Made by a program: the position numbers and the translations under genes
Part shown: positions 1 through 64,000 of the stretch, in pieces
Numbering within the stretch: position 1 is the stretch's first letter
Layout: each line of letters starts with the position of its first letter
Notes under the pieces: generated by a model
Seen by the model: only the letters and a program-made list of their open reading frames with translations
The model's database searches: none
What the model was told of the DNA's origin: nothing
Assembly: GCA_017651245.1 (NCBI GenBank)
Contig: JAGCDQ010000014.1
Span: forward strand, 1 to 64,000
DNA: 64,000 nucleotides
Direction: 5' to 3'
DNA from: Bacteroidaceae bacterium
Lineage (GTDB): Bacteria; Bacteroidota; Bacteroidia; Bacteroidales; Bacteroidaceae

Positions 1-1
1 G

Positions 2-121
2 GTGTATCACATCGATGCCATTCCTGCAAGCCTGTTGGTGAATCCTGAGGGAAAGATTGTGGCACGCGACTTGAGAGGTGCTGCATTGGGCAAAAAACTG
101 AAAGAAATATTTGGTGAGTAA
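2..121 (+). CDS. C-terminal end of a TlpA/thioredoxin-like protein (partial)
   Basis: The window opens inside a plus-strand gene. The last 39 codons read in frame to a TAA. The segment contains a cis-proline strand followed by a turn (IPASLLVNPEGKIVARDLRG), typical of the C-terminal part of Bacteroidetes TlpA/AhpC-TSA-type thiol-disulfide oxidoreductases, where the proline before 'ASLLV' packs near the active site. The CxxC motif and any signal peptide would lie upstream, outside the window. Such proteins usually act in the periplasm in thiol exchange. The family call rests on a short tail only, so the exact subfamily is unknown. Confidence 0.6.
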   Translation: MYHIDAIPASLLVNPEGKIVARDLRGAALGKKLKEIFGE

Positions 122-193
122 GCTTTGCTTATTCAGCTAAAGTTTCGCAAGTGCTCAACTTTTTTGGAGTTAAGGAGTTATAGCTTCGCTGAG

Positions 194-249
194 TTGACAA
201 TTGACAGTTGACAGTTGAGGGTTGAGAGTTTAGGGTTTAGAGATTAGAG
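194..249. repeat. Heptamer tandem array (8 units)
   Basis: Eight consecutive 7-nt units in perfect register, drifting from TTGACAA and TTGACAG through TTGAGGG, TTGAGAG and TTTAGGG to TTTAGAG and ATTAGAG. The array is in the 297-nt gap between the thioredoxin-like gene and the convergent patatin gene. I see no gene in this gap. Its other content is the dyad element listed next and AT-rich DNA. Confidence 0.85.
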
Positions 250-261
250 ATTCAATACCTC

Positions 262-293
262 ATTGGCTTCGCCGAAGATGCTCACACTCGGCA
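262..293 (+). repeat. Dispersed dyad element, copy A
   Basis: The segment contains TTGGCTTCGCCGAA, in which GGC and GCC can pair around a short loop, followed by GATGCTCACACTCGG. Similar sequences occur at 4605-4640, 14143-14176, 14230-14262, 19037-19075, 41050-41088 and 49976-50006. Here the element lies 12 nt after the end of the heptamer array, between two convergent genes, so it is not upstream of a promoter, unlike most other copies. Confidence 0.55.
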
Positions 294-418
294 TAGTTCA
301 AACTAGCTTGACCTCTGCACTCGCTCAACCGCATCTTTCCTAATTCCTAATTTTCATTGACTAGGTATCGTCGTTAACTCCTTTAACTTCGATTACTTCG
401 TCACTTCCGAAAGTTGTG

Positions 419-1267
419 TTATTCAGCTAAAAATCTTTTTACATCTTCCAGCATGGATTGGGCTTTCTCCCGTCCGTGCTGGTAGATGGCACGTAGTTTA
501 GGCTCATCCAGTTCGATGCGCCCGATTTCTAAAGGGTGGTCGGGATAGATGACGAGGACATTCCCTTTTTCAGCTTGTTCTTCGATGTATTGTAATTGGG
601 CATTGTACATCTCATGACGGCGTGCCATACATTCCGCCACTTGGGGATAGTTGGGATACCACATCTTGAAGAGCCACTTGTATTTGTTGGGTGTCTTCTG
701 GTAACCTTTAGGTCTGGTGAGGATGACGATGTTGCGCTCGTAGCCGATTTCCTGAAAATGCTGTAGGGGGATGCAATCCACCAATCCGCCATCCAACAGT
801 TTCATGCCGTCGATTTCCACAGGTGTGGAGGCAATGGGCATAGAACCAGTAGCTCGAAACCATTCGAGGGTGCTGTCCTCCACGTGGTCAATCTGCTGAT
901 AGACGGGTTTGCCTGTCTTGATGTCCGTGCACGCCAGATAGAACTCAGTCGGGTCAGCTTCGAATGCAGGTATGTCGAACACGTCCAGTTCCATCGGCAT
1001 CGTGTGGTAGGCAAATTGGGCATTGACGAAATTGCCCGTTGTGATGAAGGAACGCCATCCCATGTAGCGAGGGTCATCCTTGAAACGCGTGTTGTAGCGA
1101 AGCCCTCGTCCCACTTGGTGCGACTTGAAGTTGCACCCGAACAAGGCACCCGCCGACACGCCTATCATGCCGTCCACCGTGATGCCTTCCTCTTGCATCA
1201 CGTCAATGAAGCCTTCCGAGAAAAGTCCGCGCATGCCGCCACCTTCCAATACTAATCCTCGTTTCAT
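419..1267 (-). CDS. Patatin-like phospholipase / serine acylhydrolase
   Basis: A 282-residue protein starting MKRGLVLEGGGMRG. The glycine-rich oxyanion loop GGGMRG is at residues 9-14, the nucleophile elbow GVSAG at 36-40 (Ser38), and the DGG of the Ser-Asp dyad at 159-161. This is the full catalytic set of bacterial patatin-like hydrolases (YjjU/RssA type). There is no signal peptide, so it is probably cytoplasmic. Patatins release fatty acids from phospholipids or other esters; the natural substrate cannot be told. A -7-like box lies at 1300-1307 and the gene appears monocistronic. A second, broken patatin gene starts divergently about 110 nt away. Confidence 0.9.
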   Translation of the reverse strand: MKRGLVLEGGGMRGLFSEGFIDVMQEEGITVDGMIGVSAGALFGCNFKSHQVGRGLRYNTRFKDDPRYMGWRSFITTGNFVNAQFAYHTMPMELDVFDIPAFEADPTEFYLACTDIKTGKPVYQQIDHVEDSTLEWFRATGSMPIASTPVEIDGMKLLDGGLVDCIPLQHFQEIGYERNIVILTRPKGYQKTPNKYKWLFKMWYPNYPQVAECMARRHEMYNAQLQYIEEQAEKGNVLVIYPDHPLEIGRIELDEPKLRAIYQHGREKAQSMLEDVKRFLAE

Positions 1268-1299
1268 GTGTTTATGCCGCTGTTTTAGGTTTTGATGTG

Positions 1300-1307
1300 C
1301 AAAGATA
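1300..1307 (-). promoter_or_regulatory. Probable -7 box of the patatin-like gene
   Basis: Reads TATCTTTG on the minus strand, 32 nt upstream of the ATG at 1267. It fits the Bacteroidetes TAnnTTTG consensus. No good TTTG -33 element is seen at 19 nt. Confidence 0.5.
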
Positions 1308-1314
1308 GTGAAAA

Positions 1315-1342
1315 GTTAGGAGTTAGGCGTTAGGCGTTAGGA
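1315..1342. repeat. Heptamer tandem array (4 units)
   Basis: Four in-register units GTTAGGA, GTTAGGC, GTTAGGC, GTTAGGA, ending 8 nt before the -7 box of the patatin pseudogene. The array occupies the place where a -33 element would be expected. Confidence 0.8.
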
Positions 1343-1350
1343 GTTTTTTG

Positions 1351-1358
1351 TATCTTTG
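1351..1358 (+). promoter_or_regulatory. -7 box upstream of the patatin pseudogene
   Basis: TATCTTTG followed by CAGAC, 18 nt before the ATG at 1377. It matches the Bacteroidetes -7 consensus. The upstream -33 region is occupied by the heptamer array. Confidence 0.55.
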
Positions 1359-1376
1359 CAGACAAAAAAGGAAAAT

Positions 1377-1773
1377 ATGAGGAAATGGCTCATTTTCGTT
1401 CTGTTGCTGTCTGTATGTGGAGCGGTGATAGCACAGGAGACAAAACTTTCTGCTGATGAGAAGGAAGTTCGTCCCAAAGTGGCATTGGTGTTGGGTGGTG
1501 GAGGTGCGAAAGGTGCTTCCGCAGTGGGCGTGTTGAAATATGTGGAGAAGTCGGGTGTGCCGATTGATATGGTGGTGGGCACCAGCATTGGTTCCATCGT
1601 GGGAGGATTGTATGCGATGGGGCAGCAAGGGCGATGTCCGCTCCCTGTGTCTGCGTGAAGACTTCGGACGCGTGAAGAATGTTGAGCTTGCCACCCGATG
1701 CGTGTTGGATGAATTCCAGAAGTACCTGAAAGCGCATCGTGATGTGTCCCTGCCCGAAGAATACTTAGCATAG
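1377..1773 (+). pseudogene. Remnant of a secreted patatin-like (NTE family) protein
   Basis: The first 94 codons give a signal peptide ([20 protein letters not shown]) and the start of a patatin domain with the oxyanion loop GGGGAKG and the nucleophile motif GTSIG, then YAMG. Immediately after this the frame runs into an unrelated tail and a TGA at 1656-1658. From the same point the +1 frame continues as a plausible C-terminal segment ([17 protein letters not shown] through LPEEYLA, stop at 1773). The catalytic DGG, the rest of the patatin domain and any beta-barrel domain are absent. The simplest reading is a large internal deletion plus a frameshift at about 1620-1632 that joined the two ends of a gene of several hundred codons. 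The promoter-like box is intact. Confidence 0.7.
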
Positions 1774-1810
1774 AAAACAAAATAAATGTAATTTAAATCA
1801 TGAACGAGTT

Positions 1811-2500
1811 ATGACAAACAAACTGACAAGAATCTTTTTGGTTCTGACGCTTCTCGCAGTGAACGTTGGAACGGCCAGTGCGCAGCAAAAGCACGAGTCT
1901 GTTGACTTGGGTCTTCCCTCAGGCACTCAGTGGGCAACATGCAATGTCGGTGCCGCCAATCCTTGGGAATACGGTAGCTTCTTTGCTTGGGGCGAAACGA
2001 TCACCAAAAAGACCTATTCGGATGAAAACTACAAGTATTGCAAAGGCGATATGTGGAATCTCACCAAGTATTGCCCAGATCCTGACAACGGCTACGATGA
2101 GTTCAAAGACAACCTCACCGTCCTCGTGAGTGCCGACGATGCCGCCACCGCTAAATGGGGGGCTGAATGGTGCACGCCCACCATTGAACAATGGGAGGAA
2201 CTCATTGACAATTGCACGTGGACTTGGAACGACCAAGAAGGTAAGAAAGGCTATGAAATCAAGGGCAAGAATGGCAACTCCATCTTCCTTCCACCCGCTG
2301 CTTTGGTGGAAGTCCCAGAAGATGCCGATGAAGATTATGTGGAGCCCAATGCAGATGATGGTTGGTATTGGTCATCCTCGCTTTGTGTGGACAATCCCTA
2401 CGCAGCATGGCATCTCAACATCGCCCCCGGTTACCATTCCAAAAGAACGCAGGAGCGTTACAGCCCGCTGCCCATTCGACCCGTCAAGGTCAAGAAGTAA
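1811..2500 (+). CDS. Secreted FISUMP-like protein
   Basis: A 229-residue protein with a signal peptide ending near residue 25 (VGTASAQ). The mature part has the hallmark VDLGLPSGTQWATCNVGA, followed by a YGSFFAWGE segment and a C-terminal YWSSS...RPVK. This is the pattern of the Fibrobacter succinogenes major paralogous (FISUMP) domain and its many Bacteroidales relatives, which are extracellular and of unknown function. No lipobox is seen. It follows the patatin remnant by 37 nt with no clear promoter between, so the decayed gene's promoter may still drive it. An inverted repeat lies just after the stop. Confidence 0.75.
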   Translation: MTNKLTRIFLVLTLLAVNVGTASAQQKHESVDLGLPSGTQWATCNVGAANPWEYGSFFAWGETITKKTYSDENYKYCKGDMWNLTKYCPDPDNGYDEFKDNLTVLVSADDAATAKWGAEWCTPTIEQWEELIDNCTWTWNDQEGKKGYEIKGKNGNSIFLPPAALVEVPEDADEDYVEPNADDGWYWSSSLCVDNPYAAWHLNIAPGYHSKRTQERYSPLPIRPVKVKK

Positions 2501-2513
2501 ATAGCTTGTATCT

Positions 2514-2576
2514 AAAACAACGCCGTTGTTTCATCCAAACGTCAATGTGGGAAAGGCAAAACAACGGCGTTGTTTT
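2514..2576. terminator. Paired inverted copies of a self-complementary 18-mer; possible terminator
   Basis: AAAACAACGCCGTTGTTT at 2514-2531 and its reverse complement at 2558-2576 could form one long hairpin with a 26-nt loop. Each copy is also nearly self-complementary (AACAAC around a 3-nt centre, then GTTGTT). It starts 14 nt after the FISUMP-like gene and ends in TTTTAA, so it may terminate transcription, though the T run is short. Confidence 0.5.
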
Positions 2577-2722
2577 AATGTTGATACGTCGTGGAATTTT
2601 TGCTTCCCCTTAGGAACAATTTTGCAACCCTTAAGGGTAACAAAAAACACATGGAAATATGGGGATGAGACCCCCAAAAACGAACGATGTTCACATTAAT
2701 TCATCTTATATTGTAGTTTATT

Positions 2723-2842
2723 ACATCTCCAATACATCTCCAATACATCTCCAATATATCTCCAATTCATCTCCAATACATCTCCAATTCTATAATTAGA
2801 GATATAATAGAGATATAATAGAGATTCCATAGAGGTGGCATA
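2723..2842. repeat. Two facing arrays of an 11-mer
   Basis: Six units of 11 nt (ACATCTCCAAT with 1-2 changes) fill 2723-2788. After a 10-nt centre, four units starting GAGATATAATA, increasingly diverged, fill 2799-2842. On the minus strand the left units read GAGATGTATTG, so both halves share GAGAT followed by six variable bases in opposite orientation, giving a large imperfect inverted repeat. The 577-nt gap at 2501-3077 otherwise holds the hairpin above, a CCTTAAGGG-like stretch near 2610-2640 and the promoter of the next gene. No gene is supported. Confidence 0.8.
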
Positions 2843-3015
2843 GCGGTGATTTGGCACCAATACGGTATAAGGGTATTGTGTGAATCGGAGGTGCTCGCAA
2901 AGAAGCACTATTCTTTTTTCATTTCAGTGGACACTTTTTTGTTCATTGTGTCGTTTTTTTGTTCTCAGTCGAAAAAAACTCCCAATTCCTGTGCTCCTAA
3001 CTCCTAACTATTTCG

Positions 3016-3023
3016 TAACTTTG
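3016..3023 (+). promoter_or_regulatory. -7 box of the PurF-like gene
   Basis: TAACTTTG followed by CAG, about 55 nt before the start codon at 3078. Two heptamers CTCCTAA (2994-3007) lie directly upstream where the -33 region should be. Confidence 0.55.
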
Positions 3024-3077
3024 CAGTCGAATTCACATCATCAGGGCTGCACCCTGTAATCAAACACATTACTATTT

Positions 3078-4565
3078 ATGGGAGGTTTTTTTGGGACCGT
3101 ATCAATGGAGAAATGTGCGGCAGACCTTTTTTATGGTACTGACTATCAGTCACATCTCGGCACTCGTCGCGGAGGTATGGCTACGTATAGCAAGGAAAAA
3201 GGGTTCTATCGCGCTATCCATAATCTGGAGAGCACTTATTTTCGTACACGCTTCGAGGCGGAATTGTCTAAGTTTGACGGTGAATCGGGTATTGGTATCA
3301 TCAGCGACACCGATGCGCAGCCGATGCTGTTCAACAGCCACTTGGGACGTTTCGCGATTGTGACGGTGGCGAAAATCAACAATATGGAGGAGATTGCCTC
3401 CAAACTGCTGGATGAAAACATGTATCTCTCGGAGTTTTCATCGGGCAAAATCAACCCGACGGAGTTGGTGGGCGTGCTGATTGTGCAGGGCAAGACCTTC
3501 GTGGAGGGCATCGAGAATGTGTTCAACACAGTGAAAGGTTCCTGCTCCATGCTCCTGCTGACGGAGGACGGTATCATCGCGGCTCGTGACGCTTGGGGAC
3601 GCACCCCAATCGTGATTGGAAAGAAAGAAGGGGCGATGGCTGCGACCAGCGAGAACACAGCATTTGCAAACTTGGGTTACGAAACCGACTACTACGTGGG
3701 ACCTGGCGAGATTGTGCGCTTGCGTGCTGACGGAATGGAGCAGTTGCGCAAGCCTAACAAGAAGATGCAGATCTGTTCGTTCCTGTGGATTTACTACGGA
3801 TTCCCCACTTCTTCGTATGAAGGCAAGAATGTGGAAGACGTGCGTTTCGAGACTGGACGAACGATGGGTGAGACCGACGATACGGAAGTGGATTGCGTAG
3901 GCGGTATCCCAGACTCTGGTATCGGTATGGCTGTGGGTTACAGTGCCGGCAGCAAGATTCCTTACCAGCGTGGCATCAGCAAATACACCCCCACATGGCC
4001 TCGTTCGTTCATGCCACCAAGCCAGGAGGTGCGTAACCTGGTGGCAAAGATGAAGCTTATCCCCAACAAGGAGCAGCTGAAAGGCAAGCGCTGCCTCTTC
4101 TGCGACGACTCTATCGTGCGTGGTACGCAGCTTCGTGAGAACACGAAGGTGCTGAAGGAACTGGGTGCGAAGGAGGTACATATGCGCATCGCTTGTCCTC
4201 CACTGATTTATGCTTGTCCGTTCGTGAACTTCTCGGCTTCGAAGTCAGAATTGGAGTTGGTGACTCGTCGTGTCATCAAGGATTTGGAAACCCATTCCCA
4301 CACAGCCACGATGCTGGCAGATGCACAGACGGCACAGAATGTAGAGGTGCCTGCTGAACGCATCAAGGCTTACGCCACCACCGATTCGCCTGAATACAAG
4401 GCGATGGTGACAGAGATTGCCCATCGCCTGAATCTGGATAGTCTCAAGTTCTCTTCACTCGAGACCATCGTTAGGGCGATTGGACTCGAAAAGTGTCAGA
4501 TATGTACACACTGCTTTGATGGCAGCTCATTCCACTCGCTGGAAGAAGAGAATGGAAACGAGTAG
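3078..4565 (+). CDS. PurF-like amidophosphoribosyltransferase family protein lacking the N-terminal Cys
   Basis: A 495-residue protein with the two-domain layout of glutamine PRPP amidotransferase: an N-terminal Ntn/GATase II domain (about 1-230) and a C-terminal phosphoribosyltransferase domain. The PRPP loop LFCDDSIVRGTQL is at about residues 341-353, and upstream are GIPDSG and a KYTPTWPRSF segment. Cysteines in ACPPLIYACPF and in CQICTHC near the end recall the iron-sulfur type of PurF. The protein begins MGGFFG where active PurF begins MCGxxG, so the catalytic Cys of the glutaminase is replaced by Gly. PurF makes phosphoribosylamine, the first step of purine synthesis. This protein may use ammonia directly or have a different role. 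No purine genes are adjacent. Confidence 0.85.
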   Translation: MGGFFGTVSMEKCAADLFYGTDYQSHLGTRRGGMATYSKEKGFYRAIHNLESTYFRTRFEAELSKFDGESGIGIISDTDAQPMLFNSHLGRFAIVTVAKINNMEEIASKLLDENMYLSEFSSGKINPTELVGVLIVQGKTFVEGIENVFNTVKGSCSMLLLTEDGIIAARDAWGRTPIVIGKKEGAMAATSENTAFANLGYETDYYVGPGEIVRLRADGMEQLRKPNKKMQICSFLWIYYGFPTSSYEGKNVEDVRFETGRTMGETDDTEVDCVGGIPDSGIGMAVGYSAGSKIPYQRGISKYTPTWPRSFMPPSQEVRNLVAKMKLIPNKEQLKGKRCLFCDDSIVRGTQLRENTKVLKELGAKEVHMRIACPPLIYACPFVNFSASKSELELVTRRVIKDLETHSHTATMLADAQTAQNVEVPAERIKAYATTDSPEYKAMVTEIAHRLNLDSLKFSSLETIVRAIGLEKCQICTHCFDGSSFHSLEEENGNE

Positions 4566-4675
4566 GTTTGAGGTTTGAGGTTTGAGGTTTGAGATTTGAG
4601 GTTTCTTGGCGAGCCAAGCGTGCTAAAGATACGATGAGAGATTTGAGGTTTGAGATTTGAGATTTGAGATTTGAG
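4566..4675. repeat. Split heptamer array with a dyad element in the middle
   Basis: Five units GTTTGAG/ATTTGAG at 4566-4600 and five more at 4641-4675 surround about 40 nt that contain CTTGGCGAGCCAAG (4605-4618), a perfect 6-bp stem with a 2-nt loop. That stem has the core of the dispersed dyad element. The array starts at the first base after the PurF-like stop codon and runs almost to the end of the convergent nucleosidase gene. Confidence 0.8.
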
Positions 4676-4685
4676 TTTTTGAGAT

Positions 4686-5399
4686 TTACAGTTTAGGGTC
4701 ATTGATGAGATAGTCAATGACCTTTTCATTTGCCACTTTCAGGGCTTCGCAAGCTTGGTGAAGGTTGCGGGAGAACTCTTCGAAGGTCTCGGCACCGCTG
4801 TCGCAGAGATCGGTCACCGACTTGACATAGAGGATGGGGACATTGAACAGGGAGCAGACGAAGCCGACGGCTGCACCTTCCATATCTTTCAGTTCGCCAC
4901 CATTCTTTTCAATGATTTCAAGGTCACACGGTTGCATGTCTAACGACGAGCCGGTTGTGACCTTGCCTGTCTTCATTCCTAAGGCCTTTGCCAATTCCTG
5001 ACTGCCCTCCCAAACGGGGTAGTTTCCGAGGCTCTGAGTGCCCCAGGTATTGTCGCCTGGCACACGGCGATCGTGGAACATCACACCTGAACCGATGAAC
5101 ACCTGAGCGATGTCGGCTCCGTTCTTCTTGAATGCACCACAAGTGCCTGAGTTCACCACGATGTCGGGATGCAGGCGTTGGATGGCACTCAAGGTCGCTA
5201 CAGAAGCCGCTTCGCAGCCAATGAGGTCGCTTCCCTGTTGCTGACCGTTCAGCACCACATTGAGTGTGGCACCGTTCACTTCTCCTTCATACAATTGACA
5301 GGGCAGGGGAGAGAAGAAATCCTCCACCAACTGGATGCCGTATCGTTCGATGAATGGCTTTGCTTCTGCCACCATCGCCACTACATAACAAATTCTCAT
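4686..5399 (-). CDS. MTA/SAH nucleosidase-like (PNP/UDP phosphorylase family)
   Basis: From the ATG at 5399 the protein has 237 residues starting MRICYVVAMVAEAKP. Glu12 aligns with catalytic Glu12 of E. coli MtnN. The ribose-binding DMEGAAVGFV and the base-contacting VTDLCDSG (the Asp that protonates N7) are present, as is NSGTCGAF. These features indicate cleavage of 5'-methylthioadenosine or S-adenosylhomocysteine to free adenine, or a related nucleoside, in the cytoplasm. I chose the start at 5399 because conserved sequence begins there; an upstream in-frame ATG gives a non-conserved extension and overlaps the promoter region. Bacteroidetes carry several paralogs, so substrate specificity is uncertain. 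Confidence 0.8.
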   Translation of the reverse strand: MRICYVVAMVAEAKPFIERYGIQLVEDFFSPLPCQLYEGEVNGATLNVVLNGQQQGSDLIGCEAASVATLSAIQRLHPDIVVNSGTCGAFKKNGADIAQVFIGSGVMFHDRRVPGDNTWGTQSLGNYPVWEGSQELAKALGMKTGKVTTGSSLDMQPCDLEIIEKNGGELKDMEGAAVGFVCSLFNVPILYVKSVTDLCDSGAETFEEFSRNLHQACEALKVANEKVIDYLINDPKL

Positions 5400-5437
5400 A
5401 TCGTATTCCTTTGAATTGTTCGCAAAAGATTTGTTTG

Positions 5438-5445
5438 CAAAAGTA
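5438..5445 (-). promoter_or_regulatory. -7 box of the nucleosidase gene
   Basis: TACTTTTG on the minus strand, 38 nt upstream of the chosen ATG at 5399. It also argues against the longer start at 5450. Confidence 0.45.
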
Positions 5446-5454
5446 GGCAAAAAT

Positions 5455-5482
5455 AGTGAATAGTGAAAAGTGAACAGTGAAA
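5455..5482. repeat. Short heptamer array (4 units)
   Basis: AGTGAAT, AGTGAAA, AGTGAAC, AGTGAAA in register, between the divergent nucleosidase and GH3 promoters. A TTTTCAC/TTTTACT run at 5524-5548 is a weaker example in the other strand sense. Confidence 0.65.
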
Positions 5483-5561
5483 AATATCAATTTCTAACTA
5501 CCCATATGAAAAGAAAATGTATTTTTTCACTTTTACTTTTCACTTTTTCGCCTAAAATGCT

Positions 5562-5569
5562 TAACTTTG
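5562..5569 (+). promoter_or_regulatory. -7 box of the GH3-esterase operon
   Basis: TAACTTTG followed by C, 43 nt upstream of the ATG at 5613. No matching TTTG at 19 nt. Confidence 0.5.
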
Positions 5570-5612
5570 CCTCACCAAAAACCTACTATTATCAATAATC
5601 AATAAATTATCA

Positions 5613-8558
5613 ATGAAAAAGCTATTTGCTATTTGTTTTTGTGCCATGCTTCTGGCAGCACCTGCTTGGGCACAAAAGAAGAGCGCCGTTTCGTTCGACT
5701 CTTACGAGTATGACTTCGGAAATGTCAATGCGACAGAAGGCGCGATTTGTCACACATTCACATTTAAGAACAAGTCGAAGGCACCTGTTGCCATCGGCGA
5801 GGTAAAACCCAGCTGCGAGTGCATTCAGGCACAGTATGCCGAGGAGGCTGTTGAGCCAGGTCAGAGTGCAACTGTGATGGTTGTGTTCAACCCGCGCAAG
5901 TCGATAGGTAAGAGTTTCCGTAGCGTGGAGTTGCTCGACAAGAACGGCAACACCCTCGGTGCCTTGTCTATCAAGGCGATGGTGACTGAAGGTCCTGCTC
6001 CGCAGAAGTATCCTTATCAGAACACGAATCTGTCTTATGCTGAGCGTGTGGAAAACCTCATCTCCCTGCTCACTCCTGAGGAGAAGGTGGGTCTGATGAT
6101 GAACAAGTCTGTTTCTGTGGATCGTCTCGGTATCCCATCTTACAACTGGTGGAGTGAGGCTTGTCATGGTGTGCGTCAAGGCGACTACACGGTGTATCCT
6201 CAGCCTATCGGTATGGCAGCAGCCTTCAATCCTCAGCAGATGTACGAGGTGTTCTCTACAGTGTCTGACGAGGCGCGTGCCAACTGGAACCGCACCGACC
6301 ACAACGACCCCAAGCTGTTTAACGTACCTATGGGTGTGACTTACTATCCAGGCAACCCAGAGCTGACTTTCTGGTGCCCGAACGTGAATATCTTCCGTGA
6401 CCCTCGTTGGGGACGTGGTCAGGAGACTTGTGGAGAAGACCCTTACCTGAACGCTGTGCTGGGTGTGCAGACCGTGTTGGGTATGCAGGGTGATGACGAC
6501 AAGTACTTCAAGACTCACGCTTGTGCCAAGCACTATGCCGTACACAGCGGTCCTGAGCCACAGCGTCACTCTTTCAACGCTTCTGTGTCGATGCGCGACC
6601 TTTGGGAGACTTACCTCCCAGCCTTCAAGGCTTTGGTGCAGAAGGGTAATGTGCGTGAGGTGATGTGTGCCTACAACCGTTACGAAGGCAAGCCTTGCTG
6701 CACCAGCGACCGACTTCTGGTGGACATCCTCCGTCGTAAGTGGAACTACGACGCCATCGTGCTCACCGACTGCGACGCTATCAATAACTTCTACAACCGT
6801 GGTCAGCACGAGACCCACGCTGGTCCTCTGGAGGCTTCTGTGGACGCTGTGCTGAACGGTACCGACCTCGAGTGTGGTAAGGTGTTCATGGTGCTTACAG
6901 AGGCGTTGGAGAAAGGTCTCATTCAGGAGAGCACCCTCGACTTCCACTTGCGCAAGAGCCTCTATGGCCGTTTCGAGTTGGGTATGTTTGACCCAGCCGA
7001 GATGCTGCCTTGGGCAAACCTCACTGCTGATGTGATCAGTAGCGAAAGCAACAATGACCTCGCTATTCAGGCTGCCCGCGAATCGATGGTGCTGCTCGAC
7101 AACAGCAAGGGCATTCTTCCTCTCTCGAAGAACCTGAAGAAAATCGCTGTGTTGGGTCCTAACGCTGACGATGTGGAATTGCTGAATGGTAACTATGGTG
7201 GCACACCTACGAAGGCACACCAGCACTCTCTGCTTGAGGGTATCAAGAATGCATTGCCTAACACGGAGGTCTTCTACAAGAAAGCTTGTGAACTGTCTGA
7301 TGGTTACACCACCATTCATCATCTGCAGGAGTTCAACGATGGCAAGGGTATCATGGCTGAGTTTTTCAACAACAACAGCCTGAGCGGCAAGCCTGCCGTG
7401 ACGAACTACTATAACGAACTGAACTTCTCCACCTTTGGTGCATGGGGCTTTGCACAGGGCGTCAGCAAGGATACACTCTCAGTACGCCTCTCTGGTAAGT
7501 ACAAGGCTACCTTCACGGGTGATATGCAATACACACTTTCTACCGACAACGGCTACGTGCTGAAGGTGAATGGCAACGTGGTGGAAGAGTCTAAGGGCGG
7601 CGGTGGTCGTGGCTTCGGCTTCGGTTTCGGTCGCGGTGGTGCTAACTACAAGTCTTTCCCTGTGAAAGCTGGTGAGACTTACGACGTCGTGATTGAGTAC
7701 AAGCACGGCAACGGCAACTTCGCCATGCTGCGTGGTGATATCTGCGAACGCAAGCTCATCGAGTTTGACGACCTCGCGAAGGAAGTGAAGGATGTGGATG
7801 CCATCATCATCATCGGTGGTATTTCTGCCCGTATGGAAGGTGAAGGTGGTGACAAGGCTGACATTGAACTGCCAGCTGTTCAGCAGCGTCTCGTTCGTGC
7901 CATGCACGCTACAGGCAAGCCTGTTGTGTTTGTCAACTGCTCAGGTTCTGCTATCGCATTCGGCAGCGTGGAAGGTCAGTATGACGCTCTCCTGCAGGCT
8001 TGGTATCCTGGTCAGGGTGGTTCGAAGGCTTTGGCTGATGTGCTCTTCGGTGACTTCAACCCAAGCGGCAAGCTTCCGGTCACTTTCTATCGTTCCAACA
8101 GCGACCTGCCAGAGTTCACAGATTATAGCATGGAGAACCGCACTTACCGCTACTTCAAGGGTGAGGCTCAGTTCCCATTCGGTTATGGTCTTTCCTACAC
8201 GACCTTCAAGTATGGTCAGGGTAAGCTCTCCAAGACTTCTATGGCGGCTGATGGCAAGGTGACGCTCACTGTTCCTGTCACGAATACAGGTGATCGTGAA
8301 GGTGCTGAAATCGTACAGGTGTATGTGAAGGCACTTGACTACCCAGAGGCTCCTATCAAGTCGCTCAAGGGCTTCCAGAAGCTCTTCCTCAAGGCTGGTC
8401 AGACGGCTCAGGCAGTCATCACGTTGGATGGCGAGTCTTTCGAGTACTATGATCCTTCCATTGACGAGCTTTCCACTCGCCCTGGACGTTATCAGATTCT
8501 CTACGGTAGTTCTTCCCTCGACAAGGACTTGCAGCGCCTTGATTTCGTCGTGAAATAA
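5613..8558 (+). CDS. Secreted glycoside hydrolase family 3 with N-terminal DUF1573 and inserted PA14
   Basis: A 981-residue protein with a signal peptide (cleavage near AWAQ, residue 21). Residues about 27-125 form a DUF1573/ASH-like Ig domain (YDFGNVNATEG, PSCECI). The GH3 TIM barrel follows from about 140. The nucleophile is predicted as Asp386 in VLTDCDA. A PA14-like domain with a Gly/Phe-rich loop (GGGGRGFGFGFGRGG) spans about 580-710. The second GH3 domain and a C-terminal fibronectin-III-like domain complete it. The layout resembles Bacteroidetes beta-xylosidases and beta-glucosidases acting on xylan or xyloglucan fragments; the exact sugar cannot be fixed. It probably acts in the periplasm or at the surface. 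The esterase gene follows 22 nt downstream, so co-transcription is likely. Confidence 0.9.
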   Translation: MKKLFAICFCAMLLAAPAWAQKKSAVSFDSYEYDFGNVNATEGAICHTFTFKNKSKAPVAIGEVKPSCECIQAQYAEEAVEPGQSATVMVVFNPRKSIGKSFRSVELLDKNGNTLGALSIKAMVTEGPAPQKYPYQNTNLSYAERVENLISLLTPEEKVGLMMNKSVSVDRLGIPSYNWWSEACHGVRQGDYTVYPQPIGMAAAFNPQQMYEVFSTVSDEARANWNRTDHNDPKLFNVPMGVTYYPGNPELTFWCPNVNIFRDPRWGRGQETCGEDPYLNAVLGVQTVLGMQGDDDKYFKTHACAKHYAVHSGPEPQRHSFNASVSMRDLWETYLPAFKALVQKGNVREVMCAYNRYEGKPCCTSDRLLVDILRRKWNYDAIVLTDCDAINNFYNRGQHETHAGPLEASVDAVLNGTDLECGKVFMVLTEALEKGLIQESTLDFHLRKSLYGRFELGMFDPAEMLPWANLTADVISSESNNDLAIQAARESMVLLDNSKGILPLSKNLKKIAVLGPNADDVELLNGNYGGTPTKAHQHSLLEGIKNALPNTEVFYKKACELSDGYTTIHHLQEFNDGKGIMAEFFNNNSLSGKPAVTNYYNELNFSTFGAWGFAQGVSKDTLSVRLSGKYKATFTGDMQYTLSTDNGYVLKVNGNVVEESKGGGGRGFGFGFGRGGANYKSFPVKAGETYDVVIEYKHGNGNFAMLRGDICERKLIEFDDLAKEVKDVDAIIIIGGISARMEGEGGDKADIELPAVQQRLVRAMHATGKPVVFVNCSGSAIAFGSVEGQYDALLQAWYPGQGGSKALADVLFGDFNPSGKLPVTFYRSNSDLPEFTDYSMENRTYRYFKGEAQFPFGYGLSYTTFKYGQGKLSKTSMAADGKVTLTVPVTNTGDREGAEIVQVYVKALDYPEAPIKSLKGFQKLFLKAGQTAQAVITLDGESFEYYDPSIDELSTRPGRYQILYGSSSLDKDLQRLDFVVK

Positions 8559-8580
8559 ATAAATAAAAACCAATCACTCT

Positions 8581-10434
8581 ATGAAACGTCGATTTGCTGT
8601 TTACATCGCGGCTTGTCTCTGTGCAACCGCTACGATGGCTCAAAAGGTCAAGCAATCCACCATCTGCAATGCTGACGGTACAGTGACCTTCCGTTATGAA
8701 AACCCCAATGCCAAGGAGGTGCAGGTGGATGTGCAGTTTGCAGGTCGCAACCCGATGGTGAAGGGTGCGGATGGGGTGTGGACAGCCACACTCGGTCCTG
8801 CGGCTCCCGATATGTATCCTTACTGCTTCGTGGTGGATGGGGTGAGTGTGATGGACCCTCTTTGTCCGCAGTATTTCCCCAACGAAGGTTTCAAGAACAG
8901 CCTCTTGGAGATTCCCGCCAAGAGCGGCTCCCTTGCCCACGACATCAAGAACGTGCCTCACGGAAGGGTGGACTACATCCACTACTATTCTAACAGCCTC
9001 AAGGGTGTGAACAATGCCATCGTGTATCTTCCTCCGAAGTACGATACCGACAAGGACAAGAAGTATCCTGTGTTCTATCTGCTGAGTGGTACGACCGACA
9101 CGGAAGAGGTGTATTACAAGGTGGGACGCGTGAACTACATCCTCGACAACCTCATTGCTGAGGGTAAGGCTGAGGAGATGATTGTGGTGCTCCCATACGG
9201 TAATCCTACCAAGCTGTTGCCTCCTGCTCCCGCTCCTGCTGGCGGATTTGGCGGTTTCGGCGGTGGTATGGGTATGATGCGTGATGTGGTGGGTGAAGAT
9301 CTCACTGGCGACCTGATGAGCTATGTGGAGAGCCACTATCGCACCATCAATGATCGCGACCATCGTGGTATCGGTGGTTTCTCTCGTGGTGGTAATCAAG
9401 GTCTTGGTATTGGTCTCCGTAACCTCGACAAGTTCTCGTATCTCTGCTCTTACAGTTCCTTCACGGCAACAGAAATCCCAGGTGTGTATGACAATGCTGC
9501 TGACACCAACAGCAAGATTCACCTCTTCTGGTTGGGTGTGGGAACGGATGACTTCCTCTTCGGCAATGCTCGTGACTACATGGAGCACCTCGACAAGCAT
9601 GGTATCCGTAGTGTGAAGGAGTTCACGCATGACAAGTTCGGTCACACTTGGATGAACGCCAAGTATTTCCTCGATAAGTCCTTGCGTCTGCTCTTCAATC
9701 CTACCGCTTCGGAAGAGGCTATGAAGAACGGCAAGCCTGCTTTGGCTCGTACGGGTGAGGAACAGCAGTTCACGGGTGCCACGATGGCGAGATTGTTCCC
9801 TCGTCAGGTGACTTCGCCTGAGTATGCTGACGGTAAGGTGACCTTCCGCATCAATGCGCCTGAGGCAAAGAGCGTGACGCTGGAAAGCGAATTGCTTGCT
9901 GCTCCTGTAGCCCTCACGAAGGGTGATGATGGCGTGTGGAGTGTGACGCTGACTGACCATGTGGATGATGTCTTTAAGTATTGCTTCATCGTGGATGGTA
10001 CGAAAGTGGCTGACCCCACCAATATGTACCTTTCTCCCGATCAAGGATTCAAATACAGCATCGCCTATGCGCCCAACAACCCATACGATGTGCAGAAGCT
10101 GGGCAACATCAAGTTCGGCACAATCGCTCATGATTGGAACCAGAATACAGCCACCTATGTTCCCTCCATCTCAGCAGCTGACGGTGGCATCATCTTCTTG
10201 GTGCCAGGCAAGGATGACACGATGGAGAGCTGGTTCAAAGTCGGCGGAGCCAACCTGATTTCTGACAAACTCCTCGCAGAAGGCAAGATCAAGTCTTTCC
10301 ACTTGATTTCGGATGCGGATGCAAGTAAGAAATTCATTGAATCGAAGACGGTCCATGTACTCAAGGCTTCTGACTACAAGACTTGGAAGGAACGTCGTGC
10401 AGCCCTCGAGAAATTGCTCTTGAGCTTGAAGTAA
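8581..10434 (+). CDS. CE1-type esterase with duplicated CBM48-esterase modules, second one degenerate
   Basis: A 617-residue protein with a signal peptide ending near MAQK. Residues about 22-125 form an Ig/CBM48-like E-set domain. They are followed by an alpha/beta hydrolase of the feruloyl/acetyl-xylan esterase type, with Ser268 in GGFSRGG, His355 in KFGHTW and an acid in GVGTDD. A proline/glycine-rich stretch (APAPAGGFGGFGGG) lies before the Ser. From about residue 410 a second E-set domain is followed by a shortened hydrolase-like segment without any GxSxG. The enzyme probably removes ferulic or acetyl groups from xylan, helping the upstream GH3. Its second half may be a binding module. 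A terminator follows. Confidence 0.85.
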   Translation: MKRRFAVYIAACLCATATMAQKVKQSTICNADGTVTFRYENPNAKEVQVDVQFAGRNPMVKGADGVWTATLGPAAPDMYPYCFVVDGVSVMDPLCPQYFPNEGFKNSLLEIPAKSGSLAHDIKNVPHGRVDYIHYYSNSLKGVNNAIVYLPPKYDTDKDKKYPVFYLLSGTTDTEEVYYKVGRVNYILDNLIAEGKAEEMIVVLPYGNPTKLLPPAPAPAGGFGGFGGGMGMMRDVVGEDLTGDLMSYVESHYRTINDRDHRGIGGFSRGGNQGLGIGLRNLDKFSYLCSYSSFTATEIPGVYDNAADTNSKIHLFWLGVGTDDFLFGNARDYMEHLDKHGIRSVKEFTHDKFGHTWMNAKYFLDKSLRLLFNPTASEEAMKNGKPALARTGEEQQFTGATMARLFPRQVTSPEYADGKVTFRINAPEAKSVTLESELLAAPVALTKGDDGVWSVTLTDHVDDVFKYCFIVDGTKVADPTNMYLSPDQGFKYSIAYAPNNPYDVQKLGNIKFGTIAHDWNQNTATYVPSISAADGGIIFLVPGKDDTMESWFKVGGANLISDKLLAEGKIKSFHLISDADASKKFIESKTVHVLKASDYKTWKERRAALEKLLLSLK

Positions 10435-10466
10435 GATGGCGTGATAGCCAAGCTATCAACAAACAG

Positions 10467-10500
10467 AAAGAGGCGGTCGTTTGACTGCCTCTTTGTTGTT
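10467..10500. terminator. Bidirectional terminator between convergent genes
   Basis: Stem AAAGAGGC (10467-10474) and GCCTCTTT (10487-10494) with a 12-nt loop, then GTTGTTT. It lies between the esterase stop and the convergent lipoprotein stop at 10508. Confidence 0.75.
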
Positions 10501-10507
10501 TCTGTCC

Positions 10508-12541
10508 TTATCGCTTTTTCCTGTCAGCGTTCCGGTTCCTGATGGTCCTTTCCTTGTCTGGCTTCTGCTTGGTGATTTTCTGCGGTTTCTGCTTCGCCAA
10601 CGGCAGGGCGGTAGGATTCCAGTTCTGGGTGATTTCCCATTGTGCCTTGAGCGTGAGACCATCTGGGTAATAATAAACAGGCTCGGGCTGGAGATGCAGG
10701 TCGTAGTCGCCTGTGTCCCAAACACCATTGTTGTTGAGGTCGCGGAAGAGGCGCAGGTAGTAAGTGCCTGGAGCGAGGAAATAGAAGTCGGCGTGTCCGT
10801 TGGTTGCCTTGATGCTCTTGACCACTTTGTCGGAGCCAGAGAGCAATTCCACGATGGCATCGTCCCAGCTTCCCTGCAAGGCAACGAAGAGGGTGGAGTA
10901 GGAGTCAAGCGAGCGCATACGAATCGTTCGCTTGAGAGCTTCGCTACGTTTGCCGTAGATGTTGATGAAGGCAGCGGTGTCGATTTCTACCTGATAGGTG
11001 GAGTCTGCTTCCCACTCTGCATAGAGACGGTAGGTCTTGAGCTTGCCAGGCACTTGTCGGAAAAGGAACTTGGCTGGCTGGAAAAGGGTGTCCACCTTCA
11101 TGCTGAAATGTATCTTGGAAAGATCAACGGTTTCGAGTGGTTCCTCAAAGACAAAGTCGATATTCTTATCGGGGTCCATCGACTGGAGGTTGTTGATCTT
11201 GTAGGAGAGGAACTCCTCAGGCAATGGCGGAATCTCTATCTCGTCATCGTCTTTCTTTTTCTTCTTCTTGTCTTGCTTGCTCTCCTTCACCTCTTGCTCT
11301 TTCTCGTTCTCCTTCTCGGTTTTTTGGGCAGCACGACGTTCCGCTTTCACTTGCTGCTTGTACTCTTTCGCCCACTCTTCCATCGCTTCCTGATACTCAC
11401 GGGCAAGACGCTCCTTGGAAATCTTGGAGACAAGTCTCAAAGTGTCGGTGGTGATGGACAAGTTGCCCGTAGTGTCGGTCTCGAAGAAATCCAACTGGAT
11501 TTGAAGCGTGTCTAAGTTGTAGATGAGGGAATCCTTGATCCAGTAGTCGAGAGAATCGTTATGCTGGCTGGCTTCCACGAGGAAAGCATCTTTGGCATCG
11601 AAGTTCAATCCAGTGATACGGGGCAAGGTGTCGCTGCCTGCCGTGAAGTAGAGTGAGAACTGCTGGAGGATGGGGCGTTCGCTCTTGAGCAGGTGACGGT
11701 CTTGGAGGGCTGACTCAAAGGCGGTCAGCACGATATCGTCGGGATAGTAATGGGTATATGGCGTATAGACGATAGAATCGTAGTGGATGCTATCGTGCCA
11801 GATGGTATCGGGGCGGATATCGGGACGACTGGAGGTGCTGAGGAGGCGGTCGGAGAAAGCGACGGCTTCGGCACGTTGGTCGTAGATATAGTTCTGGTTC
11901 AAATCCTTGAGGGCAAAGGCACGATAATGTCCAGGGGCAAGACCTTTGACCACGAAATGCCCACGACTGTCTGTGCGGGAGATGCGCTCGAATGGTTGGG
12001 TGCGGAAGACGGAATCAGGCAAAACCTGAAGGGAGTCCACTTTGTAGAGTCCGACCAACATTCCCTTGATGGGTTCGAGGTTCTCAGCATTCAGTACATG
12101 ACCAGACACTTGGAAGGTATCTACCTGTTCGCCTGTGGAGAAGGTGAAGGCATAGTCGCCATAGGGATTTCCTTCGTTGTTGTCAACAATGGCATCGGCG
12201 AAGTCTATCGTGTAGGTCATATTGGGCTTGAGGGAATCCAGCAGGGTGACGGTGATGCGTCGTCCATTGGCTTCAATCTCTGGTTGCTGGATCTGAGGGG
12301 GCGAGATGACCACCTTTTCGGAGGCATTCTCTATCTTCACGATTTCATCGAACTCAATCGTCACTCGCTTCACGTTCTTCTCATTGGCAGCACCAAACTT
12401 GGGCGAGGTGTGCATCACCTTGGGAGGGGTCTCGTCGTAGGGACCACCATCGGGAGTGCCAATGCGGGCACAAGCCAAGAATAGCAGCAGGATTGCTGCT
12501 ATCATGAGGGTGTGAAGTGTATAGAACGAGGTTCTTTTCAT
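10508..12541 (-). CDS. Large Ig-like domain lipoprotein
   Basis: A 677-residue protein with a type II signal peptide; the lipobox Cys is residue 24 (FLAC). A conserved TPDGGPYDETPPKV segment introduces a Big_5/SbsA-like Ig domain (about 38-120), and Cna-like repeats follow (HVLNAENLEPIKGMLVGLY and FRDLNNNGVWDTGDYDL). A highly charged Lys/Glu-rich linker, probably coiled or disordered, spans about 395-440. This is a conserved Bacteroidetes outer-membrane lipoprotein family of unknown role. Its start ATG overlaps the stop of the upstream GH3-auxin-family gene in ATGA, so the two are probably translationally coupled. Confidence 0.8.
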   Translation of the reverse strand: MKRTSFYTLHTLMIAAILLLFLACARIGTPDGGPYDETPPKVMHTSPKFGAANEKNVKRVTIEFDEIVKIENASEKVVISPPQIQQPEIEANGRRITVTLLDSLKPNMTYTIDFADAIVDNNEGNPYGDYAFTFSTGEQVDTFQVSGHVLNAENLEPIKGMLVGLYKVDSLQVLPDSVFRTQPFERISRTDSRGHFVVKGLAPGHYRAFALKDLNQNYIYDQRAEAVAFSDRLLSTSSRPDIRPDTIWHDSIHYDSIVYTPYTHYYPDDIVLTAFESALQDRHLLKSERPILQQFSLYFTAGSDTLPRITGLNFDAKDAFLVEASQHNDSLDYWIKDSLIYNLDTLQIQLDFFETDTTGNLSITTDTLRLVSKISKERLAREYQEAMEEWAKEYKQQVKAERRAAQKTEKENEKEQEVKESKQDKKKKKKDDDEIEIPPLPEEFLSYKINNLQSMDPDKNIDFVFEEPLETVDLSKIHFSMKVDTLFQPAKFLFRQVPGKLKTYRLYAEWEADSTYQVEIDTAAFINIYGKRSEALKRTIRMRSLDSYSTLFVALQGSWDDAIVELLSGSDKVVKSIKATNGHADFYFLAPGTYYLRLFRDLNNNGVWDTGDYDLHLQPEPVYYYPDGLTLKAQWEITQNWNPTALPLAKQKPQKITKQKPDKERTIRNRNADRKKR

Positions 12542-14064
12542 TGGTTCATCTGGAGGAGCTCCTCGATGTATTGACGAGAATTGCTGAGGCGAGGTATCTT
12601 GTGTTGACCACCGAGCTTTCCCTTACCCTTGAGCCATTCGTCGAAGAGTCCAGGTTTGGCGACAATGATTTCCAGCGGCTGAAGGGTGATATCCTTGTGA
12701 CGCTTGGCTTCATAGTCGGAATTGATGGCTTGAAGGGAACGGTCAAGAATGGTGGCAAACTCGTCGACGGAGGCTGGTGCCTTCGCGAAGTCGATGATCC
12801 ATTGGTGGCGGCACTTGGCGTTGCTGTCCATGAAGATGGGGGCAGCCGTGTAGTCCTTCACTTGTGCGCCAGTAGCCACACAAGCTTGCAGGAGTCCCTT
12901 CTCAGCATTGTCCACAATCAGCTCTTCACCAAAGGCATTGATGAAATGCTTGGTGCGTCCTGTGATGGAGAACTTGTAGGGGTCTTTCTGAGAGAATTTG
13001 ACGGTGTCGCCAATGAGGTATCGCCAGAGTCCGCAGCTGGTGCTGATGATCATTGCGTAGTTGACGCCTGTCTGTATCTCCCAGAGGGGAACAATCTTGC
13101 TCTCGTCGATAGGATAGCCGTTGGAATCGAGGTTGTCCATTGGACAGAACTCGTAGAATACGCCGTAGTCTATCATTAGGAGCATATTGGGGTCGGAAAG
13201 GTCGTTCTGCAAGCCAAAGAAGCCTTCGCTGGCGTTGTAGGTCTCCATGTAGTGCATGTTGGGCAATCCGATGATGTTCTTGTATTGCTCACGATAAGGG
13301 GTGAAAGCTACGCCTCCGTGGAAGAACACTTCGAGGTTGGGCCACACTTCGTCAAGACGGTCCACACCTTTCAGTTCCATCACTCGGTTCAAGACACTGA
13401 GCATCCAAGATGGCACACCACTGATGTTGGTGATATTCATATCCATCGCTGCCCTTGCAATCTTGTCGCGCTTCTCCTCGAAATCGCTCAGGAGGGCAAT
13501 CTTCTTCTTGGGCACACGAATGACTTTTGCGGCTGATGGGATATTCTCAATCAGGATGGCACTCAAGTCGCCCACCAAACTGTTGGGGGTGTTGAGGTTA
13601 GGTGCATGGCTACCTCCAAGAATGAGGCTCTTGCCAGAGAAGAACTTGCTCTTGGGGTTGATGTGCAGGTAGCTCACGATACAATCTGTGCCACCCCGAT
13701 AATGGATGTTCTTGAGTCCCTCGCCACTCACGGGAATAAACTTGCTCTTGTCGTTGGTGGTTCCAGATGATTTGGCATACCAACGCACTACGCCTGGCCA
13801 GAGGATGTCAGCCTCTCCTTCACGCATCCTTTGGATGTAGCTCTTCAGCTCTTCGTAGGTGTTCACCGACACCTGCTGACAGAACTGCTCGTAGGAGCTA
13901 ATCTGGTCGTAGTGATGTTCCGTACCCCATGCAGTCTTTTGTCCCTGACGAATCAGGTGGCGGAAAATCTTGAGTTGCAAATCCTTTGCATGGTTGGCAT
14001 ATTTCTCCAACTGTTTTTGTCTGCGGGAGAAATAGATTTTATTGAGGAAACCGGTCGTATTCAT
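12538..14064 (-). CDS. GH3 auxin-responsive-promoter family protein (acyl-adenylate-forming type)
   Basis: From the ATG at 14064 the protein has 508 residues (MNTTGFLNKIYFSRR). It contains the GH3/JAR1 family P-loop-like AKSSGTTNDKSKFIPVS, the YNASEGFFG adenylate motif and GRTKHFINAFGEELI. Plant relatives join amino acids to acyl acids through acyl-adenylates; the bacterial substrate is unknown. It is not a glycoside hydrolase despite the name. I chose 14064 because a strong promoter lies just upstream, between it and the next in-frame ATG. It forms a two-gene operon with the lipoprotein, with which it overlaps by 4 nt. Confidence 0.85.
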   Translation of the reverse strand: MNTTGFLNKIYFSRRQKQLEKYANHAKDLQLKIFRHLIRQGQKTAWGTEHHYDQISSYEQFCQQVSVNTYEELKSYIQRMREGEADILWPGVVRWYAKSSGTTNDKSKFIPVSGEGLKNIHYRGGTDCIVSYLHINPKSKFFSGKSLILGGSHAPNLNTPNSLVGDLSAILIENIPSAAKVIRVPKKKIALLSDFEEKRDKIARAAMDMNITNISGVPSWMLSVLNRVMELKGVDRLDEVWPNLEVFFHGGVAFTPYREQYKNIIGLPNMHYMETYNASEGFFGLQNDLSDPNMLLMIDYGVFYEFCPMDNLDSNGYPIDESKIVPLWEIQTGVNYAMIISTSCGLWRYLIGDTVKFSQKDPYKFSITGRTKHFINAFGEELIVDNAEKGLLQACVATGAQVKDYTAAPIFMDSNAKCRHQWIIDFAKAPASVDEFATILDRSLQAINSDYEAKRHKDITLQPLEIIVAKPGLFDEWLKGKGKLGGQHKIPRLSNSRQYIEELLQMNQ

Positions 14065-14085
14065 TGCAATGTGTGAATTTAGGTG

Positions 14086-14116
14086 CAAAGGTAGTGCAAA
14101 CCGAGCGAAATACAAA
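14086..14116 (-). promoter_or_regulatory. Promoter of the GH3-auxin-family/lipoprotein operon
   Basis: On the minus strand TTTG (14113-14116), 19 nt, then TACCTTTG (14086-14093): an exact Bacteroidetes promoter. The ATG is 21 nt beyond the -7 box. A second, decayed copy of the same promoter lies 84 nt further upstream. Confidence 0.8.
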
Positions 14117-14262
14117 GAGAAAACCCCTTTTTTCTTTTATTTCCGAGGTGCAGCCTACTTTCGGCGTAGCCAACGTACGATTAACCGAGCGAAATACAAA
14201 GAGAAAACCCCTTTTTCTTTTTTATTGTCGAACGTGAGTACGTTTGGCAAAGCCAACGGTAC
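14100..14262 (-). repeat. Tandem 84-nt duplication of promoter plus dyad element (copies B and C)
   Basis: CCGAGCGAAATACAAAGAG, the spacer and -33 region of the live promoter, occurs at 14101 and again at 14185. Each copy is followed by GAAAACCCC and a T-rich run, then by a dyad element (14143-14176 and 14230-14262). In the second copy the -7 box is replaced by TACGTTGG. The promoter halves are nearly identical, while the dyad elements differ (TTTCGGCGTAGCC versus GTTTGGCAAAGCC). Two AGTGAAA-type heptamers follow at about 14272. Confidence 0.75.
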
Positions 14263-14304
14263 AGAAATAAAGTGAAAAGTGACTAAAAGTGGAGAATGTT
14301 TTTC

Positions 14305-14540
14305 TAAGTATACTTCACTAGTGTCCACTAAAAAATGGACGAATTAAAAATTAAATAAATTAGGTTCACTTGAACCGCGATAGACGTTTCTCTGTTGAAT
14401 ACAGCATATAATAGAGTCGTTTCGTTTTCAAACGATTTGAAATCAAATCGGTGCACTTCGAAAATCTTTGTAACTAACTGTAATTCTATCATTTCGGAGA
14501 ACGCTTAGCAATTTTTAGTGGACAGTAATGAGTATACTTA
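14305..14540. mobile_element. MITE-like element or IS remnant with about 30-nt terminal inverted repeats
   Basis: The left end TAAGTATACTTCACTAG then GTCCACTAAAAA (14305-14334) and the right end TTTTTAGTGGAC then AGTAATGAGTATACTTA (14512-14540) are imperfect inverted repeats. The 236-nt element has no coding capacity. It contains internal hairpins, including CGATTTGA-AA-TCAAATCG near 14440. It lies in the 501-nt gap between rnc and the GH3-auxin-family gene. No convincing target duplication is visible. Confidence 0.55.
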
Positions 14541-14565
14541 ATGAGTGAAAATACTGTGCAACTCA

Positions 14566-15390
14566 TCAAGTGGATTGTTGGTGACTTGTTTTATTCACTT
14601 TTTCTCTCTTCCTTCTTTTTTCTCTTGCATTCTGAATACCAGCCAGTAGTTCCTTGTCCTGCTTGATGCGTTTGAGTGCCTGCTTGGCTGCATTTTGGTC
14701 ACTTTCTTTCTTGCTGTAACCATTACCCGTTCCACAGGAAATTTCTTCGATAAATACAACCGAATGGAAAAAGGGTGTATTCTTGTTATCACGCGACTCT
14801 TTTTGGGTAAACTCAAACCTATTTTGATACTTCTGACACCACTCTATCAAGGTGCTTTTGAAGTTCTTTTCCTGCTTGGCAATAGCATCAATGTTCAGAT
14901 GCTTTTGGAACACTTGATCTTCTATGAAACGGTAACAGTATTTGTAGCCTCGGTCGAGGTAGATGGCACCCACAAAAGCCTCAAAGGCATTGCCGCTCAT
15001 GAAGCTGTTGTGTCCTGTGGTGATGGCACCTGCATGGCGTATAAGCTTATCTAATCCTAAGTCTTGAGATATCTTGTTTAGCGAACTCCTACAGACAATA
15101 TTACTGCGCAAAGTAGTAAGAAATCCCTCCTGCTTATTACCATATTGTTTGTAGAGAATGTCTGCTACAATAGCCCCCAGCATGGCGTCACCTAAGAATT
15201 CAAGACGCTCATTGTTGATAAAGTGATGATCCTGCTTATGTTCACGATATGCCATAGATTTGTGTAGCAGAGCCAACCGATATAGTTTGATGTTGTGGGG
15301 GTAAAATCCGAGAATGGATTTAAGGCGCAAAAAAGGCTTCTTCTCGGAAACGAAAAGAAGCCTTATTTTATCTATGATATCTGCAATCAC
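14566..15390 (-). CDS. rnc: Ribonuclease III
   Basis: A 274-residue protein with the RNase III signature NNERLEFLGDAML (about residues 59-71), whose acidic residues bind catalytic magnesium, a second acidic site in GNAFEAFVGAIYLDRG, and a C-terminal double-stranded RNA-binding domain (about 175-250, ending in QNAAKQALKRI). It cuts double-stranded RNA in rRNA and mRNA processing. It is the third gene of acpP-fabF-rnc, a common order in Bacteroidetes, 38 nt after fabF. The Lys/Arg-rich tail after the dsRBD is slightly longer than usual. Confidence 0.95.
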   Translation of the reverse strand: MIADIIDKIRLLFVSEKKPFLRLKSILGFYPHNIKLYRLALLHKSMAYREHKQDHHFINNERLEFLGDAMLGAIVADILYKQYGNKQEGFLTTLRSNIVCRSSLNKISQDLGLDKLIRHAGAITTGHNSFMSGNAFEAFVGAIYLDRGYKYCYRFIEDQVFQKHLNIDAIAKQEKNFKSTLIEWCQKYQNRFEFTQKESRDNKNTPFFHSVVFIEEISCGTGNGYSKKESDQNAAKQALKRIKQDKELLAGIQNAREKRRKREKVNKTSHQQST

Positions 15391-15428
15391 TGGAACCTGT
15401 ATAAAGTTCTCGGGGAATATCCCCGAGA

Positions 15429-16691
15429 TTACTGATATTTCTTGAACACTACACTCGCATTGTGACCACCGAAGCCGAAGGTGTTGCTGAGTGCAACACG
15501 CACCGTGCGCTGTTGAGCCTTGTTGAATGTGAAATTGAGGTTGTAGTCAATTTCAGGATCTTGGTCATCGTCAGCGTGATTGATGGTTGGAGGTACAATG
15601 TCGTTCTTGACAGCGAGAACACTGATCATCGCTTCAACAGCACCAGCTGCACCAAGAAGGTGACCTGTCATGGATTTGGTTGAGCTAATGTTCAGCTTGT
15701 AAGCTGCGTCGCCAAACACTTCCTTGATGGCCTTAGCCTCAGAAATGTCACCCACGTGAGTGGAAGTACCGTGAACGTTGATGTAATCAACATCCTCTGG
15801 CTTGATTCCTGCGTCCTTGAGTGCACGCTCCATCACGAGCTTTGCACCGAGACCCTCTGGGTGAGTGGCTGTGATGTGGTATGCATCGGCAGACATGCCT
15901 GCACCAATCATCTCAGCATAAATCTTAGCACCGCGAGCCTTTGCGTGCTCCAGTTCTTCAAGAATCAGGATGCCTGCACCCTCACCCATGACGAAACCGT
16001 CACGGCTTGCACTGAATGGTCGGCTTGCCTTCTCTGGTTCTTCGTTGCGAGTGGAAATTGCCTTCATGGCATTGAAACCACCTACACCAGATGCCCAGAT
16101 AGCTGCTTCCGCACCACCTGTTACGATTGCATTAGCCTTTCCGAGACGGATGAGGTTGAAAGCATCGGCAAGTGCGTTTGAAGAAGATGCACATGCGGAA
16201 GTTGTTGTGTAGTTAGGACCACGGAAACCATACTGGATGGCAATGTGACCAGAAGCGATATCAGCAATCATCTTCGGAATGAAGAATGGATTGAACTTAG
16301 GACCGAGCTGAGGACCATTGATGGCATAGTTGCCAGCTTCCTCTTCGAAAGTCTTGATACCTCCGATACCTACACCGAGCACAACTCCGATTTCGTTCTT
16401 GTCAACAGCTTCGAGATCCATACCAGAATCGTCGATGGCCATCTTGGCTGCTGCAAGCGCATACTGAGTGTAAAGATCCATCTTGCGGCTTTCCTTGCGA
16501 TCAATGAAAGCAGCAGAGTCAAAACCTTTCACTTCGCATGCGAACTGAGTCTTGAACTGTGAAGCGTCGAAATGAGTAATAGGACCAGCGCCGCTCTTAC
16601 CTGCCTTGAGGTTCTCCCAAGACTCCTCAGCAGTGTTGCCAAGTGGAGTCAGTGCGCCAATACCTGTTACAACAACTCTCTTTAATTCCAT
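15429..16691 (-). CDS. fabF: 3-oxoacyl-[acyl-carrier-protein] synthase II
   Basis: A 420-residue condensing enzyme beginning MELKRVVVTGIGALTPLGN. The catalytic Cys lies in TTSACASSSNALA, and the two His in NVHGTSTHVGD and STKSMTGHLLGAAGAVE. It extends acyl-ACP with malonyl-ACP in type II fatty-acid synthesis in the cytosol. It is 3 nt downstream of acpP, its carrier protein partner, and upstream of rnc; the length is typical for FabF. Confidence 0.97.
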   Translation of the reverse strand: MELKRVVVTGIGALTPLGNTAEESWENLKAGKSGAGPITHFDASQFKTQFACEVKGFDSAAFIDRKESRKMDLYTQYALAAAKMAIDDSGMDLEAVDKNEIGVVLGVGIGGIKTFEEEAGNYAINGPQLGPKFNPFFIPKMIADIASGHIAIQYGFRGPNYTTTSACASSSNALADAFNLIRLGKANAIVTGGAEAAIWASGVGGFNAMKAISTRNEEPEKASRPFSASRDGFVMGEGAGILILEELEHAKARGAKIYAEMIGAGMSADAYHITATHPEGLGAKLVMERALKDAGIKPEDVDYINVHGTSTHVGDISEAKAIKEVFGDAAYKLNISSTKSMTGHLLGAAGAVEAMISVLAVKNDIVPPTINHADDDQDPEIDYNLNFTFNKAQQRTVRVALSNTFGFGGHNASVVFKKYQ

Positions 16692-16694
16692 AAT

Positions 16695-16931
16695 TTACTT
16701 AGCGTTCTGCTCGATGTAAGCAATAGCGTCGCCAACAGTAGCGATCTTTTCAGCCTGATCGTCAGGAATATTGATACCGAAAGCCTTCTCGAACTCCATG
16801 ATGAGCTCTACTGTGTCCAATGAGTCAGCACCGAGGTCGTTTGTGAAACTTGCTTCTGGCTTTACTTCTGCTTCGTCAACGTTGAGCTTCTCAACGATGA
16901 TAGATTTTACTCTTGATTCAATTTCAGACAT
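16695..16931 (-). CDS. acpP: Acyl carrier protein
   Basis: A 78-residue acidic protein with the phosphopantetheine attachment site Ser37 in [13 protein letters not shown]. It carries growing acyl chains in fatty-acid synthesis. It is first in the acpP-fabF-rnc operon, with a promoter at about 16998-17030. Confidence 0.97.
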
Positions 16932-16997
16932 AATCTTAAATGTTTAAAATGTTAATGATTATTTTCTATTTAGTCACTTTTGTTACAATTTTCGATG

Positions 16998-17030
16998 CAA
17001 AGGTAGGAATAATTCTTTGATTTCTGCAAA
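16998..17030 (-). promoter_or_regulatory. Promoter of acpP-fabF-rnc
   Basis: Minus-strand TACCTTTG at 16998-17005, with TTTG at 17027-17030 (spacing 21 nt). This leaves a leader of about 60 nt. Confidence 0.6.
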
Positions 17031-17128
17031 AATATTCTCATAAAAAGAACATTTCTTGCACAAGCACTATATTTTTGTGCAATAATCACATAAAAAGTCC
17101 TCTTTTTTATCTCTCTGCTTTGCAAAAG

Positions 17129-18934
17129 TTATTCTTCACGATTGGCACGCTTTCTTTCGAGGTGGTCAAGAATGATTTTGCGAATGCGCATGCTCTTGGG
17201 AGTCACCTCCACATACTCGTCCGCCTTGATGTATTCCAGTGCTTCTTCCAATGAGAGTTGCACGGGAGGAATGATGTGTGCCTTTTCGTCTGTTCCACTC
17301 GCGCGTACATTAGTTAATTGTTTTGCTTTGGTCACATTGATGACGAGGTCTATCTCATGAACGTGTTCACCCACCACTTGACCGGCATATACCGTATCCT
17401 GTGGGAAGATGAAGAACTTTCCTCTATCTTGCAAATGGTCGATGGCATAAGCAAAGGCGGTGCCGCCTTCCATCGCGATGAGCGAACCATTGGTACGACG
17501 GGTCAGTTCTCCCTTGAAGGGCTGGTAGTTCTTGAAACGGTGTGCCATGATCGCCTCACCCTGACTGGCGGTGAGCACATTGGTGCGCAGACCGATGATG
17601 CCACGGGAAGGAATCTCAAACTCGATGTTCACACGGTCGCCCTGAGCCTCCATGCTGATCATTTCGCCCTTGCGACGGGTCACCATATCAATCATCTTGC
17701 TGGAGAACTCTTCGGGTACGTTGATGGTCAACTCCTCTACAGGTTCACACTTCACACCATTGATTTCCTTGAAAATCACCTGAGGCTGACCCACCTGCAA
17801 TTCATAGCCTTCACGACGCATCGTCTCAATCAGCACGGACAGGTGGAGCACACCACGTCCACTCACAATCCACTGGTCAGTCGTACCCTCTTTCGTCTCC
17901 ACACGCAGCGCCAGGTTCTTCTCCAATTCTTTATACAGACGCTCACCAATGTGACGGCTTGTGCAGAACTTGCCCTCTTTGCCGAAGAAGGGTGAGTTAT
18001 TGATGGTGAAGAGCATGGACATCGTTGGCTCATCAATCGAGATGGTCGGCAATGCTTCTGGTTCTTCAAAGTCGCAGATGGTGTCGCCAATCTCAAAGTT
18101 TGACAATCCGATGACCGCACAAATATCACCAGAGCTTACAGATTCAGCAGCTCTGTGTCCCATGCCTTCAAACGTATGCAGTTCCTTAATCTTCGTTTTC
18201 TCGCTGCTGCCATTGCGATGTACAATCGTAATGTTCTGACCCGCTTTCAGTGTGCCACGATGCACACGACCCACAGCAATGCGTCCTGTATACGTGGAAT
18301 AATCCAATGACGTGATCAGCATCTGAGGTGAACCCTCCAACTGCTCTGGAGCAGGAATTGTATCAAGAATCACATCCAAAAGATAAGTGATGTCATTCGT
18401 CGGAGTCTTGTAGTCAGGACCCATCCATCCCTGTTTGGCTGAACCATACACCACGGGGAAGTCCAGCTGGTCTTCAGTCGCGTTGAGTGAGAACATCAGG
18501 TCAAACACCATCTCGTACACTTCTTCAGGACGACAATTGGGTTTGTCCACTTTGTTCACCACGACTACAGGCTTCAAACCGATTTCCAATGCTTTCTGCA
18601 ACACGAAGCGTGTCTGAGGCATCGGACCCTCAAAGGCATCCACCAAGAGGATGCAACCATCTGCCATATTCAGCACGCGTTCCACCTCGCCACCGAAATC
18701 CGAGTGTCCCGGTGTGTCGATGACGTTAATCTTTGTACCTTTATAATTGATGGAGACATTCTTTGACAAAATCGTGATACCACGTTCACGTTCCAATTCA
18801 TTGTTGTCCAAAATCAAGTCGCCTGTCTGCTGATTCTCACGAAAAAGGTTTCCGGCAAGCAACATCTTATCGACCAGCGTCGTTTTTCCGTGGTCCACGT
18901 GCGCAATAATCGCAATATTTCTGATATCCTGCAT
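17129..18934 (-). CDS. typA: Ribosome-associated translational GTPase TypA/BipA
   Basis: From the ATG at 18934 the protein has 601 residues ([20 protein letters not shown]). G1 AHVDHGKT, G3 [12 protein letters not shown] and G4 [10 protein letters not shown] are intact, and the C-terminal region with [19 protein letters not shown] is specific for BipA. It binds 70S ribosomes and is linked to ribosome assembly and stress. The open frame extends upstream to 19288, but the extension crosses the promoter and has no family similarity, so the start at 18934 is preferred. Length is typical. Confidence 0.96.
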
Positions 18935-18957
18935 ACTTATTGATTGTAAATCGAGTG

Positions 18958-18988
18958 CAAAGGTACGGATAAGTAAGCACAATACAAA
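18958..18988 (-). promoter_or_regulatory. Promoter of typA
   Basis: Minus-strand TTTG (18985-18988), exactly 19 nt, TACCTTTG (18958-18965). The ATG is 23 nt beyond the -7 box. Confidence 0.8.
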
Positions 18989-19100
18989 AGGAAAAGACCT
19001 ATTTCTTTTTATTTGACTCCGTCGAGCTAAAGGTTCCGAGGTGTAGCCTGTGTTCGACGTAGGCAACGATACGGGTAAGTGAGCACAATCAAAAAGAAAA
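18966..19100 (-). repeat. Duplicated typA promoter region with dyad element copy D
   Basis: The promoter spacer AAGTAAGCACAATAC at 18971 recurs as AAGTGAGCACAATC at 19077, 106 nt upstream. Between them lies the dyad element (GAGGTGTAGCCTGTG, TTCGACGTAGGCAACG; 19037-19075), preceded by a partial copy GAGCTAAAGGTTCCGAGG (19024-19041). In the outer copy the -7 box is changed to TATCGTTG. The arrangement parallels that at 14100-14262. Confidence 0.65.
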
Positions 19101-19128
19101 GGGAACTGATGCAAGCACCAGTTCCCTT
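19091..19128 (-). terminator. Terminator of the YIKPE small gene
   Basis: Stem AAGGGAACTG (19099-19108) and CAGTTCCCTT (19119-19128) with a 10-nt loop. On the minus strand it is followed by TTTCTTTTTGA. It ends the transcript(s) reading leftwards from 19370. Confidence 0.75.
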
Positions 19129-19169
19129 CTTCATTATGTGGCCTCTCCTGTGGGAGAGTCCTGTTGCAA

Positions 19170-19370
19170 TCATTGTTGAGGGAAATTGAATTCGTTAAGA
19201 CCGAAGCTGAAGTCGAGATCTTCTGATTCGAAATCGAATTCCCTACTGAGAACAGGATCACCGGAGCCAACCTTGGGGTTTGTCTCATAAGTGAGAGGTG
19301 ACTGGCAAATCATGTTTTCCATCTCTGTCTTGAAGATGTCCGTCTCAGGTTTGATATATGCTCTTTTCAT
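19170..19370 (-). CDS. Small YIKPE-type protein of unknown function
   Basis: A 66-residue protein, MKRAYIKPETDIFKTEMENM at the start, with an acidic aromatic C-terminal half (DFESEDLDFSFGLNEFNF). Small proteins beginning MK(K/R)xYIxPE are frequent in Prevotella and Bacteroides, often next to secreted proteins; their function is unknown to me. There is no signal peptide. It lies 37 nt after a 1068-residue secreted protein and before a terminator, so it may be the last gene of that operon. The terminator directly downstream supports a real gene. Confidence 0.6.
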   Translation of the reverse strand: MKRAYIKPETDIFKTEMENMICQSPLTYETNPKVGSGDPVLSREFDFESEDLDFSFGLNEFNFPQQ

Positions 19371-19407
19371 ATTATATACAGTATTTGAGTCATTAAACCA
19401 TTCTTAC

Positions 19408-22400
19408 TTACTTCACATAAATCTTGTAGCTCTTACCTGCCTTCACTACGATATTCAAACCCTTCTGCAGAGTTTCCACTGGGATGCCGGCTGCATTGTA
19501 GATGGCATCGTATTCACCAGCAGTCAGCACGTCAACACCTTCGATAGCAGTAACATCTTCATCTTCGTCGAAGAAGAGACCCTTCGCACCAATATATCCG
19601 CCAGGTATCATGAGATAGGCCTTGTACTGCATGCTATATGTTGTAGCTCCATGTGTGTCAGATGTCTCCTTTTCAACAGGATAGAACGCTATCTTGGTGC
19701 ATCCTGCAGGTTTGGAGAGGAGATAAATATCATCGTTGGGGAAATCAGAGAAGTTCATTTCCTTTTCATACACACCAATGAGCAGACCTGCTTGAGGATC
19801 GTCATCATAGTTGGGATTATCGGTGAATGTCTCGTTCACATCTTTTGCAGAGTAGAGCACCACTGGAGTATTGGCTGGAATGGTGGTCTCCACTTCTGTC
19901 ATGTTGAGTGTTTGTTCTGTCGCATCTAATACGCCATCTACTGTGTAAGCGGTCACACCCTCAGGAATGGTCACGGCAAACGGAGCACAGAAAGTCGCCC
20001 ATTTGTACTCGGCTTTGACAACCATAGGGACTTCAACCAATTCACGTTCGAACTTAAAGTTCTTCTTGTCGATACCTGTATCTGTATAGAGGCTTCCACC
20101 GTCTTGGATGTCAATGAAATCTTCAAATTCTGTATTGTAGATGTTATAGACACCTTCTGTGGCTGTGGCAGAAATGGTGAATTCTCCCCATTTTTCGTAA
20201 TCTTCTGTCAACTGAATTTGCTGTTTAGCCCAACCAGCAGCACTGCCGTTGAGTGAACCATAAGTCAAATACAGGTACTTTTCTCCATGCTTCACACCGA
20301 GAGCGTAGGTGTTACCCTTAATCCAGATGAAATCGAAAGCTTCTATCTGAGCCGAAACATCTTCAGTGGCCTTGATGCTATAACCAGTTGGATTATTGGC
20401 AGATGTCTCTCCGTCAATTACAACAGCAGCTTTGTTCTCAAGTGGATGTTCACTGTTTGCGTTTACAAGATAGAAATGATCATTATAAGTGGGCTGATTC
20501 AGTGTCATCATGTCTTCCACATATGACTTGTAGTCATTCAGCAATGATTCCATATCAGTGGTGTTCCATTTGCCACTTGCTTGAAGAAGAGCTTTCACTG
20601 TTGCAGGTTTACCAGCAAACAGGGCTGCCTTCTCGTTATATTTGTTAATCATCTCCTGGTCATATTGGAATGCGCCTGTTCCTATATTGGCAGTTGGCAC
20701 GTTGGTGGAGTTGTGGATGCTATAAGCTTCAGCCAGAATTGCCTCGCACGTTGCGTCCTCCAACTCTTCGTCAGTATATTTGTGAACGAGAGTCAACTTG
20801 ATCCAATCAACGCCAAACCATTCAGAGGATCTTTCTCCGTTGTTCTTCACACCAAGACGCAATGTACCATCAACAATGCTCAATGCCTCAGTGTTATATG
20901 TGTGAAGATTATTGTCATCACAATCATCAGTGACTCCCGCAAATACGGTTGTGGCATTGCTGCTGGTTCCATAGACACCACATTTGCCATTAGGAGTACC
21001 TGATGTACTCCACATATGTGCAGAAAGTGTATATTTACCCGCAGGAAGATCTATAATTTCCTGATGATAGTCAAAAGTTTTTGTCAAGTCACTATTCCAA
21101 AACTCTACTGCAGTAGTTCCGTGAACCCATGTGTTGCCACCTGTGGTTTCAATCGTCCAGCCAGGGAAATTATTATTGGCGCAGTTGAGGAAGTCCCAGT
21201 TGGTGATAGCAAGGGTCATATCAGCTCCGTCGGTGGTCTGTGCTTTAACTGCTGTATTGAGAGCAACTTGAGCTTCTTCGACAGCGTTAAGTGTACCGTT
21301 ATTATAGGCCGTCAATGTTGTAGCATAGGATGCCTGACCTGCTTCGTCCAGTGTGGCGGCTTGAGTGTTAATTGAAGCGATTTGTTTGTACATTTCAATA
21401 GAGGCATTTGCGTCGTTAAAGGCGTTTAATATGAGAGCAATTGCTGTTTCCATAGCCTCCTTTGTTTCTTCTACTGTTTCAGTATTATTGTATGCGCTCT
21501 GCAAAGCAGACAATGTTTCTGCATTTATAGGGTCGTCTCCATCAAGAATTTTTTTTGCGTCAGCTCGATATTCTGCTAAAGTTGTTGCGTAGTCGGGCTC
21601 TGTCATTTTTATGCTCTTGATGTTGAATAAATAGAAATTTCCGCCCTCGGCAGTGTTGCGGAGTCCTACATTGAGAGTTCCATTAGTAACTTTGACATCT
21701 GAAAGCTTGTAGGAAGGCACGTTTTGAGGACTATTATCCACTATACAAGTTGCTGCAAGTGATACGTCGTTTGCGTAAACCTCAGGAGCTGTTGAGGGAA
21801 GTGATGATGCACCCCACGCTACACATCCTAAGGCATAAACTTCCACTTCATATTTTCCGCATTCCAAATTCGAATATGAACGTGAAATGACATTGCCGGC
21901 AGCTAAAGCCGATGTCTTATAAGTTTGATGGATAGGAATTTGCGCATACCATGTATTTCCTATATCTAGGCTCCCCTCATAAGTCCATCCGTTATATCCT
22001 CGGTCAATGGTATGTGTTAAATCCAAGGGATAGGTTGAACTTATCTCATCCTTAATCTCGTATAGAGCAACGGGGGCAGCAATGAACCAATCGTTGTTGG
22101 CTGTGCTTGTTCCTTTGTAACCGATAGTGACGCTTTCATTATCCGCTGTAACTTCAAATGATATGGTGCTAATATAGGTGTTGGCAGAAAATGCTTTCGC
22201 TGATCCCTCAATATTGCTGGGATAATTCTTGTATTCCCCATTTCCGACAAGTGGAAGGGCTTTTGTTATAGCTTCGTCTTCACCTACTTTCACATACAGA
22301 TTTCCTGTGCCAGAACCACGGTGAAAGGCTTGCCCTTTCAAAACGTATTTTCCCTTTGCAAGGGATACGGCTTGTGTTAATTCTATCACTGGTGCGTTCT

Positions 22401-22614
22401 TTCCCCAATCTGGATAATGAAACGCCTCCCTCACTTTAACGGAATTGCCAGAACCTTCTCCGTTGATTCCTGTTGATGTCCATCCCTCAAGAGATGAAAA
22501 ATCATAATTGGCGACTTTTGTGGATGTTATATCATTCCATCCTTGAGCCCAGGCAGAACTTACTCCTCCCACTATCAAAGCGAGAGTAACCAATAAGAGT
22601 TTGAGTTTTCTCAT
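19408..22614 (-). CDS. Very large secreted protein of unknown function
   Basis: A 1068-residue protein with a clear signal peptide (MRKLKLLLVTLALIVGGVSS, then AWAQ). At least two jelly-roll/CBM-like modules can be guessed from repeated GxYxLxxxAF / GKYTLSAHMWSTSG patterns (about 40-330 and 470-610), with an Ala/Thr-rich helical FIVAR-like stretch between and after (about 345-460). The C-terminal 100 residues include YNAAGIPVETLQKGLNIVVK, then GKSYKIYVK, similar in pattern to the ends of the GH2 and GH27 enzymes here. It is probably exported and may bind glycans; no catalytic motif is recognised. Codon use resembles its neighbours. Confidence 0.65.
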   Translation of the reverse strand: MRKLKLLLVTLALIVGGVSSAWAQGWNDITSTKVANYDFSSLEGWTSTGINGEGSGNSVKVREAFHYPDWGKNAPVIELTQAVSLAKGKYVLKGQAFHRGSGTGNLYVKVGEDEAITKALPLVGNGEYKNYPSNIEGSAKAFSANTYISTISFEVTADNESVTIGYKGTSTANNDWFIAAPVALYEIKDEISSTYPLDLTHTIDRGYNGWTYEGSLDIGNTWYAQIPIHQTYKTSALAAGNVISRSYSNLECGKYEVEVYALGCVAWGASSLPSTAPEVYANDVSLAATCIVDNSPQNVPSYKLSDVKVTNGTLNVGLRNTAEGGNFYLFNIKSIKMTEPDYATTLAEYRADAKKILDGDDPINAETLSALQSAYNNTETVEETKEAMETAIALILNAFNDANASIEMYKQIASINTQAATLDEAGQASYATTLTAYNNGTLNAVEEAQVALNTAVKAQTTDGADMTLAITNWDFLNCANNNFPGWTIETTGGNTWVHGTTAVEFWNSDLTKTFDYHQEIIDLPAGKYTLSAHMWSTSGTPNGKCGVYGTSSNATTVFAGVTDDCDDNNLHTYNTEALSIVDGTLRLGVKNNGERSSEWFGVDWIKLTLVHKYTDEELEDATCEAILAEAYSIHNSTNVPTANIGTGAFQYDQEMINKYNEKAALFAGKPATVKALLQASGKWNTTDMESLLNDYKSYVEDMMTLNQPTYNDHFYLVNANSEHPLENKAAVVIDGETSANNPTGYSIKATEDVSAQIEAFDFIWIKGNTYALGVKHGEKYLYLTYGSLNGSAAGWAKQQIQLTEDYEKWGEFTISATATEGVYNIYNTEFEDFIDIQDGGSLYTDTGIDKKNFKFERELVEVPMVVKAEYKWATFCAPFAVTIPEGVTAYTVDGVLDATEQTLNMTEVETTIPANTPVVLYSAKDVNETFTDNPNYDDDPQAGLLIGVYEKEMNFSDFPNDDIYLLSKPAGCTKIAFYPVEKETSDTHGATTYSMQYKAYLMIPGGYIGAKGLFFDEDEDVTAIEGVDVLTAGEYDAIYNAAGIPVETLQKGLNIVVKAGKSYKIYVK

Positions 22615-22807
22615 AAAGTTAGTAGTTTAAGTTGTTAATATTGTTGTTATTTGATTTGAATTGTCTTGGTCTCTTTGCCCTCTCTTGAGCGGTTCTCTTC
22701 TGGAACACGTGGGTGTTCTGTTCATCTGCAGTTAGCTAAATCGGTGCAAAGTTACACATTATATATTAGACCTCCAAATTTTTTGGCATTTTTTGCACGA
22801 TTTTTTT

Positions 22808-22867
22808 CTTCCCCTAAGGGAAATTTTTGTAATCCCTAGGGGCTGCAAATTTTTCCCTTAGGGGAAG
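22808..22867. repeat. Nested CCCTAAGGG hairpins
   Basis: CTTCCCCTAAGGGAAA (22808-22823) pairs perfectly over 16 bp with TTTCCCTTAGGGGAAG (22852-22867). The loop contains another palindrome, CCCTAGGGG, and each arm holds its own CCCTAAGGG dyad. A similar CCTTAGG / CCCTTAAGGG stretch is seen near 2606-2637. It may be a terminator or a protein/RNA site. This is in the 710-nt gap at 22615-23324. Confidence 0.65.
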
Positions 22868-22874
22868 CATACAT

Positions 22875-23031
22875 AGGTGTCATTGGTGTCAAGTGTCATT
22901 GGTGTCATTTTCATTTTGAAAAACGAATTTTGACCCACTATAAAATAATAAAATATTATTATTATAGTGACGATTTGACACCATATAAAAATCGATTTTG
23001 ACACTTATGACACTTGACACCAATGACACCT
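22875..23031. repeat. 157-nt imperfect palindrome built of GTGTCA units
   Basis: The left arm (22875-22907) is made of GGTGTCATT-type units of 7-9 nt. The right arm (22999-23031) is its reverse complement with only three mismatches over 33 nt. The interior is also partly symmetric around ACTATAAAATAATAAAA / TATTATTATTATAGT. The centre is extremely AT-rich. No gene is supported; a 63-codon frame at 22998-23189 has no features. The rest of the gap is AT-rich leader DNA of the two flanking genes. Confidence 0.75.
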
Positions 23032-23186
23032 TGTCTACACTTTTATCTGAATATCAGCATTATATGAAATCTTGTAACAAATTGCTCGTGTGTGTAAATG
23101 TGGTGTATGTTACAAAATTGAAAGTAAATGTTACATGGACGAAAGGGTTTGTTGCAAAAAAGCAAGGCGGAACGGAAGAAAAGCAG

Positions 23187-23194
23187 TAACTTTG
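23187..23194 (+). promoter_or_regulatory. -7 box of the xylose/xyloside operon
   Basis: TAACTTTG then CAACTTG, leaving a long leader of about 125 nt before the ATG at 23325. No good -33 element. Confidence 0.5.
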
Positions 23195-23324
23195 CAACTT
23201 GAAATGTTGTGGTTTTTCCGCGCTCGTGGTTAAACTATGCGTGCGAACGCTCGTCAAACGATGGAATGAACTGACTGAAACATCGAAATACAAAAAACTA
23301 ATCATAAACAAAACCTAAAAAGAA

Positions 23325-24728
23325 ATGGCAACAGAAAATTCAACTCAGGGAGCCAATGGCTTCTACAAACTCAGCTGGCTTCAGCGCATCGGTTACGGTT
23401 CGGGTGACTTGGCTCAGAACCTGATTTTCCAGACAGTGGCATGTTACTTGATGATTTACCTGACCACCGTGTTAAAAATCAACGGAGCTTTTGTGGGTGG
23501 ACTGATTCTCGCGGTTCGACTCATTGACTGCTTCTGGAGCCCTATTGTGGGACGCTATATCGACAACCGCAATCCCAAGCTGGGTAAGTATCGTGCTTAC
23601 CTCCTCTATGGCGGTATTCCATTGACCATTGCTGCCTGCCTGCTGATGCTTCCTCAGGCTGCTGAATGGGATATGACGGCAAAGATTATCTATGCAACCG
23701 TCAGCTACACCGTGCTGAGTATGATCTACTCGGTGGTGAACATCCCATACGGCTCTATCATGGCAAGTATGACCCGCGACAACGACGAGGTGCTGAAACT
23801 GACTTCCACCCGTATGGTGTGCGCCAACATCGGTCAGATTGTCGTTCAGGCTGGTTTCCCTATCGGTCTTGCAATGTGCATTCATTCTGCTATTGACTGG
23901 AATCAGGCCACATTCATGGCGATTGGTACCATTCCTGCTTTCGTCATCTTGCCTTCACTGCCTATCTTGAAGAGCTGGTTGGGTAAGAAGGGTCTTTACT
24001 ATACTCTTCTCGCAGTCGGCTTGGTGGGCTTCATCGTGTTGTTCACCATCGGTAAGTTCTTTGATGTGGCTGAATGCAACACCATCGTTCAGATTGCGAA
24101 GGTGATGACAGGTGTGGGTCTTCTCGTCGGTTCTTTGATGTGGGCATTGGTGCCTGAGGTGATCACCGAGGCTGAATATCGCACGGGCAACCGTCCTGCA
24201 GCTACTGTCAACGCCCTTGCAGGTGTGGCATTCAAGGCTGGTTTCTCTATCGCTGGTTGGATCACTCCATTGGTGATGGGTATGATTGGCTTCAACTTCG
24301 ATGAAGAAGAGTCAGCGCTGCCTATCGAACCCAGTGCTTGGTTCACGGTGACTTGTGTGTTTGCCCTTGTTGGCTTCATTCTCTTGATGCTTTGCTTTGC
24401 TGGTTGTCGTGAGAATATCACCACAACTCCAGAAAAGCCTGTGTCATTTGGTGAGATGTGGCAGGAATTCAAGGCAAACAAGTGCCTCCAGCTGGTGCTC
24501 AGCATCTTCGTGGTGGTGTTCCTGGCATCCTTCATCAGCGCTCCTGTGAACGCTTACTACACGAAGCTGGCTAACTACTCTGAAATCGCACAGAATGCCA
24601 TTTTGGTGTTCACCTGCATCATCCCTGCTGTGCTCCTGATTATTGTTGGATTCCTGGTTTACCAGTATCCTCTGACGGATGAGCGTTTGGACGAAATCAA
24701 CAGAGAGATTGAGGCTCGTAACAAATAA
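23325..24728 (+). CDS. GPH-family sugar:cation symporter (xyloside transporter-like)
   Basis: A 467-residue protein with about 12 hydrophobic segments. Early motifs YGSGDLAQNLIFQ and RLIDCFWSPIVGRYIDNRNPKLGKYRAYLL match the glycoside-pentoside-hexuronide (MelB/XynP) family, where the conserved Asp residues in helix II and the following loop bind cation and sugar. It would import xylosides or pentoses through the inner membrane. It is first in an apparent operon with GH43 (37 nt downstream) and xylulokinase. No signal peptide is expected or seen. Confidence 0.88.
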   Translation: MATENSTQGANGFYKLSWLQRIGYGSGDLAQNLIFQTVACYLMIYLTTVLKINGAFVGGLILAVRLIDCFWSPIVGRYIDNRNPKLGKYRAYLLYGGIPLTIAACLLMLPQAAEWDMTAKIIYATVSYTVLSMIYSVVNIPYGSIMASMTRDNDEVLKLTSTRMVCANIGQIVVQAGFPIGLAMCIHSAIDWNQATFMAIGTIPAFVILPSLPILKSWLGKKGLYYTLLAVGLVGFIVLFTIGKFFDVAECNTIVQIAKVMTGVGLLVGSLMWALVPEVITEAEYRTGNRPAATVNALAGVAFKAGFSIAGWITPLVMGMIGFNFDEEESALPIEPSAWFTVTCVFALVGFILLMLCFAGCRENITTTPEKPVSFGEMWQEFKANKCLQLVLSIFVVVFLASFISAPVNAYYTKLANYSEIAQNAILVFTCIIPAVLLIIVGFLVYQYPLTDERLDEINREIEARNK

Positions 24729-24765
24729 TCGAAAAATCAATATTAACTTCTAAAACTTAACGATT

Positions 24766-25800
24766 ATGGAAGGAAAGAAATATCTTTTCCCAGCTGACTA
24801 CATGGCAGATCCTGCTGCTCATGTGTTCAATGGCAAGCTTTTTATCTATCCCTCTCACGACTGGGATGCAGGTGAATGTGAGGACGACGATGGCGGTCAC
24901 TTCCAGATGAAGGACTACCACGCACTTTCGTTCGACGATTTGGAGAATGGACAGGCTACTGACCACGGAGTGATCTTCAGTGTGGAAGATGTGCCATGGG
25001 CAGAGAAGCAGTTGTGGGACAGCGACGTGGTGGAGAAGGATGGCAAGTACTACTATGTCTTCTCAGCCAAGGGTTATGATGGTGTGTTCCGTCTGGGTGT
25101 GGCTGTGGCAGACAAGCCAGAAGGTCCATTCAAGCCACGTCAGTTCGCTATTCGTGGTTCTTTCTCCATCGACCCATGCGTGTTCAAGGATGATGATGGC
25201 ACCATCTACACCTACTTCGGTGGACTTTGGGGCGGTCAGCTCCAGTGGTGGCAGCCACTCTATCATGGTTTCGAGACCATTCCAGGCAAATATGGCGATG
25301 ACAACGGACTCATCGACCTCGGTCCTGCTCCAGATCACAAGACGCAGCTCTTCGCAAAGCCAGATGCTCCAGCACTCCCAAGCTGGGTGGTGAAGATGAG
25401 CGACGATATGGAATTTGCTGAGGCACCTCGTTGCGTGCTCATCCTCGACAAGGACGGCAAACCGCTGAAGGCGGGTGACCCACATCGCTTCTTCGAGGCA
25501 TCGTGGATGCACAAGTACAACGGTAAGTACTATTTCTCTTACTCAACAGGTGACAGCCACTACCTCTGCTATGCAATTGGCGACAACCCATACGGACCTT
25601 TCACTTATCAGGGCGTCCTCATGACTCCTGTGGTAGGTTGGACCACTCACCACGCAATTGCTGAGTACAAGGGCAAGTGGTATCTCTTCCATCACGATTG
25701 TGTGCCATCCAACGACAAGACTTGGCTCCGCTCACTCAAGGTGTGCGAGCTGCACTACAATGCTGACGGCACCATCCAGACAATTGAAGGATTGGATTGA
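24766..25800 (+). CDS. Cytoplasmic glycoside hydrolase family 43
   Basis: A 344-residue protein without signal peptide. The five-bladed-propeller GH43 triad is visible: Asp15 (YMADPAAHVFNGK), Asp136 (FSIDPCVFKDDDG) and Glu219 (MEFAEAPRCV). Family 43 enzymes are beta-xylosidases and arabinofuranosidases. Placed between a GPH symporter and xylulokinase and lacking a leader, it probably splits imported xylo-oligosaccharides or arabinoxylosides to pentoses in the cytosol. Arabinosidase activity cannot be ruled out. Confidence 0.9.
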   Translation: MEGKKYLFPADYMADPAAHVFNGKLFIYPSHDWDAGECEDDDGGHFQMKDYHALSFDDLENGQATDHGVIFSVEDVPWAEKQLWDSDVVEKDGKYYYVFSAKGYDGVFRLGVAVADKPEGPFKPRQFAIRGSFSIDPCVFKDDDGTIYTYFGGLWGGQLQWWQPLYHGFETIPGKYGDDNGLIDLGPAPDHKTQLFAKPDAPALPSWVVKMSDDMEFAEAPRCVLILDKDGKPLKAGDPHRFFEASWMHKYNGKYYFSYSTGDSHYLCYAIGDNPYGPFTYQGVLMTPVVGWTTHHAIAEYKGKWYLFHHDCVPSNDKTWLRSLKVCELHYNADGTIQTIEGLD

Positions 25801-25821
25801 GAAAAATTGAAAAATGAAAAG

Positions 25822-25875
25822 ATTGAAAAATTGAAGTAATGTCGATCCGAATGGCAGAAACTTCAATTTTTCAAT
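25822..25875. repeat. Intergenic inverted repeat between GH43 and xylB
   Basis: ATTGAAAAATTGAAG (25822-25836) is the reverse complement of CTTCAATTTTTCAAT (25861-25875), with a 24-nt loop. There is no GC core or T run, so it is probably not a strong terminator; it may stabilise or attenuate the operon mRNA. The false upstream ATG at 25839 lies in its loop. Confidence 0.55.
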
Positions 25876-25901
25876 TCTTCAACTCTTTAATTCTAAATAA
25901 T

Positions 25902-27383
25902 ATGTTACTTTTAGGTTACGACATAGGAACGTCGTCGGTGAAGGCGGCGTTGGTTGATGCGCAGACAGGTCAGACAGTGGCCAGCGCGCAGTATCCTGAT
26001 GCAGAAGCATCTATCATTGCAAAGCAGCCCGGATGGGCAGAGCAGGAACCCGAAATGTGGTGGGACGAACTCAAGCAGGCAACAGCTCGCGTGGCTCAGA
26101 AGGCTGGTGGTTCGTTGGCAGACGTGAAGGCTATCGGCATCTCTTACCAGATGCACGGTCTCGTGTGTGTGGATAAGGCAGGCAAGCCTCTTCGTCCTTC
26201 CATCATCTGGTGTGACGGTCGTGCTGTTCCTTACGGCAACAAGGCATTCGAGGGCATCGGTGGTGAGAAGTGTCTCCAGCACCTCCTCAATTCTCCAGGT
26301 AACTTCACCGCTGCCAAACTCGCATGGGTGAAGGAGAATGAGCCAGAACTCTTTGCAAAGATTGACAAGATTATGCTCCCAGGCGACTACATCGCGATGC
26401 GCCTGTCGGGTGGTGACAAGAAGACTACCGTTTCAGGTCTTTCTGAGGGTATGTTCTGGGATTTCAAGAACAATGAAGTGAGCAAGGATGTGATGAACTT
26501 CTTCGGTTTCTCTGAGGATATCATTGCTGAAATCGTGCCTACTTTCTCTGTTCAGAGCACCGTTTGTCAGGCTATTGCTGACGAACTCGGCATCCCAGCA
26601 GGTACTCCTATCTCTTATCGTGGTGGTGACCAGCCTAACAACGCTCTCTCACTCAATGTGATGAAGCCAGGCGAAATTGCTGCTACTGGTGGTACTTCAG
26701 GTGTGGTGTATGGTGTGCTCGGCGAAGTGAATTACGACAAGCTCTCTCGCGTGAACACGTTTGCACACGTGAATCATGGTGAGGGTGGTGCAACCCGTCT
26801 GGGTGTGCTCCTCTGCATCAATGGTACGGGTATCCTCAACGCTTGGATGCGCCGCAACGTGGCACCAGAAGGCATGAGCTATCCAGAGATGAACGACCTC
26901 GCTGAGACAGTTCCTGTAGGCGCTGACGGCTTGACCGTCATCCCATTCGGAAACGGTGCTGAGCGTGTGCTTCAGAATGAGAACGTGGGTGCTTCCATTC
27001 ACGGCATCAACTTCAACATCCACAAGAAGGCACACTTGGTTCGTGCTGCCCACGAGGGTATCGCCTTCTCATTTGCTTACGGTATGGAGATCATGAAGCA
27101 GATGGGTATGGAAATCAACACCATCAAGGCTGGACACGCCAATATGTTCCTCAATCCGCTCTTCTGCCGCACGTTGGCAGCTGTGACAGGAGCAACCATC
27201 GAACTCTACGAGACCGACGGTTCTGTGGGTGCAGCATACGGTGCAGGTATCGGTGCAGGTATCTACAAAGACAGCGACGATGCTTTCAAGACCCTCAAGC
27301 ACAAGGCAACGATCAAGCCTGAGGCTGACACAGCTCCATACAAGGCTGCCTACAAGCTTTGGGTGGAAAGACTGGGAAAGTAA
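25902..27383 (+). CDS. xylB: Xylulokinase
   Basis: From the ATG at 25902 the protein has 493 residues (MLLLGYDIGTSSVKAAL). The FGGY-kinase phosphate-1 motif DIGTSSVK, the substrate loop YQMHGLVCVD, WCDGRA, and GGTSGVVYG plus AYGAGIGAG of the ATP site are present. It phosphorylates D-xylulose to xylulose-5-phosphate, after XylA. An in-frame ATG at 25839 would prepend a non-conserved stretch encoded by the inverted repeat, so the later start is chosen. It ends the operon, with a terminator at 27428. Confidence 0.93.
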   Translation: MLLLGYDIGTSSVKAALVDAQTGQTVASAQYPDAEASIIAKQPGWAEQEPEMWWDELKQATARVAQKAGGSLADVKAIGISYQMHGLVCVDKAGKPLRPSIIWCDGRAVPYGNKAFEGIGGEKCLQHLLNSPGNFTAAKLAWVKENEPELFAKIDKIMLPGDYIAMRLSGGDKKTTVSGLSEGMFWDFKNNEVSKDVMNFFGFSEDIIAEIVPTFSVQSTVCQAIADELGIPAGTPISYRGGDQPNNALSLNVMKPGEIAATGGTSGVVYGVLGEVNYDKLSRVNTFAHVNHGEGGATRLGVLLCINGTGILNAWMRRNVAPEGMSYPEMNDLAETVPVGADGLTVIPFGNGAERVLQNENVGASIHGINFNIHKKAHLVRAAHEGIAFSFAYGMEIMKQMGMEINTIKAGHANMFLNPLFCRTLAAVTGATIELYETDGSVGAAYGAGIGAGIYKDSDDAFKTLKHKATIKPEADTAPYKAAYKLWVERLGK

Positions 27384-27427
27384 GATGCATGATGTAAGAG
27401 GTAAAACTCTTACCAATATATATTAAG

Positions 27428-27460
27428 AAGGTGCTGGTTCTGTGAATCAGCACCTTTTTT
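27428..27460 (+). terminator. Terminator after xylB
   Basis: Stem AAGGTGCTG (27428-27436) and CAGCACCTT (27448-27456), 11-nt loop, followed by TTTT: a strong intrinsic terminator. Confidence 0.85.
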
Positions 27461-27548
27461 GTGCCTTCTCTTCTCCATTTTTCCCTCATATCTATCAAAA
27501 TCTAAAAAGTAGGTAACATCAGTGACAATTAAATTCTTTTTTTTCTGT

Positions 27549-27556
27549 TACCTTTG
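27549..27556 (+). promoter_or_regulatory. -7 box of the secreted GH2 gene
   Basis: TACCTTTG then CAAC, 37 nt before the ATG at 27594. No clear TTTG at 19 nt. Confidence 0.55.
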
Positions 27557-27578
27557 CAACATCAAAACCTAATTATAA

Positions 27579-31619
<4,041 letters not shown>

Positions 31620-31652
31620 TCGTATTTTCTAATTATAGGAGGAATGTTTGAT

Positions 31653-32369
31653 ATGGAAAATTTTTGGGAACAAGTGAATGCCGATGAGGTGAACATCGCA
31701 GGTTCGATGTTCAAATTGTTGCTGAGTATGGTGCTGGGTGCGATGGTCGGATTGGAACGTCGTCACAAAGGCCAGATTGCAGGTATGCGCACGTTTGCGC
31801 TCATCAGTATGGGTGCCACATTGGCGATGCTGGTGTCCATTTATATTCCAGAACAACTCTTTGGATGGACTGAAAATGGTGATCCTGGACGTATTGCGGC
31901 ACAGGTGATTTCAGGCATTGGTTTCTTGGGTGCTGGTGCCATTATCCAGATGAAAGGCTCTGTGCGTGGATTGACTACGGCGGCAGGTATGTGGATGACA
32001 GCCTCCATTGGTTTGGCTGTGGGTGCAGGCATGTACGTGGTGGCTGTGGTAGCGGGTGTGCTCATCATCTTGGTGCTGACCTTGCTGGAACTCTGCGAAA
32101 AGAAGATCTTCAAGGGACGGGAACAAAAGATTGTGCGGTTGAAGGTGGACTACATTGTCAAAGATGCGTCTACGTTCCGTCAGTTTTTCATGAACCACCA
32201 TGTCCATATCTCTGATGAATTTCTCCGTTATGACTATTCACAGGGAACTACTATCATCAATTTTATGGTGCGTAGTCAGGACAAAACAGACTTCATTAAA
32301 TTGTTTGATGAAATCCATGCAACAGGAGATGTGCTATCTCTCACATTGACGAATGAAGTGAACAATTAG
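31653..32369 (+). CDS. MgtC/SapB family membrane protein
   Basis: From the ATG at 31653 the protein has 238 residues. It has about four to five hydrophobic segments with the MgtC signatures GAMVGLERRHKGQIAGMRTF, ISGIGFLGAGAII and GSVRGLTTAAGMW, and a cytoplasmic ACT-like C-terminal domain (about 150-238). MgtC proteins bear on magnesium homeostasis and ATP synthase control in some bacteria; the role here is open. An ATG at 31644 also exists but sits 1 nt after the AGGAGG at 31637-31642, while 31653 has 10-nt spacing, which decides the start. Confidence 0.85.
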   Translation: MENFWEQVNADEVNIAGSMFKLLLSMVLGAMVGLERRHKGQIAGMRTFALISMGATLAMLVSIYIPEQLFGWTENGDPGRIAAQVISGIGFLGAGAIIQMKGSVRGLTTAAGMWMTASIGLAVGAGMYVVAVVAGVLIILVLTLLELCEKKIFKGREQKIVRLKVDYIVKDASTFRQFFMNHHVHISDEFLRYDYSQGTTIINFMVRSQDKTDFIKLFDEIHATGDVLSLTLTNEVNN

Positions 32370-32441
32370 TTGTGATAGCAAGTGAGAAAATGAGTTGTTT
32401 GATAAAAGTTTGTAAAAAAAAACAAAAAAGTTCTTTATTTC

Positions 32442-32472
32442 TTTGGCGATTTAAAATAAAGGTATAACTTTG
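32442..32472 (+). promoter_or_regulatory. Promoter of xylA
   Basis: TTTG (32442-32445), exactly 19 nt, TAACTTTG (32465-32472), giving a leader of about 65 nt before the ATG at 32545. Confidence 0.85.
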
Positions 32473-32544
32473 CAACCCCTAATTGTGGCTATAACAATTT
32501 TGTAACTAATTTATAAACAAACATTCATTAAACAACTTAAAATT

Positions 32545-33858
32545 ATGGCTAAAGAGTATTTTCCAGAGATTGGTAAAATCAAGTTCGAAGGCAAGGATTC
32601 TAAGAATCCAATGGCATTCCATTACTATGATGCAGAGAAAGTGATCATGGGCAAGCCTATGAAGGACTGGCTCCGTTTCGCTATGGCATGGTGGCACACA
32701 CTCTGTGCAGAGGGTGGCGACCAGTTCGGTGGCGGTACTAAGAAGTTCCCTTGGAACAATGGTGCTAATGCAGTTGAAATCGCAAAGCAGAAGGCTGACG
32801 CTGGTTTCGAGATCATGCAGAAGCTCGGCATTCCATATTTCTGCTTCCACGATGTTGACCTCGTTTCTGAGGGCGCATCTGTTGAGGAGTATGAGGCAAA
32901 CCTCAAGGAGATCACTGATTACCTCGCAGTGAAGATGAAGGAAACTGGCATCAAGCTGTTGTGGTCAACTGCTAACGTATTCGGTAATGGCCGTTACATG
33001 AACGGTGCTTCTACCAACCCTGACTTCGACGTTGTTGCTCGCGCTATCGTGCAGATCAAGAACGCTATCGACGCTGGTATCAAGCTCGGTGCTGAGAACT
33101 ATGTATTCTGGGGCGGTCGTGAAGGTTACATGAGCCTTCTGAACACAGACCAGAAGCGTGAGAAGGAGCACATGGCTACTATGCTCACTATGGCTCGCGA
33201 CTATGCACGTGGCAAGGGCTTCAAGGGTACATTCCTCATCGAGCCTAAGCCAATGGAGCCATCTAAGCACCAGTATGATGTTGACACTGAGACTGTGATT
33301 GGCTTCCTCAAGGCTCACAACCTCGACAAGGACTTCAAGGTGAACATTGAGGTGAACCACGCTACTCTCGCAGGTCACACATTCGAGCACGAACTCGCTT
33401 GCGCTGTTGACGCTGGCATGCTCGGTTCTATCGACGCTAACCGTGGTGACTACCAGAACGGTTGGGATACTGACCAGTTCCCAATTGACCAGTACGAGCT
33501 CGTACAGGCTTGGATGGAAATCATCCGTGGTGGTGGTCTCGGCACAGGTGGTACAAACTTCGACGCTAAGACTCGTCGTAACTCTACTGACCTCGAGGAC
33601 ATCTTCATCGCACACATCGCTGGTATGGACGCTATGGCTCGTGCTCTTGAGTCTGCAGCTAAGCTCCTTGAGGAGTCCCCATACAAGAAGATGAAGGCTG
33701 AGCGTTACGCTTCCTTCGACAGCGGCATGGGTAAGGACTTCGAGGATGGCAAGTTGACATTCGAGCAGGTTTATGAGTACGGCAAGAAGGTTGGTGAGCC
33801 AAAGCAGACTTCTGGCAAGCAGGAGCTCTTCGAGGCTATCGTTGCTATGTACGCTTAA
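32545..33858 (+). CDS. xylA: Xylose isomerase
   Basis: A 437-residue protein of the long (class II) XylA type. Metal-binding and catalytic segments are visible: [11 protein letters not shown] (catalytic His/Asp), [38 protein letters not shown] and GSIDANRGD. It converts D-xylose to D-xylulose for the xylulokinase encoded 5 kb upstream. It is transcribed from its own exact-consensus promoter and ended by a terminator. Codon use is more biased to GCT/CTC/AAG than in neighbours, consistent with high expression. Confidence 0.96.
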
Positions 33859-33880
33859 TGCTTTTGAACAAAGCACAAAA

Positions 33881-33917
33881 AAGGGTTGCATCCAATTGGG
33901 TGCAACCCTTTCTTTTT
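33881..33917 (+). terminator. Terminator of xylA
   Basis: Stem AAGGGTTGCA (33881-33890) and TGCAACCCTT (33901-33910), 10-nt loop, followed by TCTTTTTT. The A run on the other side could serve the convergent gene. Confidence 0.88.
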
Positions 33918-33958
33918 TAACTTCATAAACCCCTTAAACTTCTTGAACTCTTTAAGAG

Positions 33959-34444
33959 TTATTCCTTTCCAAAGCTGACAGTGACGCTGGCAGGTTTGTC
34001 AGCAGGCTGACCATTGGTGAGTCCTGGGCGCCAACGTGGCATGCCTGTGACGATGTCGAAGGCGGCAGTATCGAGGGTGCTGCCTGCAGATTTGGTCACC
34101 TCGGCTCCATAGATATTGCCTTTCTTGTCAACCTTGAAGCTGACAACCACATCGCCCTTGCCACTCACATTGGAGTGGAGGAGCTTCTTTTTTAGGTATG
34201 CCTGTAAGAAAATGTCTCCACCAGGGAACTCTGGGTCGGTGTCACCTGCGACTTGGGCAGCCTTTTCCGCTTCCACCTTGGCGATGCTATCCGCTTTGGC
34301 ACCTTGCAAAATGGCTTCCTTATTTTGGGAACCGAAACCAGACATCTGTGCAGCTTTCAACTTTGCAGATACGTCAGTTTGTGCGTTAGCCGTGAGTGCC
34401 ACAATGCTCAATGCGAGCATGAGTGAGAGTTTGTTCAGTTTCAT
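33959..34444 (-). CDS. Secreted TonB C-terminal-domain-like protein
   Basis: From the ATG at 34444 the protein has 161 residues, with a signal peptide (SIVALTANAQ). The C-terminal 90 residues match the TonB-C fold pattern: FPGGDIFLQAYLKKKL, GDVVVSFKVDKKGNIYGAEV, PRWRPGLTNGQ and VSFGKE. There is no N-terminal membrane anchor or proline-rich region, so it is a free periplasmic protein rather than an energy transducer. Alternatively it may be a secreted peptidase-associated module. An in-frame ATG 30 nt upstream is not preferred because it precedes the signal peptide with charged residues. Confidence 0.7.
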   Translation of the reverse strand: MKLNKLSLMLALSIVALTANAQTDVSAKLKAAQMSGFGSQNKEAILQGAKADSIAKVEAEKAAQVAGDTDPEFPGGDIFLQAYLKKKLLHSNVSGKGDVVVSFKVDKKGNIYGAEVTKSAGSTLDTAAFDIVTGMPRWRPGLTNGQPADKPASVTVSFGKE

Positions 34445-34609
34445 ATTCTTTCTTTTTAAGTTTTGTGGGGGCAAAGTTAGGGATTATTTAGGAATTGAGA
34501 ATTAGGAATTTGTGACTTTTTGAATAGGGATTCAGGATTATGTGGTAGGAATTGTCACTTTTTTATGGAAAAGTGTGTTCTGGATTGCAACAGAAAAAAA
34601 ACTTATTCG

Positions 34610-34617
34610 TATCTTTG
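34610..34617 (+). promoter_or_regulatory. -7 box of the zinc metallopeptidase gene
   Basis: TATCTTTG then CATGC, 45 nt before the ATG at 34663. Confidence 0.5.
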
Positions 34618-34662
34618 CATGCTTATTGTATCCAATAATTATTTAATAATAAAGAGAAAACT

Positions 34663-35553
34663 ATGAGACTTGACGGAAGAAGAGAAAGTTCCAATGTGGA
34701 CGACCGCCGTGGAAGTGGTGGCTTCAAGCTGGGTGGCAAGGGTGGACTTGGCATCGGTATGGCGATAGTGATAGGTCTGATTGCCTATTGTGCGACTGGC
34801 GACCTGAATCAGGCCGTTCAGGTGGCAAGCAGCGCAGGCGATATGACAAGTGTTGTCACGGGTCAGAATGGTCAGAATGGAGAATATCAGCCTACGGCTG
34901 AGGAGCAAGAGTTGGCATCGTTTGCCAAGAAGGTGCTGGCTTCTACCGAGGATGTTTGGACGGCTGAGTTCCAGAAGATGGGCAAGACCTACGAACCTCC
35001 TACGCTGGTGCTTTTCAGTGGTTCTGTGCAGTCGGGTTGTGGCGGCGCAAGTGCCAGCACGGGTCCTTTCTATTGTTCTGCTGACCAAAGTGTATATATC
35101 GACCTCTCATTCTTCACTTCGATGAAGTCTTCGCTGGGTAGTGATGGCGACTTTGCCTACGCCTATGTGATTGCCCACGAAGTGGGTCACCACGTACAGT
35201 ATCTCTTGGGTACGTTGGGCAAGGCACACGAACAGATGTCAAGACTCTCTCAGAGCGAGGCGAACAAGATTAGTGTGCAACTGGAATTGCAGGCTGACAA
35301 CTATGCGGGTGTCTGGGCACATCATGAGCAGAAGATGTTTGGTTCACTGGAGGATGGCGATTTGGAAGAGGCACTTGGTACTGCTCAGATGATCGGTGAC
35401 GACTACTTGCAGAAGAAGGCACAGGGTTATGTGGTGCCTGAGTCGTTCAATCACGGTACGAGCCAACAGCGCATGAAGTGGTTCAAGCGAGGTTTCACTT
35501 CTGGTGATATCGCTCAAGGCAACACCTTCTCCTACAGCTACGAGAACTTATAA
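34663..35553 (+). CDS. Putative neutral zinc metallopeptidase (YpfJ family)
   Basis: A 296-residue protein with an N-terminal charged stretch RLDGRRESSNVDDRRGSGG, one transmembrane segment (about 28-45, GIGMAIVIGLIAY) and a metallopeptidase domain with HEVGHH at residues 172-177 and the third-ligand region QLELQADNYAGVW. This matches the 'putative neutral zinc metallopeptidase' family, whose N-terminal RxSxNVxDRRG motif is conserved. Substrate unknown. A small membrane protein follows 49 nt downstream. Confidence 0.9.
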   Translation: MRLDGRRESSNVDDRRGSGGFKLGGKGGLGIGMAIVIGLIAYCATGDLNQAVQVASSAGDMTSVVTGQNGQNGEYQPTAEEQELASFAKKVLASTEDVWTAEFQKMGKTYEPPTLVLFSGSVQSGCGGASASTGPFYCSADQSVYIDLSFFTSMKSSLGSDGDFAYAYVIAHEVGHHVQYLLGTLGKAHEQMSRLSQSEANKISVQLELQADNYAGVWAHHEQKMFGSLEDGDLEEALGTAQMIGDDYLQKKAQGYVVPESFNHGTSQQRMKWFKRGFTSGDIAQGNTFSYSYENL

Positions 35554-35602
35554 TGAACTAAATACTAAACAACTAACAAACGATTAAAAACAAACGAAGA
35601 TT

Positions 35603-36310
35603 ATGGCTAATTTTTCATTGGAAATGAGTGCTGCTATCAGCACGGGTTGGGAATATGCAAAGAAGTATGGTTTGCTCATCGCAGTGATTTATCTGTTGGT
35701 GGGTATCGTGACAAGTGCTTTGTCGTCGATGGTGGGTCCTACTTTCAATATGGCGGACTCTCAGGCAATTGGTGAAGCAATCAGCAAGGGTGACTGGAGT
35801 AGTTTGAGTAATCTCTCCCAGTCTTACAATAGCGTAGGAGCCAATATCGGCAATATGTTTGGTAGTATCATTGGCACCATTGTGAGTGTGGGCCTTTACA
35901 ACCTGGCTCTGGGTTTGATGAGTGGCCGCTACAATGAGGTGACTTTCGATGCCTTCAAACTTCCTTTCGCAACTTATCTCAAGGCGTTTGTAGTGAGCTT
36001 CATCGTGGGTGTTATCGGCATCGTGGCACTCTTCTGCTGTGTCGTTCCTTTCTTCTTCGTGGCTCCTCGCCTCATTTTGGCTCCTGTCTATCAGGTGGAG
36101 AATCCTGAGGCTGGCATTGGTGAATCTATCAGTGCTGCATGGAAGATGACTTCAGGTAACACGATGTCTATGCTTGGCTTGGGTATCGTTATGCTCGGTG
36201 TTGGCTTCGTAGGTCTCCTTTGCTGCTGCATTGGTGTGTACTTTGCTGAGGCCATCCAGTTATTCGTGATGATTGCTGCTTACAACCAGTTGAAGGGCAA
36301 TCTGGAATAA
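35603..36310 (+). CDS. Multi-spanning membrane protein of unknown function
   Basis: A 235-residue hydrophobic protein with four to six predicted membrane segments, notably GLLIAVIYLLVGIVTSAL and GIVMLGVGFVGLLCCCIGVYF, and the segment SISAAWKMTSGNTMSMLGLG that resembles the 'ffxxsW..vrgn....lg' motif of YciC/DUF975-type membrane proteins. No enzyme motif is seen. It lies 49 nt after the metallopeptidase gene and 19 nt before metF, so it may share a transcript with both. Confidence 0.6.
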   Translation: MANFSLEMSAAISTGWEYAKKYGLLIAVIYLLVGIVTSALSSMVGPTFNMADSQAIGEAISKGDWSSLSNLSQSYNSVGANIGNMFGSIIGTIVSVGLYNLALGLMSGRYNEVTFDAFKLPFATYLKAFVVSFIVGVIGIVALFCCVVPFFFVAPRLILAPVYQVENPEAGIGESISAAWKMTSGNTMSMLGLGIVMLGVGFVGLLCCCIGVYFAEAIQLFVMIAAYNQLKGNLE

Positions 36311-36329
36311 TCACTAAAAACAGAATAGT

Positions 36330-37283
36330 TTGACAGTATCAGAATTGATTAATAAGACCGAAAAGACTGCCTTCTCCTTCGAGGTGTTGCCACCTGTGAA
36401 GGGGACAGGCACGTCTGCTCTTTTCAGCACGATTGATGCGCTGAAGGAGTTCGGTCCTGAATACATTAACATCACGACCCACCGTAGTGAGTACGTGTAT
36501 GTGGAACAACCTGATGGCACCTATCTCCGTCATTTTGTGCGCAGACGTCCGGGCACGGTGGCTGTGGCAAGTGCCATCATGCAGAAGTACGACATCAAAG
36601 TGGTGCCTCATGTGGTGGTGAGTGGTATGACCAAGGAGGACATTGAGTATATGCTGCTTGACCTCCAGTTTCTCGGCATTCAGGATCTTCTCATTCTTCG
36701 TGGGGACAAAGCCAAGGATGAGGCGCGTTTTATGCCCATGAAGGATGGGTATAGTCACGCCACAGAACTGATTGAGCAAGTAAACCTCTTTAATCAAGGA
36801 AAGTTTGTGGATGGCACGCCCATCAAGAATCCTGGTGCACCATTCTCTTTTGGTGTGGCAGCCTATCCTGAGAAGCATGAGGAGGCTCCTAATTTGGAAT
36901 TTGACCTTCAGGTGCTCAAGCAGAAACAGGATATGGGAGCAGATTATGCAGTGACCCAGATATTCTACGACAATGAGAAATATTTCCGGTTTGTGGAACG
37001 TGCTCGGGAAGTGGGCATCACCATGCCAATTATCCCAGGCATCAAGCCGATGGCAAAGTTGAGCCAGTTCAACGTACTGCCCAAGACTTTCCACCTTGAC
37101 TTGCCCGAGGAACTCTCGAAAGAGATGGAGAAATGCACCACTGATGCAGAGGTGAAACAATTGGGAATAGAGTGGGGCATCAAGCAGTGTCGTGAATTGA
37201 TGCAACATCGTATCCCCAGCATTCATTTCTACTCAATGGGTGCCACTGAAAGTATCCGCGAAATTGCGAAAGCTATATATTAA
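36330..37283 (+). CDS. metF: Methylenetetrahydrofolate reductase, TTG start
   Basis: A 317-residue TIM-barrel flavoprotein with FSFEVLPPVKGTG (catalytic Glu region), VVPHVVVSGMTKEDIEYML, LRGDKAKDE (FAD/folate site) and TQIFYDNEKYFRF. It reduces 5,10-methylene-THF to 5-methyl-THF for methionine synthesis. There is no ATG before the conserved region. The frame opens with TTG at 36330, and the encoded (M)TVSELINKTEKTAFSFE aligns with MetF N-termini, so a TTG start is inferred. holB starts 17 nt downstream. Confidence 0.93.
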   Translation: MTVSELINKTEKTAFSFEVLPPVKGTGTSALFSTIDALKEFGPEYINITTHRSEYVYVEQPDGTYLRHFVRRRPGTVAVASAIMQKYDIKVVPHVVVSGMTKEDIEYMLLDLQFLGIQDLLILRGDKAKDEARFMPMKDGYSHATELIEQVNLFNQGKFVDGTPIKNPGAPFSFGVAAYPEKHEEAPNLEFDLQVLKQKQDMGADYAVTQIFYDNEKYFRFVERAREVGITMPIIPGIKPMAKLSQFNVLPKTFHLDLPEELSKEMEKCTTDAEVKQLGIEWGIKQCRELMQHRIPSIHFYSMGATESIREIAKAIY

Positions 37284-37300
37284 TCCTCAACTATCAACCA

Positions 37301-38389
37301 ATGTTCGACCAAATCATCGCACAAGACACTGTGAAGCAACGCCTGCTTGATGAACTTCAGCAGGGGAGGGTGCCACATGCCTTGATGTTGTATGGTCCTG
37401 AAGGTTGTGGGGCTTTACCCATTGCGGTGGCATACGCACAGCGGTTGCTGGGTGACAGTCCGATGGCGGAGAAGTTGCAACACCCTGACCTGCACTTCGC
37501 TTTCCCCATCTACAAGCGAACCAGTGGCAAGGACTCTTTTTGTGATGAGTTCCTAAAGGAATGGCGTGAACAGTTGCTCACTCGTCCCTATTTCGGGATG
37601 TCTGAATGGATGGAGATGGCGGGGGCAGAGAATCAACAATTGGTCATCTATGCCAACGAGAGTGAGGCGATTGTGCGGAAACTCAGCCTGAAATCCAGCC
37701 AAGGAGGGTACAAGGTGATGCTTATCTGGTTGCCTGAGAAGATGAATACGGAGTGTGCCAACAAATTGCTCAAACTCTTGGAGGAACCGCCAGCACAGAC
37801 GGTCTTTCTCTTGGTGAGTGAACAACCTGATAAGGTGCTGCAGACAGTACGGAGCCGTACACAGATGGTGGCAGTGCCTCGACTCACAGAGCAGGAGGTG
37901 GAACAGGCGCTCATTGAACGTTACAGTATCCTGCCTGCTGAAGCCAAACGCATTGCTCGCTCTTGCAACGGCAATATGGCACAAGCCCTCCGAATCATCA
38001 CCAGCGATTCCGAGGGGGAATACTTCTTCGATTTGTTCGTGGAGTTGATGCGCCTGTCTTATGCTCGTCGGGTGAAGGAGATGAAACTGTGGAGCGAACG
38101 TGTGGCAGGGATGGGACGAGAACGCATCAAGTCTTTCCTCGACTACTGCCAGAAGATGATTCGTGAGAACTTCATCTACAACTTTGGACGCCAGTCGGAC
38201 CTGAACTATATGACGGAACAGGAGTCCCAGTTTGCGGTGAAGTTTGCCCCGTTCATCAACGAACGCAATGTCATTGGCATCATGGACGAACTCTCGCTCG
38301 CTCAGCGTGACATCGCCCAGAACACCAGTCCCAAAATCGTCTTCTTCGATTTTGCCCTGAAAATGATTGTATTAATAAAAAATAGATAA
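37301..38389 (+). CDS. holB: DNA polymerase III delta-prime subunit
   Basis: A 362-residue AAA+ clamp-loader subunit beginning MFDQIIAQDTVKQRLLDELQ. The Walker A region GPEGCGALPIAVAYA lacks the catalytic Lys, as expected for delta-prime, which does not hydrolyse ATP. The sensor-1 region KLLKLLEEPPAQTVFLLVSE and SRTQMVAVPRLTEQEVEQAL follow. It works in the clamp loader at the replication fork. ricT follows directly (stop at 38389, next ATG at 38390), suggesting coupling. Confidence 0.88.
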   Translation: MFDQIIAQDTVKQRLLDELQQGRVPHALMLYGPEGCGALPIAVAYAQRLLGDSPMAEKLQHPDLHFAFPIYKRTSGKDSFCDEFLKEWREQLLTRPYFGMSEWMEMAGAENQQLVIYANESEAIVRKLSLKSSQGGYKVMLIWLPEKMNTECANKLLKLLEEPPAQTVFLLVSEQPDKVLQTVRSRTQMVAVPRLTEQEVEQALIERYSILPAEAKRIARSCNGNMAQALRIITSDSEGEYFFDLFVELMRLSYARRVKEMKLWSERVAGMGRERIKSFLDYCQKMIRENFIYNFGRQSDLNYMTEQESQFAVKFAPFINERNVIGIMDELSLAQRDIAQNTSPKIVFFDFALKMIVLIKNR

Positions 38390-39508
38390 ATGACAGAATT
38401 TAAATGTGGAAACTGTTGCGGTGACATCAGCGTCAAGGGATGTAGCCGCCATGCAGATAAACTGAATACATACGATTGGTTTGCCGACCTGCCTGACAAT
38501 GCGGCTGCATGTGATGTGGTGGAAGTGCAGTTCAAGCCCCCACGTAAGGGGTATTTCCTCAATGTGAACAAGCTTCCTTTGGAGAAAGGCGATGTGGTGG
38601 CTGTGGAGGCAAGTCCTGGTCACGACATCGGTACGGTGACGATGACAGGTAGGCTTGTGCCCTTGCAGGTGAAGAAAGCCAACCTCAAGCCAGGTACGGA
38701 ACTGAAGAAAATATACCGAAAGGCACGTCAGACCGACCTTGACAAGTGGGAGGAAGCCAAGAAAAAAGAACATGAAACCATGATCGAGAGCCGTCAGATA
38801 GCCCTCCACCTCGGATTGCAGATGAAAATTGGGGATGTGGAGTATCAGGGTGATGGCAACAAGGCGATTTTCTACTACATTGCTGATGAACGAGTCGATT
38901 TCCGACAACTCATCAAAGTGTTGGCTGACCGTTTTCGGGTACGTATCGAGATGAAGCAGATTGGTGCCCGTCAGGAGGCTGGACGTATTGGTGGCATCGG
39001 TCCTTGTGGACGTGAACTCTGTTGTGCCACCTGGATGACCAACTTCTCATCGGTCAGTACCGCTGCCGCACGTTTTCAGGACATCTCACTCAATCCACAG
39101 AAGTTGGCAGGACAATGCGCCAAGCTCAAGTGCTGCATGAACTATGAGGTGGATCAGTACATGGAATCCCTCAAGCGTTTGCCATCTCGTGAAATCACCC
39201 TTCATACCCAAGACAATGAGTATTTCTTCGCAAAAGCAGACATCCTTGCCCACTTGGTCACTTATTCCACCGACAAGAAGATGCTGGTGAACGAGAAGAC
39301 CATCTCCGCCCGTCGTGCTTTCGAGGTGATTCAAATGAACCGCAACGGACAAAAGCCCGAATCTCTCGATGAGAAGGAGAGACATGAGGCACCTGTGTCT
39401 GTGGATCTTCTTGATCAGGGTGACATCAATCGTTTTGACAACCAGAACAAGCGTCACAAAAAGAAGAAAAAGAAGCACGGAGGCAATGGAGGAGGTGTGA
39501 GAGAGTGA
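38390..39508 (+). CDS. ricT: PSP1 domain protein, RicT/YaaT family
   Basis: A 372-residue protein with the PSP1 core VEVQFKPPRKGYFLNV and the strongly conserved RIGGIGPCGRELCC and KLAGQCAKLKCCMNYE, whose cysteines belong to the iron-sulfur Ric complex in B. subtilis (RNA processing and phosphorelay control). An N-terminal CGNCCGD adds more Cys. The tail is a Lys-rich run (RHKKKKKKHGG). Order holB-ricT-gldH is common in Bacteroidales. The stop overlaps the GTG start of gldH. Confidence 0.9.
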   Translation: MTEFKCGNCCGDISVKGCSRHADKLNTYDWFADLPDNAAACDVVEVQFKPPRKGYFLNVNKLPLEKGDVVAVEASPGHDIGTVTMTGRLVPLQVKKANLKPGTELKKIYRKARQTDLDKWEEAKKKEHETMIESRQIALHLGLQMKIGDVEYQGDGNKAIFYYIADERVDFRQLIKVLADRFRVRIEMKQIGARQEAGRIGGIGPCGRELCCATWMTNFSSVSTAAARFQDISLNPQKLAGQCAKLKCCMNYEVDQYMESLKRLPSREITLHTQDNEYFFAKADILAHLVTYSTDKKMLVNEKTISARRAFEVIQMNRNGQKPESLDEKERHEAPVSVDLLDQGDINRFDNQNKRHKKKKKKHGGNGGGVRE

Positions 39509-39966
39509 AAAGGACTCACACATATTTAATTTTAATAGGGATTCTTTGTCTAACCCTCCTTACGGCTTGTGAGGACAGCCTGTACTATACGCTCTATCAG
39601 GATATGCCAGAGCAGCAGTGGGACAGCAATGAACCTCTCTATTTCAATATTCCACCTACCGAACAAGAGATGGATGTGGCTGTCACGTTGGGGGTACGCA
39701 CCACCACCTTGTTCCGTTACAAGGACATCGTGGCTCGTGCCGAATTGTTGGATAATGACTCTGTCATCTCTTCCATTCCATTGAACATCACCCTTTATCA
39801 AGGTGAAGGCACTATAGAGGAGGGACTTTTGATGCGTGAAAACTATTCTAAGCCACAGGCTTTGCACATGCAGGCAAACCACAACTACGCCTTACGTGTC
39901 ACCCATCTCATGCGCCTCAATCCGTTGGAGGAAGTGCAGAGTGTGGGCATCATCGTGGAAAAGTAA
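39505..39966 (+). CDS. gldH: GldH-family lipoprotein
   Basis: A 153-residue protein with a lipobox Cys at residue 22 (LTACED) and the GldH pattern: YxxyQDMPEQQWDSNEPLYFNIPP near the N-terminus and LRVTHLMRLNPLEEVQSVGIIVEK at the end. GldH is needed for gliding and type IX secretion in Flavobacterium and persists in non-gliding Bacteroidales. The start is GTG at 39505, overlapping the upstream stop (GTGA), with GGAGG 8-12 nt before it. Confidence 0.88.
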   Translation: MKRTHTYLILIGILCLTLLTACEDSLYYTLYQDMPEQQWDSNEPLYFNIPPTEQEMDVAVTLGVRTTTLFRYKDIVARAELLDNDSVISSIPLNITLYQGEGTIEEGLLMRENYSKPQALHMQANHNYALRVTHLMRLNPLEEVQSVGIIVEK

Positions 39967-39977
39967 CCTCTACTAAT

Positions 39978-40005
39978 CTTTAACCGTTAACCTTTAACCG
40001 TTAAA
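39978..40005. repeat. Short heptamer array between gldH and the convergent HD gene
   Basis: CTTTAAC, CGTTAAC, CTTTAAC, CGTTAAA in register. The last unit contains the stop codon (TTA on the plus strand, 40001-40003) of the minus-strand HD gene, so the array provides that gene's end. Confidence 0.7.
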
Positions 40006-40981
40006 TCTCTCCCCACAAAGGTTCGTCCAATGGGTCAGCCATGAATAGATTCAATGCTTGGGCATAGGTGTCCGATAAGTCCTTCATCCTTCCCATCCCT
40101 TCCACGTAGGGGTTGATGTATCGTTTCTTGGAACGTACTATTTTCGCTCCAGGGTGATTCCCCTTGTGGATGTGGCTGAGTGCTCGGAATTGTTCCCAAT
40201 CCCTCTTTGCTTCCTCATTCCCATTCAACAGGGCGATGACCTCACTTTCCGTCTTGTGGAGGTCAGCAACAGCCAACACGCCTTTTTCTATGTGCCTTTT
40301 CAGCAGTTCTGCCAACGTCTGCATGGCAAATCTGTCTTCATCCGCCACATAAATCTTGGAGGTTTCAAGTGCTGCTTTGCTGAATGCCTCCGCTGTTTTC
40401 AAATCCGAAAACATCAACTCGTCCTCTCCCTCTTCATTTTTTCCCACGTTCAGGCTTTCGAACCAATGTTTGACGCGTTCCATCGGAGCGATATGGTAAT
40501 TCACCATATTCGACAGGGTGTATTCCAAACGGTCAGCCGACAGTTTGGGTGAGTCGTTATCGGCAATGGGGTATTGGTGATAATCTGCCACCTCTTCCAA
40601 TGCGATGCCCCATTTCCTCAAGTTTGTCATGATTTCAGGCGAGGATGCAATGAGGGTGGCAGTTCCACTTTCCGTTGATTCTTGCTTCATGTGGTCACCG
40701 TTCAGGAAATCCACCACATGGGCAAAGGTCGGGGTGGCGATATCGTGCAGCAAAGCTGCAATCGTCTGCCGTTTGTCCTGTGTGAATCGCCACACAATCA
40801 ATGCACACCCCACACTATGCTTATATCTCGAATATTTGTCCAATCCTGTAAACATCGGGAACGACGTGTATTCACATCCACAATGCATGCCCACATCCTT
40901 CAGCCGTTGCATGGCAGGCGCTGCTGCTATCGCCCCAATGAAATCAGGAATCAAAGAGTTATATAATTTCCACATGATCAT
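40001..40981 (-). CDS. HD domain phosphohydrolase
   Basis: From the ATG at 40981 the protein has 326 residues (MIMWKLYNSLIPDFI). It holds an HD-domain metal site: RYKHSVG (first His), LLHDIATPTFAHVVDF (HD plus His) and a later Asp in LSADRLEYTL. It resembles dNTPase/SpoT-like HD proteins acting on nucleotides; the substrate is unknown. An upstream in-frame ATG at 41020 lies inside the promoter, so it is excluded; 40975 is a second possible start. The promoter -7 box ends only 9 nt before the ATG, implying a leaderless or nearly leaderless mRNA. Confidence 0.8.
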   Translation of the reverse strand: MIMWKLYNSLIPDFIGAIAAAPAMQRLKDVGMHCGCEYTSFPMFTGLDKYSRYKHSVGCALIVWRFTQDKRQTIAALLHDIATPTFAHVVDFLNGDHMKQESTESGTATLIASSPEIMTNLRKWGIALEEVADYHQYPIADNDSPKLSADRLEYTLSNMVNYHIAPMERVKHWFESLNVGKNEEGEDELMFSDLKTAEAFSKAALETSKIYVADEDRFAMQTLAELLKRHIEKGVLAVADLHKTESEVIALLNGNEEAKRDWEQFRALSHIHKGNHPGAKIVRSKKRYINPYVEGMGRMKDLSDTYAQALNLFMADPLDEPLWGEI

Positions 40982-40990
40982 TTCTTTTTG

Positions 40991-41021
40991 CAAAGGTAGT
41001 AAAAGCCGAACACAATACAAA
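40991..41021 (-). promoter_or_regulatory. Promoter of the HD gene
   Basis: Minus-strand TTTG (41018-41021), exactly 19 nt, TACCTTTG (40991-40998). The ATG at 40981 is 9 nt from the box. The spacer CACAAT is also present at typA. Confidence 0.8.
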
Positions 41022-41049
41022 ATAAAAAGGCTTTTTTATTTTTATTGTT

Positions 41050-41088
41050 GAGGCGCATCCTACCTTCGGCGTTAGCTAACGTTACGAT
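41050..41088 (-). repeat. Dyad element, copy E
   Basis: On the plus strand GAGGCGCATCCTACC, TTCGGCGTTAGCTAACGTTACGAT. It contains the perfect palindrome CGTTAGCTAACG. It is 29 nt upstream of the -33 box of the HD gene, in the same orientation relative to the gene as copies B and D. A small AAAAAGGC-TTTTTT hairpin lies between. Confidence 0.6.
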
Positions 41089-41150
41089 GAAGCAATGTAT
41101 CTGCTTGGCAACTCTTTTGTCTCTGATTGTTTGATGGGGGGATAATGACT

Positions 41151-41188
41151 AAGAAAAAAATGAGGTGTGAAAATTCTCACACCTCATT
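41151..41188 (-). terminator. Terminator of the DUF2795 gene
   Basis: Stem AATGAGGTGTGA (41159-41170) and TCACACCTCATT (41177-41188) with a 6-nt loop. On the minus strand it runs into TTTTTTTCTT, a strong intrinsic terminator 20 nt past the stop at 41208. Confidence 0.88.
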
Positions 41189-41207
41189 AACTTTCTTAAG
41201 TTGAACC

Positions 41208-41429
41208 TTAATATTCGTCTTCGTCCCAAAGGAAATCTTCTTTGGATGGGTAATCTGGCCAAATCTCTTCGATGGATTCGTAGATGTCACCTTCATCCTC
41301 GATTTCTTCAAGGTTTTCTATCACTTCAAGTGGGGCGCCAGAACGGGTGGCATAGTCAATCAATTCCTCCTTGGTTGCTGGCCAAGGAGCGTCCTCCAAT
41401 TTAGATGCTAATTCAAGTGTCCAATACAT
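41208..41429 (-). CDS. Small acidic DUF2795 protein
   Basis: A 73-residue protein. YWTLELASKLEDAPWPATKEELIDYA and GAPLEVIENLEEI match the DUF2795 domain. The C-terminal half is very acidic (DEGDIYESIEEIWPDYPSKEDF). Function unknown. It has its own -7 box at 41470-41477 and a strong terminator, so it is a compact monocistronic unit. Confidence 0.8.
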   Translation of the reverse strand: MYWTLELASKLEDAPWPATKEELIDYATRSGAPLEVIENLEEIEDEGDIYESIEEIWPDYPSKEDFLWDEDEY

Positions 41430-41469
41430 GATATTTAGTTGTTTTTTTAGTTTAGTTGTTTTTGGGCTG

Positions 41470-41477
41470 CAAAGATA
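41470..41477 (-). promoter_or_regulatory. -7 box of the DUF2795 gene
   Basis: TATCTTTG on the minus strand, 40 nt before the ATG at 41429. It abuts the end of the adenosyltransferase gene at 41482. Confidence 0.5.
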
Positions 41478-41481
41478 GTGC

Positions 41482-42036
41482 TTATTTTTTTCTCTGCCAA
41501 ATTATTTCGGGGTGTTTTTCATCAGCATTGAGTTTGCGCGCCAAAGTGAAGAGAAAGTCACTCAAGCGGTTGACGTAAGCAATGACGTTGTCGTCCACTT
41601 CGGCACCCTCTTCACGCAGGGTAAGAATGCAGCGTTCAGCACGTCGGCAGACGGTGCGGCAGACATGACATTGTGCGGCAGCCCTGCATCCGCCTGGAAG
41701 AATGAAGCAGCGGAAAGGGGGGAGGGTGGCGTTGATGGCATCAATTTCCTGTTCGATGCTTGCAATCATTTCTTCTGTCACGATATTTCCTTGACGGGCA
41801 TCATGCTGGCTGGTGTCGGTGGCAAGATAGCCTCCCACCACAAAAAGCTGACCCTGAACGTCAGTAAGGAACTGGCGGTCATGTTCGTTCGTGCAATAGG
41901 TGACGAGCAACCCGATGTGGGAACAGAGTTCGTCAATGGTGCCGTAGGATTCGAGTCGGGCACAAGTTTTGCTGACTCTCTGTCCTCCTACGAGGGAGGT
42001 TTGTCCTTGGTCGCCTGTTCGAGTGTAGATTTTCAT
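41482..42036 (-). CDS. Corrinoid adenosyltransferase (PduO type)
   Basis: A 184-residue protein with the ATP-site motif YTRTGDQGQTSLVGGQRVSK at the N-terminus, YGTIDELCSHIG, and the C-terminal CRTVCRRAERCILTL and NRLSDFLFTLAR, all characteristic of PduO-type ATP:cob(I)alamin adenosyltransferases. It makes adenosylcobalamin in the cytosol. The usual AxLHxARTVCRRAER motif reads AAQCHVCRTVCRRAER here. Next on the same strand upstream is the methyltransferase-like gene, 16 nt away. Confidence 0.9.
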   Translation of the reverse strand: MKIYTRTGDQGQTSLVGGQRVSKTCARLESYGTIDELCSHIGLLVTYCTNEHDRQFLTDVQGQLFVVGGYLATDTSQHDARQGNIVTEEMIASIEQEIDAINATLPPFRCFILPGGCRAAAQCHVCRTVCRRAERCILTLREEGAEVDDNVIAYVNRLSDFLFTLARKLNADEKHPEIIWQRKK

Positions 42037-42052
42037 AGGAGAGTTTGAGGGT

Positions 42053-42493
42053 TTATAGTAGATAATTTTGTTTGATGCGTTTTGTATCGAAGATGACCAT
42101 GCCCCGTTTCCTCATGTCGAAAGTGGTGATGGCTCGTGGATCGTTCACTGTTTTTGTCCAAAGTGTGGCATTCTCGTCGTCGATATGTTCCATGATGAGG
42201 ACGGTGTCTGGTGTGACTTTCTGTACAGTGTCCTCGTAGAGTTGGTTGGCGGCGCTGCCTTTCTCATCAATGATGATGATGGGGTGCCCCTTGTAGTGGT
42301 TTCGGATGCGGAAAAGTTGCCGTTCCTGGAAGGTGTTGAGCCCTTGCTCCTTGTAAGCGTAGTAGGGCAATGATTCAAAGAGCACATCACGAACGAGCTC
42401 GTATGCCCATGGTGACTGTACACCAAAACCGCGTCGATGAATGGCACGTGGCAGAGAGGTGAAGAGAAGGTGTATGGTGCGTCGCAGATTCAT
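42053..42493 (-). CDS. Shortened methyltransferase-family-like protein of unknown function
   Basis: A 146-residue protein. The N-terminus HRRGFGVQSPWAYELVRDVLFE and PYYAY, and the C-terminus FDMRKRGMVIFDTKRIKQNY, resemble the two ends of a Bacteroidetes SAM-dependent methyltransferase family of about 240 residues. The central Rossmann region with the glycine-rich SAM loop (GxGxG) is not recognisable, so the protein is probably not a methyltransferase as it stands. It lies 3 nt before (upstream side) the histidine kinase stop and 16 nt from the adenosyltransferase, suggesting a three-gene transcript. Confidence 0.5.
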   Translation of the reverse strand: MNLRRTIHLLFTSLPRAIHRRGFGVQSPWAYELVRDVLFESLPYYAYKEQGLNTFQERQLFRIRNHYKGHPIIIIDEKGSAANQLYEDTVQKVTPDTVLIMEHIDDENATLWTKTVNDPRAITTFDMRKRGMVIFDTKRIKQNYLL

Positions 42494-42496
42494 TCT

Positions 42497-44368
42497 TTAT
42501 GCGTTGATTTCCTGCAGATGCTCTTCAACGAGGGGCTCTTCCTCCTCTTCTTGTGGCTGGTGGTCAGGAATGGTGAAGACGAATCGTGCACCATCTGTAT
42601 AGAGTGGATCAAGATGAATGTCACCACCTAATGCCCGGGCAATCAGACGAGACACATAAAGTCCCAGTCCAAGACCAGGGCTATAGTGGTCAAGTTTCTC
42701 GAAGTGTTCGAAGATGACATCTGACTTTCCCTCTGGTATTCCTGTACCAGTGTCTGTTACCACAAATTGTACGCTGTCGTTTCCGGTGTCATGTGCCGCA
42801 TTGATCGTAATCTTGCCACTTGAGGTGTTCTTGCAGGCATTGGTGATGAGATGGTGGATGATTTGTCCGAGGCGCTTTTTGTCGGAGTAGAGCGTCATGC
42901 CGCTTTCAAGAGGTTCATAGGTGAGTTCCACACCAGATGGAATGATGTCCTTATGGTGTGTGATGTAATCTTGGCAAAGCTCATCAATGTTAATCTCGTC
43001 AAACTGAAAGTTAAAAGTGCCGACCTCCATATTGCTGACATCGATGATGTCATCCAAAGTGGAAAGCAATTGGTCGTTACTTTCTTGTATGTATCCATTA
43101 TAAAGGGAACGCTCCTCGTCAGAGAGGTCATTTGACATCAGTTGGGCAAATCCCATGATGGCGTTCAGTGGTGTGCGGATTTCGTGTCTCATGTTCTGGA
43201 TGAACACGGTCTTGATGCGGTCAGCAATGGATGCTTGATCCAATGCTTTCTGCAGTTGGTTGGCACGTCTTCGTTCCTCTGCTGCCTGATTTTGTTTCCA
43301 TCCAAGGAAGAAGGCAACGCCCAATGCTAAAGCCAACAAAGCGAGCGTGAGGATGAGAGAGTTGCGTTTCATCTTGCTGTTGGAGTCGAGGTATGCCTTG
43401 TGTGCCCTGTATGAAGAGTTGATGAGTGGGAAATATTTCGACACATCAAGCGCAAGTCTTCTGGAAGGATAGGTGTTGGCATCTTCCATCGTACACATCA
43501 GATAAGTGTATGCACGGTCAATTTCGCCCTCTTCGTAGAGTGCGTGTACCAGATAAGGTAGTGCCTCGTAGGTGGTGTTGCCATTCTGCAGGTTGTCTAC
43601 GGCGATTGTGGCAAGATAATAGATGTAATTCTGACGCTGGTTCAGCAGGCCATTGGCGGTGGCCAGTGTCATACGCATGATGTTTAGGTCTTTCCCCTTC
43701 GTTTTTGTGTGTATTTCTGCCAGCAGTTTCAATGCTTTCTTGGGATGACCAAGATAGACTTCTTTGCGGGCAATCATGAGGTCTTTCTTTCCACTTTCGG
43801 GCAATAGTTCAATGATGTTATCATAGTAAGTGACCATGTGTTTTTCTTCGTCGGGCACAATACTGATGTCTGCCATGTATTCGGATATTTTTTCATAGTT
43901 ATGTCTGCACGTGAGGTAATAGTGTAGTTGTTCGTCTTTCGACAATTCTGAAGGGTTGATGCCTGCAGTGAGATGGTCTGCTCTATAATAAAGCCCCATG
44001 ATTCCGTATGTTTTTGCTGCGTTGAGTTTCACCCATGCTTGCAGGTTCTGGTCTTCTTGGTATTCCTCTGTTTTTTGGATGCGCTGTAATACTTGTAATG
44101 CCCTTCTTCCGTCATAGTCAGACAAGGCTTCATATAATTCTTGGCATTTTTCCACATACATGCTAATGTGGCATGCATTGACAACTTGCTCCAGACTGTC
44201 TGCCTGTTGTTGACGTATCATTTGATATGTCTTTTTATGGGCAATGACGTGATCCAATTGGGTTAACATTTCCTCTACTTCTTTTTTGCTGTGGTTGATG
44301 TCCTGAGCAATACCGAATAGAGGAATGTATAACAATAGGCACAATATAATCGTACGGGCAATCCGCAT
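42497..44368 (-). CDS. Sensor histidine kinase with periplasmic helical-repeat domain
   Basis: A 623-residue protein with a signal sequence (YIPLFGIAQ) and a periplasmic region of TPR-like helices (about 25-330). One transmembrane segment (SLILTLALLALALGVAFFLG, about 338-357) and a short coiled coil follow. The HisKA domain has the phospho-acceptor His395 in NMRHEIRTPLNAIMGF. HATPase_c has N, G1 (DTGTGIPEGKS) and G2 (GLGLGLYVSR) boxes. It is an orphan kinase: no response regulator or receiver domain is in the neighbourhood. The kinase is oriented with the adenosyltransferase genes; birA is divergent. Confidence 0.88.
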   Translation of the reverse strand: MRIARTIILCLLLYIPLFGIAQDINHSKKEVEEMLTQLDHVIAHKKTYQMIRQQQADSLEQVVNACHISMYVEKCQELYEALSDYDGRRALQVLQRIQKTEEYQEDQNLQAWVKLNAAKTYGIMGLYYRADHLTAGINPSELSKDEQLHYYLTCRHNYEKISEYMADISIVPDEEKHMVTYYDNIIELLPESGKKDLMIARKEVYLGHPKKALKLLAEIHTKTKGKDLNIMRMTLATANGLLNQRQNYIYYLATIAVDNLQNGNTTYEALPYLVHALYEEGEIDRAYTYLMCTMEDANTYPSRRLALDVSKYFPLINSSYRAHKAYLDSNSKMKRNSLILTLALLALALGVAFFLGWKQNQAAEERRRANQLQKALDQASIADRIKTVFIQNMRHEIRTPLNAIMGFAQLMSNDLSDEERSLYNGYIQESNDQLLSTLDDIIDVSNMEVGTFNFQFDEINIDELCQDYITHHKDIIPSGVELTYEPLESGMTLYSDKKRLGQIIHHLITNACKNTSSGKITINAAHDTGNDSVQFVVTDTGTGIPEGKSDVIFEHFEKLDHYSPGLGLGLYVSRLIARALGGDIHLDPLYTDGARFVFTIPDHQPQEEEEEPLVEEHLQEINA

Positions 44369-44538
44369 ATATAATTTTTAATGTATAGGTTAAGTAAAAC
44401 AGGTTTTTTTCTCTCATTATCGTGAATGACGGGACAAATGTAGGGAATACTTTGGTAAAAACCCAAGAAAAATTTGTTTTTTTCTTTGTTTAGGGGAAAA
44501 ATAATCATTTATAAGGATTTTTATCCTACTTTTTGTAC

Positions 44539-44546
44539 TACCTTTG
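44539..44546 (+). promoter_or_regulatory. -7 box of birA
   Basis: TACCTTTG then CAC, 17 nt before the ATG at 44564. It places the in-frame ATG at 44474 upstream of the transcript. Confidence 0.6.
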
Positions 44547-44563
44547 CACTAAAATTGCAAAGT

Positions 44564-45331
44564 ATGGTTAGCATTTCACGCATCAATCTTCCCACCGTCG
44601 ATTCGACCAATTCTTTTGTCCGGACGATGTTGCAAGAAGAGGGGACTGGGCAAGTGATGTCAGCGAATTCTTTGCCGGGTTTCACCTTGGTGGTGGCAGA
44701 TGACCAAACGAGGGGCAGAGGACAGCAGGGTAACACATGGGAGACGGAAAAAGGCAAGAACCTCACCTTTTCCCTATTGTGCCATCCAGACTTCATTCTG
44801 GCATCCCGTCAGTGGCTACTTTCACAATGCATGGCAGTGGCAATTCAGCAGACACTTGCCCAATATGTGACGGGTGTTGAGGTGAAATGGCCCAATGATA
44901 TCTATGTAGGCGACAAGAAGATTTGTGGCACCTTGATTGAGTGTGACCTTCAGGGCAAGCGCATCTCTAACTGCATTATTGGTGTGGGCATCAACATCAA
45001 CCAAACGGTGTTCCGTAGCGATGCACCCAATCCCACTTCATTGCAGTTGCAGACCGGAAAAGACTATGACAGGGAGGAAATACTCTCCTCGCTTCTCAAC
45101 CATTTCCAGCATTTCTATGCTTTGTTGCAAGAGGGGCACGAAGACACTATTCGCCAACTGTACATGCAACACCTCTACCGTCGTGAGGGACTTCATCGTT
45201 ATCGTGATGTGCGTGGCGAGTTCATGGCAGAGATAGCTGGTGTAGAACCGACAGGGCACCTTTGTCTCCGCTTTGAGGATGGTAACGTGGTGCGTTACGA
45301 GTTAAAAGAAGTACAATTCATCAAAGACTAA
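44564..45331 (+). CDS. birA: Biotin--[acetyl-CoA-carboxylase] ligase
   Basis: From the ATG at 44564 the protein has 255 residues (MVSISRINLPTVDSTNSF). It carries the biotinyl-AMP motif DDQTRGRGQQGNTWETEKGKN, the KWPNDIYVGDKKICGTLIE segment and GVGININQ, and a small C-terminal SH3-like domain. It lacks the N-terminal DNA-binding domain of E. coli BirA, so it is a monofunctional ligase. The promoter position decides the start. queA begins 12 nt after the stop. Confidence 0.93.
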   Translation: MVSISRINLPTVDSTNSFVRTMLQEEGTGQVMSANSLPGFTLVVADDQTRGRGQQGNTWETEKGKNLTFSLLCHPDFILASRQWLLSQCMAVAIQQTLAQYVTGVEVKWPNDIYVGDKKICGTLIECDLQGKRISNCIIGVGININQTVFRSDAPNPTSLQLQTGKDYDREEILSSLLNHFQHFYALLQEGHEDTIRQLYMQHLYRREGLHRYRDVRGEFMAEIAGVEPTGHLCLRFEDGNVVRYELKEVQFIKD

Positions 45332-45343
45332 ATACAGGAAGTT

Positions 45344-46585
45344 TTGAATCCGAAAAATATACACATAGCTGATTACAATTACGACTTGCCCGACGAGCGC
45401 ATCGCCAAGTTCCCTTTAGCAGAGCGTGATGCCAGCAAGTTGCTGATCTACAACCAAGGTGAGGTGAGCGAGGATGTTTTTTCTTCTCTGCCCAAATACT
45501 TGCCTGCTGGTGCCCTGATGGTGTTTAACAATACGAAAGTCATTCAGGCGCGCCTCCATTTTCGCAAGCACTCGACCGAGGGAGTGCAGGGAGCATTGAT
45601 TGAGGTCTTCTGTCTGGAACCCGCTGTGCCTAATGACTACCAATTGAACTTCTCGCAGAAGGGGATGGTGCAATGGTACTGCCTTGTGGGCAATCTGAAG
45701 AAGTGGAAAGAGGGCAAACTGTTCCGTGAAATAGGGATGCCTGATGGCGAAACGGTGACATTGGCATGTGAACGCAAGGGGCTGCATGGAACTTCCCACA
45801 TCATTGAGTTTACCTGGGACGGCAATTACACTTGGGCTGAACTGTTGGATGCCGTAGGTGAACTGCCTATTCCTCCCTACCTGAACCGTGAGACGCAGGA
45901 GAGCGATAAGACCACTTATCAGACAGTTTATTCCAAAATCAAAGGTTCTGTGGCTGCCCCCACGGCAGGACTTCATTTCACGGAACGCGTCTTGAAAGCC
46001 CTTGATGAGGCTGGCATTGATCGTGAGGAACTGACCCTTCATGTAGGTGCAGGCACTTTCAAACCCGTCAAGAGCGAGGAGATAGGTGGGCACGACATGC
46101 ACACTGAACATATTGCCGTCCACCGTCAGACCATTGAGAAACTTATTGCGCATGACGGTGAAGCCATTGCCGTAGGCACTACCAGTGTGCGTACCCTCGA
46201 AAGTCTCTATTACATGGGCATTCTCGCCATGCAAGGCAAGGAAGATCTTCATGTGCCCCAGTGGATGCCCTACGAAACCCTCAACTCTCAAACCTCAACC
46301 CTCAAACCTCAACCCTCAACTCTCAACGCCCTCCAAGCCCTCCTCTCTTACATGGACAAGCATCAACTGGATGTCCTCCATTCTTCCACTCAGATCATCA
46401 TCGCCCCGGGTTATGAATATCATATCGTACGTCGCATGGTCACAAACTTCCACCAACCGCAATCTACTCTTTTGTTGCTGGTGTCCGCCTTTCTGAAGGG
46501 CGATTGGAAGAAAGTCTATGACTATGCTCTCAGCCACGATTTCCGTTTCCTCAGTTATGGTGACTCTTCACTCTTAATTCCTTGA
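45344..46585 (+). CDS. queA: tRNA preQ1(34) S-adenosylmethionine ribosyltransferase-isomerase, TTG start, with repeat-encoded insertion
   Basis: A 413-residue protein with YDLPDERIAKFPLAERDASKLL, PAGALMVFNNTKVIQARL, AAPTAGLHFTERVL, HVGAGTFKPV and GTTSVRTLE, then TNFHQPQSTLLLLVSAFL. It forms epoxyqueuosine in the tRNA wobble base. The frame begins with TTG at 45344 after AGGAAG; no ATG precedes the conserved start. Residues about 313-329 (NSQTSTLKPQPSTLN) are encoded by a heptamer array (46280-46328) that replaces a variable loop before the helix ALQALLSYM. The conserved catalytic segments on both sides are intact, so the enzyme is probably functional. Confidence 0.94.
   Translation: MNPKNIHIADYNYDLPDERIAKFPLAERDASKLLIYNQGEVSEDVFSSLPKYLPAGALMVFNNTKVIQARLHFRKHSTEGVQGALIEVFCLEPAVPNDYQLNFSQKGMVQWYCLVGNLKKWKEGKLFREIGMPDGETVTLACERKGLHGTSHIIEFTWDGNYTWAELLDAVGELPIPPYLNRETQESDKTTYQTVYSKIKGSVAAPTAGLHFTERVLKALDEAGIDREELTLHVGAGTFKPVKSEEIGGHDMHTEHIAVHRQTIEKLIAHDGEAIAVGTTSVRTLESLYYMGILAMQGKEDLHVPQWMPYETLNSQTSTLKPQPSTLNALQALLSYMDKHQLDVLHSSTQIIIAPGYEYHIVRRMVTNFHQPQSTLLLLVSAFLKGDWKKVYDYALSHDFRFLSYGDSSLLIP
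46280..46328. repeat. Heptamer array inside queA (7 units)
   Basis: CTCAACT, CTCAAAC, CTCAACC, CTCAAAC, CTCAACC, CTCAACT, CTCAACG in perfect register: 49 nt inside the reading frame. The units are the reverse complement of the TTGAGGG/TTGAGAG/TTTGAGG type seen in intergenic arrays at 194-249 and 4566-4675. Because 7 is not a multiple of 3, the three codon phases alternate, giving the protein pattern L-N-S-Q-T-S-T-L-K-P-Q-P-S-T-L-N. Confidence 0.9.
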
Positions 46586-46589
46586 CGAC

Positions 46590-47093
46590 ATGAAAGATAA
46601 TAGCGAAGAAATGTTTCCCATTGTGGATGAAGAAGGCAACATCACCGGTGCTGCAACCCGTGGTGAGTGTCATAATGGCAGCAAACTTCTGCATCCTGTG
46701 GTGCATCTGCATGTGTTCAACAGCAAAGGCGAATTGTACCTGCAGAAGCGTCCTGCCTGGAAGGACATCCAACCCAACAAGTGGGACACTGCCGTGGGTG
46801 GTCATGTGGATTTGGGTGAATGTGTGGAAGACGCGTTGAAGCGTGAGGTGCGAGAAGAACTCGGCATCACCGACTTCACCCCGGAACGTATCGACCAATA
46901 CGTGTTTGAGAGCACACGTGAAAAGGAACTCGTGTTTGCCTACAAAACCATCTATGATGGCGAGATCACCCCTTCCGATGAACTGGATGGCGGACGTTTC
47001 TGGACTGCCGAAGAAATCAAGGAAAGTCTTGGCAAAGGCGTCTTCACCCCTAATTTCGAAAGCGAACTCAATCGATTACAACTCATCAAATAA
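46590..47093 (+). CDS. Nudix hydrolase
   Basis: A 167-residue protein with a complete Nudix box, GHVDLGECVEDALKREVREE followed by LGI (about residues 71-93), in a layout close to isopentenyl-diphosphate isomerase-like or YfcD-type Nudix enzymes (FPIVDEEGNITGAATR at the N-terminus). It cleaves a nucleoside diphosphate or related pyrophosphate; the substrate is not predictable. It starts 4 nt after queA stops. Confidence 0.88.
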   Translation: MKDNSEEMFPIVDEEGNITGAATRGECHNGSKLLHPVVHLHVFNSKGELYLQKRPAWKDIQPNKWDTAVGGHVDLGECVEDALKREVREELGITDFTPERIDQYVFESTREKELVFAYKTIYDGEITPSDELDGGRFWTAEEIKESLGKGVFTPNFESELNRLQLIK

Positions 47094-47102
47094 TTAACCC
47101 AT

Positions 47103-48794
47103 ATGAAAAAGTCACTCCTTTTTTCATTTTTCCTTTTTTCATTCCTCAATTGTTTTGCCCAGCGAGACATCTGGCTTGACATCAATGGCGTGCGCGACCT
47201 TACGCTCGACTCCATCGACATCGCCAATCAGGCACGTCCTGTGCCGGGCAGCAATCGCATGGGGGACAATCCTGTGCTCTTCTTGGTGGGTAACAGCACC
47301 ATGCGAACAGGAACTCTGGGAAATGGAAGCAATGGTCAGTGGGGCTGGGGATTCTATGTCCACGAATACTATAACGAAGAGAAGATCACCGTAGAGAATC
47401 ATGCCCTCGGTGGCACCTCTCCCCGTACATTCTATACCCTCCTCTGGAAGCCTATCCTTGAGGCGGTCAAGAAAGGCGATTACGTATTCCTCGAACTGGG
47501 GCACAACGACAATGGTCCCATCGACTCCCTCCGTGCCCGTTCCTCCTATCGTCCTGAGGGCAAATTGGAAGTGAGAGAAGATTCCATCTCTATCTATAAC
47601 AAGGTGACCCAGCAGCAGGAGACTGTCTATACCTTTGGTGGTTACATGCGTCGTTTCATCCGTGAGATTCGTGCCAAGGGAGCAACTCCCGTCCTCTTTA
47701 CCCTGACGCCTCGCAACGACTACGAGCCTGATGACCCCAAGCGCATCCAGCGCAAATTGACTGACTTCACGCCTGCCATCTTCGCCATCGGCAAGGAAAC
47801 CAACACGCCCGTCATCGACCTCAATGACATCTCTGCCACGAAACTGGAACAATATGGTCCTTGGAAAACCAACTACCATTTCTATCTCGACAAGATACAC
47901 ACCTCTGCCTATGGCGCCCGTATGAATGCACAGAGTGCTGCAGAAGGTATTCTCGCCTCTGATGATCCCCAACTCGCCTTCCTCAAGACTTGCCTCAGTG
48001 ATAAGGTCATTCCCAAACGATGTGATCAGAACCGTCAGGAGGGGAAGCCCATGGTTTTCCTGTGTGGTGACTCCACGGGCAAGAACGAAGACAATAACCC
48101 AGACGGCATGTGGGGATGGGGCAGTCAGGCATACACCATCTTCGATGCCAACAAGTGTGTCTTCCAAAATCAGGCAAAGGCAGGATGTTCTACTCGCACC
48201 TACATTGATGAAGGTCGTTGGGAGGTGGTTTATAATTCCCTTCAGCGAGGAGATGTGGTGCTCATCCAGTTTGGTCACAACGACATCGGTGGTATCAAGG
48301 ATGGCAAGCAACGCGGCGTGCTGGCCACTGCCAAAGACTCCAGCGCCGTCTATCACATGGAGAACTCAAACCTATACAAAGTCATCTATTCCTATGGCTG
48401 GTATCTTAAGAAGATGATTCGCGATGCCCAGGAAAAAGGCGCCTACCCAGTACTCCTTTCCCTCACCCCTCGCAACGAGTGGCACGAAGGTAACGGACAT
48501 TCTCGGGGTTTCGTCTATCCCGTCAACGAAAAGGCTGGCAAGTTTTATATTGAACGCCGTAACGAGACTTATGGCTCTTGGTGTCGTTCTGTTGCACGTG
48601 AGACGGGGTGCGAGTTTGTTGATATCCACAACATCACTGCCGATGCTCTTGACAAAATAGGGCAGAAGAAAGCGGTCGATTACTTCAGGAACGACCATAC
48701 CCACACCTCTCTAAAGGGTGCACAACTCAATGCTCAAAGTGTGGCAAAGGGGTTGCGCAACATTAATAGCCCCGTGACGTTCTTGCTGAAATAA
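47103..48794 (+). CDS. Secreted esterase with two SGNH domains (rhamnogalacturonan acetylesterase-like)
   Basis: A 563-residue protein with a signal peptide (FLNCFAQ). It holds two complete SGNH/GDSL hydrolase domains. First (about 55-300): block I VGNSTMRTG, GGTSPRTF, ELGHNDNGP, and DKIHTSAYGA with the catalytic His. Second (about 305-555): CGDSTGKNE, AGCSTRTY, QFGHNDIGG, and NDHTHTSLKGA. The pattern matches CE12-type rhamnogalacturonan acetylesterases, which deacetylate pectin. Fusion of two active-looking copies suggests gene duplication. The first domain has GNS for GDS, but keeps the Ser. A terminator follows. Confidence 0.85.
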   Translation: MKKSLLFSFFLFSFLNCFAQRDIWLDINGVRDLTLDSIDIANQARPVPGSNRMGDNPVLFLVGNSTMRTGTLGNGSNGQWGWGFYVHEYYNEEKITVENHALGGTSPRTFYTLLWKPILEAVKKGDYVFLELGHNDNGPIDSLRARSSYRPEGKLEVREDSISIYNKVTQQQETVYTFGGYMRRFIREIRAKGATPVLFTLTPRNDYEPDDPKRIQRKLTDFTPAIFAIGKETNTPVIDLNDISATKLEQYGPWKTNYHFYLDKIHTSAYGARMNAQSAAEGILASDDPQLAFLKTCLSDKVIPKRCDQNRQEGKPMVFLCGDSTGKNEDNNPDGMWGWGSQAYTIFDANKCVFQNQAKAGCSTRTYIDEGRWEVVYNSLQRGDVVLIQFGHNDIGGIKDGKQRGVLATAKDSSAVYHMENSNLYKVIYSYGWYLKKMIRDAQEKGAYPVLLSLTPRNEWHEGNGHSRGFVYPVNEKAGKFYIERRNETYGSWCRSVARETGCEFVDIHNITADALDKIGQKKAVDYFRNDHTHTSLKGAQLNAQSVAKGLRNINSPVTFLLK

Positions 48795-48858
48795 GGATGG
48801 ACTAGTCCCCCCAATGCATTATTCATAGACGAAACGCCATATTGGGTTCATTGAAAAA

Positions 48859-48888
48859 ACAAGGAGGAAGATTGCTCTTCCTCCTTGT
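48859..48888. terminator. Bidirectional terminator between esterase and efp
   Basis: Stem ACAAGGAGGAAG (48859-48870) and CTTCCTCCTTGT (48877-48888), 6-nt loop, preceded by AAAAA on the left, which gives a T run for the minus-strand efp transcript. Confidence 0.8.
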
Positions 48889-48908
48889 ATATATAAATGT
48901 GTGTGGTT

Positions 48909-49478
48909 TTATTTGCGAGTTACATAGGATCCATCGCGTGTATCGACTTCAATAAGATCGCCCTCGTTGATGAAAAGAGGAACACGGATTTCCACGCCTG
49001 TTTCGAGTGTGGCAGGCTTGGTTGCGTTAGTGGCAGTGTTGCCGGCGAAGCCTGGCTCTGTGTAAGTCACCTGAAGAATCACCTTGACGGGTGCCTCAGC
49101 GGTGAGGATCGTGCCGGTGGATTCGTCGATAGATGCCATCACCATTGTTTCACCTTCTTTGAGGAAGTCACCACCTGTGATGAGGTCCTTGGAGATGTTC
49201 ACCTGCTCGTATGTGTCTGTGTTCATGAAGACGAGCTCTTCGCCTTCCTTGTAGAGGTACTGGAACTGCTGGTGAGATACCTGTACGTCGTCGAGCTTGG
49301 CAGATACAATCCATGTACGCTCGAGCACACGACCGTCCTCCACGTTGCGGAGCTTGGTACGCATCACTGTATTTCCCTTGCCTGGCTTAACGTGCAAGAA
49401 ATCAATCACTACATAAATCTTGCCATCGTCAAGACGGAGGCATACGCCTTTCTTAATGTCGCCTGCTAAAATAGCCAT
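48909..49478 (-). CDS. efp: Translation elongation factor P
   Basis: From the ATG at 49478 the protein has 189 residues (MAILAGDIKKGVCLRL). Three beta-barrel domains of EF-P are recognisable: KOW-like with the tip loop KPGKGN holding Lys34, the OB domain, and the C-terminal PLFINEGDLIEVDTRDGSYV. EF-P rescues ribosomes stalled at polyproline. The upstream in-frame ATG at 49535 lies beyond the promoter box and is not used. The modifying enzymes are not in this window. Confidence 0.96.
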   Translation of the reverse strand: MAILAGDIKKGVCLRLDDGKIYVVIDFLHVKPGKGNTVMRTKLRNVEDGRVLERTWIVSAKLDDVQVSHQQFQYLYKEGEELVFMNTDTYEQVNISKDLITGGDFLKEGETMVMASIDESTGTILTAEAPVKVILQVTYTEPGFAGNTATNATKPATLETGVEIRVPLFINEGDLIEVDTRDGSYVTRK

Positions 49479-49516
49479 AATCGTTTTGTTTTTTATTATA
49501 CTTTCAAAATCGGGTG

Positions 49517-49524
49517 CAAAGGTA
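49517..49524 (-). promoter_or_regulatory. -7 box of efp
   Basis: TACCTTTG on the minus strand, 38 nt before the ATG at 49478. Confidence 0.6.
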
Positions 49525-49617
49525 CGGATTTTCAATGAAAAGTGAAGAGTGAAAAGTAAAAAATCGTACGGAAATCATAAAAATGACAAAAAAAGTTGGT
49601 GTTTTTTTGTTTTTTCT

Positions 49618-49648
49618 TTTGCCGATTTCTTGAAAATCACTAATTTTG
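49618..49648 (+). promoter_or_regulatory. Promoter of rpmH
   Basis: TTTG (49618-49621), exactly 19 nt, TAATTTTG (49641-49648), then an AT-rich leader of about 85 nt. Confidence 0.8.
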
Positions 49649-49738
49649 CAGTCGCTTTCCGCGAATGTTGCGGCATGAAGGCGGTAAGAATGAATGCAAA
49701 TAGTAGTATAAGATTAATAAAAATAATACGATAGAACA

Positions 49739-49894
49739 ATGAAAAGAACATTCCAACCTCACAACAGAAAGAGGATTAACAAGCATGGCTTCCGTCTGCG
49801 CATGCAGACAGCAAATGGCCGCCGCGTTCTTTCTGCTCGTCGCAGAAAGGGTCGCAAGTCACTCACCGTTTCAAGTGAACATCACGGCAAATAA
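49739..49894 (+). CDS. rpmH: 50S ribosomal protein L34
   Basis: A 51-residue, strongly basic protein: [20 protein letters not shown], then [20 protein letters not shown] and a short tail ending EHHGK. It is the complete L34 signature. The gene is flanked by an exact promoter and a textbook terminator. The usual dnaA-rpmH-rnpA neighbourhood is absent here, as is normal in Bacteroidales, where rpmH lies near efp. Confidence 0.97.
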
Positions 49895-49904
49895 AAATGA
49901 AGGT

Positions 49905-49935
49905 AAAAGCAGAAGGAAACTTCTGCTTTTTATTT
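49905..49935 (+). terminator. Terminator of rpmH with GAAA tetraloop
   Basis: Stem AAAAGCAGAAG (49905-49915), loop GAAA, stem CTTCTGCTTTT (49920-49930), followed by TATTTTT. Very strong. Confidence 0.92.
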
Positions 49936-49975
49936 TTCCCTCTTTTTTATTCTTCATGTTCCCCTTTTTATGCTA

Positions 49976-50006
49976 CCTTTGGCTCGCTAAAGGTACTCAC
50001 GTTCGG
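49976..50006 (+). repeat. Dyad element, copy F
   Basis: TTTGGCTCGCTAAAGGTACT followed by CACGTTCGG. It closely resembles copy C (14230-14262, minus strand), sharing TTGGCT at one end and TACTCACGTTCG at the other. It ends 15 nt before the -33 box of the PASTA gene, in the same direction as that gene. Confidence 0.6.
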
Positions 50007-50021
50007 AAAAACTCAAATTAA

Positions 50022-50053
50022 TTTGGTTATTCTCTCACTTAATCGTACCTTTG
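50022..50053 (+). promoter_or_regulatory. Promoter of the PASTA-rluD-ddl group
   Basis: TTTG (50022-50025), 20 nt, TACCTTTG (50046-50053); the ATG at 50084 is 30 nt downstream. Confidence 0.75.
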
Positions 50054-50083
50054 CACTCGTAATAATTTATTGTACGCGCGAAA

Positions 50084-50743
50084 ATGGCTTTGAAGAATTT
50101 TTTTACAGGTAAATCAGGTGTGAAATTCTGGGTGAACATCATCATCATGGTGGTCGTCATTGTGGCAATACCTATTGCAGCATTGTATATGTTAGATTCG
50201 TTCACGCATCATGGCGAGAAGATTGAGGTGCCAAATGTGGTCGGCAAGTCGTTGTATGATGCGGAGACCATGCTGAAAGACCGCGGTTTGATGGCGATGG
50301 TGGTTGACTCTGTGTATAACAAGCAGGCACCAAAGGGTTCTGTGTTGGAGCAAACGCCAAAATCAGGCTATGAGGTGAAAGGTGGTCGCATGATTTATCT
50401 GACCGTGAACCTGAATGGGGAACCAATGGCTCAGTTGCCAGATGTGGTGGGGCATGGTTCTTTGCGTGAGGCGGTGGCACTGTTGCAGTCGCTGGGATTC
50501 AAACTGACGGCACACAAGCCAGTGGTGGGCAGACCCAAGGATTTGGTGATTGGTGTGAAACAGGGGCTTCGTGATGTGCATGCTGGGGAGACGATTCCTC
50601 GTGACCGTGCCTTGACCTTAGTGATTGGTGGTGGTGAGATTGACTCGACGATGTATGAGGATGAAGAGGACTTCGATTATGAGGGACTGGGCATAGAAGG
50701 TGTGGATGAGGAAGATGGTGCTGATTTCGACATTGAACTGTAG
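50084..50743 (+). CDS. Membrane-anchored PASTA domain protein
   Basis: A 219-residue protein with an N-terminal membrane segment (WVNIIIMVVVIVAIPIAALY, about 15-35) and two PASTA domains in the periplasm (KIEVPNVVGKSLYDAETML and QLPDVVGHGSLREAVALL). An acidic tail (DEEDFDYEGLGIEGVDEEDG) follows. PASTA modules bind peptidoglycan stems or beta-lactams in other bacteria. No kinase or transpeptidase domain is attached. It is upstream of rluD (3 nt apart) and ddl, so a link to wall synthesis is possible. Confidence 0.85.
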   Translation: MALKNFFTGKSGVKFWVNIIIMVVVIVAIPIAALYMLDSFTHHGEKIEVPNVVGKSLYDAETMLKDRGLMAMVVDSVYNKQAPKGSVLEQTPKSGYEVKGGRMIYLTVNLNGEPMAQLPDVVGHGSLREAVALLQSLGFKLTAHKPVVGRPKDLVIGVKQGLRDVHAGETIPRDRALTLVIGGGEIDSTMYEDEEDFDYEGLGIEGVDEEDGADFDIEL

Positions 50744-50746
50744 GAG

Positions 50747-51814
50747 ATGGATGCTGACGCATTGGATATTGTGGTAGAGGATGAGGAGTTGGAGGATGAT
50801 GAGACCTCGCAACTGTACGAACATCACCGTATCATAGCTGACAAGGGGCAGAAGTTGCTCCGTGTTGATAAGTTCTTGCTCACACAGTTATCGGGCACGA
50901 GCCGTAACCGTGTACAGAAAGCGGCTGATGCCGGTTTCATCATGGCGAATGGAAAGCCGGTGAAACGTTCCTACAAGGTGAAGCCTGACGACGTGATTCA
51001 GGTGATGTTGGATCGCCCGCATTATGAGAACAAGATCACCCCAGAAGATATTCCGTTGAACATTGTGTATGAGGATGGTGACTTGATGGTCATCAACAAG
51101 CCTGCGGGGATGGTGGTGCATCCGGGTTTCGGCAATTGGAACGGTACGATGCTGAATGCAATTGCTTGGCACTTGAAGGATATGCCACAATATGACATCA
51201 ACGACCCAGAGATTGGACTGGTGCATCGCATCGACAAAGATACGAGTGGACTCTTGGTGGTGGCGAAGACGGCAACGGCGAAGACGAGTCTCGGTTTGCA
51301 GTTCTTCAACAAGACCACGAAACGTGAGTATAATGCACTGGTGTGGGGCAATTTCACGGAGGATGAAGGCAGAATCGAAGGCAATATCGGGCGTGACCCG
51401 AAAGACAGGATGCGTATGGCAGTGTTTCCTCCCGATTCGGAGATAGGAAAAAGTGCAGTGACGCATTACCATATATTGGAGCGGTTCGGTTATACAACGT
51501 GGGTGAAGTGTGTGCTGGAAACAGGAAGGACGCATCAGATTCGTGCTCACATGAAGCACATTGGTCATCCGCTCTTCAGTGATGAGCGGTATGGAGGTGA
51601 CCAAGTGCTGAAAGGTGCGAACACGGCGAAATACAGACAGTTTATCGACAACTGTTTCAAACTCTGTCCGCGTCAGGTGCTGCATGCGAAGACGTTGGGC
51701 TTTGTGCATCCGAGGACTGGCAAGGAGATGATGTTTGACTCAGAACTGCCAGAGGATATCACTGCCTTGCTGGAGAAATGGAGAGGCTATGTGACCTTTA
51801 ACAATCAAGGTTAA
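50747..51814 (+). CDS. rluD: RluA-family 23S rRNA pseudouridine synthase, RluD-like
   Basis: A 355-residue protein with an acidic N-terminal extension, an S4 RNA-binding domain (RVDKFLLTQLSGTSRNRVQK) and a catalytic domain with Asp in GLVHRIDKDTSGLLVVAKT, plus ETGRTHQIRAHMKHIGHPL. It isomerises uridines in 23S rRNA. The ATG is 3 nt after the PASTA gene. The last two codons and the stop are part of the repeat array that begins at 51806. Confidence 0.92.
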   Translation: MDADALDIVVEDEELEDDETSQLYEHHRIIADKGQKLLRVDKFLLTQLSGTSRNRVQKAADAGFIMANGKPVKRSYKVKPDDVIQVMLDRPHYENKITPEDIPLNIVYEDGDLMVINKPAGMVVHPGFGNWNGTMLNAIAWHLKDMPQYDINDPEIGLVHRIDKDTSGLLVVAKTATAKTSLGLQFFNKTTKREYNALVWGNFTEDEGRIEGNIGRDPKDRMRMAVFPPDSEIGKSAVTHYHILERFGYTTWVKCVLETGRTHQIRAHMKHIGHPLFSDERYGGDQVLKGANTAKYRQFIDNCFKLCPRQVLHAKTLGFVHPRTGKEMMFDSELPEDITALLEKWRGYVTFNNQG

Positions 51815-51917
51815 CGTCAAGGTTATCGTTAACGTTAAGGTTATCGTCAAGGTTATCGTTATCGTCAAGGTTATCGTTATCGTCAAGGTTATCGTTATCG
51901 TTAAGGTTATCGTTAAA
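51806..51917. repeat. Hexamer/18-mer array at the rluD-ddl junction
   Basis: Built of CAAGGT or TAAGGT plus one or two TATCGT units. Three perfect 18-mers CAAGGTTATCGTTATCGT sit at 51848-51901, flanked by 12- and 18-nt variants. All unit sizes are multiples of six. The array begins inside rluD, supplies its stop codon, and ends 12 nt before the ddl ATG, so it occupies the whole intergenic space and the ddl ribosome-binding region. Confidence 0.88.
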
Positions 51918-51929
51918 AGACATATAAAG

Positions 51930-52925
51930 ATGAAAAAAGTAATTGCAATCGTGGCTGGAGGTGACAGCTCTGAGCATGATGTGTCGCTGAGAAGTGCGGC
52001 AGGAATTGATTCGTGGATTGACAAGGAACAGTATGATGTTTACATCGTGGAGGTGAGCCGTCAGGGATGGTTGGCGCATCTGCCAAACGGCAAGAAGTCG
52101 GTGGTGTATCGTCATAACTTTACGTTTAAGGATGAATGGGGCAGGGACATCCGCCCCGATTATGCATACATCACCATTCACGGAACTCCAGGAGAAGATG
52201 GTACGTTGCAGGGTTATTTCGACTTGCTCGGCATCCCTTATTCGACCAGTGGTGTTTTGGTGGAGTCAATGACTTTCAACAAGTTTACCTTGAACCAGTT
52301 CCTGAAAGGTTTTGGTGTGAAGGTGGCAGAAGATGTGCTGGCGCGTCAGGGACAGACGGTGGATGCACAGCAAATTATTGACAAGGTGGGTCTGCCCTGT
52401 TTCATTAAGCCCAATGCAGGTGGCTCAAGTTTTGGCGTGACTCACTGCAAGACGTTGGAGGGTGTCTTGCCAGCCATTGAAAAGGCTATGGAGGAAAGTC
52501 CGGAAGTCTTGATAGAGAGTGAGTTGAAGGGCGTGGAAATCAGCAATGGCGTGTATAAGACGAAAGCCGGTGGAATGCACGTGCTGCCTATCACTGAGGT
52601 GGTGCCGAAGACAGACTTTTTCGATTATGATGCCAAATACAACGGATTGGTGGAGGAAATCACGCCAGCACGTCTGTCTGAAGATACAACGAAGCGTGTG
52701 CAGGCACTGACGGCTGCCATCTATGATATTCTGGGTGCCTCAGGCATTATTCGTATCGACTATATCATCAGCAAGAATGAGGCTGGGGATGATGTGATCA
52801 ATATGCTGGAGATCAATACGACCCCTGGTATGACCCAGACAAGCTTCATTCCGCAGCAGGTGCGTGCTGAAGGCAACGAGATGAAAGATGTGCTGAATGA
52901 GATTATTGCTGACAAACTGGTTTAA
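51930..52925 (+). CDS. ddl: D-alanine--D-alanine ligase
   Basis: A 331-residue ATP-grasp enzyme: N-terminal GGDSSEHDVSLRSAAGI, HGTPGEDGTLQGYFDLLGIP with YSTSGV, CFIKPNAGGSSFGV (ATP site), LIESELKGVEISNGV, and NMLEINTTPGMTQTSFIPQQ (metal site). It makes the D-Ala-D-Ala dipeptide for peptidoglycan. In the Tyr/Phe position of vancomycin-type ligases it has the normal YSTSG. Its translation start region is formed by the repeat array. Confidence 0.95.
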   Translation: MKKVIAIVAGGDSSEHDVSLRSAAGIDSWIDKEQYDVYIVEVSRQGWLAHLPNGKKSVVYRHNFTFKDEWGRDIRPDYAYITIHGTPGEDGTLQGYFDLLGIPYSTSGVLVESMTFNKFTLNQFLKGFGVKVAEDVLARQGQTVDAQQIIDKVGLPCFIKPNAGGSSFGVTHCKTLEGVLPAIEKAMEESPEVLIESELKGVEISNGVYKTKAGGMHVLPITEVVPKTDFFDYDAKYNGLVEEITPARLSEDTTKRVQALTAAIYDILGASGIIRIDYIISKNEAGDDVINMLEINTTPGMTQTSFIPQQVRAEGNEMKDVLNEIIADKLV

Positions 52926-52950
52926 TCCCCGTGTTTAATTCATAAAGCGT

Positions 52951-54081
52951 ATGACACTATCTGATTTTGATGATATTCGGCCTTTCTCCGAAGGCGAGAT
53001 GAAACCCGCATTCGAGAGCATGCTGGCTGATCGTCAGTTCGACAAGATTCTGGGTGGATTGATACCACTACCCAAAGGGCTTCGGAATGGGCTGCTGAAG
53101 ATGATGTTCACGGGCATCAAGACACCGCTCGACTTTCAGAAGCGTTTCATGAAGCCATTGGTGTATTACGTGCTGCATAAGGCGAGCACGGGGTATAGCT
53201 TTTTCTTCCCGAAGTCGCTTGACAGAAACGGGAACTACACTTTCATGTCCAACCATCGTGACATTGTGCTTGACTCGGCATTTCTTGACACGTTCTTGTT
53301 GAAGGACGGCTTCTCTACTACTGTGGAGATTGCCATTGGTAACAACCTGCTCATCTATCCTTGGATCAAGACACTGGTGAAGATGAACAAGTCTTTTGTG
53401 GTCAATCGTGGTTTGACCCCCAAGGAGATGCTCAAGTCGTCAATCCACATGAGTCAATACATGCACTTTGCCATCAACGAGAAGCACGAAAACATCTGGA
53501 TTGCCCAACGGGAAGGACGTGCCAAGGACTCTGACGATCGCACCCAGGACTCTGTGCTCAAGATGCTGAACATGGGTGGACCTACAGCAGGCAAGACGAC
53601 GGCTGAGATTATTGAGAACTTACGCCACCTGAATATCGTGCCATTGGCCATCTCGTATGAGTATGACCCATGCGACTACTTGAAAGCCAAGGAGTTCCAA
53701 TGTAAACGTGACATCCCAGGCTGGAAGAAAGCGAAGCAAGATGACCTCGACAACATGAAGACGGGTATCTGGGGGAAGAAGGGACATGTACACTATCAGG
53801 CAGCTGACTGCATCAACAACTGGCTCGACACCCTTGATTCTACGACGATTGAGAAGGCTGACCTCTTCCGAATGGTGGCAGAGCACATCGACAGCGAGAT
53901 ACATAAGAATTACCGCATCTACGACATCAACCGAGATGCCTTGGAAGGAAAGTCCAATGCCTACATTGAGGAGCGCATCAAGATGGTGGATGTGGAGAAT
54001 CCTGACGTGCCTTTCCTTCGCGAGAAACTCACAGCCATGTATGCCAATCCTCTCCGTAATTATGAGAAAGCTGTTAACTAA
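52951..54081 (+). CDS. Glycerol-3-phosphate/lysophosphatidate acyltransferase-like protein
   Basis: A 376-residue protein with the PlsC-superfamily motif SNHRDIVLDS (NHxxxxD, here NHRDIVLD), the second motif NKSFVVNRG and the third IAQREGRAKD. These form the acyltransferase site for phospholipid synthesis. The protein is longer than PlsC, with an extended C-terminal region, as in a Bacteroidales-specific subgroup. No transmembrane segment is obvious. The end overlaps the start of the next gene by 20 nt. Confidence 0.85.
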   Translation: MTLSDFDDIRPFSEGEMKPAFESMLADRQFDKILGGLIPLPKGLRNGLLKMMFTGIKTPLDFQKRFMKPLVYYVLHKASTGYSFFFPKSLDRNGNYTFMSNHRDIVLDSAFLDTFLLKDGFSTTVEIAIGNNLLIYPWIKTLVKMNKSFVVNRGLTPKEMLKSSIHMSQYMHFAINEKHENIWIAQREGRAKDSDDRTQDSVLKMLNMGGPTAGKTTAEIIENLRHLNIVPLAISYEYDPCDYLKAKEFQCKRDIPGWKKAKQDDLDNMKTGIWGKKGHVHYQAADCINNWLDTLDSTTIEKADLFRMVAEHIDSEIHKNYRIYDINRDALEGKSNAYIEERIKMVDVENPDVPFLREKLTAMYANPLRNYEKAVN

Positions 54082-54697
54082 TATCTTGTGCGTAGCATGC
54101 GTGGTGTGCTGGGTGGCATGTTCCGATGACCACGATGGCGATGATATCCCATCCTATGTCACGGACTTTCTGGTGGCATCGACTGGTGCTGACGGAAAGG
54201 TGGAGAGTGTCCGTTTTGACGATGGAACCACCTGCAATGTCGCTTCTCGACAGGTGGATTTAGAAAAGAAAGACACCTTGTTCCGTTGTTTGGCAACCTA
54301 TACGTATGACAAGGACAAGAATTTCATGTTGTACAACCTTCAACCCATCTTTTCCCAAAAACCATATCCAGCTACTTCCATCTATGTGATCATTGATGGC
54401 AAGCCTTATCAAGATGTGTCTTTGCTGCCACGTGACCCGATGAAAGTCATAAGCATGTGGAAGAGTGGGGGATATCTCAATCTGCATCTGGGACTGATGA
54501 CCACAGGCAATGGTTATCATCAGTATGCTTTTTGCGAAGATAGTCCCGGGCACTATTCTCTGTTGCACCAGCGTCCCTTAAACGATGGCAGTGCTTACAC
54601 AGAACACATCTATCTTTCCATGCCGATCCCTCAGGGGCTGGACACATTCACTTTTACCGTCAAGACATATGATGGTGACTATACACGAACATTCTAA
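54062..54697 (+). CDS. Lipoprotein, NigD-like family
   Basis: From the ATG at 54062 the protein has 211 residues with a Cys-rich signal peptide MRKLLTNILCVACVVCWVAC and lipobox Cys20, then SDDHDGDD. The mature protein has a beta-rich pattern (VRFDDGTTCNVAS, LFRCLATYTYDKDK) followed by SGGYLNLHLGLM and a C-terminal beta region, similar to NigD-like Bacteroidales lipoproteins. It overlaps the end of the acyltransferase gene by 20 nt, so the signal peptide is encoded within the other gene. Function unknown. Confidence 0.7.
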   Translation: MRKLLTNILCVACVVCWVACSDDHDGDDIPSYVTDFLVASTGADGKVESVRFDDGTTCNVASRQVDLEKKDTLFRCLATYTYDKDKNFMLYNLQPIFSQKPYPATSIYVIIDGKPYQDVSLLPRDPMKVISMWKSGGYLNLHLGLMTTGNGYHQYAFCEDSPGHYSLLHQRPLNDGSAYTEHIYLSMPIPQGLDTFTFTVKTYDGDYTRTF

Positions 54698-54719
54698 ACG
54701 TCAATAATATAGTAAATAT

Positions 54720-54992
54720 ATGACCAGAGCAATTATAACCGTAGTGGGTAAGGATACCGTAGGTATTATCGCTAAAGTCTGCACTTATCTGGCAGACAAC
54801 CAAATCAATATCCTCGACATCTCACAGACCATTGTGCAGGAGTTCTTCAACATGATGATGATTGTTGATTTGACCAAGTCTGTCAAGGCATTCGACCAGC
54901 TGAGTGACGAATTGGTGAAGATCGGTAATGACACAGGCGTTCAGGTGAAATGCCAGTTGGAAGATATCTTTGACAAGATGCACAGAATCTAA
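54720..54992 (+). CDS. ACT domain protein (UPF0237)
   Basis: A 90-residue single ACT domain (RAIITVVGKDTVGIIAKVCT, NILDISQTIVQEFFNMMMIV). ACT domains bind amino acids or other small ligands and regulate partners. It lies 15 nt upstream of the PFL-family gene, the usual pair in many bacteria, which suggests they act together. Confidence 0.92.
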   Translation: MTRAIITVVGKDTVGIIAKVCTYLADNQINILDISQTIVQEFFNMMMIVDLTKSVKAFDQLSDELVKIGNDTGVQVKCQLEDIFDKMHRI

Positions 54993-55007
54993 ATTGTACA
55001 TGACAAG

Positions 55008-56489
55008 ATGATTAACTTACAGGAGGTCATTGAGACCAATAAGATGATCGAGCAGGAGAATCTGGATGTCCGCACCATCACGATGGGCATCAACTTGCTT
55101 GACTGTGCTGACCGTGACTTGACTGTCACATGTGAGAAGATATATAAGAAGATAACGACGCTGGCACGTGACCTTGTGCAGACAGGTGAGGACATCGCCA
55201 GAGAATTCGGAATCCCTATTGTCAACAAGCGTATCAGCATCACGCCTGTCTCGTTGGTGGGTGGTGCTTGTTGCCGCATACCAGGTGACTATGTACAAAT
55301 CGCAAAGACGCTGGACTGTGCTGCCAAAGATGTGGGTGTGAACATCCTTGGAGGTTATTCCGCCATTGTGTCGAAGGGCATGACGCAAAGTGATGAACTG
55401 CTCATTCGCAGTATTCCGATGGCATTGGCATGCACAGAGCGTATTTGTTCCAGCATCAATGTGGGCTCTACCAAAACAGGTATCAACATGGATGCTGTGC
55501 GTCTGATGGGTGACATCATCAAGCAGACGGCTGAGACGACGAAGGAGCGGGATTCTGTGGGATGTACCAAACTCGTGGTGCTCTGCAATGCGCCCGATGA
55601 CAACCCCTTTATGGCTGGTGCTTTCCATGGAGTGAGTGAGGCGGATGCCATTATCAACGTGGGAGTCAGTGGTCCAGGTGTGGTGAAATACGCCCTCGAA
55701 CAGATGGACGAGGCAACGAATCGATTAAGTATCGATTCGGAAGACTCGGGGTGCAGTGCTCCCTTTGTGCAAGTCCAACGAAGGAAGGGCGAAGCAGAAT
55801 GGGAAAAGCACAAAGGGGGACGTGGACTGGCTGATTTCGAACTCCTTTGTGAGACCATCAAACGCACTGCTTTCAAGATTACCCGTGTGGGACAACTCGT
55901 GGCACAGGAGGCGAGCCGTCGTTTGGGTGTTCCTTTCGGGATCATAGACCTGAGCTTGGCACCTACTCCTGCCATTGGTGACTCTGTGGCGGACATCCTC
56001 AAGTGCATCGGTGTGGAACATCCTGGTGCGCCTGGCACTACCGCTGCCCTTGCCATGCTCAACGACCAAGTGAAGAAGGGTGGGGTGATGGCATCCTCCT
56101 ATGTGGGTGGACTCTCGGGCGCGTTCATTCCTGTGAGTGAAGACCAAGGAATGATTGATGCAGTGGAGGCTGGAGCACTCACCATCGAGAAGCTCGAAGC
56201 CATGACCTGTGTCTGCTCCGTAGGACTGGACATGATAGCCATTCCTGGCGATACACCGGCTACCACGATTGCAGGCATCATTGCCGACGAGAGTGCTATT
56301 GGTATGGTCAATCAGAAGACCACAGCTGTACGTATCATCCCAGTGGTAGGCAAGACCGTAGGCGACACCGTCGAGTATGGTGGGCTGTTCGGTCATGCTC
56401 CTATCATGCCGGTCAATACCTTCTCTTCTCAGCGATTCGTGGACCGAGGAGGACGCATTCCTGCACCTATTCATAGTTTCAAGAATTAA
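55008..56489 (+). CDS. PFL family protein (UPF0210/DUF711) with palindromic in-frame insertion
   Basis: A 493-residue protein; the family is usually close to 450. Conserved segments include NIRTITMG-like [48 protein letters not shown], and [16 protein letters not shown] through [10 protein letters not shown] at the end. It has the fold of pyruvate-formate-lyase-like proteins but lacks the glycyl radical motif; function unknown. Between KYALEQ and [18 protein letters not shown] there are about 42 residues where relatives have about six. This stretch is Arg/Lys/Glu-rich and encoded by the palindromic segment at 55711-55820. The rest appears intact. Confidence 0.88.
55711..55820. repeat. Palindrome-rich segment inside the PFL gene
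   Basis: CGAATCGAT (55717-55725), 5-nt loop, ATCGATTCG (55731-55739) is a perfect 9-bp hairpin. CCCTTTGTGC (55761-55770) pairs with GCACAAAGGG (55808-55817). Between them CGAAGGAAGGGCGAAGCAG resembles CGTAGGAAGGGCGTAGCG just after gmd (62911-62928). The open frame is maintained throughout. Confidence 0.7.
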
Positions 56490-56505
56490 ACAATCATACC
56501 TCAAT

Positions 56506-59112
56506 ATGAAACACCTGTTATCAATCCTAACCCTATCCGTCCTATCCATTTTCCCTGCTGTGGCACAGCGGAAAGCCAGTCTTGACCTTGGCTGGAGATT
56601 CCATCGTGGTGACTTGGTGAATGCCGAAGCCACTGAGTTCGACGACACCAAATGGCGCACCTTGTCCGTGCCCCACGATTTCAGCATGGAACCAGCCACA
56701 GACCCTTCTGACGAACGCCAGCGATGGACGGGTTGGTCTGATATGCAGGTGGGTCCCTTCTCCCGACTCAGTGTCGGTAACTGGGACACAGGACAGACCG
56801 TGGGTGGTACAGGTTGGTACCGCAACACCTTCATTCTACCTATCCAGGGCAATGCCACTCTTGACACGTATCTTTCGCAGACGAATGTGAATGTCCGTTT
56901 CGATGGTGTCTATAATCAGTCAGAGGTGTGGGTGAATGGTGTCAAGGCAGCGGTCAATGTTTATGGCTATATGCCTTTCGTTGTGAACCTCAACAAGATA
57001 CTGGCTGATGCCAAGAACCGTCGACAGAACAACGAGCCTGTGGTGACCATCGCTGTCAAGGCGGTGAACGAAGGGCTCAACTCCCGATGGTATGCAGGTA
57101 GTGGTATCTTCCGTCATGTCTGGCTCGAAACGACCGATAAATTGCATCTTGACGAATGGGACACTTATGTGGATGGCTCAGAACTCATCAACAAGGGCAA
57201 GGACGCGAATGTGAAGGTTTTTGCGAAAGTGTTCAACGAGGACACCCGTTCCGCTGTCACTCAGTTCTGTGTGGACATTCTGGATGCTGGAGGCTATCCC
57301 GTTGCTCATCTGGAGAAGGAATTGACCGTCAGCGCATCCAATACCACCGGTGCAGATGTTGCCATAGAACTCCCCGTTAAGACTCCTCGTCTTTGGTCGA
57401 TTGAAGACCCTTACCGCTATACCGCCAAGGTTTCCGTGTGCAAGTCGGGCGAGGAAAAGGATGCGCTCTACATCCCCTTCGGTATCCGCACCCTTCACTT
57501 CTCTGCTGAAGAGGGTTTCCTGCTCAATGGCAAACCTACCAAACTTCATGGGGGTTGCGTGCACCATGACAACGGGCTTTTGGGTACTGCTGCCATCGAC
57601 CGTGCTGAAGTGCATAAGGTGGAACTCCTGAAGGCTCAGGGCTATAATGCCGTGCGCTGCAGCCATAATCTCCCTTCTGAGGCATTTCTCAATGCTTGCG
57701 ACAGCTTGGGCATGCTCGTCATCGACGAAGTGTTTGACCAGTGGGAAGAACCGAAACGTAGCAACGACTACAGCCAATTCTTCACCCGCGACCATATGAA
57801 GGATATGGCACTGATGGTGCGTCGTGACCGCAATCATCCCAGCATTATCATGTGGAGCATCGGTAATGAAGAGGCACAGCGTTGCGATCCCCGAGGGAAG
57901 GAAATCGCACTGGAACTGAATTTGGCAGCCAATGCAGAAGATCATACACGCCCCACGACCATGGCGGTCTGCTCTTTCTGGGATAGACCTGGGCTGACTT
58001 GGGAGAAGGATTCTCCCCGTGCGTTCGATAACATCGAAGTGGGTGGTTACAACTATGAATGGCGTCACTATGTGGCAGATCATGATTCCTTCCCCGACCG
58101 TATCATGTACGGTTCTGAGTCTGTTCCTAATGAGATGGCACAGAACTGGAACCTTGTCAATGAGCGCCCTTACATCATCGGTGATTTCGTTTGGACAGCG
58201 ATTGACTACATTGGTGAGGCTGGACTCGGGCACACCCATGAACGTGCAGATGACCAGTGGATTCAACTCCTCTCTTGGCCTTGGTTCAATGCGTGGTGTG
58301 GTGACCTCGACCTGATTGGTGACAAGAAGCCTCAGAGCTACTATCGCGACGTTCTGTGGAACCGTAGCAAATTGGCGATGGCAGTGCGTCCGTCAGTGCC
58401 TGATGGTGAGCGTGAAGTGGTCGGTATGTGGGGATGGACCGCAGAAGAGAACCACTGGAACTGGGCATCTCGTGGAAAGGAGGGAGCCTATCTCCCGATT
58501 GAGTTGCGTCCAGAGAACTACCAGACGGTCAATATCGCAGGCAATATGAAACACAATGTGAACGCCCATCGCAGCGATTCCTTGCGTGTCAATGTCTATA
58601 GCCGTGAGCCTCGTGTGCGACTGCTGATCAACGATTCCATCATGGGCGAGAAGGACACTGACCCAGAGACATACACTGCTACCTTCACGGTGGCTTATGA
58701 GCCAGGTTCTTTGAAAGCCATGACGGTTCCGCAGGCAAAGAAGGCGAAGCCCGACTCTTTGGAGTTCGTGACGGCTCTTCCGCCAGCCCGTCTGACGCTG
58801 AAGGCAGACCGTACCTCCATCTCTTCTTCCCACAACGATCTTTCCTATATTCAGATCTCCGTGGAGGATGAGGAGGGACACTTGTGTCCCACTGCGGAAA
58901 TTCCCCTTGAAATTACCGTCTTTGGTGATGCTCAAGTGGTGGCTGGCACAGGACATCCATACGATATGCACTCCTTCCGGTCTCTCCGTCCCACCACTTT
59001 CCGGGGAAAGGCACTTGCCATTGTCCAACCGAAAGACCAAGCTGGCGAGGTGACGCTGACCGTCAAAGCCAAAGGACTGGAAGAAGCACAGATAACGATA
59101 GAAATGAGATAA
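56506..59112 (+). CDS. Secreted GH2 beta-galactosidase-like enzyme
   Basis: From the ATG at 56506 the protein has 868 residues with a signal peptide (MKHLLSILTLSVLSIFPAVA). GH2 sugar-binding, Ig and TIM-barrel domains follow, with acid/base Glu455 (WSIGNEEAQ) and nucleophile Glu538 (MYGSESVP). The C-terminal part holds a DUF4982-like and an Ig-like domain (RLTLKADRTSISSSHNDLSY). The subgroup is beta-galactosidase-like, but other GH2 activities are possible. It starts 16 nt after the PFL gene and is followed after 34 nt by GH27, suggesting joint removal of beta- and alpha-galactose. Confidence 0.88.
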   Translation: MKHLLSILTLSVLSIFPAVAQRKASLDLGWRFHRGDLVNAEATEFDDTKWRTLSVPHDFSMEPATDPSDERQRWTGWSDMQVGPFSRLSVGNWDTGQTVGGTGWYRNTFILPIQGNATLDTYLSQTNVNVRFDGVYNQSEVWVNGVKAAVNVYGYMPFVVNLNKILADAKNRRQNNEPVVTIAVKAVNEGLNSRWYAGSGIFRHVWLETTDKLHLDEWDTYVDGSELINKGKDANVKVFAKVFNEDTRSAVTQFCVDILDAGGYPVAHLEKELTVSASNTTGADVAIELPVKTPRLWSIEDPYRYTAKVSVCKSGEEKDALYIPFGIRTLHFSAEEGFLLNGKPTKLHGGCVHHDNGLLGTAAIDRAEVHKVELLKAQGYNAVRCSHNLPSEAFLNACDSLGMLVIDEVFDQWEEPKRSNDYSQFFTRDHMKDMALMVRRDRNHPSIIMWSIGNEEAQRCDPRGKEIALELNLAANAEDHTRPTTMAVCSFWDRPGLTWEKDSPRAFDNIEVGGYNYEWRHYVADHDSFPDRIMYGSESVPNEMAQNWNLVNERPYIIGDFVWTAIDYIGEAGLGHTHERADDQWIQLLSWPWFNAWCGDLDLIGDKKPQSYYRDVLWNRSKLAMAVRPSVPDGEREVVGMWGWTAEENHWNWASRGKEGAYLPIELRPENYQTVNIAGNMKHNVNAHRSDSLRVNVYSREPRVRLLINDSIMGEKDTDPETYTATFTVAYEPGSLKAMTVPQAKKAKPDSLEFVTALPPARLTLKADRTSISSSHNDLSYIQISVEDEEGHLCPTAEIPLEITVFGDAQVVAGTGHPYDMHSFRSLRPTTFRGKALAIVQPKDQAGEVTLTVKAKGLEEAQITIEMR

Positions 59113-59146
59113 AAGAAATAAACTCCTGATTTACACTTAAAACCTA

Positions 59147-60928
59147 ATGATTCAAACAAGTAAATTCATTCTCGCGTTAGCCCTTTCCTGTGGGGGACAA
59201 GTGGGCTTCGCACAAAACCTTCCCGACAAGCCCACGATGGGTTGGAGCTCGTGGAACACCTTTGGCGTCAACATTAGTGAGTCGATCATCAAAGAACAGG
59301 CGAAAGCCATGAAGGATAAAGGGCTGTTGGATGTAGGCTTCAACCATGTGAACATTGATGATGGGTATTTTGGCGGACGTGACGCTGCTGGCAATTTGAA
59401 GATCCATCCCACCCGTTTCCCACATGGTCTTGCCCCTGTGGTGGATTATATCCATGGTCTTGACATGAAGGCTGGCATCTATTCCGATGGCGGCAAAAAC
59501 ACTTGTGGCAGTATGTTCAATGGTGATGTGACTGGTAAGGGCGTGGGCCTCTACGGACATGACCAGCAAGATTGCGATTTCTTCTTCAAGGAGATGGGCT
59601 TCGACTTCATCAAGATCGATTTCTGTGGCGGTTCCCCTGGTCACAATGAAGATGGCTTGAAGCTTGACGAGGAGACACGCTATAAAGCGATTGCACAAGC
59701 TATTAAGAATACTGGCAGAACGGACGTCCGTATGAACATCTGTCGTTGGGATTATCCTGGCAACTGGGCACATGATATCGCTACCTCTTGGCGTACGACG
59801 GGTGACATCAATGCTTCCTGGGGGTCTGTCAGGGACATTATCAAGCAGAATCTCTACCTCTCTGCCTATTGTTATGACGGACATTATAATGATATGGATA
59901 TGCTGGAGGTGGGTAGGTCGCTTACGACAGTGGAAGACCGCACACACTTTGCTATGTGGTGCATCATGTCAAGCCCTCTCCTCATTGGATGCAACATCAA
60001 GACAATTCCTGCCATTGCCCTCAACCTGCTCAAGAACAAAGAGCTCATTGCCCTCAACCAAGACGACCTTTGTATCCAGGCCTATGTGGTGCAGCATGTG
60101 GGTGACACGTATGTGTTGGTGAAAGACATCGAAACCCTCTATGGCAAGACGCGTGCGGTGGCATTTTACAATCCCTCTGACGAGAGGCAAGAGATGAGTA
60201 TCCCGTTCACCGACCTCGACTTGGACGGCACAGTTCAGGTGCGGGATCTTATCAAGAAACAAGATTTGGGCGAGATGACCGGAAACCTGACTGCTACCGT
60301 GTCTGCTCATGGGGTTTGTATCTATCGTCTGGAGGCAGAAAAGCGTCTGGAACGCACACGCTATGAAGCAGAGACTGCCTACCTGAGCAAATATACGGAG
60401 ATTAAGAATAATCAGGATAATAAGTCTGCTATTTATGAGGAGAACGCGGCTTGCTCTGGCAGGGAGTACGTGGGTTGGTTGGGGAGTGACCCCAAGAATG
60501 ACCTCCAGTGGCGTCATGTCTATAGTGATCAGGGAGGTGACTATACGATGAAGCTTTCTTTCATCTCAGGCGAATCGCGCAACATCACTGTCAACGTGAA
60601 TGGTCAGGATGTAAAGACAATTTCTTGCAATTCAGGTGGTTGGGGTACTGTCTCTTCCATAAGCCTCACCATCACGCTTCAGCCAGGTGAGAACACCGTT
60701 CGGCTTTACAATAAATCGTCTTCTTCTTGGATGCCCAATGTCGATTGCATGACCCTCCGACCTATAGGCGTCACCGACCGTGTGGTGGTGGGTATTGGTG
60801 CCCCCGTGGCAGTGCCCTCTTCCCACCAGAACGATGGTAAGTATTACACCCTGGATGGCAAACCAGTGCGTCACCCCCAAAAGAACCGAATTTATATTTA
60901 CAACGGGAAGAAAATTCTGGTAAGGTGA
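59147..60928 (+). CDS. Secreted GH27 alpha-galactosidase with CBM-like domain
   Basis: A 593-residue protein with a signal peptide (GGQVGFAQ). The barrel starts with KPTMGWSSWNTFGVNISE. The nucleophile is Asp158 in FIKIDFCGG and the acid/base Asp220 in WRTTGDINASW; NIDDGYFGGRD and SPLLIGCN are family motifs. A beta-rich C-terminal domain of CBM6/35 type (RYEAETAYLSKYTEIKN, about 400-545) precedes the tail KYYTLDGKPV...RIYIYNGKKILVR. It hydrolyses alpha-galactosyl residues of galactomannan or raffinose-type sugars. The tail resembles those of two other secreted proteins in the window. Confidence 0.9.
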   Translation: MIQTSKFILALALSCGGQVGFAQNLPDKPTMGWSSWNTFGVNISESIIKEQAKAMKDKGLLDVGFNHVNIDDGYFGGRDAAGNLKIHPTRFPHGLAPVVDYIHGLDMKAGIYSDGGKNTCGSMFNGDVTGKGVGLYGHDQQDCDFFFKEMGFDFIKIDFCGGSPGHNEDGLKLDEETRYKAIAQAIKNTGRTDVRMNICRWDYPGNWAHDIATSWRTTGDINASWGSVRDIIKQNLYLSAYCYDGHYNDMDMLEVGRSLTTVEDRTHFAMWCIMSSPLLIGCNIKTIPAIALNLLKNKELIALNQDDLCIQAYVVQHVGDTYVLVKDIETLYGKTRAVAFYNPSDERQEMSIPFTDLDLDGTVQVRDLIKKQDLGEMTGNLTATVSAHGVCIYRLEAEKRLERTRYEAETAYLSKYTEIKNNQDNKSAIYEENAACSGREYVGWLGSDPKNDLQWRHVYSDQGGDYTMKLSFISGESRNITVNVNGQDVKTISCNSGGWGTVSSISLTITLQPGENTVRLYNKSSSSWMPNVDCMTLRPIGVTDRVVVGIGAPVAVPSSHQNDGKYYTLDGKPVRHPQKNRIYIYNGKKILVR

Positions 60929-61032
60929 TTTTTTACCCCTCCCTATGATGATGAAAAGAGGGGAAGTTCCCTAAAAAACACGTTTGTATTATTTATTTTT
61001 TATATTTTTTTCACCATTTTGTGGGGATTTCG

Positions 61033-61040
61033 TATCTTTG
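61033..61040 (+). promoter_or_regulatory. -7 box of upxY-gmd
   Basis: TATCTTTG then CAACC, giving a leader of about 70 nt before the ATG at 61119. No clear -33 element. The preceding 90 nt are AT-rich. Confidence 0.55.
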
Positions 61041-61079
61041 CAACCGAAAAGTGTCAATCTCTTTTGGGAGAGGGGCGAT

Positions 61080-61103
61080 ATCATGCCAAAATTTTGGCAT
61101 GAT
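61080..61103. promoter_or_regulatory. Perfect 24-nt palindrome in the upxY leader
   Basis: ATCATGCC-AAAATTTT-GGCATGAT, 15 nt before the upxY ATG. It could be an operator half-site pair or an RNA hairpin in the leader. UpxY proteins act on their own leader RNA/DNA region to prevent early termination, so this hairpin is a candidate target, though direct evidence is lacking. Confidence 0.65.
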
Positions 61104-61118
61104 GCAGCGTGAAGTAGC

Positions 61119-61727
61119 ATGGCAGAGATTCCTGAAAATAATGCTTCCCACGAAACGGTCGGTGCCAATTTGCGTCAATCGCTCGCCGGAGGCGTGCCCG
61201 AACGGAAATGGCTGGTGGCGTTGGTGAAGACGAACTTCGAAGAAGTTTGTCGCAAGCAGTTGCAGGAAAAGGGCTATGAAGCGTATGTGGCTTGCCAGAA
61301 ACAAACGCGGGTGTATCGTAACCGCCATCGTCGTGAAGTGACACACATCATCATTTCCCGTATGGTGTTTATCCACATCAACGAGAAGGAACGGTTGCAG
61401 ATACTGAAAGACTTCCCCGTCATCAAGTGCTTCTTGACCAATAAGGCTGCTCAGACGAACGAATTTGGCAGACATCCCTTTGCCGTCATTCCAGATGCCC
61501 AGATGGAACGTCTTCAGTTCATGCTCTACAATGCAGAAACTCCTGTTGGTTTCACGGCAGAGCCACTCCGTCTGGGAGAACACATCCGTGTGGTTCGTGG
61601 CCCGCTTACCAACTGCGAGGGACAAGTCATTCGTTTGGGAAACAATTCCTACCTTGTCGTCACACTTGATGCGCTGGGCTCCGCTATGGTCAATATCTCC
61701 CCCGACGACCTCGAAAGAATCGCTTGA
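61119..61727 (+). CDS. UpxY-family transcription antiterminator (NusG-like)
   Basis: A 202-residue protein with a NusG N-terminal domain (KWLVALVKTNFEEVCRKQLQ, TRVYRNRHRREVTHIIISRM, VFIHI) and a C-terminal KOW domain (LGEHIRVVRGPLTNCEGQV). UpxY proteins bind RNA polymerase in the leader of capsular polysaccharide operons of Bacteroides and prevent termination. Here it is followed only by gmd before the fimbrial genes; no UpxZ and no glycosyltransferases are visible. The N-terminal 28 residues are non-conserved, so a later start is conceivable, but no nearby ATG exists. Confidence 0.85.
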   Translation: MAEIPENNASHETVGANLRQSLAGGVPERKWLVALVKTNFEEVCRKQLQEKGYEAYVACQKQTRVYRNRHRREVTHIIISRMVFIHINEKERLQILKDFPVIKCFLTNKAAQTNEFGRHPFAVIPDAQMERLQFMLYNAETPVGFTAEPLRLGEHIRVVRGPLTNCEGQVIRLGNNSYLVVTLDALGSAMVNISPDDLERIA

Positions 61728-61764
61728 CACACTGAAATCACGAAACAAATAATATCTGACAATA

Positions 61765-62895
61765 ATGGCAAAAACAGCATTGATAACGGGTGTGACCGGT
61801 CAGGACGGGTCTTACCTTTCTGAATTTCTCTTAGAGAAGGGTTATGAGGTTCATGGAATCATCAGACGCAGTAGTGTGGACTTCCGCGAGCGTATTGCTC
61901 ACTTGGAAGGAAAACCTCACTTCCATCTTCACTATGCCGACCTTGGCGACTCCATGAGTATTGTGAAGGTGGTGGATAAGGTGAAGCCCGATGAAATCTA
62001 CAACCTGGCAGCACAAAGTCATGTGCAGGTGAGTTTCGACTCGCCTGAGTTCACGGCTGATGTCGATGCGACAGGTGTGCTGCGCGTGCTGGAAGCCGTG
62101 AGAGCCTGCCATTTGGAGAAAACGTGTAGAATATACCAGGCCAGTACGAGCGAGTTGTATGGCAAGGTGGAGGAAGTGCCGCAGAACGAGAACACGCCGT
62201 TCCATCCCTACAGCCCTTATGCTGTGGCAAAACTCTATGGCTACTGGATCGTGAAGGAATATCGTGAAGCTTACAATATGTTCTGCTGCTCAGGTATCCT
62301 CTTCAACCATGAGAGCGAGCGCCGCGGCGAGACGTTTGTCACTCGCAAGATTACGTTGGCAGCTGCCCGCATCTCTCAGGGCTTGCAGGATTGCCTCTAT
62401 CTGGGAAATCTTGACTCCCTCCGCGACTGGGGTTATGCCAAGGACTATGTGGAGTGCATGTGGTTGATTCTTCAGAATGACAAACCCGAGGACTTTGTGA
62501 TTGCCACGGGTGTTCAGCATAGTGTCCGCGAATTCACCGACTTGGCATTCCGCCATGCCGGCATTGAACTCGAATTCAAGGGCGAGGGCATAGATGAAGT
62601 TGGAATCATCAAGAGTATTTCATCAGCCATCAGCCATCAGCCATCATCCCTCAACGTAGGTGACGTAGTCGTACGTGTCTCCGAAGACTTCTATCGTCCT
62701 ACCGATGTGGTCAACCTCTGGGGAGATCCTACGAAGGCGAAGGCGAAGTTGGGTTGGAATCCGGCAAAGACCAGCTTTGAGGAGTTGGTCAAGCTCATGG
62801 TGGAGCACGACATCGCCAAGGTGGCAGCTGAAGGTGCTGCAGCCAAGGTGCGCACGAACTTGGCAGAATACCTGGAAAAGGGTATTGTGAAGTAA
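61765..62895 (+). CDS. gmd: GDP-mannose 4,6-dehydratase with repeat-encoded loop
   Basis: A 376-residue SDR enzyme: NADP-binding [20 protein letters not shown] (residues 8-27), catalytic QASTSELYG and [14 protein letters not shown] (Ser/Tyr-xxx-Lys), [17 protein letters not shown]. It converts GDP-mannose to GDP-4-keto-6-deoxymannose, precursor of GDP-fucose or GDP-rhamnose for surface glycans. Residues 286-297 ([12 protein letters not shown]) are encoded by a heptamer array (62621-62655) in a loop that varies between species. The flanks GEGIDEVG and [18 protein letters not shown] are conserved, so activity is probably kept. In upxY-gmd order it may belong to a split capsule locus. Confidence 0.93.
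62621..62655. repeat. Heptamer array inside gmd (5 units)
   Basis: CATCAGC three times, CATCATC, CCTCAAC, in perfect register within the reading frame. The last unit has the CTCAAC core found in the queA array. Confidence 0.82.
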
Positions 62896-62922
62896 CGCTT
62901 TTTCCCCTTTCGTAGGAAGGGC

Positions 62923-62977
62923 GTAGCGTTATCGTAGCGTTATCGTAGCGATATGGTAGCGTTATCGTAGCGTTAAA
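62923..62977. repeat. 11-mer array downstream of gmd (5 units)
   Basis: GTAGCGTTATC, GTAGCGTTATC, GTAGCGATATG, GTAGCGTTATC, GTAGCGTTAAA in register, starting 27 nt after the gmd stop. It contains CGTTATCG, also present in the rluD-ddl array. The remaining DNA to 63044 is AT-rich leader of the fimbrial gene. Confidence 0.85.
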
Positions 62978-63044
62978 GTATTTCATAAAATAAAAAAGGT
63001 AGGCAAGGTGCCTATTGTTATTATTAACTTAATTTTTTATTATT

Positions 63045-63932
63045 ATGAAGTACTATCAAGTATTTTTCGCAGCGATGGCGCTAATGGCAGCCAGCTGCAG
63101 TAACGAGAGTGAAGAACAAGAAACGAAGCAGGATCTGGTTCCTGTGACGGTTCGAGTCAATGACTTTACTGTTTCGCAGGGTGAGTATCTCGCCACACGA
63201 GCCACAGCGGTCAGCGATTACGCCAATCTGAAGGCGCTGACGTTGGCTTTTTACAAGAGCGACGGCACGGAACAGTACAAACACGTACAGTATAAGGCGG
63301 ATGCGAGCACTTATACCACTTATGGTGAGTTCTCGACTTCCTTGCCGATGGGTACTTATACGATGGTCGTGCTGGGAAGCACGGCAGAGAGTGCTGCAGC
63401 AGGCAATATCGTGCTGTCAGGACTCCACGCAGCGTCTTATGCGGATGTCGTCCGTGAGACGTTTGTAGCGAAAGAAGAGGTGACGGTCAGTTCCAACACG
63501 CCGTTGAACCTTTCTGCTACGCTCGACCGAAGCATCGCGAAGGTGACAGTGGTCTCCACCGATGGCCGCGCCGCGAATGTCCACTCGATCCGCACCACGT
63601 TCGCAGGTGGTGGTAAGAGTGTTGACCCGACGACCGGGCTGAACACGACGAATGCCGGTTATAGCAACACCGTGGTGACGACGAGACCTGTGGGTAACAC
63701 CACGACGGTGTACAATGCGTTGTTCCTGGCAACCGACGAGCAGACGATGAATATCACCATCGAGACGCTGGATGAGGACGGGAATGTGCTCTTCAGTAAG
63801 ACGGTGCCGAATGTGCCGTTGAAACGGAACCGTGAGACGACGTTGACAGGTGCGATGTATTCAGCAAGTGCTTCGGCAGGATCGTTTCAATTGAACGCTG
63901 ATTGGTTGACAGGCAATGGGGTTTCATTCTAA
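63045..63932 (+). CDS. FimB/Mfa2-family fimbrial anchor-type lipoprotein
   Basis: A 295-residue protein with lipobox Cys18 (MAASCSNES). The mature sequence has the Mfa2/FimB-type transthyretin-like pattern: VRVNDFTVSQ, LKALTLAFYKSDGTEQY, MGTYTMVVLGST, then a second beta domain (SATLDRSIAKVTVVSTDGRA). FimB and Mfa2 anchor major or minor fimbriae in the outer membrane of Porphyromonas; relatives are common in Prevotella. Thr-rich beta strands and the N-terminal Arg at about residue 46 (LATRATA), a possible gingipain-type cleavage site in homologs, are also seen. The next gene begins 17 nt later. Confidence 0.75.
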   Translation: MKYYQVFFAAMALMAASCSNESEEQETKQDLVPVTVRVNDFTVSQGEYLATRATAVSDYANLKALTLAFYKSDGTEQYKHVQYKADASTYTTYGEFSTSLPMGTYTMVVLGSTAESAAAGNIVLSGLHAASYADVVRETFVAKEEVTVSSNTPLNLSATLDRSIAKVTVVSTDGRAANVHSIRTTFAGGGKSVDPTTGLNTTNAGYSNTVVTTRPVGNTTTVYNALFLATDEQTMNITIETLDEDGNVLFSKTVPNVPLKRNRETTLTGAMYSASASAGSFQLNADWLTGNGVSF

Positions 63933-63949
63933 CGCTGGGAGGACAGATT

Positions 63950-64000
63950 ATGCGAAGAATAGGTTCCTCTATCCGTATTGTATTCGCCCTGCTGTTCGTC
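63950..64000 (+). CDS. Start of the next fimbrial-locus gene (partial)
   Basis: An ATG at 63950 with GGGAGG 6-11 nt upstream opens a frame MRRIGSSIRIVFALLFV that runs off the window. Two or three Arg followed by a hydrophobic stretch fit a signal peptide. By position it is probably another exported protein of the fimbrial locus, but only 17 codons are visible. Confidence 0.6.
   Translation, partial: MRRIGSSIRIVFALLFV

Follow-up and report, generated by a model that had tools for sequence, protein, structure and literature searches.

Why does the gene for a PFL-family protein in the window, here meaning the whole 64,000-nucleotide stretch of DNA analyzed, contain about 105 extra bases that leave its reading frame open? 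The gene (55008..56489) matches Pfam PF05167 with an E value of 9.5e-188, and its solved homolog, found by sequence match, is PDB 2ha9. An earlier note on this DNA described the segment as a palindromic in-frame insertion, and two results agree with an in-frame insertion: in the ORF list the frame runs intact across the insert, and relatives have fewer residues there. The insert lies between the conserved motifs KYALEQ and LCETIK, a junction of 75 amino acids in the window gene versus 36 in the shortest class. We tried 34 congeneric PFL loci, of which 33 were usable (L023 had no motif match). The shortest junction occurs in 15 loci from 14 genomes, others are intermediate, and junctions of 75-78 amino acids are confined to the window genome (G000), G036, and G001. 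In 2ha9, three residues separate two aligned stretches that are 42 residues apart in the window protein. By eye, heptamer simple repeats fill the same loop in G035 and G040. These repeats and the range of junction lengths among relatives indicate that the loop tolerates changes in length. It is presumably exposed, and the open frame suggests that the insert is translated. Distant homologs bearing the same extra residues without a palindrome would have spoken against an inserted element; none were seen among the congeners read, whose loops are short or hold other sequence, or in 2ha9, which has no insert.

We propose that the insert is probably a non-autonomous, structure-bearing mobile element of Bacteroidaceae-type gut bacteria that has no Rfam listing. 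We read the family itself as new, while its kind, the small non-autonomous palindromic mobile element, is already known. The features of the window copy are as follows.

55008..56489, + strand: host gene, PFL family (UPF0210/DUF711) protein of 493 amino acids (ORF list, Pfam, PDB)
55702..55829, + strand: whole stretch matched by element model R1, with its flanks (score 133.5 bits, genome-level E 9.6e-31)
55706..55708, + strand: GGA of the left border (GGA position across distinct copies)
55709..55820, + strand: element proper with approximate borders, starting behind the left GGA and including the right one (other copies and element-free relatives)
55709..55748, + strand: 5' hairpin (covariation counts)
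55709-55712 with 55745-55748, + strand: basal helix of the 5' hairpin (covariation counts)
55717-55725 with 55731-55739, + strand: apical 9-bp helix of the 5' hairpin (covariation counts)
55756..55811, + strand: core hairpin (covariation counts)
55756-55760 with 55807-55811, and 55761-55762 with 55802-55803, + strand: outer pairings of the core hairpin (covariation)
55764-55766 with 55798-55800, + strand: middle pairings of the core hairpin, with one mismatch in the window copy (covariation)
55768-55770 with 55794-55796, and 55773-55776 with 55787-55790, + strand: inner pairings of the core hairpin (covariation)
55761..55817, + strand: 10-bp inverted repeat, an alternative pairing (sequence and minimum-energy fold)
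55818..55820, + strand: GGA of the right border (GG(N)GGA-like ends across distinct copies; alignment of 39 copies)

The exact borders are approximate, because the distance between equivalent points is 112 nt, which is no multiple of three. R1 is a covariance model built from 25 copies, and the window copy is one of those rows; its match to R1 therefore exists by construction, and the support for it that is independent of R1 comes from DNA matches elsewhere in congeneric genomes.

The window copy is highly structured. The perfect 9-bp hairpin claimed earlier is present, as CGAATCGAT (55717-55725), loop TAAGT, and ATCGATTCG (55731-55739). The 10-bp inverted repeat that was also claimed, CCCTTTGTGC (55761-55770) with GCACAAAGGG (55808-55817), holds for the window copy, where the single-sequence fold prefers it, but the pairing conserved across the family at this position is GTGCT/AGCAC. 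RNA folding, one of the checks that the earlier note proposed, gives -46.6 kcal/mol for the segment, whereas shuffled versions average -32.8 (sd 3.5), a z of -3.96, and none of 200 shuffles folds as low.

The insert belongs to a dispersed family, as the earlier note had supposed from a partial repeat. Its DNA matches many sites outside PFL in congeneric genomes, with identities as high as 84% across 102 nt, both in other genes and in intergenic places. Among the loci fetched, a profile search yielded 54 distinct copies, and the covariance model likewise recovers the family, whose members are about 105-130 nt long. However, the copy that was suspected near gmd (62911-62927) does not belong to it. 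The family profile finds one match in the window, that in PFL, and short GTAGCGTTATC-like tandem units follow the suspected copy downstream of gmd (62911-62980).

Copies of the family share a common fold of two hairpins, a 5' hairpin and a core hairpin, and this fold is supported by strong covariation. When 39 copies are aligned with MAFFT, both partners vary in 22 of the 30 pairs, and 88% of cells are paired; none of 500 shuffles reaches the observed covariation, and slid registers pair in 31-44%. The basal helix is only 65% paired in this alignment because the 5' arm of the C-terminal group is misplaced. Among 25 copies of one geometry, 21 of 30 pairs change on both sides, with 95% pairing. 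The same pairing level, with 27 of 30 pairs changing on both sides, is seen for 100 distinct copies aligned to the model, although that alignment is fitted to the model and leans toward it. There are 74 G-U cells versus 24 A-C cells (shuffles, about 236 to 199). With the reservation that the rows are related and the alignment is fitted, this excess of G-U suggests that it is the sense strand that folds.

R1 matches (E up to 0.01) occur in 29 of 45 congeneric genomes, and the best match is 1e-6 or better in all but G012, where it is weak (E 0.0013). At E up to 0.001, there are matches in 22 of 301 genomes sampled from the family Bacteroidaceae (15 from the same genus and seven from three other genera). 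At E up to 1e-4, one of 393 genomes sampled from the order has a match, the window's own, under strict filters that may lose weak matches. The window genome holds three matches; besides the PFL copy, there are two weaker matches that represent a related type. By eye, we distinguish type A (GGGGTGCAGTGCTCG ... AAGCACAAAGGTGGA), type B (GGGGGATGGAAGTAGC ... ACATCGGTGGA), to which these two weaker matches belong, and a weaker type C found in other genera. The type-A core pattern occurs in 15 named stretches from Bacteroidaceae, Prevotellaceae, and Bacteroidales MAGs, including Candidatus Minthosoma equi; some are from the rumen by title. Several genomes carry multiple alike copies (G192, G019, G024, and G002), with 10 R1 matches in G192, several of them near-identical, and some copies are arranged in tandem. 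A search of viral contigs with the exact type-A pattern, and one of plasmids and phages with a single 128-nt copy, returned no match.

No listed RNA family was found for the element. Rfam returned no match over the element in the window. Eight type-A loci gave 20 matches at E up to 1, none at the gathering score; the L047 matches (1758-1832) reach the edge of a third, truncated copy, and the rest lie outside copies. Nine further loci gave one tRNA, outside the copy. Across all Rfam families, group I and II introns included, no gathering-score match covers the element. We also found no description of this family in the literature, searched mainly outside subscription journals.

Gene-linked copies lie mostly at gene 3' ends, in sense orientation. 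A survey of 107 copies, in which copies truncated by the left edge of a locus were skipped, counted 36 that are entered by a sense ORF of 150 amino acids or more; in 32 of these, the ORF stops no more than about 40 nt into the element, and the other four are read through. Antisense ORFs of that length meet four copies; by eye, these ORFs lie over genes in the sense direction, namely ackA (after pta), PFL, and the gene that follows a ThiS-like gene. By family models, the hosts include TruA, Pta, PurD, NqrF, an ABC ATPase, RNase H (truncated by the contig), a ThiS-like protein, DUF2795, and GH127, together with CarB and a glycyl-radical enzyme, whose matches are under the cut-off and which are both cut by the fetched stretch. 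Secreted host proteins with a KKVFIK end had no convincing family-model match. In-frame read-through with 60 or more upstream amino acids is seen for five of the 107 copies, three of them PFL copies from three genomes and one each in TruA (G035) and RNase H (G003), the last directly after the Cauli_VI domain. In three loci (L043, L044, and L045), the element extends a ThiS-like protein past its GG end, which in this family is normally the C-terminus.

Of 98 distinct copies, 72 have a GGA within 12 nt of the left end, compared with 13% of random 12-mers, and in 54 of the 72 it is in one register; a GG(N)GGA-like right end is found in 70 of the 98, and all these GGA counts are inflated by related copies. 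Repeats longer than GGA flank copies at some gene ends, while the TruA and PFL borders show no target repeat beyond GGAC or so.

Occupied and empty orthologous sites exist for several genes, where the filled loci (e.g., the five of carB) were chosen as filled. TruA is short in 30 of 31 loci, and G035 alone has the element. A full copy is present in seven of 23 nqrF loci and absent from 16, of which at least five keep, by eye, a type-B 3'-end scrap. These scraps indicate that loss occurs at nqrF, and the patchy distribution of the element may therefore be partly a product of loss. At carB, five of 25 loci have a copy and 20 do not; in two other loci a hairpin alone is left, and one has a copy with an internal deletion. 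Filled and element-free loci number one and four at purD (five loci), four and 10 at pta (14 loci), and one and five at the glycyl-radical gene (six loci). The empty purD end reads ATTGGACAAGATTTGCTGAAATAA in G000 and G032.

Other sequences occupy some of the same positions. For TruA, seven loci were fetched for a loop comparison, two of them without the motif; in the remaining five congeners (L341-L345), the loop holds other in-frame sequence where G035 has the element, namely heptamers of the CAACTGT type in L341-L343 and a further insert in each of L344 and L345. The carB 3' end of G043, G044, and G016 (L271, L272, and L287) carries another kind of hairpin insert, about 50 nt long and flanked by AGGAGTATGA in L271 and L287.

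We show that the family moves at some time, given copies in unrelated genes and alike copies between genes. The history of single sites is less clear. In a PFL gene tree of 33 rows with the loop removed, the three carriers are not sisters and need three changes, which are forced by well-supported branches in a tree whose bootstrap is not fully settled; one gain and two losses is among the possible readings. Between G000 and G036, the insert is identical at 100 of 105 positions versus 60% of upstream third codon positions, and in 100-nt windows the insert stands at 95% against about 77-92% for the rest of the gene. Between G001 and G000, the figures are 79 of 105 and 44%. Inserts are likewise alike at pta (99-111 of 117 identical, flanking third positions 0.53-0.60) and carB (102-109 of 112, flanking third positions 0.57-0.85). 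This likeness could reflect recurrent insertion at one site, or else descent under strong selection on the element combined with losses; the nqrF scraps keep the second reading in play.

Could the element instead be a host cis-acting RNA, such as a 3' untranslated region element, that is selected at gene ends and rarely moved, its in-frame copies being strays? The much greater conservation of the element at the pta and carB ends than of flanking third positions would be expected of such an RNA, as would the sense orientation, the stop codon inside the 5' hairpin, and the loss recorded by the nqrF scraps. Nevertheless, the element also occurs in unrelated genes and in intergenic places, one genome has several near-identical copies, and three different proteins contain it in frame; these points argue against such an RNA, and we regard this explanation as unlikely.

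A further possibility is that the unit is a mobile RNA of about 110 nt that inserts in sense orientation at gene 3' ends and homes without an encoded protein. Here the 3' arm of the 5' hairpin would pair with host codons as an intron guide does, and the same sites would be revisited across lineages. In the G024 purD copy, the native gene end forms the 5' arm of the hairpin and the complementary 3' arm comes from the element; purD, pta, carB, and the glycyl-radical gene all follow this pattern, with the 5' arm containing the native gene end. This complementarity within copies at four genes is what the idea draws on, but the wider test against element-free orthologs was negative: duplex energies between the 3' arm and element-free orthologous gene ends revealed no specific complementarity. 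For none of the 12 arms tested was the arm's own gene the best of seven, and the lowest shuffle count was 12 of 200 (purD); a flaw of this test is that the native TruA windows end at GAATGG, before the insertion point. Copying of the arm from its target is therefore not proposed here. A self-homing RNA appears rather improbable.

No mobilizing gene or larger autonomous form was found. Exact searches of the 45 congeneric genomes returned 32 hits for the core start and 27 for the 3' end, each in 17 of the 45 genomes; by eye, these are known full or truncated copies, except for one 3'-end hit (G031:C31:11253, L340). ORFs adjoining seven truncated copies supplied one candidate, a RAYT-like gene of 380 amino acids (L095:1597-2736, - strand) that abuts a 5'-half copy in G003. 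It scores 30.1 bits against the NCBIfam model for REP-associated tyrosine transposases, for which the cut-off is 80, and has no Pfam match. The element could thus be REP-like and moved by the genome's own REP-associated (HUH) transposases, a view helped by the relatives of this gene in 31 of 45 congeners (22 of the 29 with the element and nine of the 16 without). Yet when 30 RAYT-like loci were searched, the element appeared at the seed locus only, with two more matches at E values of 0.7 and 4.5, and seven element-bearing genomes, which are drafts, have no RAYT-like relative at E 1e-5. We consider this explanation very unlikely.

If no element were involved, the insert would be a product of ordinary drift in a variable coding loop. 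Such drift would suit the variable PFL loop of many relatives, the simple repeats seen by eye in G035 and G040, and the similar behavior of the TruA loop, but it is refuted for the window copy by the DNA matches in other genes and intergenic places and is contradicted by the covarying fold, so that it hardly deserves further consideration.

Under the preferred reading of a non-autonomous mobile element, copies would spread through an enzyme acting in trans, at GGA-containing sites, and the fold would act on the sense strand, as RNA or as single-stranded DNA. Copies would persist where the host gene is spared. At gene ends, the 5' hairpin may spare the gene by supplying a stop codon; in the other route, which PFL would exemplify, the copy stays open and in frame within a length-tolerant loop or linker. 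Weighing against this reading are the searches that yielded neither a mobilizing gene nor an autonomous form, target repeats that are not fixed past GGA, the 112-nt spacing of the two GGAs in PFL, the nqrF scraps, and the negative complementarity test.

The element is functionally akin to the Rickettsia palindromic elements (RPEs), although it belongs to another phylum and has another architecture. In the accounts cited here (PMC2229807, PMC10969869, PMC3767692), RPEs and their Wolbachia counterparts are palindromic repeats of 100-150 bp, some of which lie in frame inside conserved genes. The element is similarly short, palindromic, and repeated, with some in-frame genic copies, so the analogy drawn by the earlier note is apt. 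We do not assign it to the RPEs, however: its hosts are of Bacteroidaceae type, it has two hairpins side by side where RPEs have one long stem with terminal inverted repeats, and most of its gene-linked copies overlap the stop codon instead of lying in the gene interior. In comparing descriptions, we thus set it apart by host and architecture, while it shares the in-frame insertion.

Two other classes of small repeat resemble the element in part. MITEs such as Correia/NEMIS, ERIC, and RUP are described as non-autonomous repeats of less than 200 bp that fold at the RNA level and occasionally have open frames (PMC2229807). The element shares all of these traits, being short, non-autonomous, repeated, folded, and occasionally open, but we do not class it as a MITE, as the alignment of 39 copies has neither terminal inverted repeats nor TA ends. 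Among the end-pattern hits that could be assigned by eye, none belonged to a parent insertion sequence. REPs, described as 20-40 bp long and tagged by GTAG or CGTC (PMC3733652), are also palindromic and often beside genes, and a RAYT-like gene adjoins one half copy of the element. The element is longer, and its RAYT linkage is limited to one of 30 loci, the seed itself; we therefore do not assign it to the REP/RAYT system.

Conserved genes that host palindromic elements in frame are familiar mainly from Rickettsia and Wolbachia (PMC2229807, PMC10969869, PMC3767692). Gut Bacteroidaceae provide a second case that appears unrelated. Its covarying fold, its many filled and empty sites, and its copies inside PFL, TruA, and RNase H make it testable how DNA enters genes without breaking them. 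As the Rfam release searched has no model of the family, annotation will read its copies as protein variation.

Some copies have extended surroundings in common. In G192 (L181-L190), copies share flanks past the model, which read GAGACTCCCC to the left and, in many cases, GGGGTCT to the right, and a larger unit may thus move there. The weaker type C copies of other genera (L197-L203) adjoin tRNA-like or terminator-like sequence; in L200, Rfam places a tRNA at 1361-1445, and the type C copy lies at about 1507-1633 on the opposite strand.
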